Of a stretch of 54,326 bases of DNA, positions 1-54,326 are shown in pieces. The position numbers were made by a program, and so were the translations under genes. Origin of the DNA: a virus; IMG/VR virus record IMGVR_UViG_3300051215_000040, positions 1 to 54,326 of that record; one strand, written 5' to 3'. Under the pieces are notes generated by a model. That model worked only from the letters and a program-made list of their open reading frames with translations. It did no database searches and had not been told where the DNA came from. Every line of letters begins with the position of its first letter. Positions within the stretch are counted from its first letter, which is position 1.

Positions 1-1311
1 ACCCGGGACCGCGTCTACATTGACCAGCGCCTCTACCACTTCATGGCCAAGTGCGTGACGCTCAAGGTCCACCCCAAGACCGGCGCGTCCGAGGTGGTGG
101 CCTTCAACCCCAAGTCCAGCACGGTCAACGACGTGGCCCACGCCCTGCGCGCGGTCTGCTATGCCGACCTGCCCGAGCCCCAAGTCTGGATCGAGCAGCG
201 CCCGGACGATGTGGAGGCCCACCAAATCGTGGCCTTCAAAAACGGCTTCTTGCACCACCCGACCCGCACGCTCAGCCCGTCCACCGACCGGCTGTTCGTC
301 ACTTCTGCCCTGGACTTCGACTACACACCGGATGCCCCCGAGCCCGCCGAGTGGATCAAATTCCTCAAAAGCCTCTGGCCCGACGACCCCGAGTCGATCT
401 CCACGCTGGCCGAGATGTTTGGATACCTGCTGACCGATGACACCAGTCAACAAAAGATGTTCATGCTGATCGGCCCACCGCGCTGCGGCAAGGGCACCAT
501 CCTGCGCATCCTTGAGGCCCTGGTCGGCTACGCCAACCGGGTCAGCCCCAGCCTGGCGTCCCTGGGCACGCAGTTCGGCCTGCAGCCCCTGATCGGCAAG
601 CGCCTGGCCATGATCTCGGACGCCCGCCTTTCCGGCCGCGCTGACCAGCAGCCCATCGTCGAGAACTTGCTGCGCATCTCCGGCGAGGACGCCATCACCA
701 TCGACCGCAAGAACATGACCGCGTGGTCCGGCAAGATGCCCACCCGCTTCGTGCTGGCCTCCAACGAGCTGCCCGCCTTCTCGGACGCCTCATCGGCGCT
801 GGCCAACCGCTTCATGCCCTTCAAATTCAACACCAGCTTCCTGGGCAAAGAGGACCATGGCCTGACCGCCCGCCTGCTCAAAGAGCTGCCCGGCATCGTC
901 ATCTGGGCACTGGACGGCTTGGCCAGATTGAACGAGCGCGGCTACTTCCAACGCCCCCATTCAGCCGACGAGCTGGCCGCCGACCTGGTCGATCAGACCA
1001 GCCCGATCCGCGCCTTTGTGCAAGAGCACTGCGTCATCAGCGAGCACGCGCAGGCCGACCGGGACGAGTTGTTCAAAGCCTGGAAGACCTGGTGCGAGGC
1101 TCAGGGCCGGGACCACGCGGGCACCAAAGTGTCGTTTGGCCGCCAGCTTTCGGCCGCTTTCCCGGGCATCAAACGCAGCCAACCACGAGCTTTTGGCACA
1201 ACATCGGAGGCGAAACCATCCGGTGCCAACGACGCTTCTGGCACACGTTTGAACCTTTACACCGGCATTCGGATGCGCCACGACTGGGAATCAGATGCGA
1301 GCCCTTTCTAA
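1..1311 (+). CDS. Primase-helicase, C-terminal SF3 (D5-type) helicase part; 5' end cut by window edge
   Basis: The frame is open from base 1 and ends at 1311, giving 436 codons without a needed start; the first ATG is only at 43. Walker A GPPRCGKGT lies near residue 158, an SF3 Walker B-like LAMISDA near 202 and a sensor stretch FVLASNELP near 251. This matches the helicase half of phage P4 alpha/D5-type primase-helicases, which unwind DNA as a hexameric ring at the replication fork. The PriCT-2/Toprim half starts at 53313 and leaves the window in the same frame, so I infer one gene of about 774 residues split by linearisation of a circular sequence. A terminator follows at 1335-1369. Confidence 0.9.
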   Translation, partial: TRDRVYIDQRLYHFMAKCVTLKVHPKTGASEVVAFNPKSSTVNDVAHALRAVCYADLPEPQVWIEQRPDDVEAHQIVAFKNGFLHHPTRTLSPSTDRLFVTSALDFDYTPDAPEPAEWIKFLKSLWPDDPESISTLAEMFGYLLTDDTSQQKMFMLIGPPRCGKGTILRILEALVGYANRVSPSLASLGTQFGLQPLIGKRLAMISDARLSGRADQQPIVENLLRISGEDAITIDRKNMTAWSGKMPTRFVLASNELPAFSDASSALANRFMPFKFNTSFLGKEDHGLTARLLKELPGIVIWALDGLARLNERGYFQRPHSADELAADLVDQTSPIRAFVQEHCVISEHAQADRDELFKAWKTWCEAQGRDHAGTKVSFGRQLSAAFPGIKRSQPRAFGTTSEAKPSGANDASGTRLNLYTGIRMRHDWESDASPF

Positions 1312-1334
1312 ATTTGCCGCTTTGGCACAACTTG

Positions 1335-1369
1335 AAGGTGTGCCGGTGCAAGCTGGCACACCTTTTTTT
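1335..1369 (+). terminator. Rho-independent terminator after primase-helicase
   Basis: A perfect 10-bp stem (AAGGTGTGCC at 1335-1344 with its complement at 1355-1364) encloses a 10-nt loop and runs into seven T residues at 1363-1369. It lies 24 bases after the helicase stop codon and would end the plus-strand early/replication transcript before the late module. Confidence 0.88.
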
Positions 1370-1448
1370 AACCCCAAAAAACCCGTGCAACCCTTTGAAT
1401 TCATTGAGGTTTTTCACTTTGGCACAACCATGCACAGGTTAAAACGCC

Positions 1449-1469
1449 TATGATCATAATGTGCGCACA
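1449..1469. promoter_or_regulatory. Two adjacent 10-bp palindromes
   Basis: TATGATCATA (1449-1458) and TGTGCGCACA (1460-1469) are both perfect palindromes, one base apart, in the 325-base gene-free gap 1312-1636. With the GGCACAAC repeats they make this a likely protein-binding region, either regulatory or origin. No Shine-Dalgarno or ORF overlaps them. Confidence 0.35.
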
Positions 1470-1578
1470 CACATCACGCGCAAGGAATGTTAGGAGCAAG
1501 GTAGCGTTTCAGCCTGTTCCACCGGTGCCAGGTTGTGCCAGCGGTTTTTATGCCCGACCGTTTCAGTCTGGATTGATT

Positions 1579-1606
1579 TTGAGCTTTGGTTGATTTGCGT
1601 CACAAT
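1579..1606 (+). promoter_or_regulatory. Candidate sigma70 promoter for the late-module start
   Basis: TTGAGC (1579-1584) and CACAAT (1601-1606) are separated by 16 bp; each hexamer matches the sigma70 consensus at 4 of 6 positions. The predicted start falls about 20 bases before the ribosome site of the gene at 1637. It is the best promoter-like element after the terminator at 1335-1369. Confidence 0.35.
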
Positions 1607-1636
1607 AAAGGCCCAAGTTCAAAACAAGGATTGATT

Positions 1637-1858
1637 ATGTTCACCATCGAAAAAGACGTTCCCACCCCCAAGCACATCGGCTCCGGCGCAAAGCCCAAGT
1701 ACCCCTTCCCGCAAATGGAAGTTGGCGACTCGTTCTTTGCGCCTGGCATAACCGCAAGGGGCCTAAGCAACGCCACCCAATGGCACGCCAACAAGACCGG
1801 CAAAAAATTCACATGCGCAACAGAGGCCGACGGCGCACGCTGCTGGCGCGTTGCATAA
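1637..1858 (+). CDS. Small conserved phage protein (73 aa), function unknown
   Basis: The ATG at 1637 is preceded by CAAGGA and is preferred over an in-frame TTG at 1586 that lacks a ribosome site. The product has a KYPFPQMEVGDSFF stretch near residues 20-33, followed by a short basic half. Proteins of this length with a YPF..MEVGDSFF core are common in phages, but I know no established role. It is the first gene after the terminator, just ahead of the methyltransferase, and probably shares its transcript. Confidence 0.75.
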   Translation: MFTIEKDVPTPKHIGSGAKPKYPFPQMEVGDSFFAPGITARGLSNATQWHANKTGKKFTCATEADGARCWRVA

Positions 1859-1883
1859 TCCCCACCACCACCCAAGGCACCCC

Positions 1884-3227
1884 ATGACAAAATCAACCCC
1901 GGAAATCACAGCCGAAAACATCACCGGAAACCCCGCCGACAAAATCGAGCACTGGAACATCGAGAAACTTATCCCCTACGCACGCAACAGCCGCACGCAC
2001 TCGGATGAGCAAATCGGACAGATCGCGGCCTCGATCAAAGAGTGGGGTTGGACCACGCCAATCCTGGTCGATGAGACCGGCGGCATCATTGCCGGACACG
2101 GCCGCACGATGGCCGCACAGCGCCTCAAAATCACCACGGTCCCGGTCATGGTCGCCAAGGGCTGGTCCGACGCCAAGAAGCGCGCATATATCGTGGCCGA
2201 CAACAAACTTGCGCTCAACGCCGGCTGGGACAACGAGATGCTGGCGCTGGAGTTCAAGGACCTGATCGCCCAAGGCTTCGACGTGGAGCTCACCGGCTTC
2301 AGCGAAGAAGAGATCGACGCCCTCATGCCACTGGAGCTGGAAGAGGGCCTCACAGACCCCGACGACGCGCCAGAGGCTCCAGCCAACCCGGTCACCGTCC
2401 AAGGCGACGTTTGGGTCATGGGAAACCACCGACTTCTTTGCGGCGACAGCACCAGCATGGACGACTTGGCCAAGCTCTGCCAAAACCAGATGGTCGACAT
2501 GTGGCTGACCGACCCGCCTTACAACGTGGCCTACGAGGGCGGCACCAAAGAGAAGCTCACCATCAAAAACGACGAGATGGGCGACGACCAGTTCCGCCAG
2601 TTCCTGCGCGACGCCTACACCGCCGCCGACTCGGTCATGAAGGCCGGTGCCGTTTTCTACATCTGGCACGCCGACAGCGAGGGCTACAACTTCCGAGGCG
2701 CAGCCAAAGACGCAGGCTGGACCGTTCGCCAGTGTTTGATCTGGAAAAAGTCCTCCCTTGTCATGGGCCGCCAGGACTACCACTGGAAGCACGAGCCTTG
2801 CCTCTACGGCTGGAAAGACGGCGCAGGCCACCTCTGGGCTGCCGACCGCAAGCAGACCACCATCCTCGAGTTTGACAAACCCACCCGCAACGGCGAGCAT
2901 CCAACCATGAAGCCCGTGGCGCTTTTCGAGTACCAACTCCTGAACAACACCAAGGGCGGCGACCAAGTCCTCGACAGCTTCGGCGGCTCCGGCACCACCC
3001 TGATCGCTGCCGAGAAGAACGGCCGCATTGCACGGTTGATGGAGTTGGACCCAAAATACTGCGACGTGATCGTCACGCGCTGGCAGGCGTTCACCGGCAA
3101 GCACGCGCACCTGGAGTCGGACGGACGGTCCTTCACCGAGGTGATGGGCGAGCGCAGCCCCAACTCGCTGATTGGCAGCGAAATTGGCAAGGCCGACAAG
3201 CCCAAGGCGGGCAAAAAGGCCGATTGA
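1884..3227 (+). CDS. ParB-like domain fused to beta-class DNA methyltransferase
   Basis: The 447-residue product starts at the ATG at 1884. An N-terminal ParB/Srx-type domain (about residues 25-110) carries the GHGR motif near 70. An acidic linker precedes a SAM-dependent N6-adenine/N4-cytosine methyltransferase with the catalytic DPPY motif near 210 and the SAM-binding FGGSGTT near 367. Catalytic motif before SAM motif is the beta-class order. Phage enzymes of this build usually act as orphan methylases that modify the phage genome against restriction; no restriction endonuclease gene lies nearby. Its position directly before terminase genes suggests late expression and methylation before packaging (inference). 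Confidence 0.9.
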   Translation: MTKSTPEITAENITGNPADKIEHWNIEKLIPYARNSRTHSDEQIGQIAASIKEWGWTTPILVDETGGIIAGHGRTMAAQRLKITTVPVMVAKGWSDAKKRAYIVADNKLALNAGWDNEMLALEFKDLIAQGFDVELTGFSEEEIDALMPLELEEGLTDPDDAPEAPANPVTVQGDVWVMGNHRLLCGDSTSMDDLAKLCQNQMVDMWLTDPPYNVAYEGGTKEKLTIKNDEMGDDQFRQFLRDAYTAADSVMKAGAVFYIWHADSEGYNFRGAAKDAGWTVRQCLIWKKSSLVMGRQDYHWKHEPCLYGWKDGAGHLWAADRKQTTILEFDKPTRNGEHPTMKPVALFEYQLLNNTKGGDQVLDSFGGSGTTLIAAEKNGRIARLMELDPKYCDVIVTRWQAFTGKHAHLESDGRSFTEVMGERSPNSLIGSEIGKADKPKAGKKAD

Positions 3228-3269
3228 TGACCAAAACCCACCGAATCACTGACGTAAAAGGAGAGATTC

Positions 3270-3746
3270 ATGACTAAAAAAATCGAAAAACCCGTTGTAA
3301 AAAAGCCAGACGGCAGAAAAAACAACGGTGGAGCACAGCCAGGGGCTGGGCGTAACCCATTCGAACCCACAGAAACCGAGCGAAAGCAGGTAGAAGCCCT
3401 CTCGGGCTACGGCCTGCCACTGGACCAGATCGCCGTACTGGTGCGCAAGGGCATCAGCGTGGACACCCTGACCGCGCACTTCGCCGAAGAGCTGGTCTCA
3501 GGCAAGGCCAAGGCCAACAGCCAGGTCGGCCGCACCCTGTTCCAGAAGGCCACGGGCGGCGACACCACGGCCATGATCTGGTGGTCCAAGACCCAAATGA
3601 AGTGGTCCGAGACGCAAAAGGTCGAGCACACCGGCAAGGACGGCGGCGCGATCGCCCTGTCCAGCGTGGACTTGAAGGGCCTCAACGACACCGAGCTGGC
3701 GCAGATGCAGGCGCTGCTGATGAAGGCGAAGGGGGGCGAGGAATGA
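3270..3746 (+). CDS. Putative terminase small subunit-like DNA-binding protein
   Basis: The 158-residue product has a strong ribosome site (AAAGGAGA, 3257-3264). A basic N-terminus (KKPDGRKNNGGAQPGAGRNP) precedes a predicted helix-turn-helix at about residues 35-60 (GYGLPLDQIAVLVRKGISVDTL) and a helical region with WWSKTQMKWSETQ. These features and the place upstream of the large terminase fit a small terminase subunit that recognises DNA for packaging. The assignment rests on context and HTH character, not on a signature motif. Confidence 0.6.
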   Translation: MTKKIEKPVVKKPDGRKNNGGAQPGAGRNPFEPTETERKQVEALSGYGLPLDQIAVLVRKGISVDTLTAHFAEELVSGKAKANSQVGRTLFQKATGGDTTAMIWWSKTQMKWSETQKVEHTGKDGGAIALSSVDLKGLNDTELAQMQALLMKAKGGEE

Positions 3747-4054
3747 GCGCCAACGAACCAATGGACCCGTTCTTCACCACGATGAAGATCCGCGCCTGCG
3801 AGGGCGACGCCGCTGGGCAGGTCTTGCTTGAGGCCTACGGCAAGCAGCAGGTGCAAGCGGCCATGGCCCAGATCGCACCCCGCATCGAAGCGGCCATCGA
3901 GCAGTCCGCCTTGGACGCGGCCGTTGCAGAGCGCCGGCGCATCATTGGCTGGATGCGCGACGAGGCCGAGTCCGGTGGCCTCACCGCCTCGCAGTACGCC
4001 GATTTTCTGGCCATGGGCCTTCCAACCGAAAACACAACCGAGACCCCACAATGA
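3743..4054 (+). CDS. Hypothetical protein (103 aa) in terminase operon
   Basis: Its ATG overlaps the preceding stop as ATGA, and its own stop overlaps the next start. The product is mainly helical and acidic, with a central ERRRIIGWMRDEAES stretch, and has no signal peptide or membrane segment. I do not recognise a family. Translational coupling on both sides suggests a role tied to packaging or simple co-expression. Confidence 0.7.
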   Translation: MSANEPMDPFFTTMKIRACEGDAAGQVLLEAYGKQQVQAAMAQIAPRIEAAIEQSALDAAVAERRRIIGWMRDEAESGGLTASQYADFLAMGLPTENTTETPQ

Positions 4055-4326
4055 ACAAACCTACCCTTCCCGAGTCCCCCCTGCCCGCGCTGCTCGACCA
4101 CGACGGCCGATTTCAAGCCCTCTACCCCGAGGACTTGGTGCGCCAGCACGGCGAGGACATGATCGCTTTTGAGCGCGCCCGCATCCTGGCGCTGCTGGAC
4201 ACCTTCGGCAACCAGTGCCAAGCGCAAGGCCAGGCCATGAGCGAGACGGGCCACGCCAACTCAACCGTTGTAAACGCGCAACTTGACGCCGTGCGTTTGC
4301 TGCAAGAGGCGATCAACGCCGCATGA
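4051..4326 (+). CDS. Hypothetical protein (91 aa)
   Basis: It starts at an ATGA overlap and ends at another. The protein is helical and mildly acidic (AFERARILALLDTFGNQ, then LDAVRLLQEAINAA at the C-terminus). No family recognised. It belongs to the tightly coupled run 3743-6097 that leads into the large terminase. Confidence 0.68.
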   Translation: MNKPTLPESPLPALLDHDGRFQALYPEDLVRQHGEDMIAFERARILALLDTFGNQCQAQGQAMSETGHANSTVVNAQLDAVRLLQEAINAA

Positions 4327-4520
4327 CTGCCTCGGCGGTTCACCCAGGCGATGAGGCGGTGCTTTGCCACATCGTCCCGCTCGGCGACTTCAAAGAGCAC
4401 GAGCTGACCATGGCCTGCTGGTGCCGCCCAGGCTTGCACGAGGATTACGACGACGTCGCCATCCACAACGCCATGGACCAGCGCGACAAGCTCGAGCGCG
4501 GGGAGATTCGCGTCCAATGA
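4323..4520 (+). CDS. Hypothetical protein (65 aa)
   Basis: A 65-residue acidic protein with start and stop in ATGA overlaps with its neighbours. It contains the stretch ACWCRPGLHEDYDDVAIHNA, which recalls small phage proteins of the type HP.C.C.P....D....HN, but the family is not established. Probably translationally coupled to the large terminase that follows. Confidence 0.66.
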   Translation: MTASAVHPGDEAVLCHIVPLGDFKEHELTMACWCRPGLHEDYDDVAIHNAMDQRDKLERGEIRVQ

Positions 4521-6097
4521 GCGCCGCCGTCTCCCCCGCCGTTATGCTGGACCTGATCGCCCGGGAGCAAGCCCGGCGCAAGGCCAGCGCCAGCCTGTAC
4601 GAGTTCGTGCAGCAGGCCTGGCACGTCATGGAGCCGGGCGTGCCGTTTGTGCCGAGCTGGCACATCGAGGCCATCTGCGAGCACCTGGAGGCGGTCAGCT
4701 CCGGCGACATTACGCGGCTGCTGATCAACATCCCGCCGCGCCACTCCAAGTCCACCATCGTCTCGGTGGCCTGGTGCGCTTGGGAGTGGCTCACGTCCCC
4801 CGAGCAGAAGTTCCTTGCCGCGTCCTACTCGGGCACGCTGTCCATCCGGGACAACTTGAAGGCCCGCCGCCTGATCCAGTCGCCCTGGTACCAAGAGCGC
4901 TGGGGGCACATGTTCCAGCTCTCAGGCGATCAAAACGCCAAGCAGCGCTTCGAGAACAACAAGACCGGCTACCGCCTGGCCACCTCGGTGGGCGGTACCG
5001 CCACGGGTGAGGGTGGCTCGCGCCTGATCTTGGACGACCCGCACGGCGCGCAGGACGCTCAGTCCGAGACCATGCGCGAGACCGCGCTTGAGTGGTTCGA
5101 CATGGTCTGGTCCACCCGGCTGAACAACCCCAAGACCGACGCCATGGTCACGGTCATGCAGCGACTGCACGAGAAGGACATCAGCGGCCACATCATCAAC
5201 GACATTGGCGGCTGGGAGCACATCTGCATCCCGGCTGAGTGGGACGGTAAGTCCAGGCGCACGGTGCTGGGGCCCTACGACCCACGGCGCACCAAGGGCG
5301 AGCTGATCTGCCCGGACCGCTTCGGCGAGGCCGAGATCACCAAGCTCAAGCAACTGCTGGGCACCTACGGTGCATCGGGCCAGCTCCAGCAGGACCCATC
5401 GCCGGTCGAGGGCGGCATCTTGAAGACCGACTGCTTCCAGCTCTGGCCGATGGCCCAGCGCCTGCCGCCCTTCGAGTACATCCTGCAAAGCTACGACTGC
5501 GCTTTCACCGAGCGGACCACAGGCGACCCAACTGCCTGCTCGGTCTGGGGCGTGTTCACGCACCGTGGATTGCGCAACGCCATGCTGCTCGATGCCTGGG
5601 ACGAGCACTTGGGCTACCCCGACCTGCGAGCCAAGGTCATCCGGGACTGGACCAGCGAGTACGGCGCGGACAAGTCGGCCAAGGCGGGTATGCCCACCAA
5701 GGGCAGGCGGCCCGACCGCATCCTGGTTGAGGCCAAGGCCAGCGGCCAATCGCTACTGCAGGACTTGCGTCTGGCCAAGGTCCCGGCCGTTGGCTACAAT
5801 CCCGGTCAAGCGGATAAGGTGTCGAGGGCGCACCAGACCGCGCCGACGTTGGAGCTTGGACTGCTGTGGATCCCGGAGTCTGCCAAGAACCCCGGCCAGC
5901 CTGTGAGCTGGGCCCAGCCGTTCCTGAACCAAGTGGCGAAGTTCCCCGTCGCGGAACATGACGACTACGTGGACACCTTCACGCAGGCGGTCATCTACCT
6001 GAAGAACGACGGTTGGTTCGAGCTGCCACAAGCACGCGACGTTGACGAAGACAGGCCCCGTCATCGTGAAGGAAGGGTCAACCCGTATGCCGTCTAA
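4517..6097 (+). CDS. terL: Terminase large subunit (packaging ATPase and nuclease)
   Basis: The start is the ATG at 4517, which overlaps the previous stop; a longer in-frame extension to 4364 would overlap coupled genes. The 526-residue product has an ATPase domain with a Walker A-like IPPRHSKST near residues 72-80, Walker B LILDDP near 170 and a coupling-region motif SVGGTATGEGGS. The C-terminal RNase H-like nuclease begins near 325 (SYDCAFTERTTGDPTACSVW). It drives DNA into the prohead through the portal and cuts the concatemer. The family's normal length and motifs are all present. Confidence 0.96.
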   Translation: MSAAVSPAVMLDLIAREQARRKASASLYEFVQQAWHVMEPGVPFVPSWHIEAICEHLEAVSSGDITRLLINIPPRHSKSTIVSVAWCAWEWLTSPEQKFLAASYSGTLSIRDNLKARRLIQSPWYQERWGHMFQLSGDQNAKQRFENNKTGYRLATSVGGTATGEGGSRLILDDPHGAQDAQSETMRETALEWFDMVWSTRLNNPKTDAMVTVMQRLHEKDISGHIINDIGGWEHICIPAEWDGKSRRTVLGPYDPRRTKGELICPDRFGEAEITKLKQLLGTYGASGQLQQDPSPVEGGILKTDCFQLWPMAQRLPPFEYILQSYDCAFTERTTGDPTACSVWGVFTHRGLRNAMLLDAWDEHLGYPDLRAKVIRDWTSEYGADKSAKAGMPTKGRRPDRILVEAKASGQSLLQDLRLAKVPAVGYNPGQADKVSRAHQTAPTLELGLLWIPESAKNPGQPVSWAQPFLNQVAKFPVAEHDDYVDTFTQAVIYLKNDGWFELPQARDVDEDRPRHREGRVNPYAV

Positions 6098-6260
6098 ACC
6101 ACCAAAGCCAGTCTGGGACAAGAAGCGTCCCAGCTCCCTGGGCGCTCCCAAGGCGCTGTCATCCAGTGCGAAGTCCAGCGCCAAGCGCGCAGCCGAAAAG
6201 GCCGGACGCCCGTACCCCAACCTGGTCGACAACATGCGCGCCGCAAGGAAGTCCAAATGA
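6087..6260 (+). CDS. Small basic protein (57 aa)
   Basis: The ATG at 6087 has a GGAAGGG ribosome site at 6071-6077 and overlaps the end of terL by 11 bases. The product is rich in Lys, Ser and Pro (SSSAKSSAKRAAEKAGRP). No family recognised; it could bind nucleic acid because of its charge, but that is only a guess. Confidence 0.6.
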   Translation: MPSKPPKPVWDKKRPSSLGAPKALSSSAKSSAKRAAEKAGRPYPNLVDNMRAARKSK

Positions 6261-6532
6261 CCAAGCCTGTCAAAAAAGCCGACATGGCGTGCAACCAGCC
6301 TAAGCGCACGCCGGACCACCCCAAGAAGTCGCATGTGGTCAAAGCCTGCTACGACGGCACCGAGAAGGTGATCCGCTTCGGTGAGCAGGGGGCCAAGACA
6401 GCGGGAAAGCCAAAGTCGGGCGAGTCAGCGGCCACCACCGCCAAGCGCGACTCCTTCAAAGCCCGTCACGCCAAGAACATTGCCAAGGGTCCGTCGAGCG
6501 CGGCGTACTGGAGTAACCGCGTGAAGTGGTAA
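6257..6532 (+). CDS. Conserved phage protein with RFG..GAKT / FKARHAKNI.KG motif (91 aa)
   Basis: It starts at an ATGA overlap. It is Lys-rich and carries EKVIRFGEQGAKT near the middle and SFKARHAKNIAKGPSSAAYW at the C-terminus. This paired motif is widespread in podovirus-type phages, including marine ones, as a protein of unknown function. In this genome it closes the terminase operon. Confidence 0.78.
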   Translation: MTKPVKKADMACNQPKRTPDHPKKSHVVKACYDGTEKVIRFGEQGAKTAGKPKSGESAATTAKRDSFKARHAKNIAKGPSSAAYWSNRVKW

Positions 6533-6546
6533 ACAATACCAAATGG

Positions 6547-6555
6547 TGGCATAAT
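6547..6555 (+). promoter_or_regulatory. Candidate extended -10 promoter before the HNH gene
   Basis: TGGCATAAT (6547-6555) is an extended -10 element (TG, one base, CATAAT) in a short AT-rich gap; no good -35 is present. It would give the HNH gene its own transcript, as often seen for mobile gene insertions. Confidence 0.3.
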
Positions 6556-6574
6556 GCTCACAAAGGAGCAACGC

Positions 6575-7030
6575 ATGCCAAATCAACTTTTGAAATATGA
6601 GGCCCAGTGTCCAAACTGTGGTGAGAAGCGAATGGTTCGATCCGACGTCTTGGCAAGACTGCAGCGAGAAGGTAAACCCTTAATCTGCAAGCCATGCCAT
6701 AACCGCCATCGATTTGACGGACGCGACCATCCTCGCAAGGGCACTGGCGTCAAAAACGACCCTGTGCTCGCAAGAACTCAAACCAGTTACTACAAGGCAA
6801 AACAGCGCTGCAAGATGGGCGCAAAGCATCACGCGTGCTACGCAAAAGTCGAGTTCAGATTCAGTTCGCTCCAAGAATTGATCGATTGCATAGGTGTTCG
6901 ACCCGAGGACCAAACACTTGACAGGATTGATCCGCTTGGACATTACGAGCCCGGGAACGTAAGATGGGCGACAGTTGCTCAACAAACCGAAAACAGGATG
7001 CCGAGAGGCTACTGGAAAAGACAAAACTAA
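6575..7030 (+). CDS. HNH-type homing endonuclease-like protein
   Basis: The start is the ATG at 6575, six bases after AAAGGAG, rather than the ATG at 6554 that precedes that site. The 151-residue product has an N-terminal zinc ribbon (CPNCGEK near 14 and CKPCHNRH near 42) and a C-terminal TLDRIDPLGHYEPGNVRWAT core typical of free-standing phage HNH endonucleases. Such enzymes cut DNA and spread their own gene. It is visibly more AT-rich than its neighbours and interrupts the virion gene order, as expected for a recently gained mobile gene. Confidence 0.85.
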   Translation: MPNQLLKYEAQCPNCGEKRMVRSDVLARLQREGKPLICKPCHNRHRFDGRDHPRKGTGVKNDPVLARTQTSYYKAKQRCKMGAKHHACYAKVEFRFSSLQELIDCIGVRPEDQTLDRIDPLGHYEPGNVRWATVAQQTENRMPRGYWKRQN

Positions 7031-7041
7031 GTGGTGAAATC

Positions 7042-9474
7042 ATGCCCAATACCCCATCCCTTCTTTCCGTCTCGCCTTACTCCCGCGCAATTGCTCGCGA
7101 GATGTACCCGGGGCAAATGGGCCAAGATGATCAACAAGACGCCGCGCGCCACATGCTGGCCGCTGGCACCATGGCTCGAAAGTACGGCCCGACGGTTGCT
7201 GACCTGGCTGGCAAGGCGCACGAGTACTCCACGTCTCCGTTGCGCGCTTTGATGACGCTGATCGGTCGCGGCCAGATGCCGCCCGACTACGAGCAGGACA
7301 TGCACAACAACGCGCTGGGCATTGAGCTGGCGCGGCGTGCGAAGTCGCAGCGTGAGCTTGAGGACTTGATCCAGTCTGCCGCCGAGCGCCCGGCCACCAC
7401 TCGAACCGAGGGGCGTCCCTGGGTGAACAAGGCCAAGGGTGGCGAGGTGAGCGCCGACGAGCTGAACCGCCCATTCATTGGCTACCGCTCCGCTGGCCGC
7501 CGCCCCGAGTCTCAGCAAGACCGCCGCGCTGCGGCCGATGCGCCCCTGTCCGCGCTGCGTGGCATGGTCTCCGGCGTGCTGGGTGCGCCAGGCGACATTG
7601 AGTCGCTGATCCGCATGCTCCCCGGCCTGTCTGAGCGCACGGTGCTGCCCACATCCGAGGACGTGGAAAAGCGCCTGCCGATGCCCGAGCTGAACCAGAC
7701 GCCAACAGGTAAAGCGTTCACCACCGCCGGCCAGCTTGGCGGCGGCTTCTACACCGGACCCGGTGCACCGCTGCGTGCGGTCGCCGCGTTGCCGTCGGCT
7801 GTCTCGCGTGCTGGGCGGGACTTCGCTATGGCCGCTGGGCAGCCTGCCGTGAACGTGGTGAAACCCAAGGGCGGCAACTGGCTGGCGGGGAGCGTGGAGC
7901 GTTCGATTGAGCCGATGAAGACGCGAGTTATTGGCCAGGACCCAGCCAGTCGACTGCGTGACCTTGATGCGGCTTACGCGCAAAACGTCGAGGCTGGTGT
8001 CGCAATGGACCCTGCTGTTTTTGCAAGAGAGCGTGCGCGTCTTGAGCCTGAAGTGGCCATGAACCGCTGGCTTGAGTCCAAGCTGGGCAAGTACATGCGC
8101 AACGAGATGGCCACGCCAGAAGACCCGCTGCGGGCTTTGGCTGAGCGAGGTGTGATGCATTACGAGCCAACCCCAACCGGCTACAGCCTTGTTGTTCCTC
8201 GACTTTCAGCTGGTTTTCCAGAAGAAGGTATGGCCACATCACCGCTGGCCAAGAGCTGGGAAGGCCGTGCCGACACATTTGTCAACAAGCTGCTCGCATC
8301 CGACATGACAAGCGGCTATTACCCGAAAGCCGTTGAGGAAAACCCCTGGCTACTCAAAGTCCCGCCAGAGACACGTGTCTACGAAATGCTGAGCGGAGCT
8401 GGCGACGACTTGGGCTTCCGCCACCTTGCCGACGAGCTTCGCAACGCCGTTAATCCCGATTCGGGACTTCCTGCAAACCTGCGCCTGAAGTACCAGGACC
8501 TGGAGAAAGTCACCGTGCCCCAGGCCGTCGAGCGCGTGGCCAAGATCAACGAGTGGCGCGCGGCGCAAAAGGCTGAGGCCGACATGGCCCGTGCCATGGG
8601 CCCGGCAACGCAGGTAGTCAAGGAGTACCCCGAGCAGGGCTTCAAGTGGGTTGAGCTGCGCGCGCCCAAAGAAACAGGCCGCAAGATCAGCGTCGAGAAA
8701 TCCGAGATGGATTTGCCGCCGGACATGGACCAGCGTCAGATGCGCGAAGTTGCCGAGGACATGGCATTTGACGAGGGTCTTGATGAGGGCACGCAAGCGT
8801 TTGACGATTTTGTGCGCGACATGATGACCGACTTCAACCGCAAAAAGAAGGTCGAGATGGACGAGTCCTACAAAGCCCTGGAGGACGCGCTGAAATACGA
8901 GGGCGAGACCATGGGCCACTGCGTCGGCGGCTACTGCCCGGACGTGGTCGAGGGCCGGTCCAAGATTTTCAGCCTGCGCGACAAGAAGGGCCAGCCTCAC
9001 GTGACGATTGAAGTTGCGCCTCGAAACATCACATCCGAGGAGGCAATCAAAATGGCCATAAGCGAAGGTCTGCCAGAAAAAGGAATGGAGACTTTTAACC
9101 GGGTTGCTGAAATCATGGGTAGTGGCGACTTTATGCGCCAAGACATCGTCCAGATCAAAGGCAAGGCCAACCGCGCACCCAACCCCGAGTACTTGCCGGC
9201 CGTGCAAGACTTTGTGCGCAGCCAGAACTGGAGCAACGTCGGCGACCTGAAAAACACCGGCCTTGTCGACCTGCAGCAAATGGGCGTCCCAGCAGAGATG
9301 CGTGGTGGCCAGCGGTTCGTCACTGAGGACGAGTACAAGGACATCGTGCGCAAAAACGCGGAAGGCTTCGCCGAAGGCGGCCTGGTCGGTGGTGCAAATT
9401 CCCCCACACTTGACTTCGACCCGGCTAGAATCGACACCATCGTGGGCGAGCTCCACGCCCTTAATGCAGGCTGA
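7042..9474 (+). CDS. Large phage protein with PcfJ-like HCVGGY domain
   Basis: The start is set at the ATG at 7042, just after the HNH stop; an in-frame ATG at 6964 lies inside the HNH gene. The 810-residue product has an N-terminal DAARHMLAAG...KAHEY...DMHNNALGIELA region (about 35-110) reminiscent of DUF6973-type His/Asn domains. A low-complexity middle follows, then a PcfJ-like motif MGHCVGGYCPDVVEGRSKIF near 624 leading into PHVTIEV. Short KGGEV and AEGGL motifs appear near 134 and the C-terminus. PcfJ-type domains occur in plasmids and phages without known biochemistry. Its position between terminase and portal suggests a virion or head-associated role, or a polyvalent protein delivered with the DNA (inference). 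Confidence 0.8.
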   Translation: MPNTPSLLSVSPYSRAIAREMYPGQMGQDDQQDAARHMLAAGTMARKYGPTVADLAGKAHEYSTSPLRALMTLIGRGQMPPDYEQDMHNNALGIELARRAKSQRELEDLIQSAAERPATTRTEGRPWVNKAKGGEVSADELNRPFIGYRSAGRRPESQQDRRAAADAPLSALRGMVSGVLGAPGDIESLIRMLPGLSERTVLPTSEDVEKRLPMPELNQTPTGKAFTTAGQLGGGFYTGPGAPLRAVAALPSAVSRAGRDFAMAAGQPAVNVVKPKGGNWLAGSVERSIEPMKTRVIGQDPASRLRDLDAAYAQNVEAGVAMDPAVFARERARLEPEVAMNRWLESKLGKYMRNEMATPEDPLRALAERGVMHYEPTPTGYSLVVPRLSAGFPEEGMATSPLAKSWEGRADTFVNKLLASDMTSGYYPKAVEENPWLLKVPPETRVYEMLSGAGDDLGFRHLADELRNAVNPDSGLPANLRLKYQDLEKVTVPQAVERVAKINEWRAAQKAEADMARAMGPATQVVKEYPEQGFKWVELRAPKETGRKISVEKSEMDLPPDMDQRQMREVAEDMAFDEGLDEGTQAFDDFVRDMMTDFNRKKKVEMDESYKALEDALKYEGETMGHCVGGYCPDVVEGRSKIFSLRDKKGQPHVTIEVAPRNITSEEAIKMAISEGLPEKGMETFNRVAEIMGSGDFMRQDIVQIKGKANRAPNPEYLPAVQDFVRSQNWSNVGDLKNTGLVDLQQMGVPAEMRGGQRFVTEDEYKDIVRKNAEGFAEGGLVGGANSPTLDFDPARIDTIVGELHALNAG

Positions 9475-9479
9475 CAGAC

Positions 9480-12002
9480 ATGGCTGACGAACTTCTGAAC
9501 AACGGCGAAGACGAAAACCCCAGCGAGGACGATCAGCGCGGCGAGTCCGTCTCCCTGCCTGACGAGGACCTGGAGGTCGAGGACACCGAGGACGGCGGCG
9601 CCGTCATTCGGATGACCAACGAGCGCGACGTGGCCGACAAGAAAGCCCACTTCGCCAACATCGTCGACGAGGTCGATCGCAGCATGCTCAGCGACGCCGT
9701 GGTCGACCTGCTCGACAAGATCGAGCGCGACAAGGACGCCCGCTCCAAGCGCGACAAGCTCTACGAGGAAGGCCTGCGCCGCACCGGCCTGGGCGACGAT
9801 GCCCCGGGCGGCGCTCAATTCTCAGGCGCCAACAAGGTTGTGCACCCGATGCTGGTCGAGGCCTGCGTCGACTTCAGCGCCCGCTTCATGAAGGAGGTGT
9901 TCCCGCCTTCCGGCCCGGTCAAGTCCAAAATTCTGGGCGAGGTCGAGCCCGAGAAGCTGGAAAAAGCGCGCCGCAAGGCCGAGTTCATGAACTGGCAGAC
10001 CACGCAGCAGATGCCTGAGCTGCGCGGCGAGCTCGAGCAACTCTCGACGCAGCTGCCCCTGGGCGGCGGCCAGTACTTGAAGCTCATGTGGTCCCCGCAG
10101 TGGAATCGCCCGACGGCTGAGTTCATCGCCATCGACGACATTTACCTGCCGTTTGCGGCCACCAACTTCTACTCCGCTGAGCGCAAGACGCACGTTCAGT
10201 ACGTCACCAAGGCCGAGTTCAACCGCCGTATGAAGGCGGGCATGTACGCCGAGGTTGACATTGGCTCGCCCGACCAGATCGAGTTCAGCAAGGCCACGAT
10301 CGCCAACGACAAGATCGAAGGCCGCGAGGACACCAGCTACAACGAGGACGGCCTGCGGACCATCTTCGAGATTTACACCCACCTGGACTTCGGTGACGGC
10401 ATGGAGCCGTACATCATCAGCATCGACAAGTCCACGCGCATGGCTCTTGGCCTGTACCGCAACTGGGAGCCAGAGGACAAGCGCCGCAAGGAGCTGGACT
10501 GGATTGTCGAGTTCCCGTTCGTGCCATGGCGCGGCGCTTACCCGATCGGCCTGACCCACATGATCGGCGGCCTGTCGGGCGCAGCCACCGGCGCGCTGCG
10601 TGCGTTGCTGGACTCGGCTCACATCCAAAACATCCCGACGCTCTTGAAGCTCAAGGGCGGGCCTGGTGGCCAAACGATCAACGTGCAGCCAACCGAGGTG
10701 GTCGAGATCGAGGGCGGCGCTCTCGTCGACGACATTCGCAAGCTGGCCATGGCGCTGCCGTTCAACGGCCCATCGCCCACGCTGTTCCAGCTGCTCGGCT
10801 TCCTGGTGGACGCCGGAAAGGGCGTGGTGCAGACCTCGTTCGAGAAGCTCGCCGACCAAAACCCCAACGCTCCTGTCGGCACCACGCTGGCGCTGATCGA
10901 GCAGGGCATGGTGGTGTTCAGCTCCATCCACTCGCGCCTGCACAACTCGATGGCCCGCGTGTTCCAGATCCTGCACCGGATCAACAGCGCGTACCTGACC
11001 GAGGAAGACATCGAGGCCATGGAAAACGGCCTGGACGTCAAGCCAGAGGACTTCGACGGCCCGATGGACGTTGTGCCTGTGAGCGACCCCGCCATCTTCA
11101 GCGAGGCTCAGCGCTTCGCTCAGGTGCAGGCCGTGCAGCAGCGCGCGGCGGCCATGCCGCAGATGTACGACCTGCGCAAGGTCGAGGAAATGTTCCTGCG
11201 CAACTTGAAGCTCAGCCCAGACGACGTGCTGCAGCCCGAGCCTGGCCAGGACGACGTTGACCCGGTGAGTGAGAACGTGGCCGCCTCGATGGGCCGCCCG
11301 ATTTACGTGCTGCCCAAGCAGGACCACGTGGCGCACATTCAGACGCACTTGGCTTTCCTGAAGTCGCCGATCTTTGGCATGAACCCGGCGATCATCAAGA
11401 CGTACATTTACCCGATGGCGCAGCACCTGCGTGACCACCTGTTGAACTTTTACCTCACGCAAGCCCACGAGGCCGTGCAGCGCGCCGAGCGCGAGAAGCT
11501 GATCAGCAGCGACGCCGAGCAGCAAGTGCGCGTGATCTTGAAGGTCCAGCAGATCATCGAGCAACAGCTGGCCAACTTTGCGCAGGACCTGGCCAAGATC
11601 GACGAGATGGCGCAGCAGTTTGCACCGCAGCCGCCGCAGATGCCGCAGGACAAGAGCATGGAGATTGCCCAGCTCAACGCGCAGGTGCAGCAGCTGGCTT
11701 TAAATCAGCGCGCTCAGTCCGACGCACAGCGCCAGCAGATCGAGCAAGCCAAGCTGGTACAAAAGCAGCAATCCGATCAGCTGGCCCTGGCCGACAAGCA
11801 GCAGTCGCGTGCCGAAGACCTGCAGCGCGAGCAACTGCGCCAGGCCTCGGAAAACGAGCGCACAGCGGCAGAGATCGACGCTAAGCTGACGATGAACGAC
11901 GCGGACAACGCCACGGCCATGCGCCTGGCCGCTGCCGAAATCGCATCCGGCGAGAAGGTGGCTGTCAGCACCGGTACCGGCATCAACCCAGGCACACGTT
12001 AA
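9480..12002 (+). CDS. Portal protein (head-tail connector)
   Basis: The 840-residue product begins five bases after the previous stop. After an acidic N-terminus (about 1-50), a conserved head region contains QFSGANKVVHPMLVEACVDF and PLGGGQYLKLMWSPQWNRP. The C-terminal third is a Gln-rich helical tail (about 690-840) like the barrel extension of podovirus portals. The portal forms the dodecameric ring through which DNA enters and leaves. Order terminase-portal-scaffold-capsid supports this strongly. Confidence 0.9.
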   Translation: MADELLNNGEDENPSEDDQRGESVSLPDEDLEVEDTEDGGAVIRMTNERDVADKKAHFANIVDEVDRSMLSDAVVDLLDKIERDKDARSKRDKLYEEGLRRTGLGDDAPGGAQFSGANKVVHPMLVEACVDFSARFMKEVFPPSGPVKSKILGEVEPEKLEKARRKAEFMNWQTTQQMPELRGELEQLSTQLPLGGGQYLKLMWSPQWNRPTAEFIAIDDIYLPFAATNFYSAERKTHVQYVTKAEFNRRMKAGMYAEVDIGSPDQIEFSKATIANDKIEGREDTSYNEDGLRTIFEIYTHLDFGDGMEPYIISIDKSTRMALGLYRNWEPEDKRRKELDWIVEFPFVPWRGAYPIGLTHMIGGLSGAATGALRALLDSAHIQNIPTLLKLKGGPGGQTINVQPTEVVEIEGGALVDDIRKLAMALPFNGPSPTLFQLLGFLVDAGKGVVQTSFEKLADQNPNAPVGTTLALIEQGMVVFSSIHSRLHNSMARVFQILHRINSAYLTEEDIEAMENGLDVKPEDFDGPMDVVPVSDPAIFSEAQRFAQVQAVQQRAAAMPQMYDLRKVEEMFLRNLKLSPDDVLQPEPGQDDVDPVSENVAASMGRPIYVLPKQDHVAHIQTHLAFLKSPIFGMNPAIIKTYIYPMAQHLRDHLLNFYLTQAHEAVQRAEREKLISSDAEQQVRVILKVQQIIEQQLANFAQDLAKIDEMAQQFAPQPPQMPQDKSMEIAQLNAQVQQLALNQRAQSDAQRQQIEQAKLVQKQQSDQLALADKQQSRAEDLQREQLRQASENERTAAEIDAKLTMNDADNATAMRLAAAEIASGEKVAVSTGTGINPGTR

Positions 12003-12021
12003 TTTTCATAAGGAGCACACC

Positions 12022-12159
12022 ATGAGCGACAAACCCACCCAAGGCACAGTGCCAATGACCGGCGCGCTGGTCAAGCAACACCACCGCATGGCCGCTGGCC
12101 AGCCCGTGACCGGCCAGACCCTGCCGGCCGCACCCTCGATGCCAAAGACGCCCTGCTGA
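12022..12159 (+). CDS. Very small hypothetical protein (45 aa)
   Basis: This short frame has a good ribosome site (AAGGAG at 12010-12015) seven bases before the ATG. It encodes 45 residues rich in Pro, Gln and Thr and ends in a TGATG overlap with the next gene. No family recognised. The ribosome site and coupling are the main evidence that it is real. Confidence 0.6.
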   Translation: MSDKPTQGTVPMTGALVKQHHRMAAGQPVTGQTLPAAPSMPKTPC

Positions 12160-12356
12160 TGGCAGTCGAGGACCGCCTGCTCGGAAAGCTCAAAGCTGAC
12201 CAGCAGGCTTTTGCGCTTGAGGCTCTCAAGCGCCCGGTCGATCGCGACGCTTTCGAGTACGGATACCGAGTGGGCATGGTTGCAGGATACGAAGCAGCCA
12301 TCCGAGCCCTGCTCGACCTTCTGGACGACGAGCGCCACGGCGACCGAGACCTGTGA
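12159..12356 (+). CDS. Hypothetical protein (65 aa)
   Basis: It begins in a TGATG overlap with the 45-residue gene. The product is a short helical, charged protein (DAFEYGYRVGMVAGYEAAIR in the middle and an acidic Asp/Glu-rich end). No family known to me. It sits between portal and the GroES-like gene. Confidence 0.65.
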   Translation: MAVEDRLLGKLKADQQAFALEALKRPVDRDAFEYGYRVGMVAGYEAAIRALLDLLDDERHGDRDL

Positions 12357-12431
12357 TTTGCACGGGTCTGTGACGATTTTTTGAGGGTGGCCGCTGTGGC
12401 CGCCGACAACAACTGCTGAAAGGAGCAGAGC

Positions 12432-12827
12432 ATGAGCGAAGCATTGATCGAGGCTTTTCCGGATGCCGACCCAGGCATCACCCCTTTTGGAAGCCGTGTC
12501 CTGGTGCAAATCCGCAGCCCCAAGACCAAAACCGCCTCCGGCATCATCATCGACAACGGCTCGCGTGACACTGAGAAGTGGAACACGCAGGTGGCTAAGG
12601 TGATCAGCGTCGGCGCGTTGGCTTTCAAGAACCGAAACACCATGGACTCCTGGCCCGAGGGCAGCTGGTGCAAGCCGGGCGACTTCGTGCGCGTGGCCAA
12701 GTACGGCGGCGACCGCTGGGAAGTCCCCCTGCCAAACGGCGAGACCGCGCTGTTCGTGATCTTCAACGATCTGGACATCATCGGCCAAGTGACCGGCGAC
12801 CCGCTGGCCATTCGTGCGTTCATCTGA
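12432..12827 (+). CDS. GroES-like co-chaperonin
   Basis: A strong site (AAAGGAG) precedes the ATG. The 131-residue product has a GroES-type beta barrel start ITPFGSRVLVQIRSPKTKT (residues about 16-34), a mobile-loop-like segment SGIIIDNGS, and a C-terminal LFVIFNDLDIIG strand. It is longer than the about 97 residues of bacterial GroES, as is T4 gp31. Such phage proteins cap host GroEL to fold capsid proteins. No GroEL is encoded here, so it must use the host's. Placement beside portal, scaffold and capsid fits. Confidence 0.85.
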   Translation: MSEALIEAFPDADPGITPFGSRVLVQIRSPKTKTASGIIIDNGSRDTEKWNTQVAKVISVGALAFKNRNTMDSWPEGSWCKPGDFVRVAKYGGDRWEVPLPNGETALFVIFNDLDIIGQVTGDPLAIRAFI

Positions 12828-12836
12828 GGGGCCGAC

Positions 12837-13358
12837 ATGCAACGCTACATCGGCACCAAACTGATCAACGCCAAGCCCATGACCCGGGCTGAGTACAACG
12901 CCTTCCGTGGCTGGACCGTTCCGGCTGACGAGAACCCCGACGACGCCGGCTACCTGGTCGAGTACGTTGACGGCGGCAAGGGCAACACCGACCATTACGC
13001 CGGCTATGTGAGCTGGTCGCCCGCTGACGTTTTTGACCGGGCCTACCGTCCGTGCGACGGCATGACGTTTGGCCAGGCGCTCGAAGCCCTCAAAGCTGGC
13101 CAAAAGGTCGCCCGGGCTGGCTGGAATGGCAAGGGGATGTGGCTGTCGCTGTCCTGCGACGGTGAGCGCGAAGTGCCCGCTGAAAACTTCTGGTCACCCC
13201 ACAACGCGCAGTTTGCCCGCGACAACGGCGGCACAGCGATTGTGCTGCCCAGCATCACCATGAAGACGACCAACGCTCAAGGGCGTGTGGCAATCCTGAT
13301 GGGTTGGCTCGCAAGCCAGACCGACATGCTTTGTGAAGACTGGAGGGTAGTGGAATGA
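12837..13358 (+). CDS. Tad2-like (DUF2829) anti-Thoeris protein with extra N-terminal domain
   Basis: The 173-residue product has two parts. Residues about 1-75 form a separate phage domain (KPMTRAEYNAFRGW...GYLVEY...YVSWSP..VF). Residues about 77-173 match the DUF2829/Tad2 fold: MTFGQALEALKAGQKVARAG, W-G-K-MWL, then LPSITMKTTNAQGR and a final EDWRVV. Characterised Tad2 proteins sequester the 1''-3' gcADPR signal of Thoeris defence. Binding here is inferred from family membership. Ten bases separate it from the GroES-like gene and its stop overlaps the next start. Confidence 0.85.
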   Translation: MQRYIGTKLINAKPMTRAEYNAFRGWTVPADENPDDAGYLVEYVDGGKGNTDHYAGYVSWSPADVFDRAYRPCDGMTFGQALEALKAGQKVARAGWNGKGMWLSLSCDGEREVPAENFWSPHNAQFARDNGGTAIVLPSITMKTTNAQGRVAILMGWLASQTDMLCEDWRVVE

Positions 13359-13798
13359 GCACCGACGCACAAATCGAACAGGAAATCCAAGCCAAAGGCA
13401 AGACGGCCGCGCGCATCACGCCTGCGGACATTGAGGCCAACATCGCCAGCGAGCACTACTTCACGGCTGGCGAAGGTGCATGGGCTTGTCGGGTTAACGA
13501 AGGAAAGCCGATGGAGAATTTTCTCCTTCCTGAATCGCTCCGCCTTCTCACATTTTGCGTGCTGGTGCTGCGTAACGGCTTCACCGTCACCGGCGAGTCG
13601 GCCTGCGCCAGTCCTGAGAACTTCGACGCTGAGATCGGCCGTAAGGTTGCCCGCGCCAACGCCGTGCAGAAAATCTGGCCCCTGATGGGCTACGAGCTGC
13701 GCAGCAAGCTGGCCGCCCAAGCCGCTCTCGACGAAGACTTCCCCCTCGGCAAAGCCTGCGCCACATCCGGCGAAGGTTCGTGCGAGGCCTGCCAATAA
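13355..13798 (+). CDS. Phage Gp49-like protein (PF13876 type)
   Basis: It starts in an ATGA overlap with the Tad2-like gene. The 147-residue product carries the family signature LTFCVLVLRNGFTVTGESAC and FDAEIGRKVARANAVQKIWP, followed by a Cys-containing C-terminus (GKACATSGEGSCEAC). Gp49/66-like proteins are frequent in phages and have no established function. Its pairing with a DUF2829 gene is worth noting because both are small accessory proteins within the head module. Confidence 0.85.
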   Translation: MSTDAQIEQEIQAKGKTAARITPADIEANIASEHYFTAGEGAWACRVNEGKPMENFLLPESLRLLTFCVLVLRNGFTVTGESACASPENFDAEIGRKVARANAVQKIWPLMGYELRSKLAAQAALDEDFPLGKACATSGEGSCEACQ

Positions 13799-13816
13799 CC
13801 AAACAAGGAGCTCAAA

Positions 13817-14818
13817 ATGCCAACCCTGAGAGAAGACGACGAGCGTCCAGACGACAACCGTCCCAACAACGAGGAAATCGTCATCGTTGAAGACAAGCCT
13901 GGTGTCAACCAAAACCAGGACAACGACGACGACAACGAAGACGACGCCCGACTTGGCGGCAGCGAAGACGGCGGTGCAGACGACGGCAACGACGCCGAGC
14001 GCGCCGCCATCCGCGAGCGCCGCCGCCTGGAAAAGCTCGAGCGCAAGGACCGCCGCGAGCAGGCGATCAAGCGCGACAAGCTGGAGCTGGACTTCCTGCG
14101 CAAGCGCAATGACGACCTTGAGCGCCGCCTCGGCACCGTCGAGCATCGCACGCACCAGGCTGACCTCTCGCAGATCGACACCCAGATCGCCCAGGCAAAG
14201 AACGAGGCCGAGATGGCCGAGCGCGTCATCGCCAAGGCTGTTGCAGCTGGAAACGGTGACGATGTGGCGCAGGCCATGCGCTACCGCGACCAAGCGATGC
14301 AAAAGGCCAACCAGCTGGCATTTGCCAAGCAGCAGGCCATGGTGCAGCGCCAGCAGGCCAACCAGCCCAAGAACGAAGGCCTGGACGACATGGCCATGCA
14401 CTTTGCCAAGGAGTTCATCACGGAAAACTCGTGGTACGACCCCAAGGGCCAAGACGAGGACAGCGCAATCGTGCTGGCCATCGACGGCGCTTTGCACCGT
14501 GAAGGCTTCCGCCCTGACACCGAGGAGTACTGGGACGAGCTGCGCGACCGCGCCGCCCGACGCATCCCTGAGCGCTTCAAAGCGACCGGCGGTGCCAAGG
14601 ACAGCCAGCGCCAGCAAACCACACCGCCTCGCCAACAACGCGGCGGACCTGCTATCGGCTCTGGCCGTGAGCACGCGCCAACATCAACCCGCACTGAGGT
14701 GTACGTCAGCCCCGAGCGCAAGCAGGCGCTGATTGACGCTGGGGTCTGGGATGATCCAGTGCTTCGCATGAAGTACGTCAAACGCTACGCGGAATATGAC
14801 CGCAACAACCGCGCGTAA
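13817..14818 (+). CDS. Capsid scaffolding protein
   Basis: The 333-residue product has a very acidic, disordered N-terminus (Asp/Asn runs, residues about 5-60). A long charged coiled coil (about 62-200, rich in Arg, Glu, Lys and Gln) follows, then a C-terminal basic tail. This composition and its place between portal and major capsid are typical of podovirus scaffolding proteins, which direct prohead assembly and then leave or are cleaved. A ribosome site AAGGAG precedes the ATG. Confidence 0.85.
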   Translation: MPTLREDDERPDDNRPNNEEIVIVEDKPGVNQNQDNDDDNEDDARLGGSEDGGADDGNDAERAAIRERRRLEKLERKDRREQAIKRDKLELDFLRKRNDDLERRLGTVEHRTHQADLSQIDTQIAQAKNEAEMAERVIAKAVAAGNGDDVAQAMRYRDQAMQKANQLAFAKQQAMVQRQQANQPKNEGLDDMAMHFAKEFITENSWYDPKGQDEDSAIVLAIDGALHREGFRPDTEEYWDELRDRAARRIPERFKATGGAKDSQRQQTTPPRQQRGGPAIGSGREHAPTSTRTEVYVSPERKQALIDAGVWDDPVLRMKYVKRYAEYDRNNRA

Positions 14819-14827
14819 AAAATCGCG

Positions 14828-14855
14828 TTGTGTTTTTCCAAATTCAACCTATAAT
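14828..14855 (+). promoter_or_regulatory. Promoter for the capsid gene group
   Basis: A perfect TATAAT (14850-14855) lies 16 bp after TTGTGT (14828-14833) in a short AT-rich gap between scaffold and the gene at 14884. The predicted transcript would cover the genes at 14884, 15453 and the major capsid and end at the terminator after 16974. This arrangement would boost capsid over scaffold. Confidence 0.6.
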
Positions 14856-14883
14856 TTTTCCCAATCGCTGAAAGGAGCGAGAA

Positions 14884-15414
14884 ATGTCCGACGAACGCTT
14901 AAAGAAATCCGCTGGTGACAACCGTGAGAATCGTGCGATGGTAGATCGCGCGGCAACAGAATCACGCGCCCTGTCCGATGATGAGCGGGTTGAAATGTTC
15001 CGACAGCAGTTCCACCAGTCCTCACTTCCGGACTTACCAAAACTCGACGGCTGGCATTGCTGCTGGCTGACCACTGCGAATCCACGCGACTCCATCCACA
15101 TGCGTATGCGTCTGGGTTACGAGCCTTTGAAGCCAAGCGACGTGCCTGGCTGGGACTATGTCACCCTCAAGACCGGTGACTGGCAAGGCTTCATTGGTGT
15201 CAATGAGATGCTTGCTTTCAAGCTCCCCATGAGTTTGTACGAAAAGTACATGCAGGAAGCTCACCACGACGCGCCAATGCGCGAAGAGGAAAAGCTGACT
15301 GACACGGCGGAGTTCATGGAGCAGCAAGCTCGCGCGTCTGGATCACGCATGGATGCGGGTGACGGTATGACGGAAATTGGGCAAAGACGGTCCGCTCATT
15401 TTGAGCTGACCTGA
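14884..15414 (+). CDS. Conserved phage head-module protein (176 aa)
   Basis: Ribosome site AAAGGAG precedes the ATG. An acidic N-terminus is followed by a conserved core WHCCWLTTANPRDSIHMRMR, LGYEPLK and GVNEMLAFKLPMSLYEKYMQ. Similar proteins sit between scaffold and capsid in many podovirus-like phages and are of unknown function; a minor head or decoration role is plausible from position. First gene behind the 14828-14855 promoter. Confidence 0.8.
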   Translation: MSDERLKKSAGDNRENRAMVDRAATESRALSDDERVEMFRQQFHQSSLPDLPKLDGWHCCWLTTANPRDSIHMRMRLGYEPLKPSDVPGWDYVTLKTGDWQGFIGVNEMLAFKLPMSLYEKYMQEAHHDAPMREEEKLTDTAEFMEQQARASGSRMDAGDGMTEIGQRRSAHFELT

Positions 15415-15452
15415 ACAGTTCAGTCCATTCAACCCCTTAAGGAGTACGCACT

Positions 15453-16046
15453 ATGTCCTCGACTAGCGCACCTTTTGGCTTCCGCGCCTCTTACCACAAC
15501 AGTGGTCAGATGCGTCCGAAAGCCTACACCGTAGCGAGCACCTACGCCGCCAACATTTTCTCGGGTGACCCCGTGAAGTTGACCGACGCTGGTGTGATTC
15601 AACTGGGCACCTCTGACGGCACCCGTTCTGGCACCACCGATGGCGTTACCCTCCTGGGTATCTTCGCCGGCTGCCAGTACAACGACGCCACTGGCCGCCC
15701 CACCATCAGCCCCTTCTGGCCCTCCGGCGTCACCGCGACCAACATCATCGCTTGGGTGTACGACGATCCAGAAACGCTGTTCGATGTGCAGTACAACAAC
15801 CCCTCCGCTGGTACCACCGTGCAAACGGCTGTCGGCGAAGAGTGCGATTGGACTGTCGCCTCGCCTGGTGGCTCGACCCAAACGGGCCTGAGCAACACCT
15901 ACCTCACCGCCATCCAATCCACATCTGGCCAGTTCCAGATCACTGGTTTCGGATACAACATCAACGACTCGCTGACTGACGCTTATGTCACGGCCACTGT
16001 TCGCATCAACGAACACGCCTACAAAGCAGCAGTCAACAGCATCTAA
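15453..16046 (+). CDS. Putative head decoration or minor capsid protein (197 aa)
   Basis: The ATG follows CTTAAGGAG. The product is rich in Thr, Ser, Gly and Asn with a predicted all-beta character (SSTSAPFGFRASYHNSG start, then repeated beta-like segments). No catalytic motif, membrane segment or signal is seen. Proteins with this start just upstream of the major capsid gene are common in related phages and are probably virion structural proteins. Highly regular, GC-rich codons suggest strong expression. Confidence 0.75.
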   Translation: MSSTSAPFGFRASYHNSGQMRPKAYTVASTYAANIFSGDPVKLTDAGVIQLGTSDGTRSGTTDGVTLLGIFAGCQYNDATGRPTISPFWPSGVTATNIIAWVYDDPETLFDVQYNNPSAGTTVQTAVGEECDWTVASPGGSTQTGLSNTYLTAIQSTSGQFQITGFGYNINDSLTDAYVTATVRINEHAYKAAVNSI

Positions 16047-16059
16047 GGAGGGCTGAAAC

Positions 16060-16974
16060 ATGGCAACCCCAATGCGCAGTACGGACTTCCGGTCCGTTGT
16101 TGAACCCATCCTGAACGAGGTGTTCGACGGTGTGTACGAGCAGCGTGCCGACGAGTGGAAACAAGTGTTCCGCGAGCAAAAAGGCATCCCGCGCAACTAC
16201 CACGAAGAGCCCGTCCTGTACGGCTTCGGTGCAGCTCCTGAGCTGCCCGACGGCATGGCAGTGACGTACCAGTCCGGTGGCGTGCTGTTCCTGCAGCGCT
16301 ACCTGTACAAGGTGTACGGCTTGGCCTTCGCCCTGACCAAAGTGCTGGTCGAGGACGGTGACCACATCCGTATCGGTCAGACCTACGCCAAGCACCTGGC
16401 TCAGTCCCTGATCGAAACCAAAGAAACCCTGGCAGCCAACATCCTGAACCGCGCTTTCAACGGCGCGTACACCGGTGGTGACGGCGTGTCCCTGGTTTCC
16501 ACGGCTCACCCGATCGTCAACGGCACGTTCAGCAACCAGCTGTCCACCGCTGCCGCCCTGTCGCAGACGTCCCTCGAGCAGATCCTGATTCAGATCCGCA
16601 ACGCAGTGGACAACAACGGCAAGCGTATCCGCCTGACACCCAAGAAGATCGTTTCCGGTCCTTCCAACGTGTTCCAGGCTGAGGTGCTCCTGAAGTCTGT
16701 GCTGCGCACCGGCACCGCCGACAACGACATCAACCCGGTGAAGTCGATGGGCTTGCTGGCCGAAGGCCAAGCCAACCTGTCTCGTATCACCAGCACCACC
16801 GCCTGGTGGGTTCAGACCGACGCCCCCGAAGGTCTGAAGCTGATGATGCGTCGCGGCCTGGAGAAATCCATGGAAGGCGACTTCGAAACCGACAGCATGC
16901 GCTACAAGGCCACCGAGCGTTACGCTCTGGGCTGGACCGACCCGCGCGGCGTGTTCGGTACCGCTGGCGTCTAA
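16060..16974 (+). CDS. Major capsid protein
   Basis: A near-ideal ribosome site (AAGGAGGG) precedes the ATG. The 304-residue product has features of HK97-fold capsid proteins of the gpT/podovirus type: a helical start VVEPILNEVFDGVYEQRADE, a GQTYAKHLAQSLIETKETLA spine helix, an LTPKKIVSGP segment and a C-terminal WTDPRGVFGTAGV. A terminator follows at 16991-17019, consistent with a separately controlled, abundant message. No acidic pro-domain is present, and scaffold is encoded separately. Confidence 0.88.
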   Translation: MATPMRSTDFRSVVEPILNEVFDGVYEQRADEWKQVFREQKGIPRNYHEEPVLYGFGAAPELPDGMAVTYQSGGVLFLQRYLYKVYGLAFALTKVLVEDGDHIRIGQTYAKHLAQSLIETKETLAANILNRAFNGAYTGGDGVSLVSTAHPIVNGTFSNQLSTAAALSQTSLEQILIQIRNAVDNNGKRIRLTPKKIVSGPSNVFQAEVLLKSVLRTGTADNDINPVKSMGLLAEGQANLSRITSTTAWWVQTDAPEGLKLMMRRGLEKSMEGDFETDSMRYKATERYALGWTDPRGVFGTAGV

Positions 16975-16990
16975 TCCAAGGCGTCAAGTG

Positions 16991-17019
16991 AAGCCCCTGC
17001 CCACAAGGCGGGGGCTTTG
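16991..17019 (+). terminator. Terminator after major capsid gene
   Basis: An 11-bp stem (16991-17001 with 17007-17017; one G-T wobble) encloses the loop CACAA and is followed by a short T stretch. It begins 17 bases after the capsid stop codon. The T tract is weak, so partial read-through into 17109 is likely. Confidence 0.7.
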
Positions 17020-17108
17020 CTGGGCACCTTCAATCCAGCGCAGCAGACGGCCCGCCCTGGCCGACGACATGCAGACGGCTGCGCAAAACTCGCATGTGAG
17101 GAATCATC

Positions 17109-17318
17109 ATGGCTCAAACCACTTTCAGCGGCCCCGTCAAATCGAACGCCGGCTTCCTGTTCCCCGTCACGACGACCGCCAACCTGCCCGCTGCCAGCAG
17201 CGTCGCCGCAGGCACCGCCTACGTCATTTCTGACAACGGCGCCGGCAACGACGAGTACTGCGTTGTCATCAGCACCGGCTCTGCCTGGGTGACCGCCGTC
17301 GGCGCTGCTCTGAGCTGA
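17109..17318 (+). CDS. Small virion-type protein (69 aa)
   Basis: The ATG has a GAGG site. The 69-residue product (MAQTTFSGPVKSNAGF start) is Ala/Thr/Ser-rich with predicted beta strands and no charged tail. Such short proteins next to the capsid gene often decorate the head or are minor fibre-like proteins. It is bracketed by terminators at 16991-17019 and 17337-17359, so it may form its own short message. Confidence 0.65.
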   Translation: MAQTTFSGPVKSNAGFLFPVTTTANLPAASSVAAGTAYVISDNGAGNDEYCVVISTGSAWVTAVGAALS

Positions 17319-17336
17319 TCTCCTGCGTCATGACGC

Positions 17337-17359
17337 ACCCCACCAACCGGTGGGGTTTC
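17337..17359 (+). terminator. Terminator between small virion genes
   Basis: A perfect 8-bp stem (ACCCCACC at 17337-17344 with GGTGGGGT at 17349-17356) has a 4-nt loop AACC and leads into TTTC. It lies 18 bases after the stop at 17318 and ahead of the ribosome site of the next gene. The T tail is short. Confidence 0.7.
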
Positions 17360-17381
17360 ATTCAAACCAGGAGATCACCTC

Positions 17382-17645
17382 ATGATGACCGACAAATTAG
17401 GCTACAAGCCGGTTGCAGCCGAGACTGCTGTGATCAAAGCCACCCCCGCCGGACTGTTCTCGGTGACCTGCATCGTCGCGGGCGCCGTCACGGTCTACGA
17501 CAACGCATCTGCGGCCAGCGGCAACATCCTCTACAAAAAGACAATGGCAGAGGGTGAAATCGCAACTTGGGCCAGCCACGGTATTGCAGCCAACAACGGC
17601 CTGGTGGTCGTGGCCGCTGGTACCGTGAACGTTGCTTACACCTGA
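17382..17645 (+). CDS. Small beta-rich virion-type protein (87 aa)
   Basis: Two adjacent ATG codons follow CCAGGAG; the second (17385) is also possible. The product has alternating hydrophobic/Thr-Val strands (GLFSVTCIVAGAVTVYDNAS, then GLVVVAAGTVNVAY), suggesting a small beta-sandwich like head decoration or fibre-tip proteins. No motif assigns a function. Confidence 0.65.
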   Translation: MMTDKLGYKPVAAETAVIKATPAGLFSVTCIVAGAVTVYDNASAASGNILYKKTMAEGEIATWASHGIAANNGLVVVAAGTVNVAYT

Positions 17646-17668
17646 TCCAGGCGCGGAAGGTTCGCGCC

Positions 17669-17914
17669 ATGGAAATGATGGTCTGGAATATCGTACTGAC
17701 AGCAATCGTCGCCCTGCTTGGATTTGTCGTGAAAGAGAAATTCGCCGAGCTTCAGCGCATCAGTATCTTGCTCAACAAGACGCGCGAGGAAATCGCACGC
17801 GATCACATCACCCGCACCGAGTTCCGGGCGGATATGCAACAGCTCATGGACCGGTTTGACCGCCTTGAGCGCAAGATCGACAACCTCAAAGCGCCCACTC
17901 ACGAGCGCGACTGA
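17669..17914 (+). CDS. Small membrane-anchored coiled-coil protein (81 aa)
   Basis: The ATG at 17669 (with GGAAGG before it) is chosen over an upstream TTG. One membrane segment spans residues about 5-21 (VWNIVLTAIVALLGFVV), followed by a charged helix or coiled coil to the C-terminus (FAELQRISILLNKTREEIAR, then FDRLERKIDNL). Similar short proteins recur in podovirus-like genomes and are sometimes called holin- or spanin-like; neither role is shown. It is far from the endolysin at 25667. Confidence 0.7.
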   Translation: MEMMVWNIVLTAIVALLGFVVKEKFAELQRISILLNKTREEIARDHITRTEFRADMQQLMDRFDRLERKIDNLKAPTHERD

Positions 17915-17926
17915 CTGGAGAAAAAC

Positions 17927-18625
17927 ATGGGCTGCAAATACGTCAAAGAGTTCGACTTCGGCACCAAGGGCAAAGACGGCTCCGTCAAGTACTCGATGGG
18001 TGGCAAGGTCGGCGGTTACGCCAAGGGCGGCGCCTGCAAAGGCTATGCCGAGGGCGGCAAGGTCCACAGCGATGTGGCCATGGACAAGAAGATCGTCAAG
18101 GAAGCCGTGCACAAGCACGAGAAGGCCATGCACAAAGGCGAGCCCCTGACCAAGTTGGCCAAGGGCGGCAAGGTGCAGGCCCCGGGCTTTGTTGGCCAGA
18201 CCATGATCAAGGACACCAGCAAGCTGGGCATCAAGGGCAACAAAAACCCCGGCATCAAGGGCTCCAAGCCCGTGGCGCCGAATCTGCCCACGCTCAAGCT
18301 GGCCAAGGGTGGCCAGGCCAAGATGCCACGCATGGAGGCCATGGACAAGCGCGAAATGGCCATGACCCCCACGATGCGCCGCGAGGCAGCCATGACCAGC
18401 CGCAAGGTCGAGGCGCCCGCACGCAAGATGGTGCCCGTTGCCTCGCGTGAGCCGATGCTGGCCATGAAGTCCGGCGGCAAGGTGAGCCAGGCAAAGGTCG
18501 GCAAGGTCATGGGCGAGTTCAAGTCCGGCGACCTGCACTCTGGCAAGGACGGCAAGGTCGTCACCAACCCCAAGCAAGCGATTGCCATCGCTTTGTCCGA
18601 AGGCCGCAAGGCCGCCAAGCGTTGA
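17927..18625 (+). CDS. Lys/Gly-rich protein with repeated KGG motifs and DUF6496-like C-terminus
   Basis: The 232-residue product is strongly basic. Its first 60 residues repeat GGK/KGG units (MGGKVGGYAKGGACKGYAEG), with further AKGGKV, LAKGGQAK and KSGGKV copies. The C-terminal segment KVMGEFKSGDLHSGKDGKVV followed by TNPKQAIAIALSEG matches a short conserved phage/bacterial domain (DUF6496 type). The function is unknown. Basic, repetitive, virion-module proteins may bind DNA in the capsid, but that is speculation. The same xxGG motif appears in the products at 7042 and 30559. Confidence 0.75.
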   Translation: MGCKYVKEFDFGTKGKDGSVKYSMGGKVGGYAKGGACKGYAEGGKVHSDVAMDKKIVKEAVHKHEKAMHKGEPLTKLAKGGKVQAPGFVGQTMIKDTSKLGIKGNKNPGIKGSKPVAPNLPTLKLAKGGQAKMPRMEAMDKREMAMTPTMRREAAMTSRKVEAPARKMVPVASREPMLAMKSGGKVSQAKVGKVMGEFKSGDLHSGKDGKVVTNPKQAIAIALSEGRKAAKR

Positions 18626-18633
18626 TCAAGATC

Positions 18634-18654
18634 GGGGCGGCTGTTTGCCGCCCC
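18634..18654 (+). terminator. GC-rich hairpin, possible weak terminator
   Basis: GGGGCGGC (18634-18641) and its exact complement (18647-18654) enclose a 5-nt loop nine bases after the stop at 18625. No T run follows, so it may pause transcription or stabilise the 3' end rather than terminate strongly. Its right arm overlaps the -35 of the promoter at 18645. Confidence 0.5.
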
Positions 18655-18673
18655 TGGTCGCTTGATCTACAAT
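18645..18673 (+). promoter_or_regulatory. Promoter for the tail gene group
   Basis: TTGCCG (18645-18650) and TACAAT (18668-18673) are exactly 17 bp apart; the -35 matches 4 of 6 and the -10 matches 5 of 6 sigma70 positions. The same -35 word and spacing recur at 26599-26627. It would start the transcript for the adaptor at 18735 and the fibre genes. Confidence 0.55.
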
Positions 18674-18734
18674 TCCCCAACCCCCACGGGCGCGCTGAAT
18701 CGGCGGCCATCTGACGACGACACACGGAGTTAGC

Positions 18735-19727
18735 ATGGCCTTTTCCGGCAGCATCAGCAGCACAACATTCAACGCCCTGAAGGTCGTCGATCACGCCTTC
18801 CGGCGCTGCCGCCTGCCCGCCCAGGCCATCACGGCCGAAATGCACAGCTACGCGCTTGAGTCGCTGTACCTGCTGCTCAGTGAGCTGGCCAACACCAAGA
18901 CCCCCAGCTGGTGCATCGAGCGCCAGATTTACCCGTTCTACGAGGGCCAGCCTGTTGTGACCCTGTCCAACGGCACCGTGGAAGTGCTCAACGCCAACCT
19001 GCGCACGCTGCAGGAGCTGACCGGTACCACGGTTTCGCTGGCAACCAGCTACACGGTCGACTTCAACGACCAGGACGGCGGCGTGGGCACGGTCAACACC
19101 GTGGGTATGAAGTGGACCGGCGCGTCGGTTCCGGTCACATTCCAGACCTCCAACGACGGCCTGGTCTGGACCACGGTCGGCACGCAAACGACGGCGGCCA
19201 CCGCTGGCGAGTGGACCTGGACCGACGTTGTCCCGGCCATGGCCAAGCGCCTGTTTCGCATCACCAGCAGCTCGCCGATGCTGCTCAGCGAGGTTTACCT
19301 GGGCACTTTGCCGCAGGAAATTCCCATGGGCACGCTCAACCGCGACACCTACGTGGCGCAGAGCAACAAGGTGTTCCTGGGCCGCCCGCTGACCTACTGG
19401 TTCCAGCGCGATTTGCCCCGTCCGGTCATGAACCTGTGGCCAAGCCCGAACGCGGCCGCCGAGCACCAACAGCTGATCGTCTGGCGCCACCGCCACATCA
19501 TGGACACCGAGAACCTGCAGCAGGACGTCGAGGTCCCGCAGCGCTGGCTCGAAGCGATCACGGCCGGGCTGTCGGCCAAAGTTGGTGCAGAAACCCCGTC
19601 CGTGGACACGAATCTGGTCGCTGCGCTCGAGCAGAAGTGGTACGCCGCTCGCCAGGCTGCCTGGGACGGCGACAACGACGGCTCGCCGACCTACATCAAC
19701 CCCGGCATTGGGTGCTACACCAAATGA
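18735..19727 (+). CDS. Head-tail adaptor, P22 gp4-like tail accessory factor
   Basis: The 330-residue product has an N-terminal helical adaptor-like region (DHAFRRCRLPAQAITAEMHS, then LLLSELANTKTPSWC). A beta-rich insertion at about 90-185 (MKWTGASVPVTFQTSNDGLV, then WTWTD) resembles a discoidin-like sandwich. A conserved C-terminal part contains RPVMNLWPSPN and a helical end (VPQRWLEAITAGLSAKVG). gp4-like proteins extend the portal channel after packaging. Confident as a neck/adaptor protein; the exact P22 equivalence is inferred. Confidence 0.75.
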   Translation: MAFSGSISSTTFNALKVVDHAFRRCRLPAQAITAEMHSYALESLYLLLSELANTKTPSWCIERQIYPFYEGQPVVTLSNGTVEVLNANLRTLQELTGTTVSLATSYTVDFNDQDGGVGTVNTVGMKWTGASVPVTFQTSNDGLVWTTVGTQTTAATAGEWTWTDVVPAMAKRLFRITSSSPMLLSEVYLGTLPQEIPMGTLNRDTYVAQSNKVFLGRPLTYWFQRDLPRPVMNLWPSPNAAAEHQQLIVWRHRHIMDTENLQQDVEVPQRWLEAITAGLSAKVGAETPSVDTNLVAALEQKWYAARQAAWDGDNDGSPTYINPGIGCYTK

Positions 19728-20038
19728 GCGGGAAATTCATCGTCCCAAATGCCAGCGACCCGACGTATGGTCTCGGCATTTGTGCGCGTTGCTCGCGCAA
19801 GTTCAAGCTCGCGGAGCTCAATCCGGACCCAAATTACCCGGCGCTCATGGTCTGCAACGAGGACTCGGACGATTACGACCCCTACCGCCTGGCCCCGCGC
19901 AAAGAGGACCAGGTCGTGCTGCCGTTTGTGCGCCCGGATGTTCCCGTGACCACCAACCCTTCGGGCCTGATCACGCAGGACGGCACGCAGTTCATCGTTT
20001 CTGAGGACGGGCAGCGCTTCCTCTACGTTGTGGATTAA
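19724..20038 (+). CDS. Small protein with zinc-ribbon-like CxxC start (104 aa)
   Basis: It starts in an ATGA overlap with the adaptor gene. Near residues 20-23 is CARC, followed by FKLAELNPDPNYPALMVC and DPYRLAPR, resembling a short zinc-binding fold. The C-terminal half is a beta-like segment ending FIVSEDGQRFLYVVD. It is conserved next to gp4-like genes in related phages and may be a neck or tail component; function unknown. Confidence 0.72.
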   Translation: MSGKFIVPNASDPTYGLGICARCSRKFKLAELNPDPNYPALMVCNEDSDDYDPYRLAPRKEDQVVLPFVRPDVPVTTNPSGLITQDGTQFIVSEDGQRFLYVVD

Positions 20039-20041
20039 AAA

Positions 20042-22417
20042 ATGGCGCAAGTTCCATCAAACCTCATTCCGATCAGCATCACCAACCTTCCGGTTCCGGT
20101 GACGCCTGCGTCGGAGGACACGTTGCTGGTTGGCGTCTACAACGGCGTGACCTACAAAATCCGCGCCGGTGACCTGCTGCAGGTGGCCGGCGTGCCGACC
20201 TCGCGCCAGGTGATTGCTGGCACGGGGCTTACAGGCGGCGGGGCGTTGTCCTCGAACGTGACCCTGTCGGTCGCGCCTGGCGGCATCGGCACCACGCAGC
20301 TTGCGGCCTCGGGCGTGACGCCTGGCGTGTACGGCAACGCCACGAGCGTGCCTCAGTTCACCGTGGACGCCACAGGCCGCGTGACGGCCGCCACGACCGT
20401 TCCACTGTCGATTTCCGGCTACGTGCCCGACACCCGGCAGGTGATCGCGGGCAACGGCCTGACCGGCGGCGGCGCGCTGTCGTCAAACGTGACGCTGTCG
20501 GCGTCCTATGGCGGCACGCCGCTGGCCGGGTCCGGATCCGGCTCCGCTGGTACCGCGCTGACCCTCTCGCGCTCTGACCACCGCCACCCGGCCGTGGACC
20601 TGGCAGACCAGACCCAGATCGACGGCATCTTGCCGATCGACCAGGGCGGCACAGGTCGGTCGTTGGTAATGCAGCCCGGCGCGGTCATCTGGTCCGGCGC
20701 CGACGGCCTGTATGTGGGCACGGCCGGCGTCAGTGGCCAGGTGCTGGTGTCCGGCGGTACCGGGGCCCCGACCTGGGGCTCGACGCTGATTCTGGCCCCT
20801 GTGGCCGCAAACACGTTCTTTGCCGGTCCAACTGCTGGAAGCGCTGCCGACCCGGTGTTCCGCACCATGGTCAACGCCGACCTGCCCAACTCCGGCGTGG
20901 TGGCGGCGACTTACGGCTCGGGCACCCAGGTTCCAGTGCTGGTGGTCAACAGCAAGGGCGTTGTGACCAGCGCCAGCACGGTCGATGTGACGCCCGCATG
21001 GGCCAACATCACCGGCACGCCAACCACGATTGCTGGCTACGGCATCACGGACGGCGTGACGCTGACCGGCACGCAGGCGCTCACCAACAAGACCATCGAT
21101 GCGTCGCTCAACACGCTGACGAACATCCCCAACTCGGCGCTGAGCTTCCCGTCGATCGCCTTCACTTACTCGGGCGGCATCACTGGCTCGGCCAGCGTCG
21201 CCCTGGGCGGCACAAACGCCCTGTCTCTGTCCAACGTGCCAAACGCCAGCTTGGCCAACAGCTCGGTGACCTACAACGGCGTGACCGTTGCCTTGGGCGC
21301 CTCTGGCACGATCACGGCGGCCAACCCGCAGCCACTGACCATCGGCACCGGCCTGGGTGGCGGAAGCTACGACGGCTCGGCTGCGGTCACGATCACCAAC
21401 ACGGGCGTGCTCAGCTGGAGCGGCGGCACCACGGGTCTGACCCCCGCCACGGCCACCACGGGAGCTGTGACGCTGGCTGGCACCCTGGTTGTGGCCAACG
21501 GCGGAACCGGGGCCACCACGGCCGCAGGAGCCCGCGCAAACCTGTCTGCGGCGGTTCTGGGGGCCAACAACGACATTACGTCGATGACTGGACTGACGGG
21601 CGGCATTTCGAGCCCGGACTTCATCCAGTTCGACACCGGCGCCACGGTCACGGACGCCACCGGCCGCCTGTACTACAGCGCGGACAGCATGTTCCAGACG
21701 CTGATGTTCCAGATGAATGGCAGCGTCATTCAGCCAGTTGGCGAGGCCGCCTACTACCGCGTCAAGCTCAGCGCCCCGGCCACCAAGGGCCAGGTGCTGA
21801 TGTTCACCGGAACCCTGGGTGCGAGTGGTGGCCTGCAAGCGGCACCAGCCACAGGGTTGCAGCCGGACCAGTCGAACTACATCCTTGGCTTGGCCGCTGA
21901 GACTGGGACCACAAACGACTGGATCACGGTCTTTGAGTTTGGCGAGATCAAAGGCATCGACACCACTGGAGGCGCTGAGGCCTGGACGCAGGGCCAGGTG
22001 TTGTACTACAACCCATCGGTTGCTGGCGGCCTTACAAAAACGAAGCCGGACACGCCAAACGCTATCGCTGTGATTGCGGCGGTGGTGCACGTTGGCGTCT
22101 CAAACGGCATCTTGTTCGTGCGCCCCACGTTTGGCTCTGTGCTGGGCGGCACCGACGGCAACGTGCAGTTTGGCACGCTGGCTGGCGGCGATGTGATCGT
22201 CTACGACTCGGGCGACTCGCGCTGGGAAAACCGTGCGCAGTCCACGCTGGCCGTTGGCACAGCAACCAACCTGGCAGGCGGCGCGGCATCCCAGATCCCA
22301 TATCAAACCGCCGCAGGCACTACCGCATTTATTGCCAACGGCACGGCGGGGCAGGTGCTCACGTCGGCTGGCACAGGCACACCTGTGTGGTCGGGTATCT
22401 CCGGCGGCACGTTCTAA
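20042..22417 (+). CDS. Tail fibre protein 1
   Basis: The 791-residue product starts three bases after the previous stop. It is rich in Gly, Thr, Ser, Ala and Val with repeated fibre units: RQVIAGTGLTGGGALSSNVT near residue 57 and again near 132, and a common fibre motif NGGTGATTAAGARANLSA near 486. No catalytic residues or S74 chaperone are seen. The C-terminal end WSGISGGTF resembles the ending VVGGTF of the product at 27307. It probably projects from the tail and takes part in host contact. Confidence 0.82.
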   Translation: MAQVPSNLIPISITNLPVPVTPASEDTLLVGVYNGVTYKIRAGDLLQVAGVPTSRQVIAGTGLTGGGALSSNVTLSVAPGGIGTTQLAASGVTPGVYGNATSVPQFTVDATGRVTAATTVPLSISGYVPDTRQVIAGNGLTGGGALSSNVTLSASYGGTPLAGSGSGSAGTALTLSRSDHRHPAVDLADQTQIDGILPIDQGGTGRSLVMQPGAVIWSGADGLYVGTAGVSGQVLVSGGTGAPTWGSTLILAPVAANTFFAGPTAGSAADPVFRTMVNADLPNSGVVAATYGSGTQVPVLVVNSKGVVTSASTVDVTPAWANITGTPTTIAGYGITDGVTLTGTQALTNKTIDASLNTLTNIPNSALSFPSIAFTYSGGITGSASVALGGTNALSLSNVPNASLANSSVTYNGVTVALGASGTITAANPQPLTIGTGLGGGSYDGSAAVTITNTGVLSWSGGTTGLTPATATTGAVTLAGTLVVANGGTGATTAAGARANLSAAVLGANNDITSMTGLTGGISSPDFIQFDTGATVTDATGRLYYSADSMFQTLMFQMNGSVIQPVGEAAYYRVKLSAPATKGQVLMFTGTLGASGGLQAAPATGLQPDQSNYILGLAAETGTTNDWITVFEFGEIKGIDTTGGAEAWTQGQVLYYNPSVAGGLTKTKPDTPNAIAVIAAVVHVGVSNGILFVRPTFGSVLGGTDGNVQFGTLAGGDVIVYDSGDSRWENRAQSTLAVGTATNLAGGAASQIPYQTAAGTTAFIANGTAGQVLTSAGTGTPVWSGISGGTF

Positions 22418-22435
22418 ATTTCGAGAGGAAACACC

Positions 22436-25036
22436 ATGGCTCAAGCAGGCTACACACCCATCCAGCTGTACTACAGCACCACCGCCTCGGCCGCGCCATC
22501 GTCTGGCAACCTGGCCAACGGCGAGCTGGCCATCAACATCACAGACGGCAAGCTGTACTACAAGGACAACGGCGGGACCGTGCGCGTGCTTGCAGGCACA
22601 GGCGGTACCGGCGTGGTGGCGGGCTCCAACACGCAGGTGCAGTTCAACAACAACGGGGTATTTGGTGCATCCTCGGGCCTGACTTGGGATGGCACGAACC
22701 TGACCGCCAGCCAGTTGCGCAGCAGTGGCTTGACCTCCGGCCGTGTCACCTACGCTGGTGCGTCTGGTCTGTTGGTTGATTCGGCCAACATGACATTCAA
22801 TGGCACCCGCTTGACGGTGGCCGACCTTGCTGATTCTGGCCTCACATCGGGTCGCGTGGTGTATTCCACCGCTGGTGGCGCTTTGGTGGACTCCGCCAAC
22901 CTGCTGTACAGCGGCACCGATCTGACTGTTTACGGCATCACCGTAGGCCGTGGCGCAGGTGCTGTGTCCACCAACACTGCGATGGGTGCTAGTGCGTTGG
23001 CGGCGAATACAACGGGTTCTTTCAACACCGCTTTTGGTAGCGCGGCTTTGCGTGACGTAACGACGGCGGGTGACAACACCGCAGTCGGAACCAATACACT
23101 TAGAGTGAACACGTCTGGCTCTGGAAACACGGCCATCGGAAGTTCCGCGCTGCTGGTTAACACGACCGGCGCTGCGGGTACGGCGATTGGTGTTTCGGCG
23201 TTGGCGACCAACACTACCGGCGCATTTGGAACTGCTATCGGTTACCAATCGCTGTTGCTCAACACAACAGGAAACGGCAACACGGCGGTCGGCTATCAAG
23301 CCCTGTACAGCAACACGACTGCTGGTAACAACACGGCCATGGGTAACTTGGCTGCATACGCCAACACCACTGGTGAAGTCACGGCCTTTGGCAACTCAAC
23401 GCTTAAGAACAACAGCACGGGTCTTGGTAACTCGGCTTTTGGCTCGACCGCTCTGGAGCTGAACACCACCGGCAACGGCAACACCGCATTTGGCAGCATC
23501 CACAGCGGCGTGGTGTTCGGTGCGCTTCGTGCCAACACCACCGGATCATTTAACGTGGCCGTCGGGCCGGGAGCGTTAGCTGCAAACACGACTGCCTCCA
23601 ACAACACCGCAGTTGGCTATCTTGCTGGTTCAAACAACACGGGTTCAGGAAGTCTTACGGCGCTTGGATACAGAGCAGGGGCTTCAAACACAACTGGAAG
23701 TATCACGGCTATCGGCGCTCAGGCTCTTGACGCCAACACAACTGGAGCAGGAAACTTTGCTGGCGGCTGGCAATCTCTTGCTTTAAACACAACTGGTAGT
23801 GGAAATACGGCTGTCGGAAATGCTTCAAACGGTGTTTACAACGGTGCGATGTACAACAACACTACTGGCAGCTTCAACACTGCCGTTGGTGCTCAGGCGC
23901 TTCTTGGCAACACTACGGGCAACAACAACGTAGCGATTGGATATCGTGCCGCCGTCAGCGCGGTAACTGGCGCAACAACTGCTGTTGGGGCCAGTGCTGG
24001 TGGTTCTCTTACAACTGGTATTCAAAACACGCTTGTTGGATACAACGCAGGAGGGGGTCTTAACACCGGAAATGGCAACACTTTTGTCGGAGTCAGCAAT
24101 AACGCCTCTGGTGAGTGTGGCTCTTTGATCACCACCGGTAATAGGAACACCATCATTGGCGGCTACACAGGCAACCAAGGTGGCCTCGACATCCGCACTG
24201 CCAGCAACTACATCGTGCTGTCGGATGGGGATGGGAATCCTGTCATTGCTTCGCCTTCTCAAACCGAAGTGCTGATGCGATCAGGCTCTGGCCTTTGGAC
24301 GTTGTTCAGTAACGGCGGCGGCAACAACAGTACATACAACGGAACTCTGATTGGAGCCAATAAGCCAAACCTTACAGGTCAAGCCAATGCGTCTTTGCCA
24401 TCTTGGTTCATCGACATTGGTGGACGTGCGGCAGACGGCTCAACCCGCCCCGTTGCAACCGCAGACAAGTTCTCTGTTGGTCGTCAGGCCGCTGGCGGCA
24501 CATTGGTTGGCGCGGCAAATGTTTTTGAAGTCAACTTGAACGGATGCGTTGGCTTGAACGCAACCTCCGCCTCTAACGGCACAGGCATCACCTTCCCCGC
24601 CACCCAAAACGCATCGTCCAACGCCAACACGCTGGATGACTATGAGGAGGGAATTTTTAGCCCAACAATCCAAATTGGCGGAGCGACCCCTACAGGAGTT
24701 TCGTATTTCAACGCGGTCGGGCAATACACAAAAGTTGGTCGCGTCGTGACCTGCGTTTGGGGAATTGGGGCTAACTGGTCTTCAAACAATGGGGGCGCAG
24801 TAACTTTGCATGGTCTTCCATTCGGCAACAGCGCGAGTGGCGGGTATAGAGAAGCGGGCATGACTATTGGTAGTACTAGCTGGGGCGGGAATATATTGAG
24901 AATTGCAGTGAGCGGCGTTGAAGGAGCGACGTCTATGCAAGTTTACAAAGGAGGCGGCGGCACTACATTGAATGGCTCAGATTTAGGCACTGAGTTTTGG
25001 ATGCACGGCACACTCGTTTATCTGGCAAATGCGTAA
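22436..25036 (+). CDS. Tail fibre protein 2 with YadA-like repeats and receptor-binding-type C-terminus
   Basis: The 866-residue product has a fibre N-terminus (ANGELAINITDGKLYYKDNG near 30). Roughly twenty repeats of about 20 residues follow from about 181 to 590, with the pattern N-T-A-x-G-xx-A-L-xx-N-T-T-G (GNTAVGYQALYSNTTAGNN is one). This is the left-handed beta-roll repeat of YadA/Hep_Hag adhesins. The end (about 730-866) begins NTLDDYEEGIF and contains GQYTKVGRVVTCVW, a domain shared by many phage fibre tips. Base use turns more AT-rich from about 23600, as if the distal part were exchanged. Likely the main host-recognition protein. Confidence 0.85.
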   Translation: MAQAGYTPIQLYYSTTASAAPSSGNLANGELAINITDGKLYYKDNGGTVRVLAGTGGTGVVAGSNTQVQFNNNGVFGASSGLTWDGTNLTASQLRSSGLTSGRVTYAGASGLLVDSANMTFNGTRLTVADLADSGLTSGRVVYSTAGGALVDSANLLYSGTDLTVYGITVGRGAGAVSTNTAMGASALAANTTGSFNTAFGSAALRDVTTAGDNTAVGTNTLRVNTSGSGNTAIGSSALLVNTTGAAGTAIGVSALATNTTGAFGTAIGYQSLLLNTTGNGNTAVGYQALYSNTTAGNNTAMGNLAAYANTTGEVTAFGNSTLKNNSTGLGNSAFGSTALELNTTGNGNTAFGSIHSGVVFGALRANTTGSFNVAVGPGALAANTTASNNTAVGYLAGSNNTGSGSLTALGYRAGASNTTGSITAIGAQALDANTTGAGNFAGGWQSLALNTTGSGNTAVGNASNGVYNGAMYNNTTGSFNTAVGAQALLGNTTGNNNVAIGYRAAVSAVTGATTAVGASAGGSLTTGIQNTLVGYNAGGGLNTGNGNTFVGVSNNASGECGSLITTGNRNTIIGGYTGNQGGLDIRTASNYIVLSDGDGNPVIASPSQTEVLMRSGSGLWTLFSNGGGNNSTYNGTLIGANKPNLTGQANASLPSWFIDIGGRAADGSTRPVATADKFSVGRQAAGGTLVGAANVFEVNLNGCVGLNATSASNGTGITFPATQNASSNANTLDDYEEGIFSPTIQIGGATPTGVSYFNAVGQYTKVGRVVTCVWGIGANWSSNNGGAVTLHGLPFGNSASGGYREAGMTIGSTSWGGNILRIAVSGVEGATSMQVYKGGGGTTLNGSDLGTEFWMHGTLVYLANA
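22976..24240 (+). repeat. DNA stretch encoding about twenty YadA-type beta-roll repeats
   Basis: Degenerate 51-63 bp units repeat inside the fibre gene, each encoding an NTTG...NTAxG module. The units are not identical in DNA, and the period varies. They favour length change by recombination or slippage. This is a protein-coding repeat, not a CRISPR array. Confidence 0.8.
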
Positions 25037-25054
25037 CTTGAGGAAAAAATCATC

Positions 25055-25339
25055 ATGACAATCGAAAAGCAAAAGGTCGTTGACCAAATTACCGTGACCG
25101 AAAACGGCACAGTTCTTTATCGCGAGGCCACTCGCATCATCGAGGACGGCAACCTGCTCACGCAGACCTTCCACCGAACATCACTGACGCCGGGCCAAGA
25201 CCTCACAAGTCAACCTGCAAATGTGGTCGTCATCTGCAACGCCGCATGGACACCTGAAGTTATCGCGGCCTATCAAGCCGCGCAAGAAGCCGCTGCCGCC
25301 GAGATGGCAGCACGTCAAACCCAAGGAGCCACAGCATGA
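25055..25339 (+). CDS. Small protein after fibre, possible fibre-assembly accessory (94 aa)
   Basis: The ATG at 25055 follows TTGAGGAAA. The 94-residue product (QKVVDQITVTENGTVLYREA start) ends in an Ala-rich helix (AAYQAAQEAAAAEMAARQ). Small proteins after fibre genes can be tail-fibre assembly chaperones; homology to known ones is not seen. Its stop overlaps the next start. Confidence 0.65.
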   Translation: MTIEKQKVVDQITVTENGTVLYREATRIIEDGNLLTQTFHRTSLTPGQDLTSQPANVVVICNAAWTPEVIAAYQAAQEAAAAEMAARQTQGATA

Positions 25340-25554
25340 CCGAAACTACCCAACCCACCGCCGAAGAAATCGCACGCCACTACAGCGCCGCCATGGATTC
25401 GGTGAACCTGATCAACGGCGGCAAGCCCGAAGGCATGGACGATGCCGAGTGGGCCGACTGCGTGGCTCGGAACAAAGAACACCTGCGCATCATGCTGGCC
25501 AAGGACTTCTGGACGACCGAAGACCTGGCCCCACTGCAAGCAGCCGCTCAGTGA
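25336..25554 (+). CDS. Hypothetical protein (72 aa)
   Basis: It starts in an ATGA overlap. The product is a helical, acidic protein with MDDAEWADCVARNKEHLRIM in the middle. The stretch resembles short phage proteins with W-ADCV-RN-EHL patterns that lie between fibre and lysis genes; function unknown. Its stop overlaps the GTG start of the next gene. Confidence 0.7.
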   Translation: MTETTQPTAEEIARHYSAAMDSVNLINGGKPEGMDDAEWADCVARNKEHLRIMLAKDFWTTEDLAPLQAAAQ

Positions 25555-25646
25555 GAGACTGGACCGAAGCATTCGTCGCTGCCGTGCTGATCGTCGGCGT
25601 GGTGCTTTGGTCCGTCCGCATTTTTATGGAGGTGGTGTATGGCTGA
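25551..25646 (+). CDS. Tiny single-span membrane protein (31 aa), lysis cassette
   Basis: A GTG start overlaps the previous stop as GTGA. The 31-residue product is one hydrophobic segment (AFVAAVLIVGVVLWSVRIFM) with short charged flanks. It is too short for a usual gene caller. Location directly before the endolysin suggests a role in lysis (holin-like or antiholin-like), but a single short span cannot settle this. Confidence 0.6.
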   Translation: MRDWTEAFVAAVLIVGVVLWSVRIFMEVVYG

Positions 25647-25666
25647 CCATAACCAGGAGCTAACCC

Positions 25667-26185
25667 ATGGCTGACTTCCTGCCTGCTTTCGAAGCCATGA
25701 TTCGCGACGAGGGCGGTTATTTGTTGCACGACGTCCCGGGTGATCGCGGGCAGCTCACTTACGCGGGAATTTCTCGTCACTTCAACCCGGACTGGCCAGG
25801 CTGGGAGTTTGTCGACCGGCGCGAGACGCCACCGACTCCCATGGTGCGCAACTGGTACCACACCAACTACTGGCTCCCGATCGCGGGCGACCACCTGATT
25901 CACCAGGCGGTGGCGTCCTCCATCTTCAACTTCGCCGTCAACTCCAGCGCCCCAGGCCGCCCCACCGTGGCCGTCAAGCTCGCGCAGCTGGTGGCCGGGG
26001 CCACGCCGGACGGATCGCTCGGGCCGCGCTCCGTGGCCGCACTCAACGCCATGGACCCCGAAAAGTTTGTCATGGCCTACGCTTTGGCCAAAATCGCCCG
26101 GTACCGGGATATCGTGACCCGCGACCGCACGCAGATCAAGTTCCTGCTCGGCTGGATCAACCGCACACTGAAGGACGCCACATGA
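25667..26185 (+). CDS. Endolysin, glycoside hydrolase family 108
   Basis: The 172-residue product has the GH108 catalytic motif DEGGY with Glu15, then GDRGQLTYAGIS, which is the usual companion segment. A C-terminal PG_binding_3-like part (about 85-150) contains FNFAVNSSAP and GATPDGSLGPRSVAALNAMD. The family cleaves peptidoglycan as an N-acetylmuramidase. No signal peptide is present, so export depends on a holin, and a 3-TM holin follows in an ATGA overlap. Normal length for the family. Confidence 0.92.
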   Translation: MADFLPAFEAMIRDEGGYLLHDVPGDRGQLTYAGISRHFNPDWPGWEFVDRRETPPTPMVRNWYHTNYWLPIAGDHLIHQAVASSIFNFAVNSSAPGRPTVAVKLAQLVAGATPDGSLGPRSVAALNAMDPEKFVMAYALAKIARYRDIVTRDRTQIKFLLGWINRTLKDAT

Positions 26186-26595
26186 ACTTCCTCGGCATTG
26201 GCACCGTCATCGAGTCCGTCGGCAAGGTTGCTGGCGACCTTATCACCACGGACAAGGAGCGCATGCAGCTCGAGCTGGAGGGCCGCAAGCTCGACCAGGC
26301 CATCGACCTGGCGCAAATCGGCGTGAACAACACCGAGGCCCAGCACACCAGCGTGTTTGTCGCAGGCTGGCGGCCCGCCATCGGCTGGGTCGGCGCTGCG
26401 GCCATGGCCTACCAGTTTCTGCTCTACCCGCTGCTCACCTGGGGCTGGGCGCTGGCGCAAGCCAACGGCCACCTGCCCGCCGGGATGCAGCCGCCGCCGA
26501 TGCTGGACGCAGACGCCCTGTGGGTGATTCTGTCTGGCATCCTGGGTATCGCTGGCATGCGCTCGTTTGAGAAGACCAAAGGGGTGGCGCGATGA
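26182..26595 (+). CDS. Holin, 3-TM type (GTA_holin_3TM-like)
   Basis: The 137-residue product starts in an ATGA overlap with the endolysin. After a charged N-terminal helix (TTDKERMQLELEGRKLDQAI), the family signature VAGWRPAIGWVGAAAMAYQF leads into hydrophobic segments (FLLYPLLTWGWALA and ALWVILSGILGIAGM). It ends with SFEKTKGVAR. Such holins permeabilise the inner membrane and release endolysin. No o-spanin or i-spanin pair was found beside it. Confidence 0.9.
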   Translation: MNFLGIGTVIESVGKVAGDLITTDKERMQLELEGRKLDQAIDLAQIGVNNTEAQHTSVFVAGWRPAIGWVGAAAMAYQFLLYPLLTWGWALAQANGHLPAGMQPPPMLDADALWVILSGILGIAGMRSFEKTKGVAR

Positions 26596-26598
26596 CGT

Positions 26599-26627
26599 TT
26601 GCCGCCTCGTGTGTTCCCGGGCATAAT
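26599..26627 (+). promoter_or_regulatory. Promoter for the second tail gene group
   Basis: TTGCCG (26599-26604) and CATAAT (26622-26627) are 17 bp apart, sharing the -35 word and spacing of the promoter at 18645. The element starts at the end of the holin gene and would transcribe 26681 onward. A 33-codon frame that runs through this interval is not convincing. Confidence 0.5.
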
Positions 26628-26680
26628 TCAGGCACCACGCGCCAGCTGGACCAGCGGCTTCATAACCAACTGGAGTCCCC

Positions 26681-27310
26681 ATGTACACGATGACGTACAG
26701 CAGCTTGCTGGAAGATGTGCGCCGCTACCTTGAGCGGGGCTTTACCGCTGAGAGCGACCAGATCGTCTACGAGCAGCTGCCGCGCCTGATCACACTGGGC
26801 GAGCGCCGCATCTCCCGCGAGCTCAAGATTCAGGGCTTTATTCGCGCCGTCCAAACTCCCCTGCAAATCGGCGTGGCCACCTACCGCAAGCCCGACCGCT
26901 GGCGCGACACCGTGAGCATGACGGTCAACGGTTCTCCGATTTTCGCCCGCGCCTACGAGTACTGCCGCAACTACTGGCCTGATGAGGCCGAGACCGGCGC
27001 GCCGCAGTTTTACGCGGACTATGACTACAACCACTGGCTGATCACGCCAACGCCTGCAGCCGCCAGCACGCTGGAGGTGATGTACTACGAGCAGCCGCGT
27101 TTCTTGGGCGAGGACTTCCAGACCAACTGGCTCACCGAGTACGCCCCTGACCTGCTGCTGTATGCCACGCTGCTTGAGGCCACGCCGTTCCTGAAGAAGG
27201 ACGAGCGTATCGGCACCTGGCAGCAGATGTACGACCGCGCTGCCCAGGCGCTCAACGGCGAGGACCTGAAGAAGATCATGGACCGCAGCGCCCAAAGGAC
27301 TGAAGCATGA
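26681..27310 (+). CDS. Phage adaptor protein (connector)
   Basis: The 209-residue product begins MYTMTYSSLLEDVRRYLERG. It has a helical core ITLGERRISRELKIQGFIRA, a beta hairpin and a conserved EVMYYEQPRFLGEDFQTNWL followed by LLLYATLLEATPFLKKDERI. This pattern is common in phage connector/adaptor proteins (phage_adaptor type) that sit under the portal. It is distinct from the gp4-like protein at 18735, so the neck may have two adaptor rings. An in-frame ATG at 26690 is an alternative start. Confidence 0.8.
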   Translation: MYTMTYSSLLEDVRRYLERGFTAESDQIVYEQLPRLITLGERRISRELKIQGFIRAVQTPLQIGVATYRKPDRWRDTVSMTVNGSPIFARAYEYCRNYWPDEAETGAPQFYADYDYNHWLITPTPAAASTLEVMYYEQPRFLGEDFQTNWLTEYAPDLLLYATLLEATPFLKKDERIGTWQQMYDRAAQALNGEDLKKIMDRSAQRTEA

Positions 27311-28506
27311 CCACATACACCGACGTTTTCGGTGGGGCAAACATCTACCCCAGCGAGATTGATTACAGCTCGACGGCCCTGGCCGCTGACATTACGCTGA
27401 GCTGGCCAGACGAGACCTCGACCAGCCAGAATCTGGCCACCAAAATCATGGACGTCACCCCGGCGTCTGCGGGCTTGGCGATCACGCTGCCACCGGCCAA
27501 CAAGACCGGTACCGGCCAAACCATCCTGTTCAACAACAAGGGCGCGCACACATTCACAGTGAAGGACGCCGCTGGCGTGCAGGTTGTGACCGTGGCCTCG
27601 GGCACGTTGTGGCAGATTTACCTCACGAGCAACAGCACGGTGGCGGGATCTTGGGTGGCGCTGCAGTACGGCGCATCGACCTCGCAGGTCAACGCCTCCT
27701 CGCTGGCTGGCAACGGCATCGTGGCCACCGGCACACTGCTCGCGCAGGCCGTCCCCGTCACCGAGTTCAACAGCAACTACACGGCAGGCGCTCAGGACCG
27801 GGCCCGCATGTTTGTGTGGACCGGCGCAGGCGGCACGCTCACTTTGCCCGCGCCCACCACGGTCGGCGACAACTGGTTTTGCTACCTGCGCAACTCGGGC
27901 TCTGGCGCCATCGTGGCCGACCCTGCGGGCACGGTGCTGATTGACGGCGGCGCGACGCTGTCCTTCCAGCCTGGCGAGTCGGCCATCATCGTCTCGGACG
28001 GGGCCAACTACTACACGATCGGCTTTGGCCAGTCCGCCACGTTTGCCTTCGACTACACCTCGATCAACGTGGCAGGCTTAGGCGATTACACGCTGACCGG
28101 CACGGAGTTGAACCGCATCGCCTACGGTTTCACTGGCGTTTTGACCGGTAACCGCAACATCATCGTTCCGGCCACGGTGCAGCAGTACTGGGTCAACAAC
28201 GAGACCACGGGCGCGTACAACTTCACCGTGAAGACCTCGGCTGGCGCTGGCGTCCTGGTCGCATCCGGCTCGCGCTCGATCTTGTACTGCGACGGCACCG
28301 ATGTGGTCAACGCCGACACGGGCGGCCTGGCTGTGCCCATTCAGGTGTCCGACGGCGGTACCGGCGCAACGACCGCAGGCGCGGCTCGCATCAACCTGGG
28401 TGCAACGGCTGTGGGCGACGCGGTGTTTACCGCTGCCGACGGCCCTGCGGCCTACGCAGCACTTGGCATCGCGCCTTCTGGCGTCGTGGTGGGCGGGACG
28501 TTCTAA
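27307..28506 (+). CDS. Tail fibre-like or tail structural protein 3 (399 aa)
   Basis: It starts in an ATGA overlap with the adaptor. Beta-rich, Thr/Gly/Ala-rich sequence includes an N-terminal region with ITLPPANKTGTGQTILFNNK, a repeat of similar design near 175-200 (GTLTLPAPTTVGDNWFCYLR), and a fibre motif DGGTGATTAGAARINLGATA near 350. It ends GVVVGGTF. Placement between adaptor and gp10-like hub points to a tail or spike component; receptor binding is not shown. Confidence 0.72.
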   Translation: MTTYTDVFGGANIYPSEIDYSSTALAADITLSWPDETSTSQNLATKIMDVTPASAGLAITLPPANKTGTGQTILFNNKGAHTFTVKDAAGVQVVTVASGTLWQIYLTSNSTVAGSWVALQYGASTSQVNASSLAGNGIVATGTLLAQAVPVTEFNSNYTAGAQDRARMFVWTGAGGTLTLPAPTTVGDNWFCYLRNSGSGAIVADPAGTVLIDGGATLSFQPGESAIIVSDGANYYTIGFGQSATFAFDYTSINVAGLGDYTLTGTELNRIAYGFTGVLTGNRNIIVPATVQQYWVNNETTGAYNFTVKTSAGAGVLVASGSRSILYCDGTDVVNADTGGLAVPIQVSDGGTGATTAGAARINLGATAVGDAVFTAADGPAAYAALGIAPSGVVVGGTF

Positions 28507-28508
28507 CC

Positions 28509-30338
28509 ATGCCAACCCAAATCCTGCGCTCCCAGCCGGGCATCAAACGCGACGGCACCAAGTTCGAAGGCGACTTCTACGTCGACGGACAGTGGGTGCG
28601 TTTCCAGCGTGGCCTGCCGCGCAAGATTGGCGGGTACCGCTCGATCTCCAAGTACCTGACCGAGATTTCGCGGGGCTTCATGAGCTTCACCCAGCAACTG
28701 TTGCAGTATTGCCACAGCGGCGGCCCCAGCACGCTGGAGCGCTTCACGATTGACGCCAGCAAGAACGCCAGCCTGATTTCCAACCGCACCCCGGTGGCTG
28801 TGGCCGCAACAGGCACGGTGACGCTCACGGGCGGCGCTGCGGGCTCTGTGGACGGCATCACGGTCAACGGCGTGCAGATCATGTCGGGCGCGGTGGCGTT
28901 TACGATTGACCTGGCCACCACGGCAACGGCTGTGGCCACCAACATCAACCTGCACACCTCGACGCCCAACTACAGCGCCGTGGCTGTTGGCCCACTGATC
29001 ACCATCACAGCAGTGACCGCAGGCGTGGCCACCAACGGCTATGTGGTCGCGGCGGCCACAACGGTCATCACGGCCACCGACACGGACATGGTGGGCGGCT
29101 CGGACGCGCTCACGGCCTCGGACGCCAATCGCTGGATGTTCCAGGCGGTCTACGACTCCTCGACCGCTTACAACGCCCTGCTCGCGCACGTCTCGCCCAA
29201 CGGCCGCTGCTTGTGCAACGATGTGGGCGGGCAGATTTTCTACGGCGACCTGCTGGGCACCGCACCGCTGAAAAGCGTGCAGCTTCCCGCTGGTGCCAAT
29301 GCCACGGGCGGCATCGTGGCCCTGCACCCGTACCTGTTTTACTACGGCACCGCTGGCATCATCGGCTGGTCCGCGGCTGGCGAGCCCACAGACCTTACCG
29401 GCTCCGGATCTGGCATCGCCCGGGTGTGGAGCCAAAAGATCGTCAAGGGCATGCCCCTGCGCGCAGGCTCAGGCTCGGCCCCGGCTGGCATCTTCTGGGC
29501 CTACGATGCGGTGATTCGTGCCACCTTCACCGGTGGCCCCACGGTATTCCAGTTCGACACGATCGCCACCGACACCTCCATCATGTCGGCCGACTCGGTG
29601 GTGGACTACGACGGCGTTTTCTTCTGGGCAGGCGTTGACCGATTTTTCATGTTCAACGGCGTGGTGCGCGATGTGCCCAACCAGATGAACATCAACTACT
29701 TCCTCGAAGGCCTGAACCCCCAGCAGCACAGCAAGGTGTTTGCCTGGAAGGTGCCGCGCTTTGGCGAAATCTGGTGGGCCTACCCCAAGGGGGACGCTAC
29801 CGAATGCACCCACGCCGTGATCTACAACGTGCGCGAGAACACTTGGTACGACACCGCACTGCCCACCTCTGGCCGCTCGGCTGGCGGCTACAACAACGCC
29901 TTTATGGCCCCGATCTTGGTGGACGCCGTGCCCACTGGCAGCGGCTACCGCACCTGGGTCCACGAGCAGGGCGTTGACGAGATCGACGGAACCCTGGCCG
30001 CGCCAATTCAGTCCTACTTCGAGACAGCGGACCTCTCGTCCATCGTCCAGGGCCAAGACGGCTATTTGCGCATCACCACCATCGAGCCGGACTTCGTGCA
30101 AAAGGGCCCCATGACCGTGCAGATCACGGGCCGCGCCAACGCACGTGCGCCCGAGGTGACGAGCTCGATCTTCACCTTCCCCGAGCAGGCCGACCAGCCG
30201 TTCGAACAGATCGTCATGCTCAAAGAGCAGCGCCGCGAGTTGCGCGCCCGCTTTGAGTCCAACGCCCTGTACGGCGATTACCAGATGGGCCAGATCATTG
30301 CGCACATTGAGTCTGGCGACAGGACGGTGCTGGGATGA
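28509..30338 (+). CDS. Tail hub protein, P22 gp10-like DNA stabilisation protein
   Basis: The 609-residue product starts two bases after the previous stop. The N-terminus (RSQPGIKRDGTKFEGDFYVD) and central repeats (YYGTAGIIGWSA, VDYDGVFFWAGVDRFFMFNG) suggest a beta-propeller. FGEIWWAYPKG and VIYNVRENTWYDTALP are recurrent in this group. P22 gp10 plugs the tail with gp4 and gp26. A Thr/Ala-rich insertion at about 95-195 is typical of virion Ig-like segments. Equivalence to gp10 is inferred from position and fold-like repeats. Confidence 0.7.
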   Translation: MPTQILRSQPGIKRDGTKFEGDFYVDGQWVRFQRGLPRKIGGYRSISKYLTEISRGFMSFTQQLLQYCHSGGPSTLERFTIDASKNASLISNRTPVAVAATGTVTLTGGAAGSVDGITVNGVQIMSGAVAFTIDLATTATAVATNINLHTSTPNYSAVAVGPLITITAVTAGVATNGYVVAAATTVITATDTDMVGGSDALTASDANRWMFQAVYDSSTAYNALLAHVSPNGRCLCNDVGGQIFYGDLLGTAPLKSVQLPAGANATGGIVALHPYLFYYGTAGIIGWSAAGEPTDLTGSGSGIARVWSQKIVKGMPLRAGSGSAPAGIFWAYDAVIRATFTGGPTVFQFDTIATDTSIMSADSVVDYDGVFFWAGVDRFFMFNGVVRDVPNQMNINYFLEGLNPQQHSKVFAWKVPRFGEIWWAYPKGDATECTHAVIYNVRENTWYDTALPTSGRSAGGYNNAFMAPILVDAVPTGSGYRTWVHEQGVDEIDGTLAAPIQSYFETADLSSIVQGQDGYLRITTIEPDFVQKGPMTVQITGRANARAPEVTSSIFTFPEQADQPFEQIVMLKEQRRELRARFESNALYGDYQMGQIIAHIESGDRTVLG

Positions 30339-30562
30339 TCATCACCCTACCCACCGGAATGGAGCTGATGGACTGGTCGTCGCAGGTCATCATCGACCTC
30401 GACGCCTACGGCTCCTTTGGCCGGCTGGACGACCCCAATCGCTGGCAAGATTGGGGCATGCAGTTTTTGAACAACACAACGATCGGCCGTAACTTGCCGA
30501 TTCCTTACGGATTTACCGACTGGAGAGAATGGGCCGAGAGGCTTGTTGGAGCACTATCATGA
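30335..30562 (+). CDS. Small conserved tail-module protein (75 aa)
   Basis: It begins and ends in ATGA-type overlaps. The product contains MELMDWSSQVIIDLDAYGSF, then WQDWGMQFLNN and PYGFTDWREWAERL. Trp-rich small proteins like this follow gp10-like genes in related phages; function unknown. Tight coupling to the large ejection-type gene that follows suggests a shared late role. Confidence 0.75.
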   Translation: MIITLPTGMELMDWSSQVIIDLDAYGSFGRLDDPNRWQDWGMQFLNNTTIGRNLPIPYGFTDWREWAERLVGALS

Positions 30563-32469
30563 ACCAAGAAATTTTAGGCTTGATCCAAAACAACCCTGAA
30601 GCCATGCAGGCTGTCGGGGAGGCTGTTCAGGAAATCCTGAACGACCAAGACGTCTCTCCAGAGGCTGTCGATCAACTGACGCAAGTCATCGAAAGCACGC
30701 TGCAAAACCCGGCGTCCTATGAGCAGACGCGCATGGCGATGATTCAGTCCAACCTGATCGACGCCGAGGACTTGCCCGAGCAGTTTGACGAGATGATTTT
30801 GACCGTCTTGCTGATCGCTTTGAAGGTCGTGCAGGGTCAGATGCAGTCGGGCAACGTGCCGAAGTTTGCACGCGGCGGCCTGAACTCGATCGCACGCATG
30901 GGCCGGTATGGCGACACCATGCTGGCGCACATCACGCCCGAAGAGGCCCGCCTGCTTCGCGCTCGCGGCGGCTCCGGCACCATCAACCCCATGACTGGCC
31001 TGCCCGAGTTTTGGAGCCTGAAAAAAGCTCTGAAAAAGGTGTTCAAGGCCGTTGCGCCAGTTCTGCCGATTGTTTTATCGTTTGTGGCCCCTGGCCTCGG
31101 TACCGCAATTGGTAGCGCCCTGGGTGCCACAGGCACTGCGGCCAGCATGCTGGGCAGCGCAGCGATTGGCGGCCTGTCATCGGCTGCGGCTGGTGGCAAC
31201 GCGCTCAAGGGCGCGATCGGTGGCGCTCTTGGCGCTGGCGCTGGCAGTGCTTTGGGCAGCGCAATCGGCGACGCCACGGGTATGACGCTGAGCAACACCG
31301 CTCAAAACGTGCTGGGCAGCTCCTTGATTGGCGGCGCACAGAGCGCGGCCAGCGGTGGTGATTTCCTGACCGGCGCGGTGCAGGGCGGCGTCGGCGGCTA
31401 TGCGGGCAGTACGCTTGGCGGTGCCGCAAGTGGCATCGAGGGCAAGCTCGGCGCTGGTTTGCAGACCGCAGGCCAGCAGTTTGGCAACGCGCTGACCATG
31501 GGCGCTGACCCCAAGCAGGCGCTCACGCAAGGCGCACTGTCGGGCTTGGCCGCTGCTTATGCCGCGCCATCGGCCCCCGCACCGAAATCGATCTACGACA
31601 TCACGCCTGCCGAGACTGGCGGCTTGGGCTTGAAGCCTCCATCCGACCTGGTGATCGAGGGCTTGAAGGTGCCAACGCTGAACACACCCAGCGTGCCAGA
31701 GATGGGCCTGAGCACAAATTACAGCCTGACCGGCGGCAGCACTCCAACCTTCACGGGCCCTGACAGCTTCACGCCCGATTACTCGCTGGCTGGCCCCGCA
31801 ACAGTGGACACGGCATCGGCTGAGCCCTACACCGGCACAGGCATCAAAGCCTCGCCGCTCAGCGTGATTGCAGCCCAAACAGAGGCCGCGATGCCTTTGG
31901 CAACCAAGCCCGCCGCTGGTGCTGGCAACAAGATGGGCACAAGCGGCCTGGGCACTGCGGCCAGCATGCTGCCGCTGCTCTCGCTGTTTGGCTCGGCCAA
32001 CACGCCAGAGGAAGTGCAGCAGGTCGTGGCCGGCATGACGCCCGAGCAGCAGGAGTACTTCAACCGCCCGATGCGCACCTGGAATTGGGACACGCTCAGC
32101 GCTGCGGCCAAGATGCAGGGCCTGCCTGTTGGCAGCTACATCGCCCGCAACTGGGACAAGGTCGGCGGCGGTATGTACGACAACCCAGAAGAGCCCACTC
32201 AGAAGCTGGCCCGTGGCGGCGCTTTGACCCGTTTGGCCCGTGGCGGCGGCTCTGGCCGCGATGACACCATCCCCGCGCGCCTCTCGGACGGCGAGTACGT
32301 GATGGACGCCGAGACCGTGGCGCTGCTGGGCGATGGCTCCACAGACGCCGGGGCTCGCCAGCTGGACCGGATGCGGGCTAAAATCCGTGAACACAAAGGC
32401 AAATCGATGGCCCGGGGCAAGTTCAGCGCGAACGCCAAATCGCCGTTGGCATATCTGAAAGGCGCTTAA
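30559..32469 (+). CDS. Gly/Ala-rich ejection-type virion protein with SGRDDTIPA motif (636 aa)
   Basis: The start is the ATG at 30559, in overlap with the previous stop. The helical N-terminus (about 1-110) precedes FARGGLNSIARMGRYGDTML. A long Gly/Ala-rich amphipathic and membrane-prone region (about 165-340) is typical of proteins that enter the cell envelope. The C-terminal third has LARGGG-SGRDDTIPARLSDG, then EYVMDAETVALLGDG, a motif widespread in phage virion proteins. Probably one of the internal proteins that form a channel for DNA entry (inferred from composition and place). Confidence 0.72.
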   Translation: MNQEILGLIQNNPEAMQAVGEAVQEILNDQDVSPEAVDQLTQVIESTLQNPASYEQTRMAMIQSNLIDAEDLPEQFDEMILTVLLIALKVVQGQMQSGNVPKFARGGLNSIARMGRYGDTMLAHITPEEARLLRARGGSGTINPMTGLPEFWSLKKALKKVFKAVAPVLPIVLSFVAPGLGTAIGSALGATGTAASMLGSAAIGGLSSAAAGGNALKGAIGGALGAGAGSALGSAIGDATGMTLSNTAQNVLGSSLIGGAQSAASGGDFLTGAVQGGVGGYAGSTLGGAASGIEGKLGAGLQTAGQQFGNALTMGADPKQALTQGALSGLAAAYAAPSAPAPKSIYDITPAETGGLGLKPPSDLVIEGLKVPTLNTPSVPEMGLSTNYSLTGGSTPTFTGPDSFTPDYSLAGPATVDTASAEPYTGTGIKASPLSVIAAQTEAAMPLATKPAAGAGNKMGTSGLGTAASMLPLLSLFGSANTPEEVQQVVAGMTPEQQEYFNRPMRTWNWDTLSAAAKMQGLPVGSYIARNWDKVGGGMYDNPEEPTQKLARGGALTRLARGGGSGRDDTIPARLSDGEYVMDAETVALLGDGSTDAGARQLDRMRAKIREHKGKSMARGKFSANAKSPLAYLKGA

Positions 32470-32470
32470 T

Positions 32471-33910
32471 ATGGCCAGCTTGTTTCAGGGTGACCCCCAA
32501 AAAGCTACCTCCTACGTCACCAGCACGACGGAAACTCCGAAGTGGCTGCAGGACGCGATTTACAACCAAATCTACCAGTCGACCAACGTCGCCAACACGC
32601 CGTTCACGCCCTACAAGGGGACGCTGGTAGCCGGTGCAACGCCTCAGCAGCAGCAGGCCTACGACGCCGTCTCGGCCAATCAGGGTTTGTGGAAAGCGCC
32701 GTTTGAGGCAGCACAGACCGGTCTTGAAAAGCTGAGCGCCGCGCCCGGTGCCATGACGGCCGCAGCCCCATACCTGCAACAAGCCACCGGCATGAGCCCA
32801 CTGCAGGCTGCGCAGCCCCTGATTTCTCAGGCCACAGGCACAAGCGGCGTTGGCGCGGCTCAGCCGTACCTGACGCAGCAAGCGGCCGCTTTGGCTGGCG
32901 TTGACACCGGTACCGGCGCACGCACGCTCTCGCCGTATGTGCAGGCCAGCCTGGAGGGCTCAGGCCTGACAGCCGCCGCCCCGTACATGCAAGAGGCGGC
33001 CAAGACCAGCGCGCAGGACATTGGGCAGTTCTTCAACCCCTACACCGAGTCGGTGACCAGCCAGATCGCAAAGCTGGGCGCTCGAAACCTGTCGGAAAAC
33101 TTACTCCCTGGCGTCTCGGATGCCTTCATCCGTGCGGGCCAGTTTGGTGGCACGCGCATGGGCGAGTTTGGCAGCCGGGCGCTGCGCGACACGCAGGAAT
33201 CCATCCTGAACCAGCAGTCGCAGGCGTTGCAGGCTGGCTACGGCCAAGCGGTGTCCGCCGCTCAGCAAGAAGCAGCCCGCCAGGCTCAGCTGGCATCGAC
33301 CGCTGGCGGCCTTGGTACCGCCCAGCAGCAGGCGATTTTGTCTGGTGGCCAGGCGCTCACATCTGCTCAGCAGCAAGCGGCGCAGCAAGAGATTGCACGC
33401 GCTCAGGCCCTGGGTGGCGTCGGCACGCAGCTTGGCGGCCTGACCCAGCAGCAGCAGTCCGCACTCCTGAGCGCGGCCCAGCAAACAGGCGCGCTCACCG
33501 GCCAGCAGCAGCAGTTGCTTGCGTCCGTGGGGGCGCAGACCGGCCAGCTCACCGGGGCCGATTTGCAGCGCCAGCAGTCCGTGCTTCAGCAGATGGCCGC
33601 TCAGGCCCAGCAAGGCCAGCAGATGCGCACGCAAGACGTCGCTGCCCTGGAGGCCGCTGGCATGTCTCAGCAGCAGATTGCCCAGCGCCAGGCCGATGCG
33701 GCTTACCAGCAGTACATGCTCGAGCAGCAATACCCCAAGTCTCAGCTCGACTGGCTGTCCACTCAGGTGCGCGGCATGGCCCCCAACGTGCAGTCCTCGA
33801 CCTCGCAGGGCACCACGAGCACGGGCGCAACTTACTCGGCATCGCCGCTGCAGCAGCTGGCGACCGGCTTGTCCGCATCTGCCGGCTTGAGCAAGCTGCT
33901 CGGCGGTTAA
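32471..33910 (+). CDS. Gln-rich ejection-type virion protein (479 aa)
   Basis: The start codon follows the previous stop by one base. A conserved core FFNPYTESVTSQIAKLGARN (near 180) and AFIRAGQFGGTRMGEFGSRA (near 218) is followed by a long Gln/Ala-rich region (about 240-430) with repeated QQQQ-type blocks. The extended helical, low-complexity build resembles internal ejection proteins of podoviruses. No enzymatic motif is seen. Confidence 0.72.
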   Translation: MASLFQGDPQKATSYVTSTTETPKWLQDAIYNQIYQSTNVANTPFTPYKGTLVAGATPQQQQAYDAVSANQGLWKAPFEAAQTGLEKLSAAPGAMTAAAPYLQQATGMSPLQAAQPLISQATGTSGVGAAQPYLTQQAAALAGVDTGTGARTLSPYVQASLEGSGLTAAAPYMQEAAKTSAQDIGQFFNPYTESVTSQIAKLGARNLSENLLPGVSDAFIRAGQFGGTRMGEFGSRALRDTQESILNQQSQALQAGYGQAVSAAQQEAARQAQLASTAGGLGTAQQQAILSGGQALTSAQQQAAQQEIARAQALGGVGTQLGGLTQQQQSALLSAAQQTGALTGQQQQLLASVGAQTGQLTGADLQRQQSVLQQMAAQAQQGQQMRTQDVAALEAAGMSQQQIAQRQADAAYQQYMLEQQYPKSQLDWLSTQVRGMAPNVQSSTSQGTTSTGATYSASPLQQLATGLSASAGLSKLLGG

Positions 33911-33925
33911 TTTTTGGAGGCTCAC

Positions 33926-35221
33926 ATGCCATCGATCTACGACCTGGCCTCGAACTACGAACTTGGCGAAACGGGCAAAGCGCCCGGCGTCCGCCTGCCC
34001 GTGGCCGAGGCCCCCATCGTTGCAGCACCGGTCGCCGCGCCGGTTGCCGCCGTTGCGCAGGAGGCCATGCCGCCTGTGCTACCCCCTGGCATGGAGGGCG
34101 CTGGCCGCAATCAGCAGCTCCTGTCGATGCTGGGTAAGTACTTCCCGCAAAACGACGACTATGGCGCAGAGCTCAAATCCGCACGCGCCACGATGACCAA
34201 AGAGTCCGAGGCTTTCAACAAGCTCTTGCAGGACGCCATCAAGCAGCCCCAGGAAACCGGCCCCAGCAAGGCCGAGATGTATTTCCGCCTGGCCGCCGCG
34301 TTTGGTGCCCCAACCAAGACCGGCAACTTCATGGAGTCGCTGGGCAAGGCCGGAGAGGCCGCCGCCACCATGAACAAAGAGCAGCGCGAGGCCGCCCAGG
34401 CAGAGCGCGCACGCCGTCTGTCGCTGGGCCTGGAGGCGCAAAAGCTGCGCATGACCGGTGCCAAGGAAGACCTTACAACCCTGCGCCAGTTGGCCGCCGA
34501 GGGCATGAAGGACAAGCGCACGATTGCCACCGAGCTGATCAAGGACTACGTGAAGTCCGGCCAGCCCGAGTCCAGCGCCGGCAAGCAGGCCAAGGACGAG
34601 GGCCTGGTGCCGGGCACACCCGAGTTCCAAAAGCGCGTCGGCCAGATTGCCGAGATGAACGTCGAAAAGCAGATGGCGCAGATCAACACGGCGCTGGCCA
34701 ACATGGGCACCGCCCAGGCCAACATGGCGCTGCAGCAGCAGAAGTTCGACTTCCAGCAGACCCAGGCCACCAAGCTGACCGCGCCCGAGGTGAAGCTCAA
34801 GACCGAAACCGAGGACTCGCTGTCCAGCGTCAAGGGTGCCATGCAGGACATGAAGCGCGCCTTCGACCTCAACAAAAACAGCATGGGCGGCTCACTGGTC
34901 GACAAAGCATCCCGCCTTGCCTTGGAGGCCGCCGGATCCAAGGACCCAACGCTGCTCAACACGCAGGAGCTGGAAAACATCCTCAAGGGCTCGATGATCA
35001 GCTCCGCCGCCGAGAAGATGAAGGGCGTGCTGTCCGATTCGGACATCAAGTTGTTGGCCGAGGTGTCTGGTGCCAAAGCCAAGAACCAGGAAGAGCGTCG
35101 CCGCATCCTGATCAACGCCTATGGTGCTTTGCAGCGCGGTATGGCCAAGCAGCAAAAGCGCCTCAACGAGATCAACCAGGGTCTGTACCGTGAAACCGCA
35201 CCCGCCGGAGGGCTTGAATAA
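33926..35221 (+). CDS. Ejection-type virion protein, coiled coil (431 aa)
   Basis: TTGGAGG (33914-33920) precedes the ATG at 33926. A Pro/Ala/Val-rich N-terminus (APIVAAPVAAPVAA) leads into helical segments: KAEMYFRLAAAFGAPTKTGN, then long charged coiled coils (KEQREAAQAERARRLSLGLE and FDFQQTQATKLTAPEVKLKT). It shares gene order with the two preceding proteins. A DNA-transfer or ejection role is inferred. TAATG overlap with the next gene. Confidence 0.7.
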   Translation: MPSIYDLASNYELGETGKAPGVRLPVAEAPIVAAPVAAPVAAVAQEAMPPVLPPGMEGAGRNQQLLSMLGKYFPQNDDYGAELKSARATMTKESEAFNKLLQDAIKQPQETGPSKAEMYFRLAAAFGAPTKTGNFMESLGKAGEAAATMNKEQREAAQAERARRLSLGLEAQKLRMTGAKEDLTTLRQLAAEGMKDKRTIATELIKDYVKSGQPESSAGKQAKDEGLVPGTPEFQKRVGQIAEMNVEKQMAQINTALANMGTAQANMALQQQKFDFQQTQATKLTAPEVKLKTETEDSLSSVKGAMQDMKRAFDLNKNSMGGSLVDKASRLALEAAGSKDPTLLNTQELENILKGSMISSAAEKMKGVLSDSDIKLLAEVSGAKAKNQEERRRILINAYGALQRGMAKQQKRLNEINQGLYRETAPAGGLE

Positions 35222-37230
35222 TGGCCGACAACGCAGTCAACCTTACACGGGCCGTCTTGGGCCAAGGCCTGGGCATGGGCTGGGGCGACGAGGCCGAGGC
35301 CTGGCTGCGCTCCAAGCTCGGCGATCAGCCCTACGAGCAGGCCTTGGGCCAGATTCGCCAGGAGTACGCCCGCTATACTCGGGAAAACCCTGGGACCGCC
35401 ATGGCGGCTGAGTTTGCCGGCGGCATGGCCCCGGCGGTCGGCATGATGTTTGTGCCCGGCGGTCAAGGCGCGGCGGTGACTCAAGCCCAGCGCAGCACAG
35501 CAGGCGCTCTGGCGCGTCTGGCGGCCCTTGGCGGGGCCACAGGCGCTGTCTCTGGCGCTGGCACGGCCGAAGAGGGCGGGCGCGTTGGCGGGGCCATCAC
35601 GGGCGGCACGCTAGGCACGATCATTGGCGGCGGGGCTCCGGTGGTCCTGCGCGGTGCCAAGGGCGCGGGCCAGTGGCTGCGCGAGCGCCTGGCTCCCACG
35701 GAGTCGGTGATTGCCAGCCGCGCTGGCGAGAAGATGACCAAGGCGATGCGCGAGTCCAACCTCACGCCCCAGCAAATCGAGCAGATGGTTGCCCGTGATC
35801 GCGCCATGGGCGTGCCAAGTACCGTGGCCAACGTGGATGCGGCCATGGCCGATCTGGCCGAGGCCGTGGCCCAGCGCACCGGCAAGGGCACGCGCAAGGT
35901 TGAAAAAACCCTCACGGAGCAGAAAACCGGCGCACGCGAGCGCACATACCAGCAGGTCCAAAAAGGCCTGCAGCCTGGCGACTTCTACGCCGACGAGGCC
36001 AAGCTCGTGCAAGACCTGCGCAGCAAGGCTAAGGACGTTTACGGGCAGGCTTATGCCTGGGGCGATGTGGACGACCCGCGCATCGTTGAGGCCCTGAAGA
36101 ATCCGCAGTTCCAGGCGTTTTTCCAGAAGGCTCGCAGCATCGCCGACACCGAGGCCATGGCGGCCAAGCTGCGCGGCGAGGACCCCAGCCGTTTTGCGCT
36201 GCCTGAGATTTACAAGCCCACCGGCAAGTTCACCGAGACCGGCGCAGAGATTCTGGAGCTGACCAAGCTGCCAGACGTCCGCACGCTGGACTACATCAAG
36301 CGCGGCATCGATGCGACCATCGAGTCCGGCTTCAAGGGTCAGGGCATGTCCACGGCAGAGGCAAGCGCCCTGCGCGACTTGCGCAAGGTGTTTGTGAACG
36401 CCATCGACGAGAACGTTCCGATTTACCGCGACGCCCGCAAGGCTTACGCTGGCGACATGGAGGTGCTGGACGCGATGCGCACCGGCATGACCGACTTCAA
36501 GAAGCTCGACCACGAGCAGGTGATCAAGATGGTCGCCGACATGAGCGACGCTGAAAAGACCGCCTTCCGCACCGGTGTGGCCCGCAACTTGTACGGCCAG
36601 ATCATGGACTCGGCGCAAAACCGCAACGCGGCGAGCAACATCATCAACTCGCCCGAAACGGCCGCCAAGCTGCAACCGCTGTTTGACGACCCGGCCCACT
36701 TCCGGCTGTTCAAAGCCGCCATGGAGCGCGAGGCCCAGCTCTTCCAGCAGGCCAGCAAAATCCTGGGCGGCTCGCAGACGGCCAAACGTGGCGCGATGCG
36801 CGAGGCGCTGGAAGAGGGCAGCGACATTGGCCAGACGATTGGACAGGCCGTGACAGGCAGCCCAATGAACGCGCTGACGGGCCTTGTTGCTCGCTTGGCC
36901 AACAGCGCCACGATCACGCCCGCTGTGGCCGACAAAATGGCCGACATGCTGATGGCCAAGAACCCGGCCGATGTGGCTGCCGTGGTGAAGTTTCTCGACG
37001 ACTACGCCGCCGGCCAAGTGCCCAAGGCTGTGCGTGCCACGGCTGGTGAGGCTGGTACCGTGATGGGCACCACCACCTCGATCTGGAATCCGCCTGCGGT
37101 GCAGGGTGAGCCCACCGGCACGATTGAGGGTGAAATCACATCCGTGCCTGAGCCCAGCGACGAGCTGGAGCAGGAGTGGCTCAAGACGCAAAAGCGATCA
37201 GACGGCACGCTGCCTGATCGCTTGGAATGA
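35221..37230 (+). CDS. Ejection-type virion protein, membrane-prone N-terminus (669 aa)
   Basis: It starts in a TAATG overlap. The N-terminal motif GLGMGWGDEAEAWLRSKLG and the Gly/Ala-rich stretch at about 60-150 (GGMAPAVGMMFVPGG, then GGAITGGTLGTIIGGG) recall gp16-type injection proteins. The rest is helical, with an acidic C-terminus (EPSDELEQEWLKTQKRSDGT). Last gene of the late module, just before the strong terminator at 37267-37294. Confidence 0.75.
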   Translation: MADNAVNLTRAVLGQGLGMGWGDEAEAWLRSKLGDQPYEQALGQIRQEYARYTRENPGTAMAAEFAGGMAPAVGMMFVPGGQGAAVTQAQRSTAGALARLAALGGATGAVSGAGTAEEGGRVGGAITGGTLGTIIGGGAPVVLRGAKGAGQWLRERLAPTESVIASRAGEKMTKAMRESNLTPQQIEQMVARDRAMGVPSTVANVDAAMADLAEAVAQRTGKGTRKVEKTLTEQKTGARERTYQQVQKGLQPGDFYADEAKLVQDLRSKAKDVYGQAYAWGDVDDPRIVEALKNPQFQAFFQKARSIADTEAMAAKLRGEDPSRFALPEIYKPTGKFTETGAEILELTKLPDVRTLDYIKRGIDATIESGFKGQGMSTAEASALRDLRKVFVNAIDENVPIYRDARKAYAGDMEVLDAMRTGMTDFKKLDHEQVIKMVADMSDAEKTAFRTGVARNLYGQIMDSAQNRNAASNIINSPETAAKLQPLFDDPAHFRLFKAAMEREAQLFQQASKILGGSQTAKRGAMREALEEGSDIGQTIGQAVTGSPMNALTGLVARLANSATITPAVADKMADMLMAKNPADVAAVVKFLDDYAAGQVPKAVRATAGEAGTVMGTTTSIWNPPAVQGEPTGTIEGEITSVPEPSDELEQEWLKTQKRSDGTLPDRLE

Positions 37231-37266
37231 TTGCAGTTGTCTCCCTCACCTCAGAAATGAGGTTTC

Positions 37267-37294
37267 ACCCCGCCCCAACCCGGCGGGGTTTTTT
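37267..37294 (+). terminator. Rho-independent terminator ending the late module
   Basis: ACCCCGCC (37267-37274) pairs perfectly with GGCGGGGT (37282-37289) around a 7-nt loop, followed by six T residues (37289-37294). It separates the late plus-strand genes from the convergent minus-strand operon, whose last gene ends at 37293. On the minus strand the hairpin is not followed by T, so it is oriented for plus transcription. Confidence 0.92.
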
Positions 37295-37466
37295 ATTGGT
37301 CGAACGCGACCTTGTTGCGCGTGTCCAGGATGATGCGCAGGTGCTCAGCCGCCGCCGTCTGGCCGTCCAGCTCGGCGCGCTTGATGGCGTCGGTTAATTC
37401 CTGCACCGATCGCGTCCAGTGCAGGCCGGGGCCTAAGATGGCCCGGATGTAGGTCCAGGGGCTCAC
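37293..37466 (-). CDS. Small hypothetical protein (57 aa), last gene of the early operon
   Basis: A GTG start overlaps the upstream stop as GTGA, giving 57 residues; a longer ATG frame to 37505 would run through its neighbour. Content: WTYIRAILGPGLHWTRSVQE and a helical AAAEHLRIILDTRNK end. No family recognised. Its stop lies at the late terminator, so the two convergent transcripts meet here. Confidence 0.6.
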   Translation of the reverse strand: MSPWTYIRAILGPGLHWTRSVQELTDAIKRAELDGQTAAAEHLRIILDTRNKVAFDQ

Positions 37467-37678
37467 TGGTTTTTCTCGCGGAGCTTGTCTTGGATAAGCT
37501 GCCAAAGAATGACCGGAACCGTGGCGTTTGGGGCGCTCATGATGATGTCCTCAAACTCTTTGTCCGTTAGTCCGGCAAACCGTTTTTTTTCCAACCGCTC
37601 ATTGCGAGCCCGCAGCAGCCGGTTCTCGCGGTCCAGCTCGGCGACCAGCATGTCGAGGTTTTGTTCGTCGGGTGTCAT
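37463..37678 (-). CDS. Coiled-coil hypothetical protein (71 aa)
   Basis: The ATG at 37678 lies two bases after the upstream stop. Residues 5-40 form a predicted charged coiled coil (MLVAELDRENRLLRARNERL). The C-terminal part is FEDIIMSAPNATVPVILWQL followed by a Lys-rich end. Function unknown; it could be a small regulator or adaptor, without further evidence. Confidence 0.65.
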   Translation of the reverse strand: MTPDEQNLDMLVAELDRENRLLRARNERLEKKRFAGLTDKEFEDIIMSAPNATVPVILWQLIQDKLREKNQ

Positions 37679-37680
37679 TT

Positions 37681-38202
37681 TTAGAGCTCCATTACGGTAA
37701 CGTCGTGCGGCTTCTTCTTGCCCGCCAAAATTTCATGAATGCGCCGCTCGGTTTCGCGGTGCGCCTTGATCATGGTGCGCGCTGGCAGCGCTTCGAGCAG
37801 GTCGCTGTAATCGGCCAGCACGCCACGCACGGCCTGGATGCCTGCGCCGTCCAAGCGAATGTTGCCGCCGTCTTTGTGGCGCTTTCCGGCCATGGCCATG
37901 GCGGTCACGGCGTCTTGCAGCAGGCCGCTGGCGTCGGTGATTTCGACCGGGTCGCCATCGCAGTCCAGCCACGGGCCGTTGTTGACCAGCGTCTCCATGA
38001 TGTTCACCGCGTCACTCACCACGCGCCAGTCATCGGTGGTGGGCGTCGGGGCCTTTTCCATGGCTTCGAGGCCGCCGTGCATGCGCGTGAGCTGGTGGCG
38101 GCGAAGCTCCTCGGGCAGCGGCTGCAAGGGACTGGCCATCATGACGTCCAAGAGGCTGTAGCGGTACACGTAGACCGTTTTTGGGGGCTTGCGTTTTTTC
38201 AT
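37681..38202 (-). CDS. Hypothetical protein (173 aa)
   Basis: The ATG overlaps the upstream stop as ATGA. A basic N-terminus (KKRKPPKTVYVYRYSLLDVM) precedes a helical protein with RMHGGLEAMEKAPTPTTDDW, DASGLLQDAVTAMAMAGKRH and an AGIQAVRGVLADYSDLLEAL region. It resembles phage proteins of similar size without known function. Soluble; no catalytic motif. Confidence 0.75.
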   Translation of the reverse strand: MKKRKPPKTVYVYRYSLLDVMMASPLQPLPEELRRHQLTRMHGGLEAMEKAPTPTTDDWRVVSDAVNIMETLVNNGPWLDCDGDPVEITDASGLLQDAVTAMAMAGKRHKDGGNIRLDGAGIQAVRGVLADYSDLLEALPARTMIKAHRETERRIHEILAGKKKPHDVTVMEL

Positions 38203-38438
38203 AAACCTGCGAGTTTGTTGGCGGCTCGGTGCAGCCGCGCGTTGAACCAGCGCCTGATCGCATAGCTGCGCACCAGGCTAATGATGGTGAACCAAGCGCC
38301 GATCGCCAGGTTGTCGGACAGTGGCAGGTGAATGCCAAACATCGGAAAGATCGCCAGCTGGCTGGCCAGCGCCACGCCGTAGCCGATGACCACGTTGAAC
38401 ACGGACTCAATCAGCGAGGCGGTGCGGGACTGGTTCAT
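38199..38438 (-). CDS. Small two-span membrane protein (79 aa)
   Basis: The start is set at the MNQSRTASL ATG at 38438, which overlaps the upstream stop; upstream in-frame extension has no support. Hydrophobic segments are VFNVVIGYGVALASQLAIFP and LAIGAWFTIISLVRSYAIR. This pattern (SLIE..NV.IGYGVAL...FTIISLVRSY..RR.FN) recurs in phage membrane proteins of unknown function (DUF7220 type). The C-terminus is basic. Confidence 0.78.
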   Translation of the reverse strand: MNQSRTASLIESVFNVVIGYGVALASQLAIFPMFGIHLPLSDNLAIGAWFTIISLVRSYAIRRWFNARLHRAANKLAGL

Positions 38439-38554
38439 TTGAGCCACGCTGAAACGGCGTAAAAGATGCAAAAAATACCAGTGAGCCAGTGCTTGCCCAG
38501 CCATGCGGCCAAGAACACGTTACTGGTCAGCAGGGCGAGCTGGGCGTCGGTCAT
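38435..38554 (-). CDS. Tiny membrane protein (39 aa)
   Basis: It starts at an ATGA overlap (38554) and ends in another, giving 39 residues with one hydrophobic segment (FLAAWLGKHWLTGIFCIFYA). The upstream in-frame extension is rejected because it crosses the neighbouring coupled gene. Together with 38199-38438 it gives a pair of adjacent membrane proteins; function unknown. Confidence 0.6.
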   Translation of the reverse strand: MTDAQLALLTSNVFLAAWLGKHWLTGIFCIFYAVSAWLK

Positions 38555-38859
38555 TTCGGCTCCACCAGGTATTTCTTGACCTCTTCGTACAAGTCGTTGC
38601 GCGCGTGGTTGTCGGCCTCTTGCACGGTCCAGCCTGCATAGCGCATCTCGTTTTCGCAACGCTTCAGCAGCTCATGCATCTCGCGCAAGCAGTCCGCAGC
38701 CTTGCCATGCAACGGCCACTGCAATGTCTTCTCCAGCATGGCGGCGAGGCCCAGAGGCTTTGGCATTTTGCCAACGCGCATCAGCTCTGCGGTGTCTTCT
38801 TCGCTGGCGTAAGGGTCGAAATGATCGCCAGCCTTTTGGAATGTGGTGGGAATGCTCAT
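38551..38859 (-). CDS. Hypothetical protein (102 aa)
   Basis: CAGGAG precedes the ATG. The protein is acidic and helical, with AGDHFDPYASEEDTAELMRV, AADCLREMHELLKRCENEMR and a C-terminal DLYEEVKKYLVEP. No motif. It lies directly after the HTH gene in the operon and its stop overlaps the next gene. Confidence 0.7.
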   Translation of the reverse strand: MSIPTTFQKAGDHFDPYASEEDTAELMRVGKMPKPLGLAAMLEKTLQWPLHGKAADCLREMHELLKRCENEMRYAGWTVQEADNHARNDLYEEVKKYLVEPK

Positions 38860-39068
38860 TTGTTTTCTCCTGTGCTTTTTGCGTCCTCGAACATCCAGTC
38901 CTCGACGTCTTGTTGGCGGTAGCGAACGTGCCCACGTGGGCCGCCGCCGAGCTTGATGAACTTTGGCCCCCGGCCTTGCATGCGCCAGTTCTCAAGGGTG
39001 CCAGGTGAAATCTTGATCAACTGGGAAACCTCCTGCGGCGTCAGCATCTGGTTTTCAAACTTCTCCAT
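38856..39068 (-). CDS. Excisionase-type helix-turn-helix protein (HTH_17, 70 aa)
   Basis: The 70-residue product (start at the MEKFENQM ATG, 39068) is almost wholly one MerR-like winged helix: LTPQEVSQLIKISPGTLENW, then RMQGRGPKFIKLGG, then VRYRQQDVEDWM. This is the AlpA/excisionase family, which binds DNA to bend it for recombination or to regulate transcription. No integrase is seen, so a regulatory role is more likely than excision. Its place inside the minus-strand operon fits an early regulator. Confidence 0.85.
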   Translation of the reverse strand: MEKFENQMLTPQEVSQLIKISPGTLENWRMQGRGPKFIKLGGGPRGHVRYRQQDVEDWMFEDAKSTGENK

Positions 39069-39109
39069 ATTGCTCTCCAGGTGGGCCGCCCGAAGACGGC
39101 CCGGGGTTA

Positions 39110-39298
39110 TCACTCAGCTGCGGGTGCGGGTGCGGGTGCGGCGGCTGCCTGCTCCTGCGCGGCCTGGACCTGCGCAGCGGCTTGCTTTTCCAGGTTGTTC
39201 AGGAACACCCAGGCGTTGGACTTCGTTGGCAGGTCGCCCAGCACGGAGCGCACAAAGTTGTACTCGTCAGGGGTCAGTTCGAATTTCAGGGTTTGCAT
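39110..39298 (-). CDS. Small protein with PTKSNAWVFLNNLEKQ motif and Ala-Pro tail (62 aa)
   Basis: The MQTLKFEL start at 39298 is preferred over a GTG four codons upstream. The N-terminal part (FELTPDEYNFVRSVLGDLPT, then KSNAWVFLNN) is a conserved phage motif of unknown function. The C-terminus is a low-complexity Ala/Gln/Pro tail (QAAAAPAPAPAAE). Small and acidic. Confidence 0.68.
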   Translation of the reverse strand: MQTLKFELTPDEYNFVRSVLGDLPTKSNAWVFLNNLEKQAAAQVQAAQEQAAAAPAPAPAAE

Positions 39299-39306
39299 GG
39301 TTTCTC

Positions 39307-40116
39307 TCACTTGGGGTTGTATGTGCCCAGCAGGACGGGCACGGTTTTTACGGTTTCGCGGACCAGGTCGGCCAGCTCGGTTGCCATTTCCTCTTCGTGT
39401 TGCTCCAGATTCTGGACACGCAAAGTGATGGTTGGTTTGTCGCCGCCGGTGCGAACGCCAAGGCGCAACACAAACAGGCGCGATGCAAGGCCGTGGTACG
39501 GCACGGTCTCGAAATACACCAGCGTCGGCAGCGGCTCAGTGCTGGTCGCCTGGATGCTCTCGAAGGCGCTGCGGCTGGCCGCGTGCTGCTTCTCGGTGTT
39601 CTCCATCTTGCGCATGGACTCGATGGTGACCTTGCGCACGGCGGCAATGGCTTTGGGCACGGGGATGGTGCCATCGTCGTTGAAGCAGGTGACCATGCTG
39701 GGCCAGTCCTCCAAGAACTCGGCGATGGTTTGCTGGCTATGGCCCTGGCCACCAGCGACCGCCAGCATGGCCAAGAAAGCGGCCGTGCGGCGGGCTTCGA
39801 GCACAGCCAGGTTGTCGGCCTGGCCCGGCTCTGTTGGGTCGCCGAGGTTGAGCACCGCTGTGGCGGCCATCGCTTGCGCGTTGACGAACACTGTGGCCCC
39901 TGCCTCTGCGTGTGTGCCCACGTACTCAGAGAACGACTGCAGGGTGTTGGTTTTCATCACGCCAATTGCGCGGCGGCGAAAGGTCTGGTGTTTTTCCAGA
40001 TCGTGCAGCTTGAAGTCGCTGGGCAGCGCGGTAAAAAAGCTGGCCGCCACACTGGTGTTGGCTGCGCTGATGGCCTCTGACATTTGCAGGGCTTCGATGG
40101 CTTGTTTGTCAATCAT
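39307..40116 (-). CDS. DUF2303 family protein (269 aa)
   Basis: The start is the ATG at 40116, after AAGGGG. The family core is visible: LPSDFKLHDLEKHQTFRRRA, TLQSFSEYVGTHAEAGATVF, AFLAMLAVAGGQGHSQQTIA and C-terminal LTTDR-like beta strands (TITLRVQNLEQHEEEMATEL). DUF2303 proteins are found in phages near recombination genes and have no known function. Here it lies in the RecT/YqaJ operon, supporting a link to recombination or replication. Confidence 0.85.
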   Translation of the reverse strand: MIDKQAIEALQMSEAISAANTSVAASFFTALPSDFKLHDLEKHQTFRRRAIGVMKTNTLQSFSEYVGTHAEAGATVFVNAQAMAATAVLNLGDPTEPGQADNLAVLEARRTAAFLAMLAVAGGQGHSQQTIAEFLEDWPSMVTCFNDDGTIPVPKAIAAVRKVTIESMRKMENTEKQHAASRSAFESIQATSTEPLPTLVYFETVPYHGLASRLFVLRLGVRTGGDKPTITLRVQNLEQHEEEMATELADLVRETVKTVPVLLGTYNPK

Positions 40117-40126
40117 GTGGGGCCCC

Positions 40127-40483
40127 TTAGACCAGCTCACCCTGCTTGCCCATCAGCGATGGCTGAGCGAGCGAGAGAGCGCCGTACTTGCCAACGTGCA
40201 GGACGGTGGCGCGTTTTTCTTCTTCGCCAGACTTGCCGTCCAGCGTGGGCTTGACGAATTTGAGCGTGTGCTCGCAGCGCACCTGGCCGGTACCGGGAAT
40301 CTGGGAAAAAGACAGTTTGATGTTGACCTCGCCGACCTTGTCGTGGTCGGTGCAGGCTGCGGCCACCTGGGACAGGGCAATGGAGAGCTTGCGCTCAAAA
40401 ATGCCGCCGTCCAGATCGGTGAAGAGCTCGGACACGTCGGTTGCCGCTGCAACGCTGATGGGGGATGGTTTGTTGTCGCTCAT
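40127..40483 (-). CDS. Conserved phage protein near RecT (118 aa)
   Basis: GGAGCC precedes the ATG. The 118-residue product contains ELFTDLDGGIFERKLSIALS, then beta strands VNIKLSFSQIPGTGQVRCEH and FVKPTLDGKSGEEEKRATVL. The ELFTDLDGGIFERKLS core is found in phage proteins of unknown function that travel with DUF2303 genes. No enzymatic motif recognised. Confidence 0.78.
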   Translation of the reverse strand: MSDNKPSPISVAAATDVSELFTDLDGGIFERKLSIALSQVAAACTDHDKVGEVNIKLSFSQIPGTGQVRCEHTLKFVKPTLDGKSGEEEKRATVLHVGKYGALSLAQPSLMGKQGELV

Positions 40484-40504
40484 GATGGGCTCCTGGGTGA
40501 AAAT

Positions 40505-40741
40505 TTAGGACACAGCGCGAAGGACGCGCTCAAGGGATGGCTTTGAAAGGCCGGTCAGCATTCGCTCGACACTTGAATGGCGTGGAATCTGGCGCTCTTG
40601 CGAGACGGCCTTGATAAGCCCGGCGGTGTTGACAGAAAAGTCCATCTGCCCAGTGGCGGGGTTCATGAAGCGAGTTGTGATCGCCTCCTTGATAGCTCGA
40701 ACAGGCTTATGTGTTGATGGGGGTGAAATGCTGCGTCTCAT
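40505..40741 (-). CDS. Hypothetical protein (78 aa)
   Basis: AGGAGC precedes the ATG. A basic N-terminus (RRSISPPSTHKPVRAIKEAI) precedes MNPATGQMDFSVNTAGLIKA and a Ser/Arg-rich end. The mixed composition suggests a small DNA-associated protein, but no family is recognised. Confidence 0.65.
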   Translation of the reverse strand: MRRSISPPSTHKPVRAIKEAITTRFMNPATGQMDFSVNTAGLIKAVSQERQIPRHSSVERMLTGLSKPSLERVLRAVS

Positions 40742-40756
40742 GTGAAGCTCCTGGGT

Positions 40757-40966
40757 TTAAATGGCGTCAGCGTTGTCGTTGTTGGCAACGCGCTCGATGG
40801 GCACACCGGCCTCGACATAATCGCCGACGTCAGCAGTGCTGGGGTTCTCAATCGAAAAGCGGTCCTTGATCAGGTGGCGCAGCACTTGGGCTTTGCTGCC
40901 TGCGCGGACAAGGCGAATGTTGTCCTCGTTGCCGATCTCTTTGATGAGGTAAATGCGGTATTCCAT
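40757..40966 (-). CDS. Small protein, MEYRIYLI start (69 aa)
   Basis: CAGGAG precedes the ATG. Residues 1-35 form beta-alpha-beta (MEYRIYLIKEIGNEDNIRLV, then AGSKAQVLRHLIKDRF), followed by an acidic C-terminal half. Similar short proteins beginning YRIYLI and containing RLV-A-S-AQ occur in phage recombination operons; function unknown. A 100-base gap separates it from recT. Confidence 0.7.
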   Translation of the reverse strand: MEYRIYLIKEIGNEDNIRLVRAGSKAQVLRHLIKDRFSIENPSTADVGDYVEAGVPIERVANNDNADAI

Positions 40967-41066
40967 GGGGGGCTCCTGTGGGTTAAAAAATGGGTGGGGC
41001 TACTCGCTGCGTCTGAGGCTCATTGCCCATGGGACGTGTCCGCAGCATCCGCTTTCGCCCCAAAAC

Positions 41067-41918
41067 TTAGATGGGGCTGTCGTGCTCTTCGGCGGGCTGG
41101 CCAGCGTCCTGGTAGTCAGGATCCGGACGCGTCTCGGGCATGTCAATCACGCCGTCGTCATCCGATGCCTGCGCTGGGGCCTGTTCCGCGACCTTTTGCA
41201 AGCGGCTGGGGCGCTTGGCAGCCGATGGCTTTTCAGGCTCCTGTGCGGCCTCTGGCGCGGCCTGCTCGGGCATGAACAGCTCGTCGTCCTCTTTGATCAT
41301 GCCGTCGATGTCGGTGGAGAGCGGCAGGCGCTTGCTGTGGCGGCGCACCACGGTCTTCTTGGCCATCTCGGCGAAGTCCGTCTGCCAGGGGCCGGAGTTG
41401 CCCGAGCGGCTGCGGGCGCGGATGGCGTTGACGTCCTCGACGCTCATCACCTCGCGGGACTTCTCGCCGTCCTTCATGGTGACGATGGAGTAAACCGCGA
41501 TCAGTTTGCCCCGGTTGGAGAGCGAGGGCTTGTGCGTTATGTGCTCCTCATCGCCCAAGCAGAAATCAAACTGGTCGTTTTCGTAGACCGCCTGCACCGA
41601 CCAGGTGCTGATCTCGCCCGAGTTGCGCACCAGCTTCATGATGCCTGCAACCATCGGCATGAACTGCGCTTGGTTCTTGAAGGTGACGATCGCGCCCTCG
41701 CGGCCGTCTGGGAGCAAGCCCATCTGGCTGGCACGCATGGCCGATGCAAACAGCGTGCGGCGGTCGGCGTCCAGCAGGGAAGGGGTCATTTGCACAGCGG
41801 TCATCACGACGCGAACAAATCGCGCCGGGTCCACGTGCTTGGGAAGGGCCGCCGCAAACTGCGGCTGCATGGCGGTCAGCTGGTTGCGGACCTGGTCGAC
41901 AACGGTAAGTTGGCTCAT
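41067..41918 (-). CDS. recT: RecT-family single-strand annealing protein
   Basis: ACAGGAG precedes the ATG. The 283-residue product follows the RecT pattern: LPKHVDPARFVRVVMTAVQM, ASAMRASQMGLLPDGREGAI and VPxxxG-type FMPMVAGIMKLVRNSGEIS, with WQTDFAEMAKKTVVRRHSKR and a low-complexity acidic C-terminus (about 215-283). RecT anneals complementary single strands at recombination or replication ends. Its partner exonuclease is encoded upstream at 42007-42960. Confidence 0.93.
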   Translation of the reverse strand: MSQLTVVDQVRNQLTAMQPQFAAALPKHVDPARFVRVVMTAVQMTPSLLDADRRTLFASAMRASQMGLLPDGREGAIVTFKNQAQFMPMVAGIMKLVRNSGEISTWSVQAVYENDQFDFCLGDEEHITHKPSLSNRGKLIAVYSIVTMKDGEKSREVMSVEDVNAIRARSRSGNSGPWQTDFAEMAKKTVVRRHSKRLPLSTDIDGMIKEDDELFMPEQAAPEAAQEPEKPSAAKRPSRLQKVAEQAPAQASDDDGVIDMPETRPDPDYQDAGQPAEEHDSPI

Positions 41919-41954
41919 CTTTTCTCCTGTGCTCCGGCCAATTCAGCCAGACTT

Positions 41955-41973
41955 AAAACCGGTGGCCGACCGG
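41955..41973 (-). terminator. Hairpin between exonuclease and recT, minus strand
   Basis: CCGGT and ACCGG arms (41959-41963 and 41969-41973) enclose a 5-nt loop, with four T on the minus strand (plus 41955-41958) just after. A 5-bp stem is short, so it may attenuate rather than stop transcription. Confidence 0.35.
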
Positions 41974-42006
41974 CGGCGGTGTTGCTTGTTTCCAAACAGT
42001 GTACCA

Positions 42007-42960
42007 TCACTTTGTGGGTTTGCGTGGGTAAACTCGCAAATTTCTGAAGCCTGCTCGGCCCCCGTAGGATGTGCCCACCATGTTCTCGGTGATCAGCGTT
42101 GGCGGCGTGTCGGCCTGCAGCGCGCAGCTCACGCTGAACTCGCTGGTGAGGACCTTCTCGGCGTCTCCGATGTGCTTGAAAATATTGGCCTTGGCGACGT
42201 CCTTGTCCTCCTTGGCGTTGGCCTCTGCCTTGGCTGCCGCCTTGTAATCCAGCAGCAGATCGCGCAGGGTTTCATCGCCATCGGCGCTCAGAATCTTGCC
42301 CGGCTTGGCATACTGATTCAAGCGAATGATCACCTCGGCGTCGCCTGGCATCACGGGCTCGGGCTCCTGCCCCTCGTCCACCGTGCGCCAGAAGTCGGCC
42401 ACCTTGGCTTTGATCGCGGCGATCACGTCCTCGTCGCGCAGGCGCTCGATCACCACGCCCCTGTTGCCAGCGATAAACGCGCCGATGAATGCGCGTTTGA
42501 AACCGCTCACAGCCATCTGGTGCTGGACCTGCATTTCAATGTGCTCGGGGGCCTCGATGCTGCCGTCCTCGTGCTCAATCCAGCCGTCGCGGAAGGCCAG
42601 GTAGTCCACGTTCTTGATTTCCAGATGCACCGGCTCGCCCAGGTTGGTGATCACGAAGTCAAACGAGCTGCCCATGCGCAGGTCCGGGTCGCGCAAGTAC
42701 TCCTTCATGGGCTTGACCTCCCAGCCCTGTTCTTCTGCGATGCCGTAGGCGATCGCGGCCTCCAGGCGGTTGCCCCACTTCATGCGGTCGTTGACGACAA
42801 ACTCGGGCACGATGCCCGTGCGCTTGCGGTGCCAAAGGTCGTAGTGCGTGAGGTAGGGGCTCATGCCAAAAAGCGCGGCGCTCTCGGTGCTGGTCACATC
42901 CAGCTTGCGCATGGCCAGCCAGTGCTCCTGGTTGCTGGGGACGATGATTTCAGTTGCCAT
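42007..42960 (-). CDS. YqaJ-family lambda-type exonuclease
   Basis: TGGAG precedes the ATG at 42960; an in-frame extension to 43383 runs across the neighbouring gene and is rejected. The 317-residue product has STESAALFGMSPYLTHYDLW, WGNRLEAAIAYGIAEEQGWE, GSSFDFVI and HLEIKNV, which match the PD-(D/E)xK active site (Asp then Glu-x-Lys). These enzymes digest the 5' strand to make substrate for RecT. Overlaps the gene upstream by 11 bases. Confidence 0.92.
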   Translation of the reverse strand: MATEIIVPSNQEHWLAMRKLDVTSTESAALFGMSPYLTHYDLWHRKRTGIVPEFVVNDRMKWGNRLEAAIAYGIAEEQGWEVKPMKEYLRDPDLRMGSSFDFVITNLGEPVHLEIKNVDYLAFRDGWIEHEDGSIEAPEHIEMQVQHQMAVSGFKRAFIGAFIAGNRGVVIERLRDEDVIAAIKAKVADFWRTVDEGQEPEPVMPGDAEVIIRLNQYAKPGKILSADGDETLRDLLLDYKAAAKAEANAKEDKDVAKANIFKHIGDAEKVLTSEFSVSCALQADTPPTLITENMVGTSYGGRAGFRNLRVYPRKPTK

Positions 42961-43387
42961 TTTGTTTCTCCATGTGTTCTCCGATTTGTGCTGCCGCGCG
43001 CACGATGGCGCGGCGGGTGGCGGCGTGGGGGTCTTCGCCCGGCTCTTCCGTTGCTGTGATCTCGCGCTCGTCAGCGTTGATTGGATGGTTTCCGTACAAA
43101 ACGTAGGCGGTGCGAATGTTTGTGTAGATAGTGATTCCCAAATCCACAGCCAGCCGTAGCGCGTCGCCGTCGTCGGTGAGGGGGTTCCAACCTGCTTCGG
43201 CGATTGCGTCGGCAAATGTCGGCTCCCGCAGCTTCTCGCCGGTATGTGGACAGTAAGCATGCCAGTAGTGGCAATGTGTGCTGCTCCTGCCTTCAGGCGA
43301 TGTGAGGTTCCAATAACCGTGCTTGCTTTGCCAGCCCATCCAGCCTGCCGCCTTCGCGGCCAGCGCCAGCAATTCGCGGTCACTCAT
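42950..43387 (-). CDS. Hypothetical protein (145 aa)
   Basis: The start is MSDRELL (43387); an in-frame ATG four codons upstream is possible. The product contains GWMGWQSKHGYWNLTSPEGR, a Cys/His-containing HCHYWHAYCPHTGEKL and WNPLTDDGDALRLAVDLGIT, a phrase common in small phage proteins. It overlaps the exonuclease start. Function unknown. Confidence 0.75.
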   Translation of the reverse strand: MSDRELLALAAKAAGWMGWQSKHGYWNLTSPEGRSSTHCHYWHAYCPHTGEKLREPTFADAIAEAGWNPLTDDGDALRLAVDLGITIYTNIRTAYVLYGNHPINADEREITATEEPGEDPHAATRRAIVRAAAQIGEHMEKQNGN

Positions 43388-43586
43388 GGCCACCTCCAAA
43401 CAACGCCAGACCTGCGGATTCTGGAAACCTTGCCCCGTGCGCGGCCACCATGTTCTGGTCGATCACCTCGTTGAAGCCATCGCACGGCGCGATCCAGTAG
43501 CCGTGCTCGCCGTCATCCTGCGTGGCCTCAACGATGCCCACCAGGCCCTTGCCGCTGGTGAACCAGATTACTTTGTGAATTGTCAT
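43380..43586 (-). CDS. Small conserved phage protein (68 aa)
   Basis: AAAGGAG precedes the ATG. The product has WFTSGKGLVGIVEATQDDGE, YWIAPCDGFNEVIDQNMVAA and an ARFPESAG end. The WFT...GIV...Y-I...G-NE-ID pattern is frequent in phage early genes without known function. Ends in an 8-base overlap with the next gene. Confidence 0.7.
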   Translation of the reverse strand: MTIHKVIWFTSGKGLVGIVEATQDDGEHGYWIAPCDGFNEVIDQNMVAAHGARFPESAGLALFGGGHE

Positions 43587-43609
43587 TGGTTGCTCCTTTC
43601 AGCTACCTG

Positions 43610-43762
43610 TTAAAACGCTGGTATGTTCGCTCGCCACAAGAAAACATCAAGTCCTGCGACGATGAATCCAGACAAAAATACAACTATCTCGATCTTGTCG
43701 ATCAATGGCATGCGGTAAGTTGGGATTGGTTTTGCGGGGCCGGTGTAGGTGGTGCAAATCAC
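43610..43762 (-). CDS. Small membrane protein (50 aa), GTG start
   Basis: This gene overlaps the zinc-binding membrane gene upstream as GTGA (start 43762) and ends at TAA (43612-43610). It encodes 50 residues with one hydrophobic span (IVVFLSGFIVAGLDVFLW). An internal ATG would give a 33-residue form. It occupies an otherwise empty 172-base gap and is too small for most gene callers. Function unknown. Confidence 0.55.
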   Translation of the reverse strand: MICTTYTGPAKPIPTYRMPLIDKIEIVVFLSGFIVAGLDVFLWRANIPAF

Positions 43763-43965
43763 GCGCAGCTCCTTATGGTCATCAAGACCAACATCACGGC
43801 GATAAAACCACCCAGAATCCAGGCCAGCGTGTTACCAAAGTGGTCCGGCTGGCAGGTGCATTTTTGCCCGCTGGCGTCGTAGCCCATGCCACGGCAGTGA
43901 GGGCACTCCCGAATCGGGCAATCGCGGCCCTGGCGGCAGTTGCCGTATTCGTCACAGCAGTTCAT
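43759..43965 (-). CDS. Cys-rich zinc-binding protein with membrane anchor (68 aa)
   Basis: AAGGAG precedes the ATG at 43965. The first half is Cys-rich (NCCDEYGNCRQGRDCPIREC, then PHCRGMGYDASGQKC), suited to binding one or two zinc ions. The second half is a membrane span (WILGGFIAVMLVLMTI). Proteins starting NC..GNC.QGRDCP are common in phages of Gram-negative hosts. Function unknown. Confidence 0.75.
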   Translation of the reverse strand: MNCCDEYGNCRQGRDCPIRECPHCRGMGYDASGQKCTCQPDHFGNTLAWILGGFIAVMLVLMTIRSCA

Positions 43966-44057
43966 GGTTGCTCCTTGCATTTGTGGAATGGCATAACCCG
44001 ACCCAGCCAACCGATAAGTTCACCGCATTTCTGGCAACAATAAGACGGGGGCTTCAT
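43962..44057 (-). CDS. Tiny zinc-ribbon protein (31 aa)
   Basis: The ATG at 44057 overlaps the upstream stop as ATGA, and the stop overlaps the next start as ATGA. The 31-residue product (MKPPSYCCQKCGELIGWLGR start) has a CxxC pair with a further Cys at the C-terminus (HKCKE), a minimal zinc ribbon. Perfect coupling on both sides argues that it is translated. Confidence 0.6.
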   Translation of the reverse strand: MKPPSYCCQKCGELIGWLGRVMPFHKCKEQP

Positions 44058-44662
44058 GCGTCCCCCTTGATGCCGTGGGCGGCTTCGTTACTGATGTCGC
44101 AAGCCTTATCGTGACCTTCCAGCCAAGAGACTTTTGTCATGTCCGATGACCAGCCGCTTGCCAACTTCTCAGTGTGAACCGAGATAAGTCCTTTATTGAC
44201 AGCCAAATCCCAAAGCACGGCTTTTATCTTTTGCTCATCCGTCAGCGGCTCCTGCTGTGCTGGTGGGGGTGTGAGATGTCGTTGCAAATAACTCAATCCC
44301 TGACTGCCGTATGCCTCCTGCACCACACGCTCAATCAAACAGGCGATGCACTCGCCTTCGCACTCAGGGTGATGCCATTTTTCAGGCTCTGGCGTGGGCA
44401 CAAACTCGTATATTTTTTCCGGTAACGCCACGGGCTTCTGCTCAGGCTCACGCGCCGGCAGGCTGTGGTACTCATGCGGCCCCGGCCCCCAGTCCTCCAT
44501 CAACCGCTCGTCTGACTTGGCCTCAAATTCAGCCATCACTTTGTGCATGGCACGCACAGCTGCATCCTCCAGAGTTTTGCGCATGTCACGCTTGATTGAT
44601 GCCAGGTGCGCTTGGGCACGGTCGATATGGTCGTCGTGGTTGTCGTGGTTTTCTTCAGTCAT
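44054..44662 (-). CDS. Hypothetical protein (202 aa)
   Basis: It begins and ends in ATGA overlaps. The N-terminus is His/Asp/Asn-rich (MTEENHDNHDDHIDRAQAHL), followed by a helical region (MRKTLEDAAVRAMHKVMAEF), a Pro/Glu-rich linker with a Cys/His stretch (WHHPECEGECIACLIERVVQ), and a C-terminal region (LTDEQKIKAVLWDLAVNKGL). The Cys/His cluster may bind metal. No family recognised. Confidence 0.72.
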   Translation of the reverse strand: MTEENHDNHDDHIDRAQAHLASIKRDMRKTLEDAAVRAMHKVMAEFEAKSDERLMEDWGPGPHEYHSLPAREPEQKPVALPEKIYEFVPTPEPEKWHHPECEGECIACLIERVVQEAYGSQGLSYLQRHLTPPPAQQEPLTDEQKIKAVLWDLAVNKGLISVHTEKLASGWSSDMTKVSWLEGHDKACDISNEAAHGIKGDA

Positions 44663-44895
44663 GTCTCGTCTCCTGTTTTGAACGCCGTCATTTCTGGGTT
44701 GTAGCGCGGCACCTGGATGGCCGTCATTCTGTTGACAGCCCTGTCCACGCTGGACTGCATCTGCTTTTGCATGCCGTCGATGAAGCCGGACTCGTAGGCC
44801 AGCGCCACCAGCTCGCGGACGTCTGGCGACATGGCCACGCCCTTGAGCTTCTCGGTGCGGAACTTTTCAAACGGGGAATCTTCTGGGGTGTACAT
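44659..44895 (-). CDS. Hypothetical protein (78 aa)
   Basis: AAGGAG lies before the MYTPEDS ATG at 44895, and the stop overlaps the next start. The product is helical (EKFRTEKLKGVAMSPDVREL, then GFIDGMQKQMQSSVDRAVNR). Its start shares a TGATG with the stop of the zinc-ribbon gene upstream. No family recognised. Confidence 0.68.
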   Translation of the reverse strand: MYTPEDSPFEKFRTEKLKGVAMSPDVRELVALAYESGFIDGMQKQMQSSVDRAVNRMTAIQVPRYNPEMTAFKTGDET

Positions 44896-45029
44896 CACAC
44901 GGTCTCCTTCAAACTGCGCCGTCCTTGCAGAAATTTCAGCCAGCACTCGGCGCAAATCCAGCGCGTGGCCGTGAGAAAAATGCCGCCCTCTGGCAAGCGG
45001 CTACGGTTGCATTTTGTGCAATGGTTCAT
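44895..45029 (-). CDS. Small zinc-ribbon protein (44 aa)
   Basis: The frame runs from ATG 45029 (in an ATGA overlap with the upstream stop) to TGA 44897-44895. The 44-residue product has two CxxC pairs (CTKC near 4-7 and CAEC near 26-29) around a beta-like linker, a typical zinc ribbon. It explains an otherwise empty 130-base gap. Likely DNA- or protein-binding; target unknown. Confidence 0.65.
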   Translation of the reverse strand: MNHCTKCNRSRLPEGGIFLTATRWICAECWLKFLQGRRSLKETV

Positions 45030-45214
45030 TTGGTGTCCTGGATGCCCCGAAGGGCCTCGATCAGTTGTGGGATAACCCGCTCGTCAAGGTGAATGACGAC
45101 GCCAGGCATGCGGGCAAAAATCGCCATCTTCAGCAGGCCACCCTCACGCCAAAGCTCGGCGTAGGTTTTGCCGTTGTCCTGGTAGATCGTGGCTTTGGTT
45201 TCGCCGGAGGTCAT
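45026..45214 (-). CDS. Small hypothetical protein (62 aa)
   Basis: Coupled on both sides by ATGA overlaps. The product has a small beta-alpha build (MTSGETKATIYQDNGKTYAE, then VVIHLDERVIPQLIEALRGI). No catalytic motif; function unknown. Confidence 0.66.
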   Translation of the reverse strand: MTSGETKATIYQDNGKTYAELWREGGLLKMAIFARMPGVVIHLDERVIPQLIEALRGIQDTK

Positions 45215-45519
45215 TTGTCGTCCCTCACCAGCGGCTCGCCCATGAACGTGGGGGCTTGTTTCTCGTGCAGCTCATTCATGGCGGTCCGGTAGTCGCTGAG
45301 CGTTTGCATCGCCTCGTCGTACCAGGGACCGCTGTAGCGCGCCAGGACGCATTCGAGGTCCAGCGCTAGCCGATGGGCAAAGCGCTGGGCGACTTCATTC
45401 ATGGCCTCGCCAATCTGGTCAAACTCTGCATTGATGTCGACACGCGTTATTTTCATCACGCTGGTGCCGTTTTTAAACACATCGTCAAGCATTGCGTGAC
45501 ACATCTGTTCCGGCGTCAT
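45211..45519 (-). CDS. Hypothetical protein (102 aa)
   Basis: The start is MTPEQMCHAML at 45519, which overlaps the upstream stop. The helical product contains ITRVDINAEFDQIGEAMNEV, QRFAHRLALDLECVLARYSG and a C-terminal QTLSDYRTAMNELHEKQAPT. No motif; an early operon protein of unknown role. Confidence 0.68.
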   Translation of the reverse strand: MTPEQMCHAMLDDVFKNGTSVMKITRVDINAEFDQIGEAMNEVAQRFAHRLALDLECVLARYSGPWYDEAMQTLSDYRTAMNELHEKQAPTFMGEPLVRDDK

Positions 45520-45710
45520 TCGTCTGCCTCCATAAAGCTCACCGGCATGCAAACGCACGCCCGGTCCTTACTGTTGGCCACCACCACAAACGACTGGCGG
45601 TGCGGGTTGTGCGTCTGCTGCGGATGGTCCCACCAGCGTCTGCAGTTGCGGCAGTTTTCGTCGGGCTGCTGCGGGCGGCAGCGCGTGTAGTCGAAGGGTA
45701 GGGGGGTCAT
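45516..45710 (-). CDS. Cys-rich putative zinc-binding protein (64 aa)
   Basis: The start at 45710 overlaps the GHKL gene stop as ATGA. Five Cys residues (CRPQQPDENCRNCRRWWDHP, then ACVCMP) and His residues point to zinc binding, as in many phage proteins with an NCR-CRRW core. Direct coupling to the GHKL ATPase may reflect joint function, but this is unproven. Confidence 0.7.
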   Translation of the reverse strand: MTPLPFDYTRCRPQQPDENCRNCRRWWDHPQQTHNPHRQSFVVVANSKDRACVCMPVSFMEADE

Positions 45711-46795
45711 GCTTTCCATCCTATAGATGTGGTGATCAGATCTTTGAAAGCCTCAATAGACTTACTGCGCATTTCGCTGCGGTTGGCGCTTAGCCACTGG
45801 CGCAGGCACTCGGTTGGTGATTGCACGGCAACCAGCTGGCGCGTCTCTTTGACATATGAGGGCGCGTTGCTTATGGCGTAGTGCATGCCGCCATTGACAT
45901 AGACGGTCTTGGTGAGGCCGCGCCGAATCATCTCTTTAAGCTCGGTTTGAGACCCTGCGACCAGTGCGTCGGGGTTGCTTTTGCGAAACAGTTGGTAGCA
46001 GGCCTCTTTCACCATCTCAGGGCAGCCGTACTTCACATATTCAACGTCCTCGGCCCCGGCTTGCACCAGTTCGGCGATCTGGTCAAACTCTTTAGTCTCA
46101 AACCACATTTCCTTGGTGATTGATTTCAGATCCCAATCTGCAACGGTCTGGCGATCGCGCTCCAGCCGGATGAATTCCGGCTTTATGTTGTAGCCGTACT
46201 TCAGCTCTGTTTTGCAGATCAACAGCCCGCCCACGTAAAGTTCACCTGGCCGCTCCATCAAAATGTCTCCGTAGCTGGTCATGCGGATGGCCCCAATGTG
46301 GTCTTGCATGCGAATGCAGGATGCCTTTACCTGCTCAATGTCCGCACCAGAAAGTCCGTGCACAACAAATGTGAGGCCCTTGTTGCCACGCACCGGAGAC
46401 TGGCTTTCTTCAATGGCCAGCAGTTCTTCACCAAACTGCCGGTTGAATCGGAAGCGAGGCTTCCACAGCACGTCGCCATTCAGCATGTCCACGTCGTAGC
46501 CCATGCGCGTCAAAACCAGCAGGGCGATTTTGTAGCCCTCACCAAAGCTGCCGATGGCGTCCTTGCTGTCTGCCTTGCTGGTTGCTCCGAGCAACAATGT
46601 CTGTGGACTGAGTTTGGCAAACTCTGATGTGAGGTGCAGTGAGTAGGTTTCGTCGTCTGATTTCTTGAATGCGTAAACGAATGGCGAGTCGCTGTCGAGC
46701 GCGTTCTGGATTAGCTCGCGACAAGCCTCAGCCAAACCCCAGTGGCTGACGTAGTTCTTGACCAGCGACAGCTCGTAAATTTTCGGTCCAAACAT
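45707..46795 (-). CDS. Hsp90-like GHKL ATPase
   Basis: The 362-residue product begins in a TAATG overlap. An N-box ACRELIQNALDSDS puts Glu27, Asn31 and Asp34 in the Hsp90/GyrB-type positions, and a nucleotide-lid motif GSFGEGYKIALLVL follows near 82. The usual DxGxG between them is not evident; the matching region reads LHLTSEFAKLSP. A beta/alpha second half contains YNIKPEFIRLERDRQTVADW. The GHKL fold binds ATP; activity here is uncertain because of the missing motif. Flanked by Cys-rich 45516 and DnaJ-type zinc protein 46795. Confidence 0.75.
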   Translation of the reverse strand: MFGPKIYELSLVKNYVSHWGLAEACRELIQNALDSDSPFVYAFKKSDDETYSLHLTSEFAKLSPQTLLLGATSKADSKDAIGSFGEGYKIALLVLTRMGYDVDMLNGDVLWKPRFRFNRQFGEELLAIEESQSPVRGNKGLTFVVHGLSGADIEQVKASCIRMQDHIGAIRMTSYGDILMERPGELYVGGLLICKTELKYGYNIKPEFIRLERDRQTVADWDLKSITKEMWFETKEFDQIAELVQAGAEDVEYVKYGCPEMVKEACYQLFRKSNPDALVAGSQTELKEMIRRGLTKTVYVNGGMHYAISNAPSYVKETRQLVAVQSPTECLRQWLSANRSEMRSKSIEAFKDLITTSIGWKA

Positions 46796-47178
46796 TATTT
46801 CTCCTTCGGTTTAAAAGCCTCATCCCAGCTCAGGGCGTCCAAGCTGGCCATGTCGGTCCATTTCAATGCGCGGGCCGTGGCCAGCGTGTAGGTGTTCTTC
46901 CAGTCGGTGCTGGCGTCGGCGTAGGTCGCTTGCGCCTTGGCGATCGCTGCGGGCTTGGACCTGGCCACCACGTTGTAGAGCCGCAGCCAAGCTCCCGTCT
47001 CGCGGTGCTGGCCAAACACGGCCCACTTGGGTGATGGCTTGGTGGGCTTGGTGTACTGCTTGCCTGTGCCCCGGCAGCGAAAACACTCGCCGCCGATCAC
47101 GTTGGAAAACTGCGACATGCGGCCGGACCCGGCGCAGCGGCTGCAGGCGTATGCCTGGCGTGGAGCTGCGTCGCTCAT
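46795..47178 (-). CDS. DnaJ-type zinc-finger protein (127 aa)
   Basis: The start is MSDAAPR at 47178 (ATGA overlap with the upstream stop); a longer frame to 47394 is an artefact of overlap. Two CxxCxGxG repeats (CSRCAGSG near 14 and CFRCRGTG near 34) form a DnaJ-like zinc site. The C-terminal part (WAVFGQHRETGAWLRLYNVV, then WTDMASLDALSWDEA) is unlike DnaJ. Its stop shares TAATG with the GHKL ATPase start, so the two are co-translated. Confidence 0.75.
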   Translation of the reverse strand: MSDAAPRQAYACSRCAGSGRMSQFSNVIGGECFRCRGTGKQYTKPTKPSPKWAVFGQHRETGAWLRLYNVVARSKPAAIAKAQATYADASTDWKNTYTLATARALKWTDMASLDALSWDEAFKPKEK

Positions 47179-47429
47179 GCCTGCTTCCTTGCCTCGAAAG
47201 CCTCGTGCAGGCTGCGCGGCGTGCGCAGGGGGAAAGGCAGCACCAGGCTGGAAATCTTGCCGTCTGGCACCGGGGTGGTCAGGCGCGGCTCGCGTGCGGC
47301 CATCACCCAGCGGTCGCCAAGCAGGCGAACCGAGCGCACCCACTTGCGCATGTTGGCCCGCTGCGTGGCACGGTCGGCGTGGCCGATGCACCAAAGGTGG
47401 CGGGCAAGTTTTAGCATCGTTGTGTTCAT
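47175..47429 (-). CDS. Small basic protein (84 aa)
   Basis: CTGGAGG precedes the ATG. It is Arg-rich (KLARHLWCIGHADRATQRAN, then MRKWVRSVRLLGDRWVMAAR), with a C-terminal Pro/Leu segment. High positive charge suggests nucleic acid contact. Function unknown; second gene of the minus-strand operon. Confidence 0.68.
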   Translation of the reverse strand: MNTTMLKLARHLWCIGHADRATQRANMRKWVRSVRLLGDRWVMAAREPRLTTPVPDGKISSLVLPFPLRTPRSLHEAFEARKQA

Positions 47430-47432
47430 GGT

Positions 47433-47756
47433 TTAGTCCTCCAGTTGCTCAGTGATTTCCTGCTCGATGCGCTCGCGGTCCGCGTCGGTTGCCTTGCGCT
47501 CAAGCCAGGGGGCGGGGCGGCCGCGCCGGTCGAGGATGTCAAACTCGCACTCGGTGTAGCCGTAGTAATCCATGTCGCTGTCGCAGGTGTGCGCGCTGCC
47601 CCGGTGCGGGGACTGGCGAAAGAAATGCGTCACCTTGGCGATGCAAGGAATGCCAGCGACGCGTGTCTCGATTTCCATGTGTGAATCTCCTGTGTGAAAT
47701 GCGGCCCCAAGAAACGGGGCCAGGGCCTGTTGCATGATTGGGTGAAGGTTGCTCAT
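47433..47756 (-). CDS. First gene of the minus-strand early operon (107 aa)
   Basis: The ATG at 47756 follows a weak ACGGGG. The N-terminal phrase LHPIMQQALAPFLG is common at the start of early proteins in betaproteobacterial phages. The middle contains a Cys pair, and the acidic end has DADRERIEQEITEQLE. Function unknown. It faces the divergent control region 47757-47882. Confidence 0.7.
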   Translation of the reverse strand: MSNLHPIMQQALAPFLGAAFHTGDSHMEIETRVAGIPCIAKVTHFFRQSPHRGSAHTCDSDMDYYGYTECEFDILDRRGRPAPWLERKATDADRERIEQEITEQLED

Positions 47757-47812
47757 AAAAAACCCCGTTTGTGTTGCGGTAAATGCATCTTGCCATCGAA
47801 AAACATGGGCTG

Positions 47813-47853
47813 CAAGGGGTTTGCGTGGGTTTCCTTGAGATATTTTCGGTCAA
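47813..47853. promoter_or_regulatory. Candidate operator inverted repeats in divergent control region
   Basis: CAAGG (47813-47817) and CCTTG (47833-47837) form an inverted repeat with a 15-bp spacer. TTGA (47835-47838) and TCAA (47850-47853) form a second with 11 bp between. The arms are short and could arise by chance, but the position between divergent genes, next to a repressor-type gene, is where operators would lie. Confidence 0.35.
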
Positions 47854-47875
47854 GTGTTGCTTTTTACGCTACACT
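47847..47875 (+). promoter_or_regulatory. Candidate promoter for leaderless regulator mRNA
   Basis: CGGTCA (47847-47852) and TACACT (47870-47875) are 17 bp apart. The predicted start lies at or next to the ATG of the regulator at 47883, so the message could lack a leader. Both hexamers are imperfect (3 and 4 of 6). Confidence 0.35.
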
Positions 47876-47882
47876 CCCCGGC

Positions 47883-48167
47883 ATGATCGCAGAAACCAAA
47901 GACCCCTCCCTGGAAACGCACCTGGAAACCCCAGCCGACAAGTGCATCACCGCCTTCGGTGGCGTGCGTGCGCTTGCCCGCGCCCTGGAGCGAAACCCCA
48001 GCTCTGTGGTGCGCTGGCGCAAGCCCAAGGACGAGGGCGGCAGCAACGGCGCTGTGCCGTCCGCGCTGCAGGGCCGCATTCTGGCCATCGCCCAGGCTCG
48101 CGGCCTGAGCCTGAGTGCCGAGGACCTGATCTTGCGCACCGCAGGCGACTGGCAGTTGGATGCTTGA
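47883..48167 (+). CDS. Cro/CI-like DNA-binding regulator (94 aa)
   Basis: The start at 47883 has no Shine-Dalgarno; the sequence before it is C-rich. The 94-residue product has an HTH core CITAFGGVRALARALERNPS followed by VVRWRKPK, then a Gly/Ser linker and LQGRILAIAQARGLSLSAED, the pattern of phage Cro/CI-type regulators that begin I.AFGGV.ALA..L.R....V.RW. It is first in the rightward operon opposite 47756, so it probably controls both. Whether the phage is temperate cannot be decided from it. Confidence 0.8.
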   Translation: MIAETKDPSLETHLETPADKCITAFGGVRALARALERNPSSVVRWRKPKDEGGSNGAVPSALQGRILAIAQARGLSLSAEDLILRTAGDWQLDA

Positions 48168-48358
48168 TGATCAGCGACCGGATGCTTTTGGGGGCGATTT
48201 CGCACACCCGCTACGAGCTGCCGCGTGACATTGCGGTGCGGGTGGGCAAACGCCGCATCAACGCCGCTTTGGGCCGCCTGATTCGCTCCGGCCAGCTCGA
48301 ACGCGTGCCCGGTCCGACTTGCTTTTTGTACCGCTCAAAACAAGCGAGGATTACGTGA
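48167..48358 (+). CDS. Small winged-helix-like protein (63 aa)
   Basis: It starts in a TGATG overlap with the regulator. The product is one compact helical domain, VGKRRINAALGRLIRSGQLE followed by RVPGPTCFLYR, with a helix-turn-helix-wing shape. A DNA-binding partner of the Cro-like protein is possible; sequence homology to a named family is not seen. Confidence 0.68.
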   Translation: MISDRMLLGAISHTRYELPRDIAVRVGKRRINAALGRLIRSGQLERVPGPTCFLYRSKQARIT

Positions 48359-48567
48359 CCAAAAACGAGGCGAAAAATTATGGTTGCTATAACCGCCCAG
48401 AGTATCGCAAGATGCTACCCGTGCAAGACGGCTGGTGGCTTGATGGCCAGACCCGCGTCGCCAAGATGGTCGCCTCCCCGTTTCGCATGACCCCCGAGTG
48501 CCAATACACCCACACCGCGCTCGGGCGGGAAGATCACAAGTGTGTGGGGTGCAAACACCGGGCGTGA
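48355..48567 (+). CDS. Small Cys/His protein (70 aa), GTG start
   Basis: A GTG at 48355 overlaps the previous stop as GTGA; an upstream in-frame ATG at 48319 lies inside the neighbour. The C-terminal ECQYTHTALGREDHKCVGCK is a conserved zinc-binding ending in phage proteins. Function unknown. Confidence 0.66.
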   Translation: MTKNEAKNYGCYNRPEYRKMLPVQDGWWLDGQTRVAKMVASPFRMTPECQYTHTALGREDHKCVGCKHRA

Positions 48568-48591
48568 GCCCACAAACCTACGGAGGGCTGT

Positions 48592-48732
48592 ATGAGCCAA
48601 CCAGAGAAAAAACCACCGCCACCTGTTCAGTGGCCATTCCCACCCGCCACCGGCCCCGTGCCGTGGACCCCTGGCCAGCTGCGTGCCTACAAACACCAGC
48701 AACGCGAACAGGTCGAGGAGGCACCATGGTGA
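48592..48732 (+). CDS. Pro-rich small protein (46 aa)
   Basis: CGGAGGG precedes the ATG. The 46-residue product is Pro/Trp-rich (KKPPPPVQWPFPPATGPVPW) with a charged helix at the end (LRAYKHQQREQVEEA). The ribosome site and coupling to the next gene support translation. Function unknown. Confidence 0.6.
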   Translation: MSQPEKKPPPPVQWPFPPATGPVPWTPGQLRAYKHQQREQVEEAPW

Positions 48733-48965
48733 TGAGCACTGACCCAGTCGAACAGTTCCTGATCGAGGTGCACAGCTTGCGCGATCGTGATGGTCGCTTG
48801 GCCGCGTACCGTTTAGGAGAAGACCTCCAAGACGAGATCCGAATCGCTCAAATCCTGGTCGCAAAGATCACGGCGATGGAGCGCGAGGCGTGCGCAAGGG
48901 TTGCCGAGCGATCCGAGTCTGCTTTGCACTGCGCCGCCGCAATCCGCGCCAGGAGCCAACCATGA
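48726..48965 (+). CDS. Hypothetical helical protein (79 aa)
   Basis: GGAGG precedes the ATG at 48726; ATG 48732 is an alternative in the same frame. It contains QDEIRIAQILVAKITAMERE and ACARVAERSESALHCAAAIR, a phrase (MEREACARVAE) frequent in small phage proteins. Overlaps both neighbours. Function unknown. Confidence 0.7.
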   Translation: MVMSTDPVEQFLIEVHSLRDRDGRLAAYRLGEDLQDEIRIAQILVAKITAMEREACARVAERSESALHCAAAIRARSQP

Positions 48966-49120
48966 ACTACCACGGCGCAATCACCCAAGCACTGGTCGAC
49001 GAGCTGCTCGCCGTCGTCCACAAATACGACCAGACCATGCTGCTGCCGACCGCGCTCGGCTGCCTGGACTTGGTCAAGGCGCAGCTGATTCAGGAGCACA
49101 TTGATGAGGACGACGAATGA
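48962..49120 (+). CDS. Small hypothetical protein (52 aa)
   Basis: It starts and ends in ATGA overlaps. The product is amphipathic helix (ITQALVDELLAVVHKYDQTM, then LDLVKAQLIQEHIDED), possibly a small dimer. No family known. Confidence 0.66.
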   Translation: MNYHGAITQALVDELLAVVHKYDQTMLLPTALGCLDLVKAQLIQEHIDEDDE

Positions 49121-49440
49121 TTCACTACACACGCGAAGGCGAGCACATCCGCCTTGGACTGAACTTTCGATTCACGCCTTACAGCTTGACGCTGATTTGG
49201 GCTTGGTACGACTTTGCCGCGCACAGCGCCACGACCTACCGTTTCCGTCTGCGGCTGCATCGCAAGCCGGTTTTTATGTTCGAAAAAAATCGCTTCAACG
49301 TGATCGACACATACCTGCACCTGCACGGGATGGAGGTTGTGCACAGCGAAGTACTGCAAGACCTCAAAGCGATCGAGCAGGCCACCTGGCGGCGGACAAC
49401 AGCAAACGCGTGGATCAAGCCGGGGGATTTGAATGACTGA
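49117..49440 (+). CDS. Hypothetical protein (107 aa)
   Basis: It starts in an ATGA overlap. A beta-rich N-terminus (HIRLGLNFRFTPYSLTLIWA) and a basic middle (YRFRLRLHRKPVFMFEKNRF) precede a helical end with WRRTTANAWIKPGDL. No family recognised. Overlaps the next gene by 8 bases. Confidence 0.68.
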   Translation: MIHYTREGEHIRLGLNFRFTPYSLTLIWAWYDFAAHSATTYRFRLRLHRKPVFMFEKNRFNVIDTYLHLHGMEVVHSEVLQDLKAIEQATWRRTTANAWIKPGDLND

Positions 49441-49621
49441 AATCACTCAACCAAAACTTACAGTAATTCCGTCATCCGACCAAAAAGCGACAGGCTCTGA
49501 GCTTATGAATGACTTGCGGGATCTTATCAATTCACCAAAGTATGACCACATGACCGTGGCCACACTGATTGGTGTTTTGGAAATGACCAAGCTGCACTAC
49601 TGGAGTGTCAACAATGAATGA
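49433..49621 (+). CDS. Small hypothetical protein (62 aa)
   Basis: It overlaps its neighbours by 8 bases at each end. The product has a short N-terminal extension and a helical core SELMNDLRDLINSPKYDHMT followed by VATLIGVLEMTKLHYW. More AT-rich than neighbours. Function unknown. Confidence 0.64.
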   Translation: MTEITQPKLTVIPSSDQKATGSELMNDLRDLINSPKYDHMTVATLIGVLEMTKLHYWSVNNE

Positions 49622-49733
49622 AGGCGAAAAAGCCGGGTGCTGGGCTATGGCGTATTTGTACATCGCGTTGTTCGGTGTTTGGTTTACCGTGTTCGCCATA
49701 GCCTGGTACCACATCAAGGAGTGGCTTGCATGA
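49614..49733 (+). CDS. Tiny single-span membrane protein (39 aa)
   Basis: The ATG at 49614 overlaps the previous gene, and the stop overlaps the next ATG as ATGA. The 39-residue product is one hydrophobic, Trp-rich segment (MAYLYIALFGVWFTVFAIAW) with a basic end. An early membrane protein of unknown role; a toxin or host-modifying function is possible only as a guess. Confidence 0.58.
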   Translation: MNEGEKAGCWAMAYLYIALFGVWFTVFAIAWYHIKEWLA

Positions 49734-50029
49734 CTGAAATCATCGACCTCGCCAAGGCCCGCAAGGAGCGCGAGCCGCACATCGCAGGCGTGCTGTTTTG
49801 CCAGGGGTGCGATTACGAATGGAGCACTGTGTGGGAGATGGGTACCACCGAGTTTGAGTGCCCGGCGTGCAACAGCATGCGCGGGCGCAGCAAGTTCGAC
49901 GTGGCCCCCACGCCGGGCTCGAAGGTCTGGAGCTGCATGTCCTGCGGCAACCAGCTGTTCAACCTCCTGCCCGATCGCGTCCACTGCCCTGGCTGCGGCA
50001 AGCAGTGGGATTATGGGGAGCTGTCATGA
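49730..50029 (+). CDS. Multi-zinc-ribbon protein (99 aa)
   Basis: It begins in an ATGA overlap. Four CxxC pairs (CQGC near 24, CPAC near 44, CMSC near 69, CPGC near 86) form two zinc ribbons. The N-terminus (IIDLAKARKEREPHIAGVLF) is helical. Zinc-ribbon phage proteins of this size often assist replication or transcription, but no specific role is evident. Confidence 0.75.
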   Translation: MTEIIDLAKARKEREPHIAGVLFCQGCDYEWSTVWEMGTTEFECPACNSMRGRSKFDVAPTPGSKVWSCMSCGNQLFNLLPDRVHCPGCGKQWDYGELS

Positions 50030-50265
50030 CTCGGGATAAATTCGAGGCAACGCTCAAAAAGAACGCCTACTTGGAAATCTATGATTTCCTTACTCACATC
50101 GCCAGATCTGGAGAGCCAAACGAGATCAGCGCGGAGTGGCTTTCTCACATTCCGCACGGGTTTACATTTGATGAAATGCTCAGGAATCGAGGCCTGACCG
50201 CAAAATTTATCAAGTCCACCGGACGGTACTTCGTGGAGCGGCGACCACTGCCGGGCAAGCGATGA
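50026..50265 (+). CDS. Small hypothetical protein (79 aa)
   Basis: It starts and ends in ATGA overlaps, the latter with the SF2 helicase. It contains MTRDKFEATLKKNAYLEIYD, WLSHIPHGFTFDEMLRNRGL and a basic end (YFVERRPLPGKR). AT-richer than flanking genes. No family recognised. Coupling suggests a helicase cofactor (inference). Confidence 0.68.
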   Translation: MTRDKFEATLKKNAYLEIYDFLTHIARSGEPNEISAEWLSHIPHGFTFDEMLRNRGLTAKFIKSTGRYFVERRPLPGKR

Positions 50266-51680
50266 TCACCCCCCGCCCCCGCCAAGCCCAGGCCATCGCC
50301 GACCTGCGCAAAGCCTACCGCTTTGGCCATAAAGCCCCCATCCTGATTGCCCCGACCGGTTTTGGCAAATCCGCAACCGCGATCTGCATGATTCAGAGCG
50401 CCTTGGACAAAGGCAAGCGCGTCTGGTTCATCGCGCACCTCAAGGAAATTCTGAACGACACCAGCTCGCGCCTGACCGACGCTGGCATCAAGCACGGCTG
50501 GATTGCATCTGGCCGCGACGGCAACCGCCGCTTGCCCGTGCAGGTGGCCATGGTGCAAACGCTGGTGCGCCGACTGGACCAGCATCAGCCGCCGGACCTG
50601 ATCATCGTAGACGAGGCGCACCTGGCTGTGGCCAACACCTACCAGCAGATTTTCGAGTGGGCTGGCGCTGGCCCCAAGTTCAAGCGGCCCGGCGGCGCGC
50701 ACCTGCTGCACCTCACCGCCACGCCCTGTCGCCTTGACGGCCGGGGCATGGGCGAGGTGGCCGATATTCTGGTGCCCACCTGCAGCACGCAAGACCTGAT
50801 CGACGAGGGCCTGCTGGCCGCCATCCGCTACTACGCGCCCAGCGAGCCGGACCTGTCCGGTGTGCACACAGTGGCGGGCGACTTCAACCAAGGGGAGCTG
50901 GCCGCCGCGATGGACAAGCCCGTCATCACCGGCAGCGCCGTTGCGCATTACCGTAAGCTCGCGCACAACCGCCCGGCCGTGGCGTTTTGCGTCACCGTCG
51001 AGCACGCCACCAACGTGGCCGAGCAGTTCCGCCAGGCCGGGTACCGAGCTGTGGCGATCAGCGGCGAGTCCGACACCGTGGAGCGCGACGCCGCCCTGCA
51101 AGGCCTGCGCGATGGCAGCCTGGACGTGGTTTGCAACTGCGCCTTGTGGGTCGCCGGAGTGGACGCCCCGACGATCGGTTGCATCATCTTGCTCACGCCA
51201 ACGCAGTCAGTCGTGAAGTACTTGCAGTCCGTTGGCCGTGGCCTGCGCACGCACCCGGGCAAAACCGACTGCATTGTGCTCGACCACGCCGGCAACGTGA
51301 AGCGCCATGGGCTGCCTACCGACCTGCGCGAGTGGACGCTGGCCGCCGTCGAAAAAAAGAAGAACGCCAAGAAGTCCGAGGTGCCAGTAAAAACGTGCCC
51401 CGTGTGCTTTGCCACCGTGCCTTCGGTTGTGACCGACTGCCAGTGCGGGCACCACTTCGAGCCCATGGGGCGCGAGATCAACGAGGTTGAGGGCGAGCTG
51501 CAGGAAATCACCGCCGCCGCAAAGGCCGCCGCTGTAAAAACCCGCAAGGTTGAGCAGGGAAGAGCGCAGACCGAGGCTGACCTGATTCGCATCGGGATGG
51601 CAAGAGGGATGAAAAGGCCCGCCCTTTGGGCTCGACATGTTCTTCGCGCAAGAGCTGCAAAAGAAGCGCAACAGAGGTAA
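50262..51680 (+). CDS. SF2 DEAH-box DNA helicase with zinc-binding C-terminus
   Basis: The 472-residue product has Walker A APTGFGKSA near 30, DEAH near 117, TATP near 153 and motif VI QSVGRGLRT near 322. It resembles UvrB/RecG-type phage replicative helicases that unwind DNA in replication or recombination. C-terminal CPVCFATVPSVVTDCQC near 379 forms a zinc site, and the last 80 residues are Lys/Arg-rich. It belongs to the replication operon with VRR-NUC and the primase-helicase. Confidence 0.92.
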   Translation: MITPRPRQAQAIADLRKAYRFGHKAPILIAPTGFGKSATAICMIQSALDKGKRVWFIAHLKEILNDTSSRLTDAGIKHGWIASGRDGNRRLPVQVAMVQTLVRRLDQHQPPDLIIVDEAHLAVANTYQQIFEWAGAGPKFKRPGGAHLLHLTATPCRLDGRGMGEVADILVPTCSTQDLIDEGLLAAIRYYAPSEPDLSGVHTVAGDFNQGELAAAMDKPVITGSAVAHYRKLAHNRPAVAFCVTVEHATNVAEQFRQAGYRAVAISGESDTVERDAALQGLRDGSLDVVCNCALWVAGVDAPTIGCIILLTPTQSVVKYLQSVGRGLRTHPGKTDCIVLDHAGNVKRHGLPTDLREWTLAAVEKKKNAKKSEVPVKTCPVCFATVPSVVTDCQCGHHFEPMGREINEVEGELQEITAAAKAAAVKTRKVEQGRAQTEADLIRIGMARGMKRPALWARHVLRARAAKEAQQR

Positions 51681-51753
51681 CATGGTGCAACGCCCCGGTG
51701 CTACCAACACCGAGGCGTCACTTCCCAAACCACCGCGATAGGGGCGCAGCAGC

Positions 51754-52251
51754 ATGAGCAAGACAAATTCTATTCCAGTCAATCTTTTGAGGGAGATGTT
51801 TTTTTATAACCACCTCACAGGACAATTTTTTTATCGCACAAATGTTGGCGACAAGATCAAAGCCGGATCCGTTGCAGGCGGACCTAACGGTGGCGGATAT
51901 TGGTGCATCCAGGTAAACCGCAAAAAATACAAAGCTCACCGTATGGCGTGGGCTTACGCGAATGGTGTTTGGCCGGATGGAAAAATTGATCACATCAACG
52001 GGGATGGGCTTGACAATCGGATTGCAAACCTGAGATGCGTTACTCATGCTCAAAACCATCAAAATCGTAGGACGCCAAATAAAAACACAAAAGTTGGTTT
52101 GCTTGGTGTTGACTTTAAAAAAGACAAGTTTCGCGCAAGAATCACCATCAATGGCAAGCAGCACGATCTTGGCCGCTTTGACACCGCAGAAGATGCGCAT
52201 GCTGCGTACCTGAAAAAGAAACGCGAGTTACATCCGTATGGCACTCTTTGA
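51754..52251 (+). CDS. HNH homing endonuclease with AP2 domain
   Basis: The 165-residue product has an HNH_3 core (KAHRMAWAYANGVWPDGKID, then HINGDGLDNRIANLRCVTHA) followed by an AP2-like DNA-binding domain (LLGVDFKKDKFRARITINGK, then FDTAEDAHAAY). It is clearly more AT-rich than the surrounding genes and follows a 73-base gap, as expected for a mobile insertion. Its 3' end overlaps the next gene by 14 bases. Confidence 0.9.
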   Translation: MSKTNSIPVNLLREMFFYNHLTGQFFYRTNVGDKIKAGSVAGGPNGGGYWCIQVNRKKYKAHRMAWAYANGVWPDGKIDHINGDGLDNRIANLRCVTHAQNHQNRRTPNKNTKVGLLGVDFKKDKFRARITINGKQHDLGRFDTAEDAHAAYLKKKRELHPYGTL

Positions 52252-52510
52252 ATCATGCCCCGCCTGCAACCACCCCCGCACCAAGCTGCTCGACGGCACA
52301 GAAACCTGCACCTGGTCCGAGACCTGGCGTGCCGAGTGCGAAGCCAGCGCCGTGCTGGCCATCCCAGACAAGCTGGCCCGGCGCGAGTTCCTGCGTGGCC
52401 GCGAGGAGGCCGGGAAAATCGTCAAACGCGGGGTGCTTCAGGTGCGCGGTGAAAAAGCCTGCAAGGCGCTGGAGGCCATGGTGCTCAAAATTTGGGAGGC
52501 GCGGCGGTGA
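52238..52510 (+). CDS. Small conserved phage protein (90 aa)
   Basis: The ATG at 52238 lies inside the HNH 3' end. The N-terminus has a CPACNHP zinc-knuckle-like stretch. The rest is helical with IPDKLARREFLRGREEAGKI and ALEAMVLKIWEARR, a pattern (DK..RR.FL...) seen in phage proteins next to VRR-NUC or helicase genes. Function unknown. Its stop overlaps the GTG start of the nuclease. Confidence 0.72.
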   Translation: MALFESCPACNHPRTKLLDGTETCTWSETWRAECEASAVLAIPDKLARREFLRGREEAGKIVKRGVLQVRGEKACKALEAMVLKIWEARR

Positions 52511-52857
52511 GTGGGGGTCGAATTAAACCGGAAACTCCACCCCCACTCAGCGAGGCGGACATCATGCGCTCCATCATGGTGGCGCTCTCGGCCGACGGGC
52601 ACTTCGTGGCCAGGGCCAACGTGGGGCTGTTCTTCACCGCAGACGGCAGGCCCGTCAAAACCGGGCTACCCAAGGGGTTCAGCGACTTGTTTGGGTTTCG
52701 TGCCAGCGACTGCCGTTTTTTCGCGCTCGAGGTCAAGACCGCCAAGGGCCGCCCATCGCCAGAGCAGCTGGCCTTCATCGCCGCCATGAAAAAGCGCGGT
52801 GCCATCGCCGCCATCGTGCGGTCGGTGGAGGATGCCAGGCTGGCGGTGGCTGAATAG
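52507..52857 (+). CDS. VRR-NUC domain nuclease
   Basis: A GTG at 52507 overlaps the upstream stop as GTGA; an in-frame TTG at 52492 is less likely. The 116-residue product has the VRR-NUC core: GLPKGFSDLFGF (Asp), FFALEVKTAKGRPSPEQLAF (Glu-x-Lys) and a C-terminal AIAAIVRSVEDARL. Phage single-domain VRR-NUC enzymes act on branched DNA such as Holliday junctions. Pairing with the SF2 helicase is recurrent in phages. Confidence 0.88.
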   Translation: MSGGRIKPETPPPLSEADIMRSIMVALSADGHFVARANVGLFFTADGRPVKTGLPKGFSDLFGFRASDCRFFALEVKTAKGRPSPEQLAFIAAMKKRGAIAAIVRSVEDARLAVAE

Positions 52858-53014
52858 GCCCCGTCTCTCCGGGGTGTCTCGGTGTTTGCCTGCCCAGGAC
52901 CACCGTTGCCCCTTGGTATCGTCCCGACTTCCGCCACAGGCCCGTACACCTTGGTCTCGTGATCCTAGGTTACGTGATGTTAACGCGGGTCATGACTCCG
53001 CCTCACCATCACGG
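52858..53014. other. Gene-free stretch after VRR-NUC
   Basis: No supported gene is seen. CCCCG (52859-52863) and CGGGG (52870-52874) form a short hairpin straight after the nuclease stop, perhaps a weak terminator without a T tail. The rest is GC-rich with no promoter that I trust. The gene-free interval as a whole runs to 53312. Confidence 0.4.
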
Positions 53015-53048
53015 CTGGGGGCTGTTCCGGGCCTCCGGGAACCCCCAG
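53015..53048. other. Strong GC-rich hairpin, possible terminator or origin element
   Basis: CTGGGGG (53015-53021) pairs with CCCCCAG (53042-53048). Inside, TTCCGG pairs with CCGG-G-AA around GCCT with small bulges, giving about 13 paired positions. No T run follows on the plus strand. It could be a structured end of the early message, or part of an origin. Confidence 0.6.
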
Positions 53049-53072
53049 AGGACAACCCCCATGCGTGATGAT

Positions 53073-53129
53073 GACACCCCACCGACCCGTTTTCGCCGAG
53101 TTACATGAACTCCGTTTCAGCGGGGTGTC
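53073..53129. other. Nested inverted repeats
   Basis: GACACCCC (53073-53080) has its exact complement GGGGTGTC at 53122-53129. Inside it GAGTT (53098-53102) and AACTC (53108-53112) form a second hairpin around ACATG. Two perfect nested repeats within 57 bases suggest a protein-binding site or cruciform, perhaps at an origin. Confidence 0.55.
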
Positions 53130-53184
53130 GGGCACGATGCTACCACAACTGTTGCGCAAAACCGCACAGTTATTTCGACCCCTG

Positions 53185-53215
53185 TTGCGTTTTTCCGCGC
53201 ACACACCCTTATACT
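53185..53215 (+). promoter_or_regulatory. Candidate promoter for primase-helicase
   Basis: TATACT (53210-53215) matches 5 of 6 sigma70 positions. The best -35 is TTGCGT (53185-53190) at a long 19-bp spacing. The predicted start near 53222 is the first base of the folded leader described next. Confidence 0.45.
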
Positions 53216-53221
53216 GTCCAT

Positions 53222-53281
53222 GGGGCTCGATCCGGTTAGCTACCGGGTGACACATGGCCTGACCCTGGCGAGGGCTGCCCC
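53222..53281 (+). ncRNA. Possible three-way-junction leader RNA before primase
   Basis: GGGGC (53222-53226) pairs with GCCCC (53277-53281) and encloses two hairpins: CCGGT/ACCGG (53232-53236 with 53242-53246, loop TAGCT) and CCCT/AGGG (53263-53266 with 53271-53274, loop GGCG). CCATG (53218-53222) could alternatively pair with CATGG (53253-53257). It lies between a promoter and the primase start and could control translation. It matches no riboswitch family I can name. Confidence 0.35.
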
Positions 53282-53312
53282 ACCTTTTATTCGCCGGCTT
53301 CAGATGCCAGGT

Positions 53313-54326
53313 ATGACAAACACAAAAAAAACAGGGCAGAGGGACCCCATTTCCCTCGAGACAGCGGAGCGCATGCTCTCATTTGTTCGCGGCGTCGATG
53401 ACCGCGAGACCTGGGTGAAGATGGCCTTCATCCTCAAAGAAGAATTCGGCGAGCCCGCCTTCGAAGCGTGGGACGCCTGGAGCCAGCAAGGCTCCAACTA
53501 CAACCCCCGCGACTGCCGCGACGTCTGGAAGTCCTGCAAGCCAGGCACCGGCGCAAACCGCGCCACCGTCGGCACACTGATCGCCTTGGCCAAAGAGGGC
53601 GGCTACAAATCCACAGCCCAAGACCGCAAGCCCATCGACCCCGAGGACCAAGCCCGGCGAATCGCTGAGCGCGAGGCCCGCATGGCAGCCGAGGAGGCGC
53701 AGGCCAAAATCGACCGCGACGCCGCAGCCACCCGCGCCGCCGAGATGTGGGCGCGCGCCACGGTTGTCACCGCCCACCCCTACGTGCAGCGCAAGCTGAT
53801 CGAGCCCGAGGGCGCGCGGATGCTGGGCGAGGAGCTGCTCATCCCACTGCGCCACGGCCCCGGCGCACTGGTCGGCCTGCAGCGCATCAAGCCCGATGGT
53901 ACCAAGCTGTTCTTGAAGGGCACCCCCTCCGGCGGCGCTTACACCGTCCTTGGCCGCCCCGACAAGCAGGGCACCGTGGTGATCGCCGAGGGGTGGGCCA
54001 CGGCCTGCTCCATCCGCATGGCCACAGAGCACTGCGTGGTGGTCGCCTTCAACTCGGGCAACCTGGCCCCTGTCGCCCGCAAGATCCGCGCGGCGCTGCC
54101 GGACGCCCGGATGATCATTGCGGCCGATGACGACTTCCAGACCAAAGGCAACCCCGGCATCACCGACGCCCGCAAGACAGCCCGCGAGGTGAACGCACTG
54201 GTGGCCATCCCGGTGTGGGGCTTGAACCGTGGCACCGGTACCGACTTTAACGACCTGCACCTGGCCGATGGCCTAGCCGCCGTCGAGGACTGCATCATGA
54301 AGGCAGGCCCAGCGGACGAACCAACG
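53313..54326 (+). CDS. Primase-helicase, N-terminal PriCT-2 and Toprim part; 3' end cut by window edge
   Basis: The frame starts at ATG 53313 (in-frame ATG 53304 is possible; neither has a good ribosome site) and runs to the last base, 338 codons. A PriCT-2 type domain spans about 18-95 (MAFILKEEFGEPAFEAWDAW, then NYNPRDCRDVWKSCKPG). An acidic linker leads to a Toprim-type domain (VVIAEGWATACSIR near 220 with the catalytic Glu, and AADDD near 270). The frame continues in phase with base 1, where the SF3 helicase follows, so the whole is inferred to be one primase-helicase. Confidence 0.9.
   Translation, partial: MTNTKKTGQRDPISLETAERMLSFVRGVDDRETWVKMAFILKEEFGEPAFEAWDAWSQQGSNYNPRDCRDVWKSCKPGTGANRATVGTLIALAKEGGYKSTAQDRKPIDPEDQARRIAEREARMAAEEAQAKIDRDAAATRAAEMWARATVVTAHPYVQRKLIEPEGARMLGEELLIPLRHGPGALVGLQRIKPDGTKLFLKGTPSGGAYTVLGRPDKQGTVVIAEGWATACSIRMATEHCVVVAFNSGNLAPVARKIRAALPDARMIIAADDDFQTKGNPGITDARKTAREVNALVAIPVWGLNRGTGTDFNDLHLADGLAAVEDCIMKAGPADEPT

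Follow-up and report, generated by a model that had tools for sequence, protein, structure and literature searches.

A phage GHKL-type ATPase with an altered adenine motif, encoded in a variable early-operon slot

A gene in the early operon of a tailed phage encodes a member of a catalogued, unstudied phage protein family. The protein represents a GHKL-superfamily variant rather than a textbook member, since it is predicted to have the superfamily's fold and lacks the adenine-binding aspartate of the DxGxG motif. In textbooks, this adenine-reading residue is part of what defines a GHKL ATPase. In the present family, which is spread across phages of many hosts, it has been exchanged, with all other catalytic residues maintained by selection, and the proteins would need another mode of nucleotide recognition or another nucleotide. 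The lasting interest of the family lies in this retention of the phosphate machinery after loss of the adenine-reading aspartate. The window (the whole stretch of DNA analysed) is a 54,326-base tailed-phage record encoding a primase, a terminase, a portal protein, a helicase and a RecE-like exonuclease. Within it the ATPase gene is an exchangeable cassette in a variable slot of the densely overlapping early operon (Table 1).

Table 1. Features of the ATPase gene and its immediate surroundings in the window.
Feature	Position	Strand	Remarks
GHKL-type ATPase, 362 aa	45707..46795	-	PHROG 6077
N-box E27/Q30/N31/D34	within 362-aa ATPase		
Degenerate DxGxG, S57-K61	within 362-aa ATPase		reads S57-E-F-A-K
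Lid G82-K89	within 362-aa ATPase		GSFGEGYK (82-89)
Middle-domain L211-ERDR-R215	within 362-aa ATPase		
Helical C-terminal domain, about 219-362	within 362-aa ATPase		
CxxCxGxG protein, 127 aa, upstream of ATPase	46795..47178	-	two CxxCxGxG motifs and conserved C-terminal region
Cys-rich protein, about 64 aa, downstream of ATPase	45516..45710	-	ORF extendable to 45719
Variable cargo slot between two zinc genes	45707..46795		unrelated genes in L150, L117, L124, L126, L127, L133; nearly empty in L139

The three open reading frames of the preliminary description are present, all on the minus strand, and the residues it assigned to the N-box (Glu27, Asn31, Asp34) and to the lid are as it gave them. 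Both gene junctions that it reported are also there: the CxxCxGxG gene and the ATPase gene meet in TAATG, with a 1-nt overlap at 46795, and the ATPase and Cys-rich genes meet in ATGA (45707-45710). Such overlaps are generic to the operon. The Cys-rich protein probably starts at the ATG at 45710 rather than at 45719, because relatives start there and this start gives the ATGA overlap. A minus-strand gene at 47433-47756 adjoins the slot and recurs in sister phages; it resembles Gp49 of phage YuA (Pfam PF20788, E 1.3e-24).

To place the ATPase among known proteins, its sequence was compared with profile libraries and phage records. It matched PHROG 6077, a phage protein family catalogued without function, as a full-length member (E 3.4e-94, residues 5-361 of 362). 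Tblastn found relatives with 24-52% identity in 112 phage records, and the hosts of these phages show a mosaic spread that includes Pseudomonas, Vibrio, Pectobacterium, Escherichia, Erwinia, Klebsiella and others. Pseudomonas phages PaMx11 and Epa5 are examples of cultured phages with a homologue. Profile-guided scans for ATPase relatives yielded some 80 loci from IMG/VR and another 12 from bacterial genome assemblies, some of them weak. Depositors had named the relatives hypothetical protein, HATPase, histidine kinase-like ATPase, RIIA or sacsin-like. The preliminary description called the system undescribed, which holds in part: the family is catalogued and individual records carry names, and no function is on record. 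A literature search for PHROG 6077-type ATPases found only RIIA and general GHKL work. Pfam did not recognize the window ATPase, and its HATPase_c_3 model matched 8 of 67 relatives. The NCBIfam sacsin ATP-binding model matched the N-terminus weakly in 38 of the 67 members, and the window ATPase scored below its curated cut-off. A search with PADLOC for known defence proteins returned no match for the window ATPase; the PADLOC TmtA models gave weak matches in up to 12 of the 67 relatives (alignment A3; best E 3.5e-7). With the PHROG 6077 match, the 112 phage records and a dN/dS of 0.075 relative to locus L003, whose ATPase is 88% identical, the observation lies far beyond chance.

An AlphaFold2 model of the ATPase (pLDDT 94.3, pTM 0.85), made from an input of 67 phage and bacterial-contig sequences, confidently predicts a GHKL (Bergerat) head followed by a middle/transducer fold, in agreement with the fold for which structure prediction had been put forward as a test. 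The model aligns with HSP90/TRAP1 across the N-terminal and middle domains (271 residues, Z 12.4, rmsd 5.8 A), with MORC2 (Z 11.2) and with the ATPase regions of type II topoisomerases (Z 10.7-11.2). A structure search gave 35 PDB matches at E <= 0.001; topo VI-B was also matched. Because MORC and the topoisomerases score close to HSP90, the HSP90 match shows the superfamily only. In BFVD, a viral structure library, the named matches outside the ATPase family were mostly RIIA. The C-terminal 144 residues modelled alone reached a pLDDT of 92.5 and had no significant PDB match, which does not imply a new fold.

The replacement of DxGxG noted earlier was confirmed and extends across the family. 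Ser57 falls on the adenine-binding aspartate in alignments to Hsp90 and to RIIA. Among the 66 relatives with a residue at this position, 64 have Ser, Asn or Thr (48, 12 and 4, respectively) and two have Asp. The loss of DxGxG is a family trait, and a quirk of the window protein alone is ruled out by the family-wide replacement. Both Asp members, L096 and L099, carry an intact DKGKG (L096:109-1536, L099:4983-6404) and share 22-26% identity with the window ATPase; several Asn members retain part of the DxGxG glycines. A family tree was built with the adenine-motif columns removed and rooted on the Asp members, the root being assumed and many forks poorly supported. In this tree Asn occurs frequently on the deep branches, and Ser occupies a large clade that includes the window ATPase. 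A stepwise erosion of the aspartate, from D to N and then to S or T, is suggested, not shown.

The rest of the catalytic site is almost invariant. E27, Q30, N31 and D34 each occur in 66 of the 67 relatives, and G70, K74, G82, G85, E86, G87, A91, R97 and R215 in all 67. In addition to the low dN/dS relative to L003, a value of 0.019 was obtained relative to contig L002. These ratios and residues show strong purifying selection on a gene that is not decaying, and a decayed pseudogene was ruled out on the same grounds. From its position in the LERDR motif, R215 may be the counterpart of the gamma-phosphate-sensing arginine of Hsp90 (R380), a middle-domain residue that contacts the gamma-phosphate (PMC12280139). 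In yeast Hsp90, the change of Asp79 to Asn (D79N) abolishes nucleotide binding (PMC10148809), and ATP binding by the window ATPase is therefore not to be assumed. In the phage protein, other contacts or another nucleotide would have to compensate for the lost aspartate, or else the ATPase would bind none. It is conceivable, and in our view improbable, that losing the aspartate while keeping the phosphate-handling and hydrolysis residues reflects changed base specificity and not loss of function. The protein would then be a clamp driven by, or sensing, a non-ATP nucleotide, for example a guanine, inosine, modified or signalling nucleotide.

We further examined the two neighbours of the ATPase gene. 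The CxxCxGxG protein was compared with DnaJ, which has a J-domain and four CxxCxGxG motifs; its two motifs correspond to one half of the DnaJ zinc domain, a J-domain is absent, and its match to Pfam DnaJ_CXXCXGXG (E 0.0017) is below the cut-off. Its C-terminal region, KWAVFGQHRxTGxWLRLYNV, is highly conserved, and Gp29 of Acidithiobacillus phage AcaML1 is a relative with 36% identity. The Cys-rich protein is a putative zinc protein. Profile searches of all fetched loci recovered the full trio from three places only, the window phage and contigs L001 and L002, whose ATPases are 100% and 99% identical to that of the window. At over 100 further ATPase loci, some of them redundant and L003 among them, neither zinc gene lies in the 3-5 kb flanks covered by this count, and a search through the complete sequences of 16 genomes or records with the ATPase gave one weak zinc-motif match. 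Conversely, the zinc pair occurs without the ATPase in at least 13 sister contigs, and a search repeated with positive controls found no ATPase anywhere in 16 sister records of 31-91 kb.

The slot itself differs between sister phages, most clearly in L114/L150. There the flanking genes share 95-98% identity with their window counterparts, yet the interval holds three unrelated genes, of 164, 123 and about 84 aa, whose starts and stops overlap in the same way. Other sister phages have other small genes there, mostly of families without assigned function. The slot between the zinc genes was observed across window positions 45516-47178 and in L117, L124, L126, L127, L133, L139, L140 and L150. Pfam found no known anti-defence genes among the slot cargo; with PHROGs, the cargo fell mostly into families of no assigned function, with one weak match to a MazG-like pyrophosphatase, in L150. 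Because unrelated slot genes in sister phages overlap likewise, the overlaps reflect dense packing and not functional coupling. The zinc-protein neighbours are chance company for the ATPase, because sister viruses carry other genes in the same slot; the two zinc genes belong to the phage backbone.

The preliminary description had proposed a coupled three-gene unit and had named independent occurrence of the genes in relatives as the outcome that would speak against it. Such occurrence is what the neighbourhood survey found, in both directions. The overlapping junctions in the window phage and the two near-identical contigs are what a functional chaperone-like unit of the three genes would have in its favour. 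Against it stand this independence and the replacement of the ATPase gene in L150 by three unrelated genes with the same overlap style, which leave such a unit extremely improbable; as a conserved unit, the three-gene system does not exist and is already refuted. The survey of 85 diverse ATPase loci, in which opposite-strand ORFs overlapping the ATPase gene were ignored, found no widely recurring neighbour family. Seen most often, and mainly within phage lineages, were a DnaQ-like exonuclease at 11 of the loci, a Dda-like helicase at 7 and a ligase-like gene at 6. No conserved partner gene was thus found at these loci beyond phage-lineage synteny.

Counter-defence functions are common among phage accessory genes. 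We tentatively favour, as the most likely reading, that the ATPase gene is a stand-alone accessory cargo of tailed phages and encodes a soluble GHKL clamp with an RIIA-like role in counter-defence or host takeover, working without an RIIB partner. Among phage proteins whose function has been studied, RIIA comes closest in both profile and structure comparisons, and the ATPase gene behaves as exchangeable cargo. RIIA/RIIB modules counter RexAB, and RII modules suppress Rex exclusion in diverse phages (PMC11879866); RIIA has been discussed as a counter-defence protein with a GHKL domain (PMC7824862). From these similarities we infer the counter-defence function. In such a mechanism, the ATPase would bind an NTP mainly via its phosphates, with the N-box, the lid glycines and Arg215, and the triphosphate would drive its closing into a dimeric clamp in the manner of Hsp90, MORC or RIIA. 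The middle or C-terminal domain would bind a client, and the ATPase, acting alone and independently of the zinc proteins, would target some host or phage protein at an early stage of infection. The chaperone-like or anti-defence role considered earlier thus stays conceivable for the ATPase, with RIIA as its closest functional phage relatives, and falls for the three-gene system. Against an RIIA-like role, DxGxG is retained in RIIA, whose C-terminal part is also longer and of a different kind. Moreover, replication and recombination genes adjoin the ATPase in several phages, which fits a DNA-linked role equally.

Such a DNA-linked GHKL ATPase, resembling MORC, MutL or topoisomerase VI-B and aiding phage replication or recombination, seems to us rather unlikely. 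It would be in line with the comparable similarity to MORC2 and topoisomerase ATPases (Z about 10.7-11.2), with the topo VI-B matches, with the recurrent exonuclease, helicase and ligase-like neighbours together with RecE/exonuclease VIII genes, and with the RecE-like exonuclease gene in the window's own operon. However, no Toprim, nuclease or known DNA-binding domain was detected in the ATPase, its neighbours vary between phages, early regions are rich in such genes anyway, and sister phages live without the ATPase. A chaperone that remodels phage or host clients as Hsp90 does, independently of the zinc proteins, is less probable again. HSP90/TRAP1/HtpG are the top structural matches, the N-box and lid are Hsp90-like in wording, and the sacsin model matches the N-terminus weakly in more than half of the members (38 of 67), yet MORC and the topoisomerases rank close, no conserved partner co-chaperone was found, and the 144-residue C-terminal region matched no solved fold, so that the Hsp90 dimerisation domain appears to be absent. 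The evidence fits a DNA-linked or a chaperone role almost as well as the favoured RIIA-like role.

The ATPase can be set against several known systems. MORC and sacsin-type GHKL ATPases have similar structural scores or, for sacsin, a model that matches many members, but the ATPase has none of their CW, coiled-coil or sacsin-repeat parts. Hsp90, HtpG and TRAP1 share with it the E..N..D N-box, the GxxGxG lid, the middle-domain arginine and the N-M fold, whereas identity is about 14% and the ATPase lacks the adenine aspartate and, apparently, the Hsp90 C-terminal dimerisation domain. RIIA of T4 and relatives, likewise the product of an early accessory phage gene, has the GHKL N-terminal and middle domains in common with it, and hhalign matched the ATPase to six RIIA N-termini with 94.7% probability (E 5.7e-8, 139 columns). 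In RIIA, DxGxG is kept (RDFGPG in T4; D81, G83 and G85 are invariant in the six sequences), unlike in the window ATPase, and RIIA proteins have 600-1000 aa, another C-terminal part and a pairing with RIIB. A single-sequence search with T4 RIIB, which misses divergent RIIB, gave no match in the window or near the 85 ATPase loci. From PHROG 6077 the window ATPase shows no essential difference, its degenerate DxGxG being found throughout that family. With this family, the stand-alone GHKL clamps among phage accessory genes would number two types, RIIA being the other.
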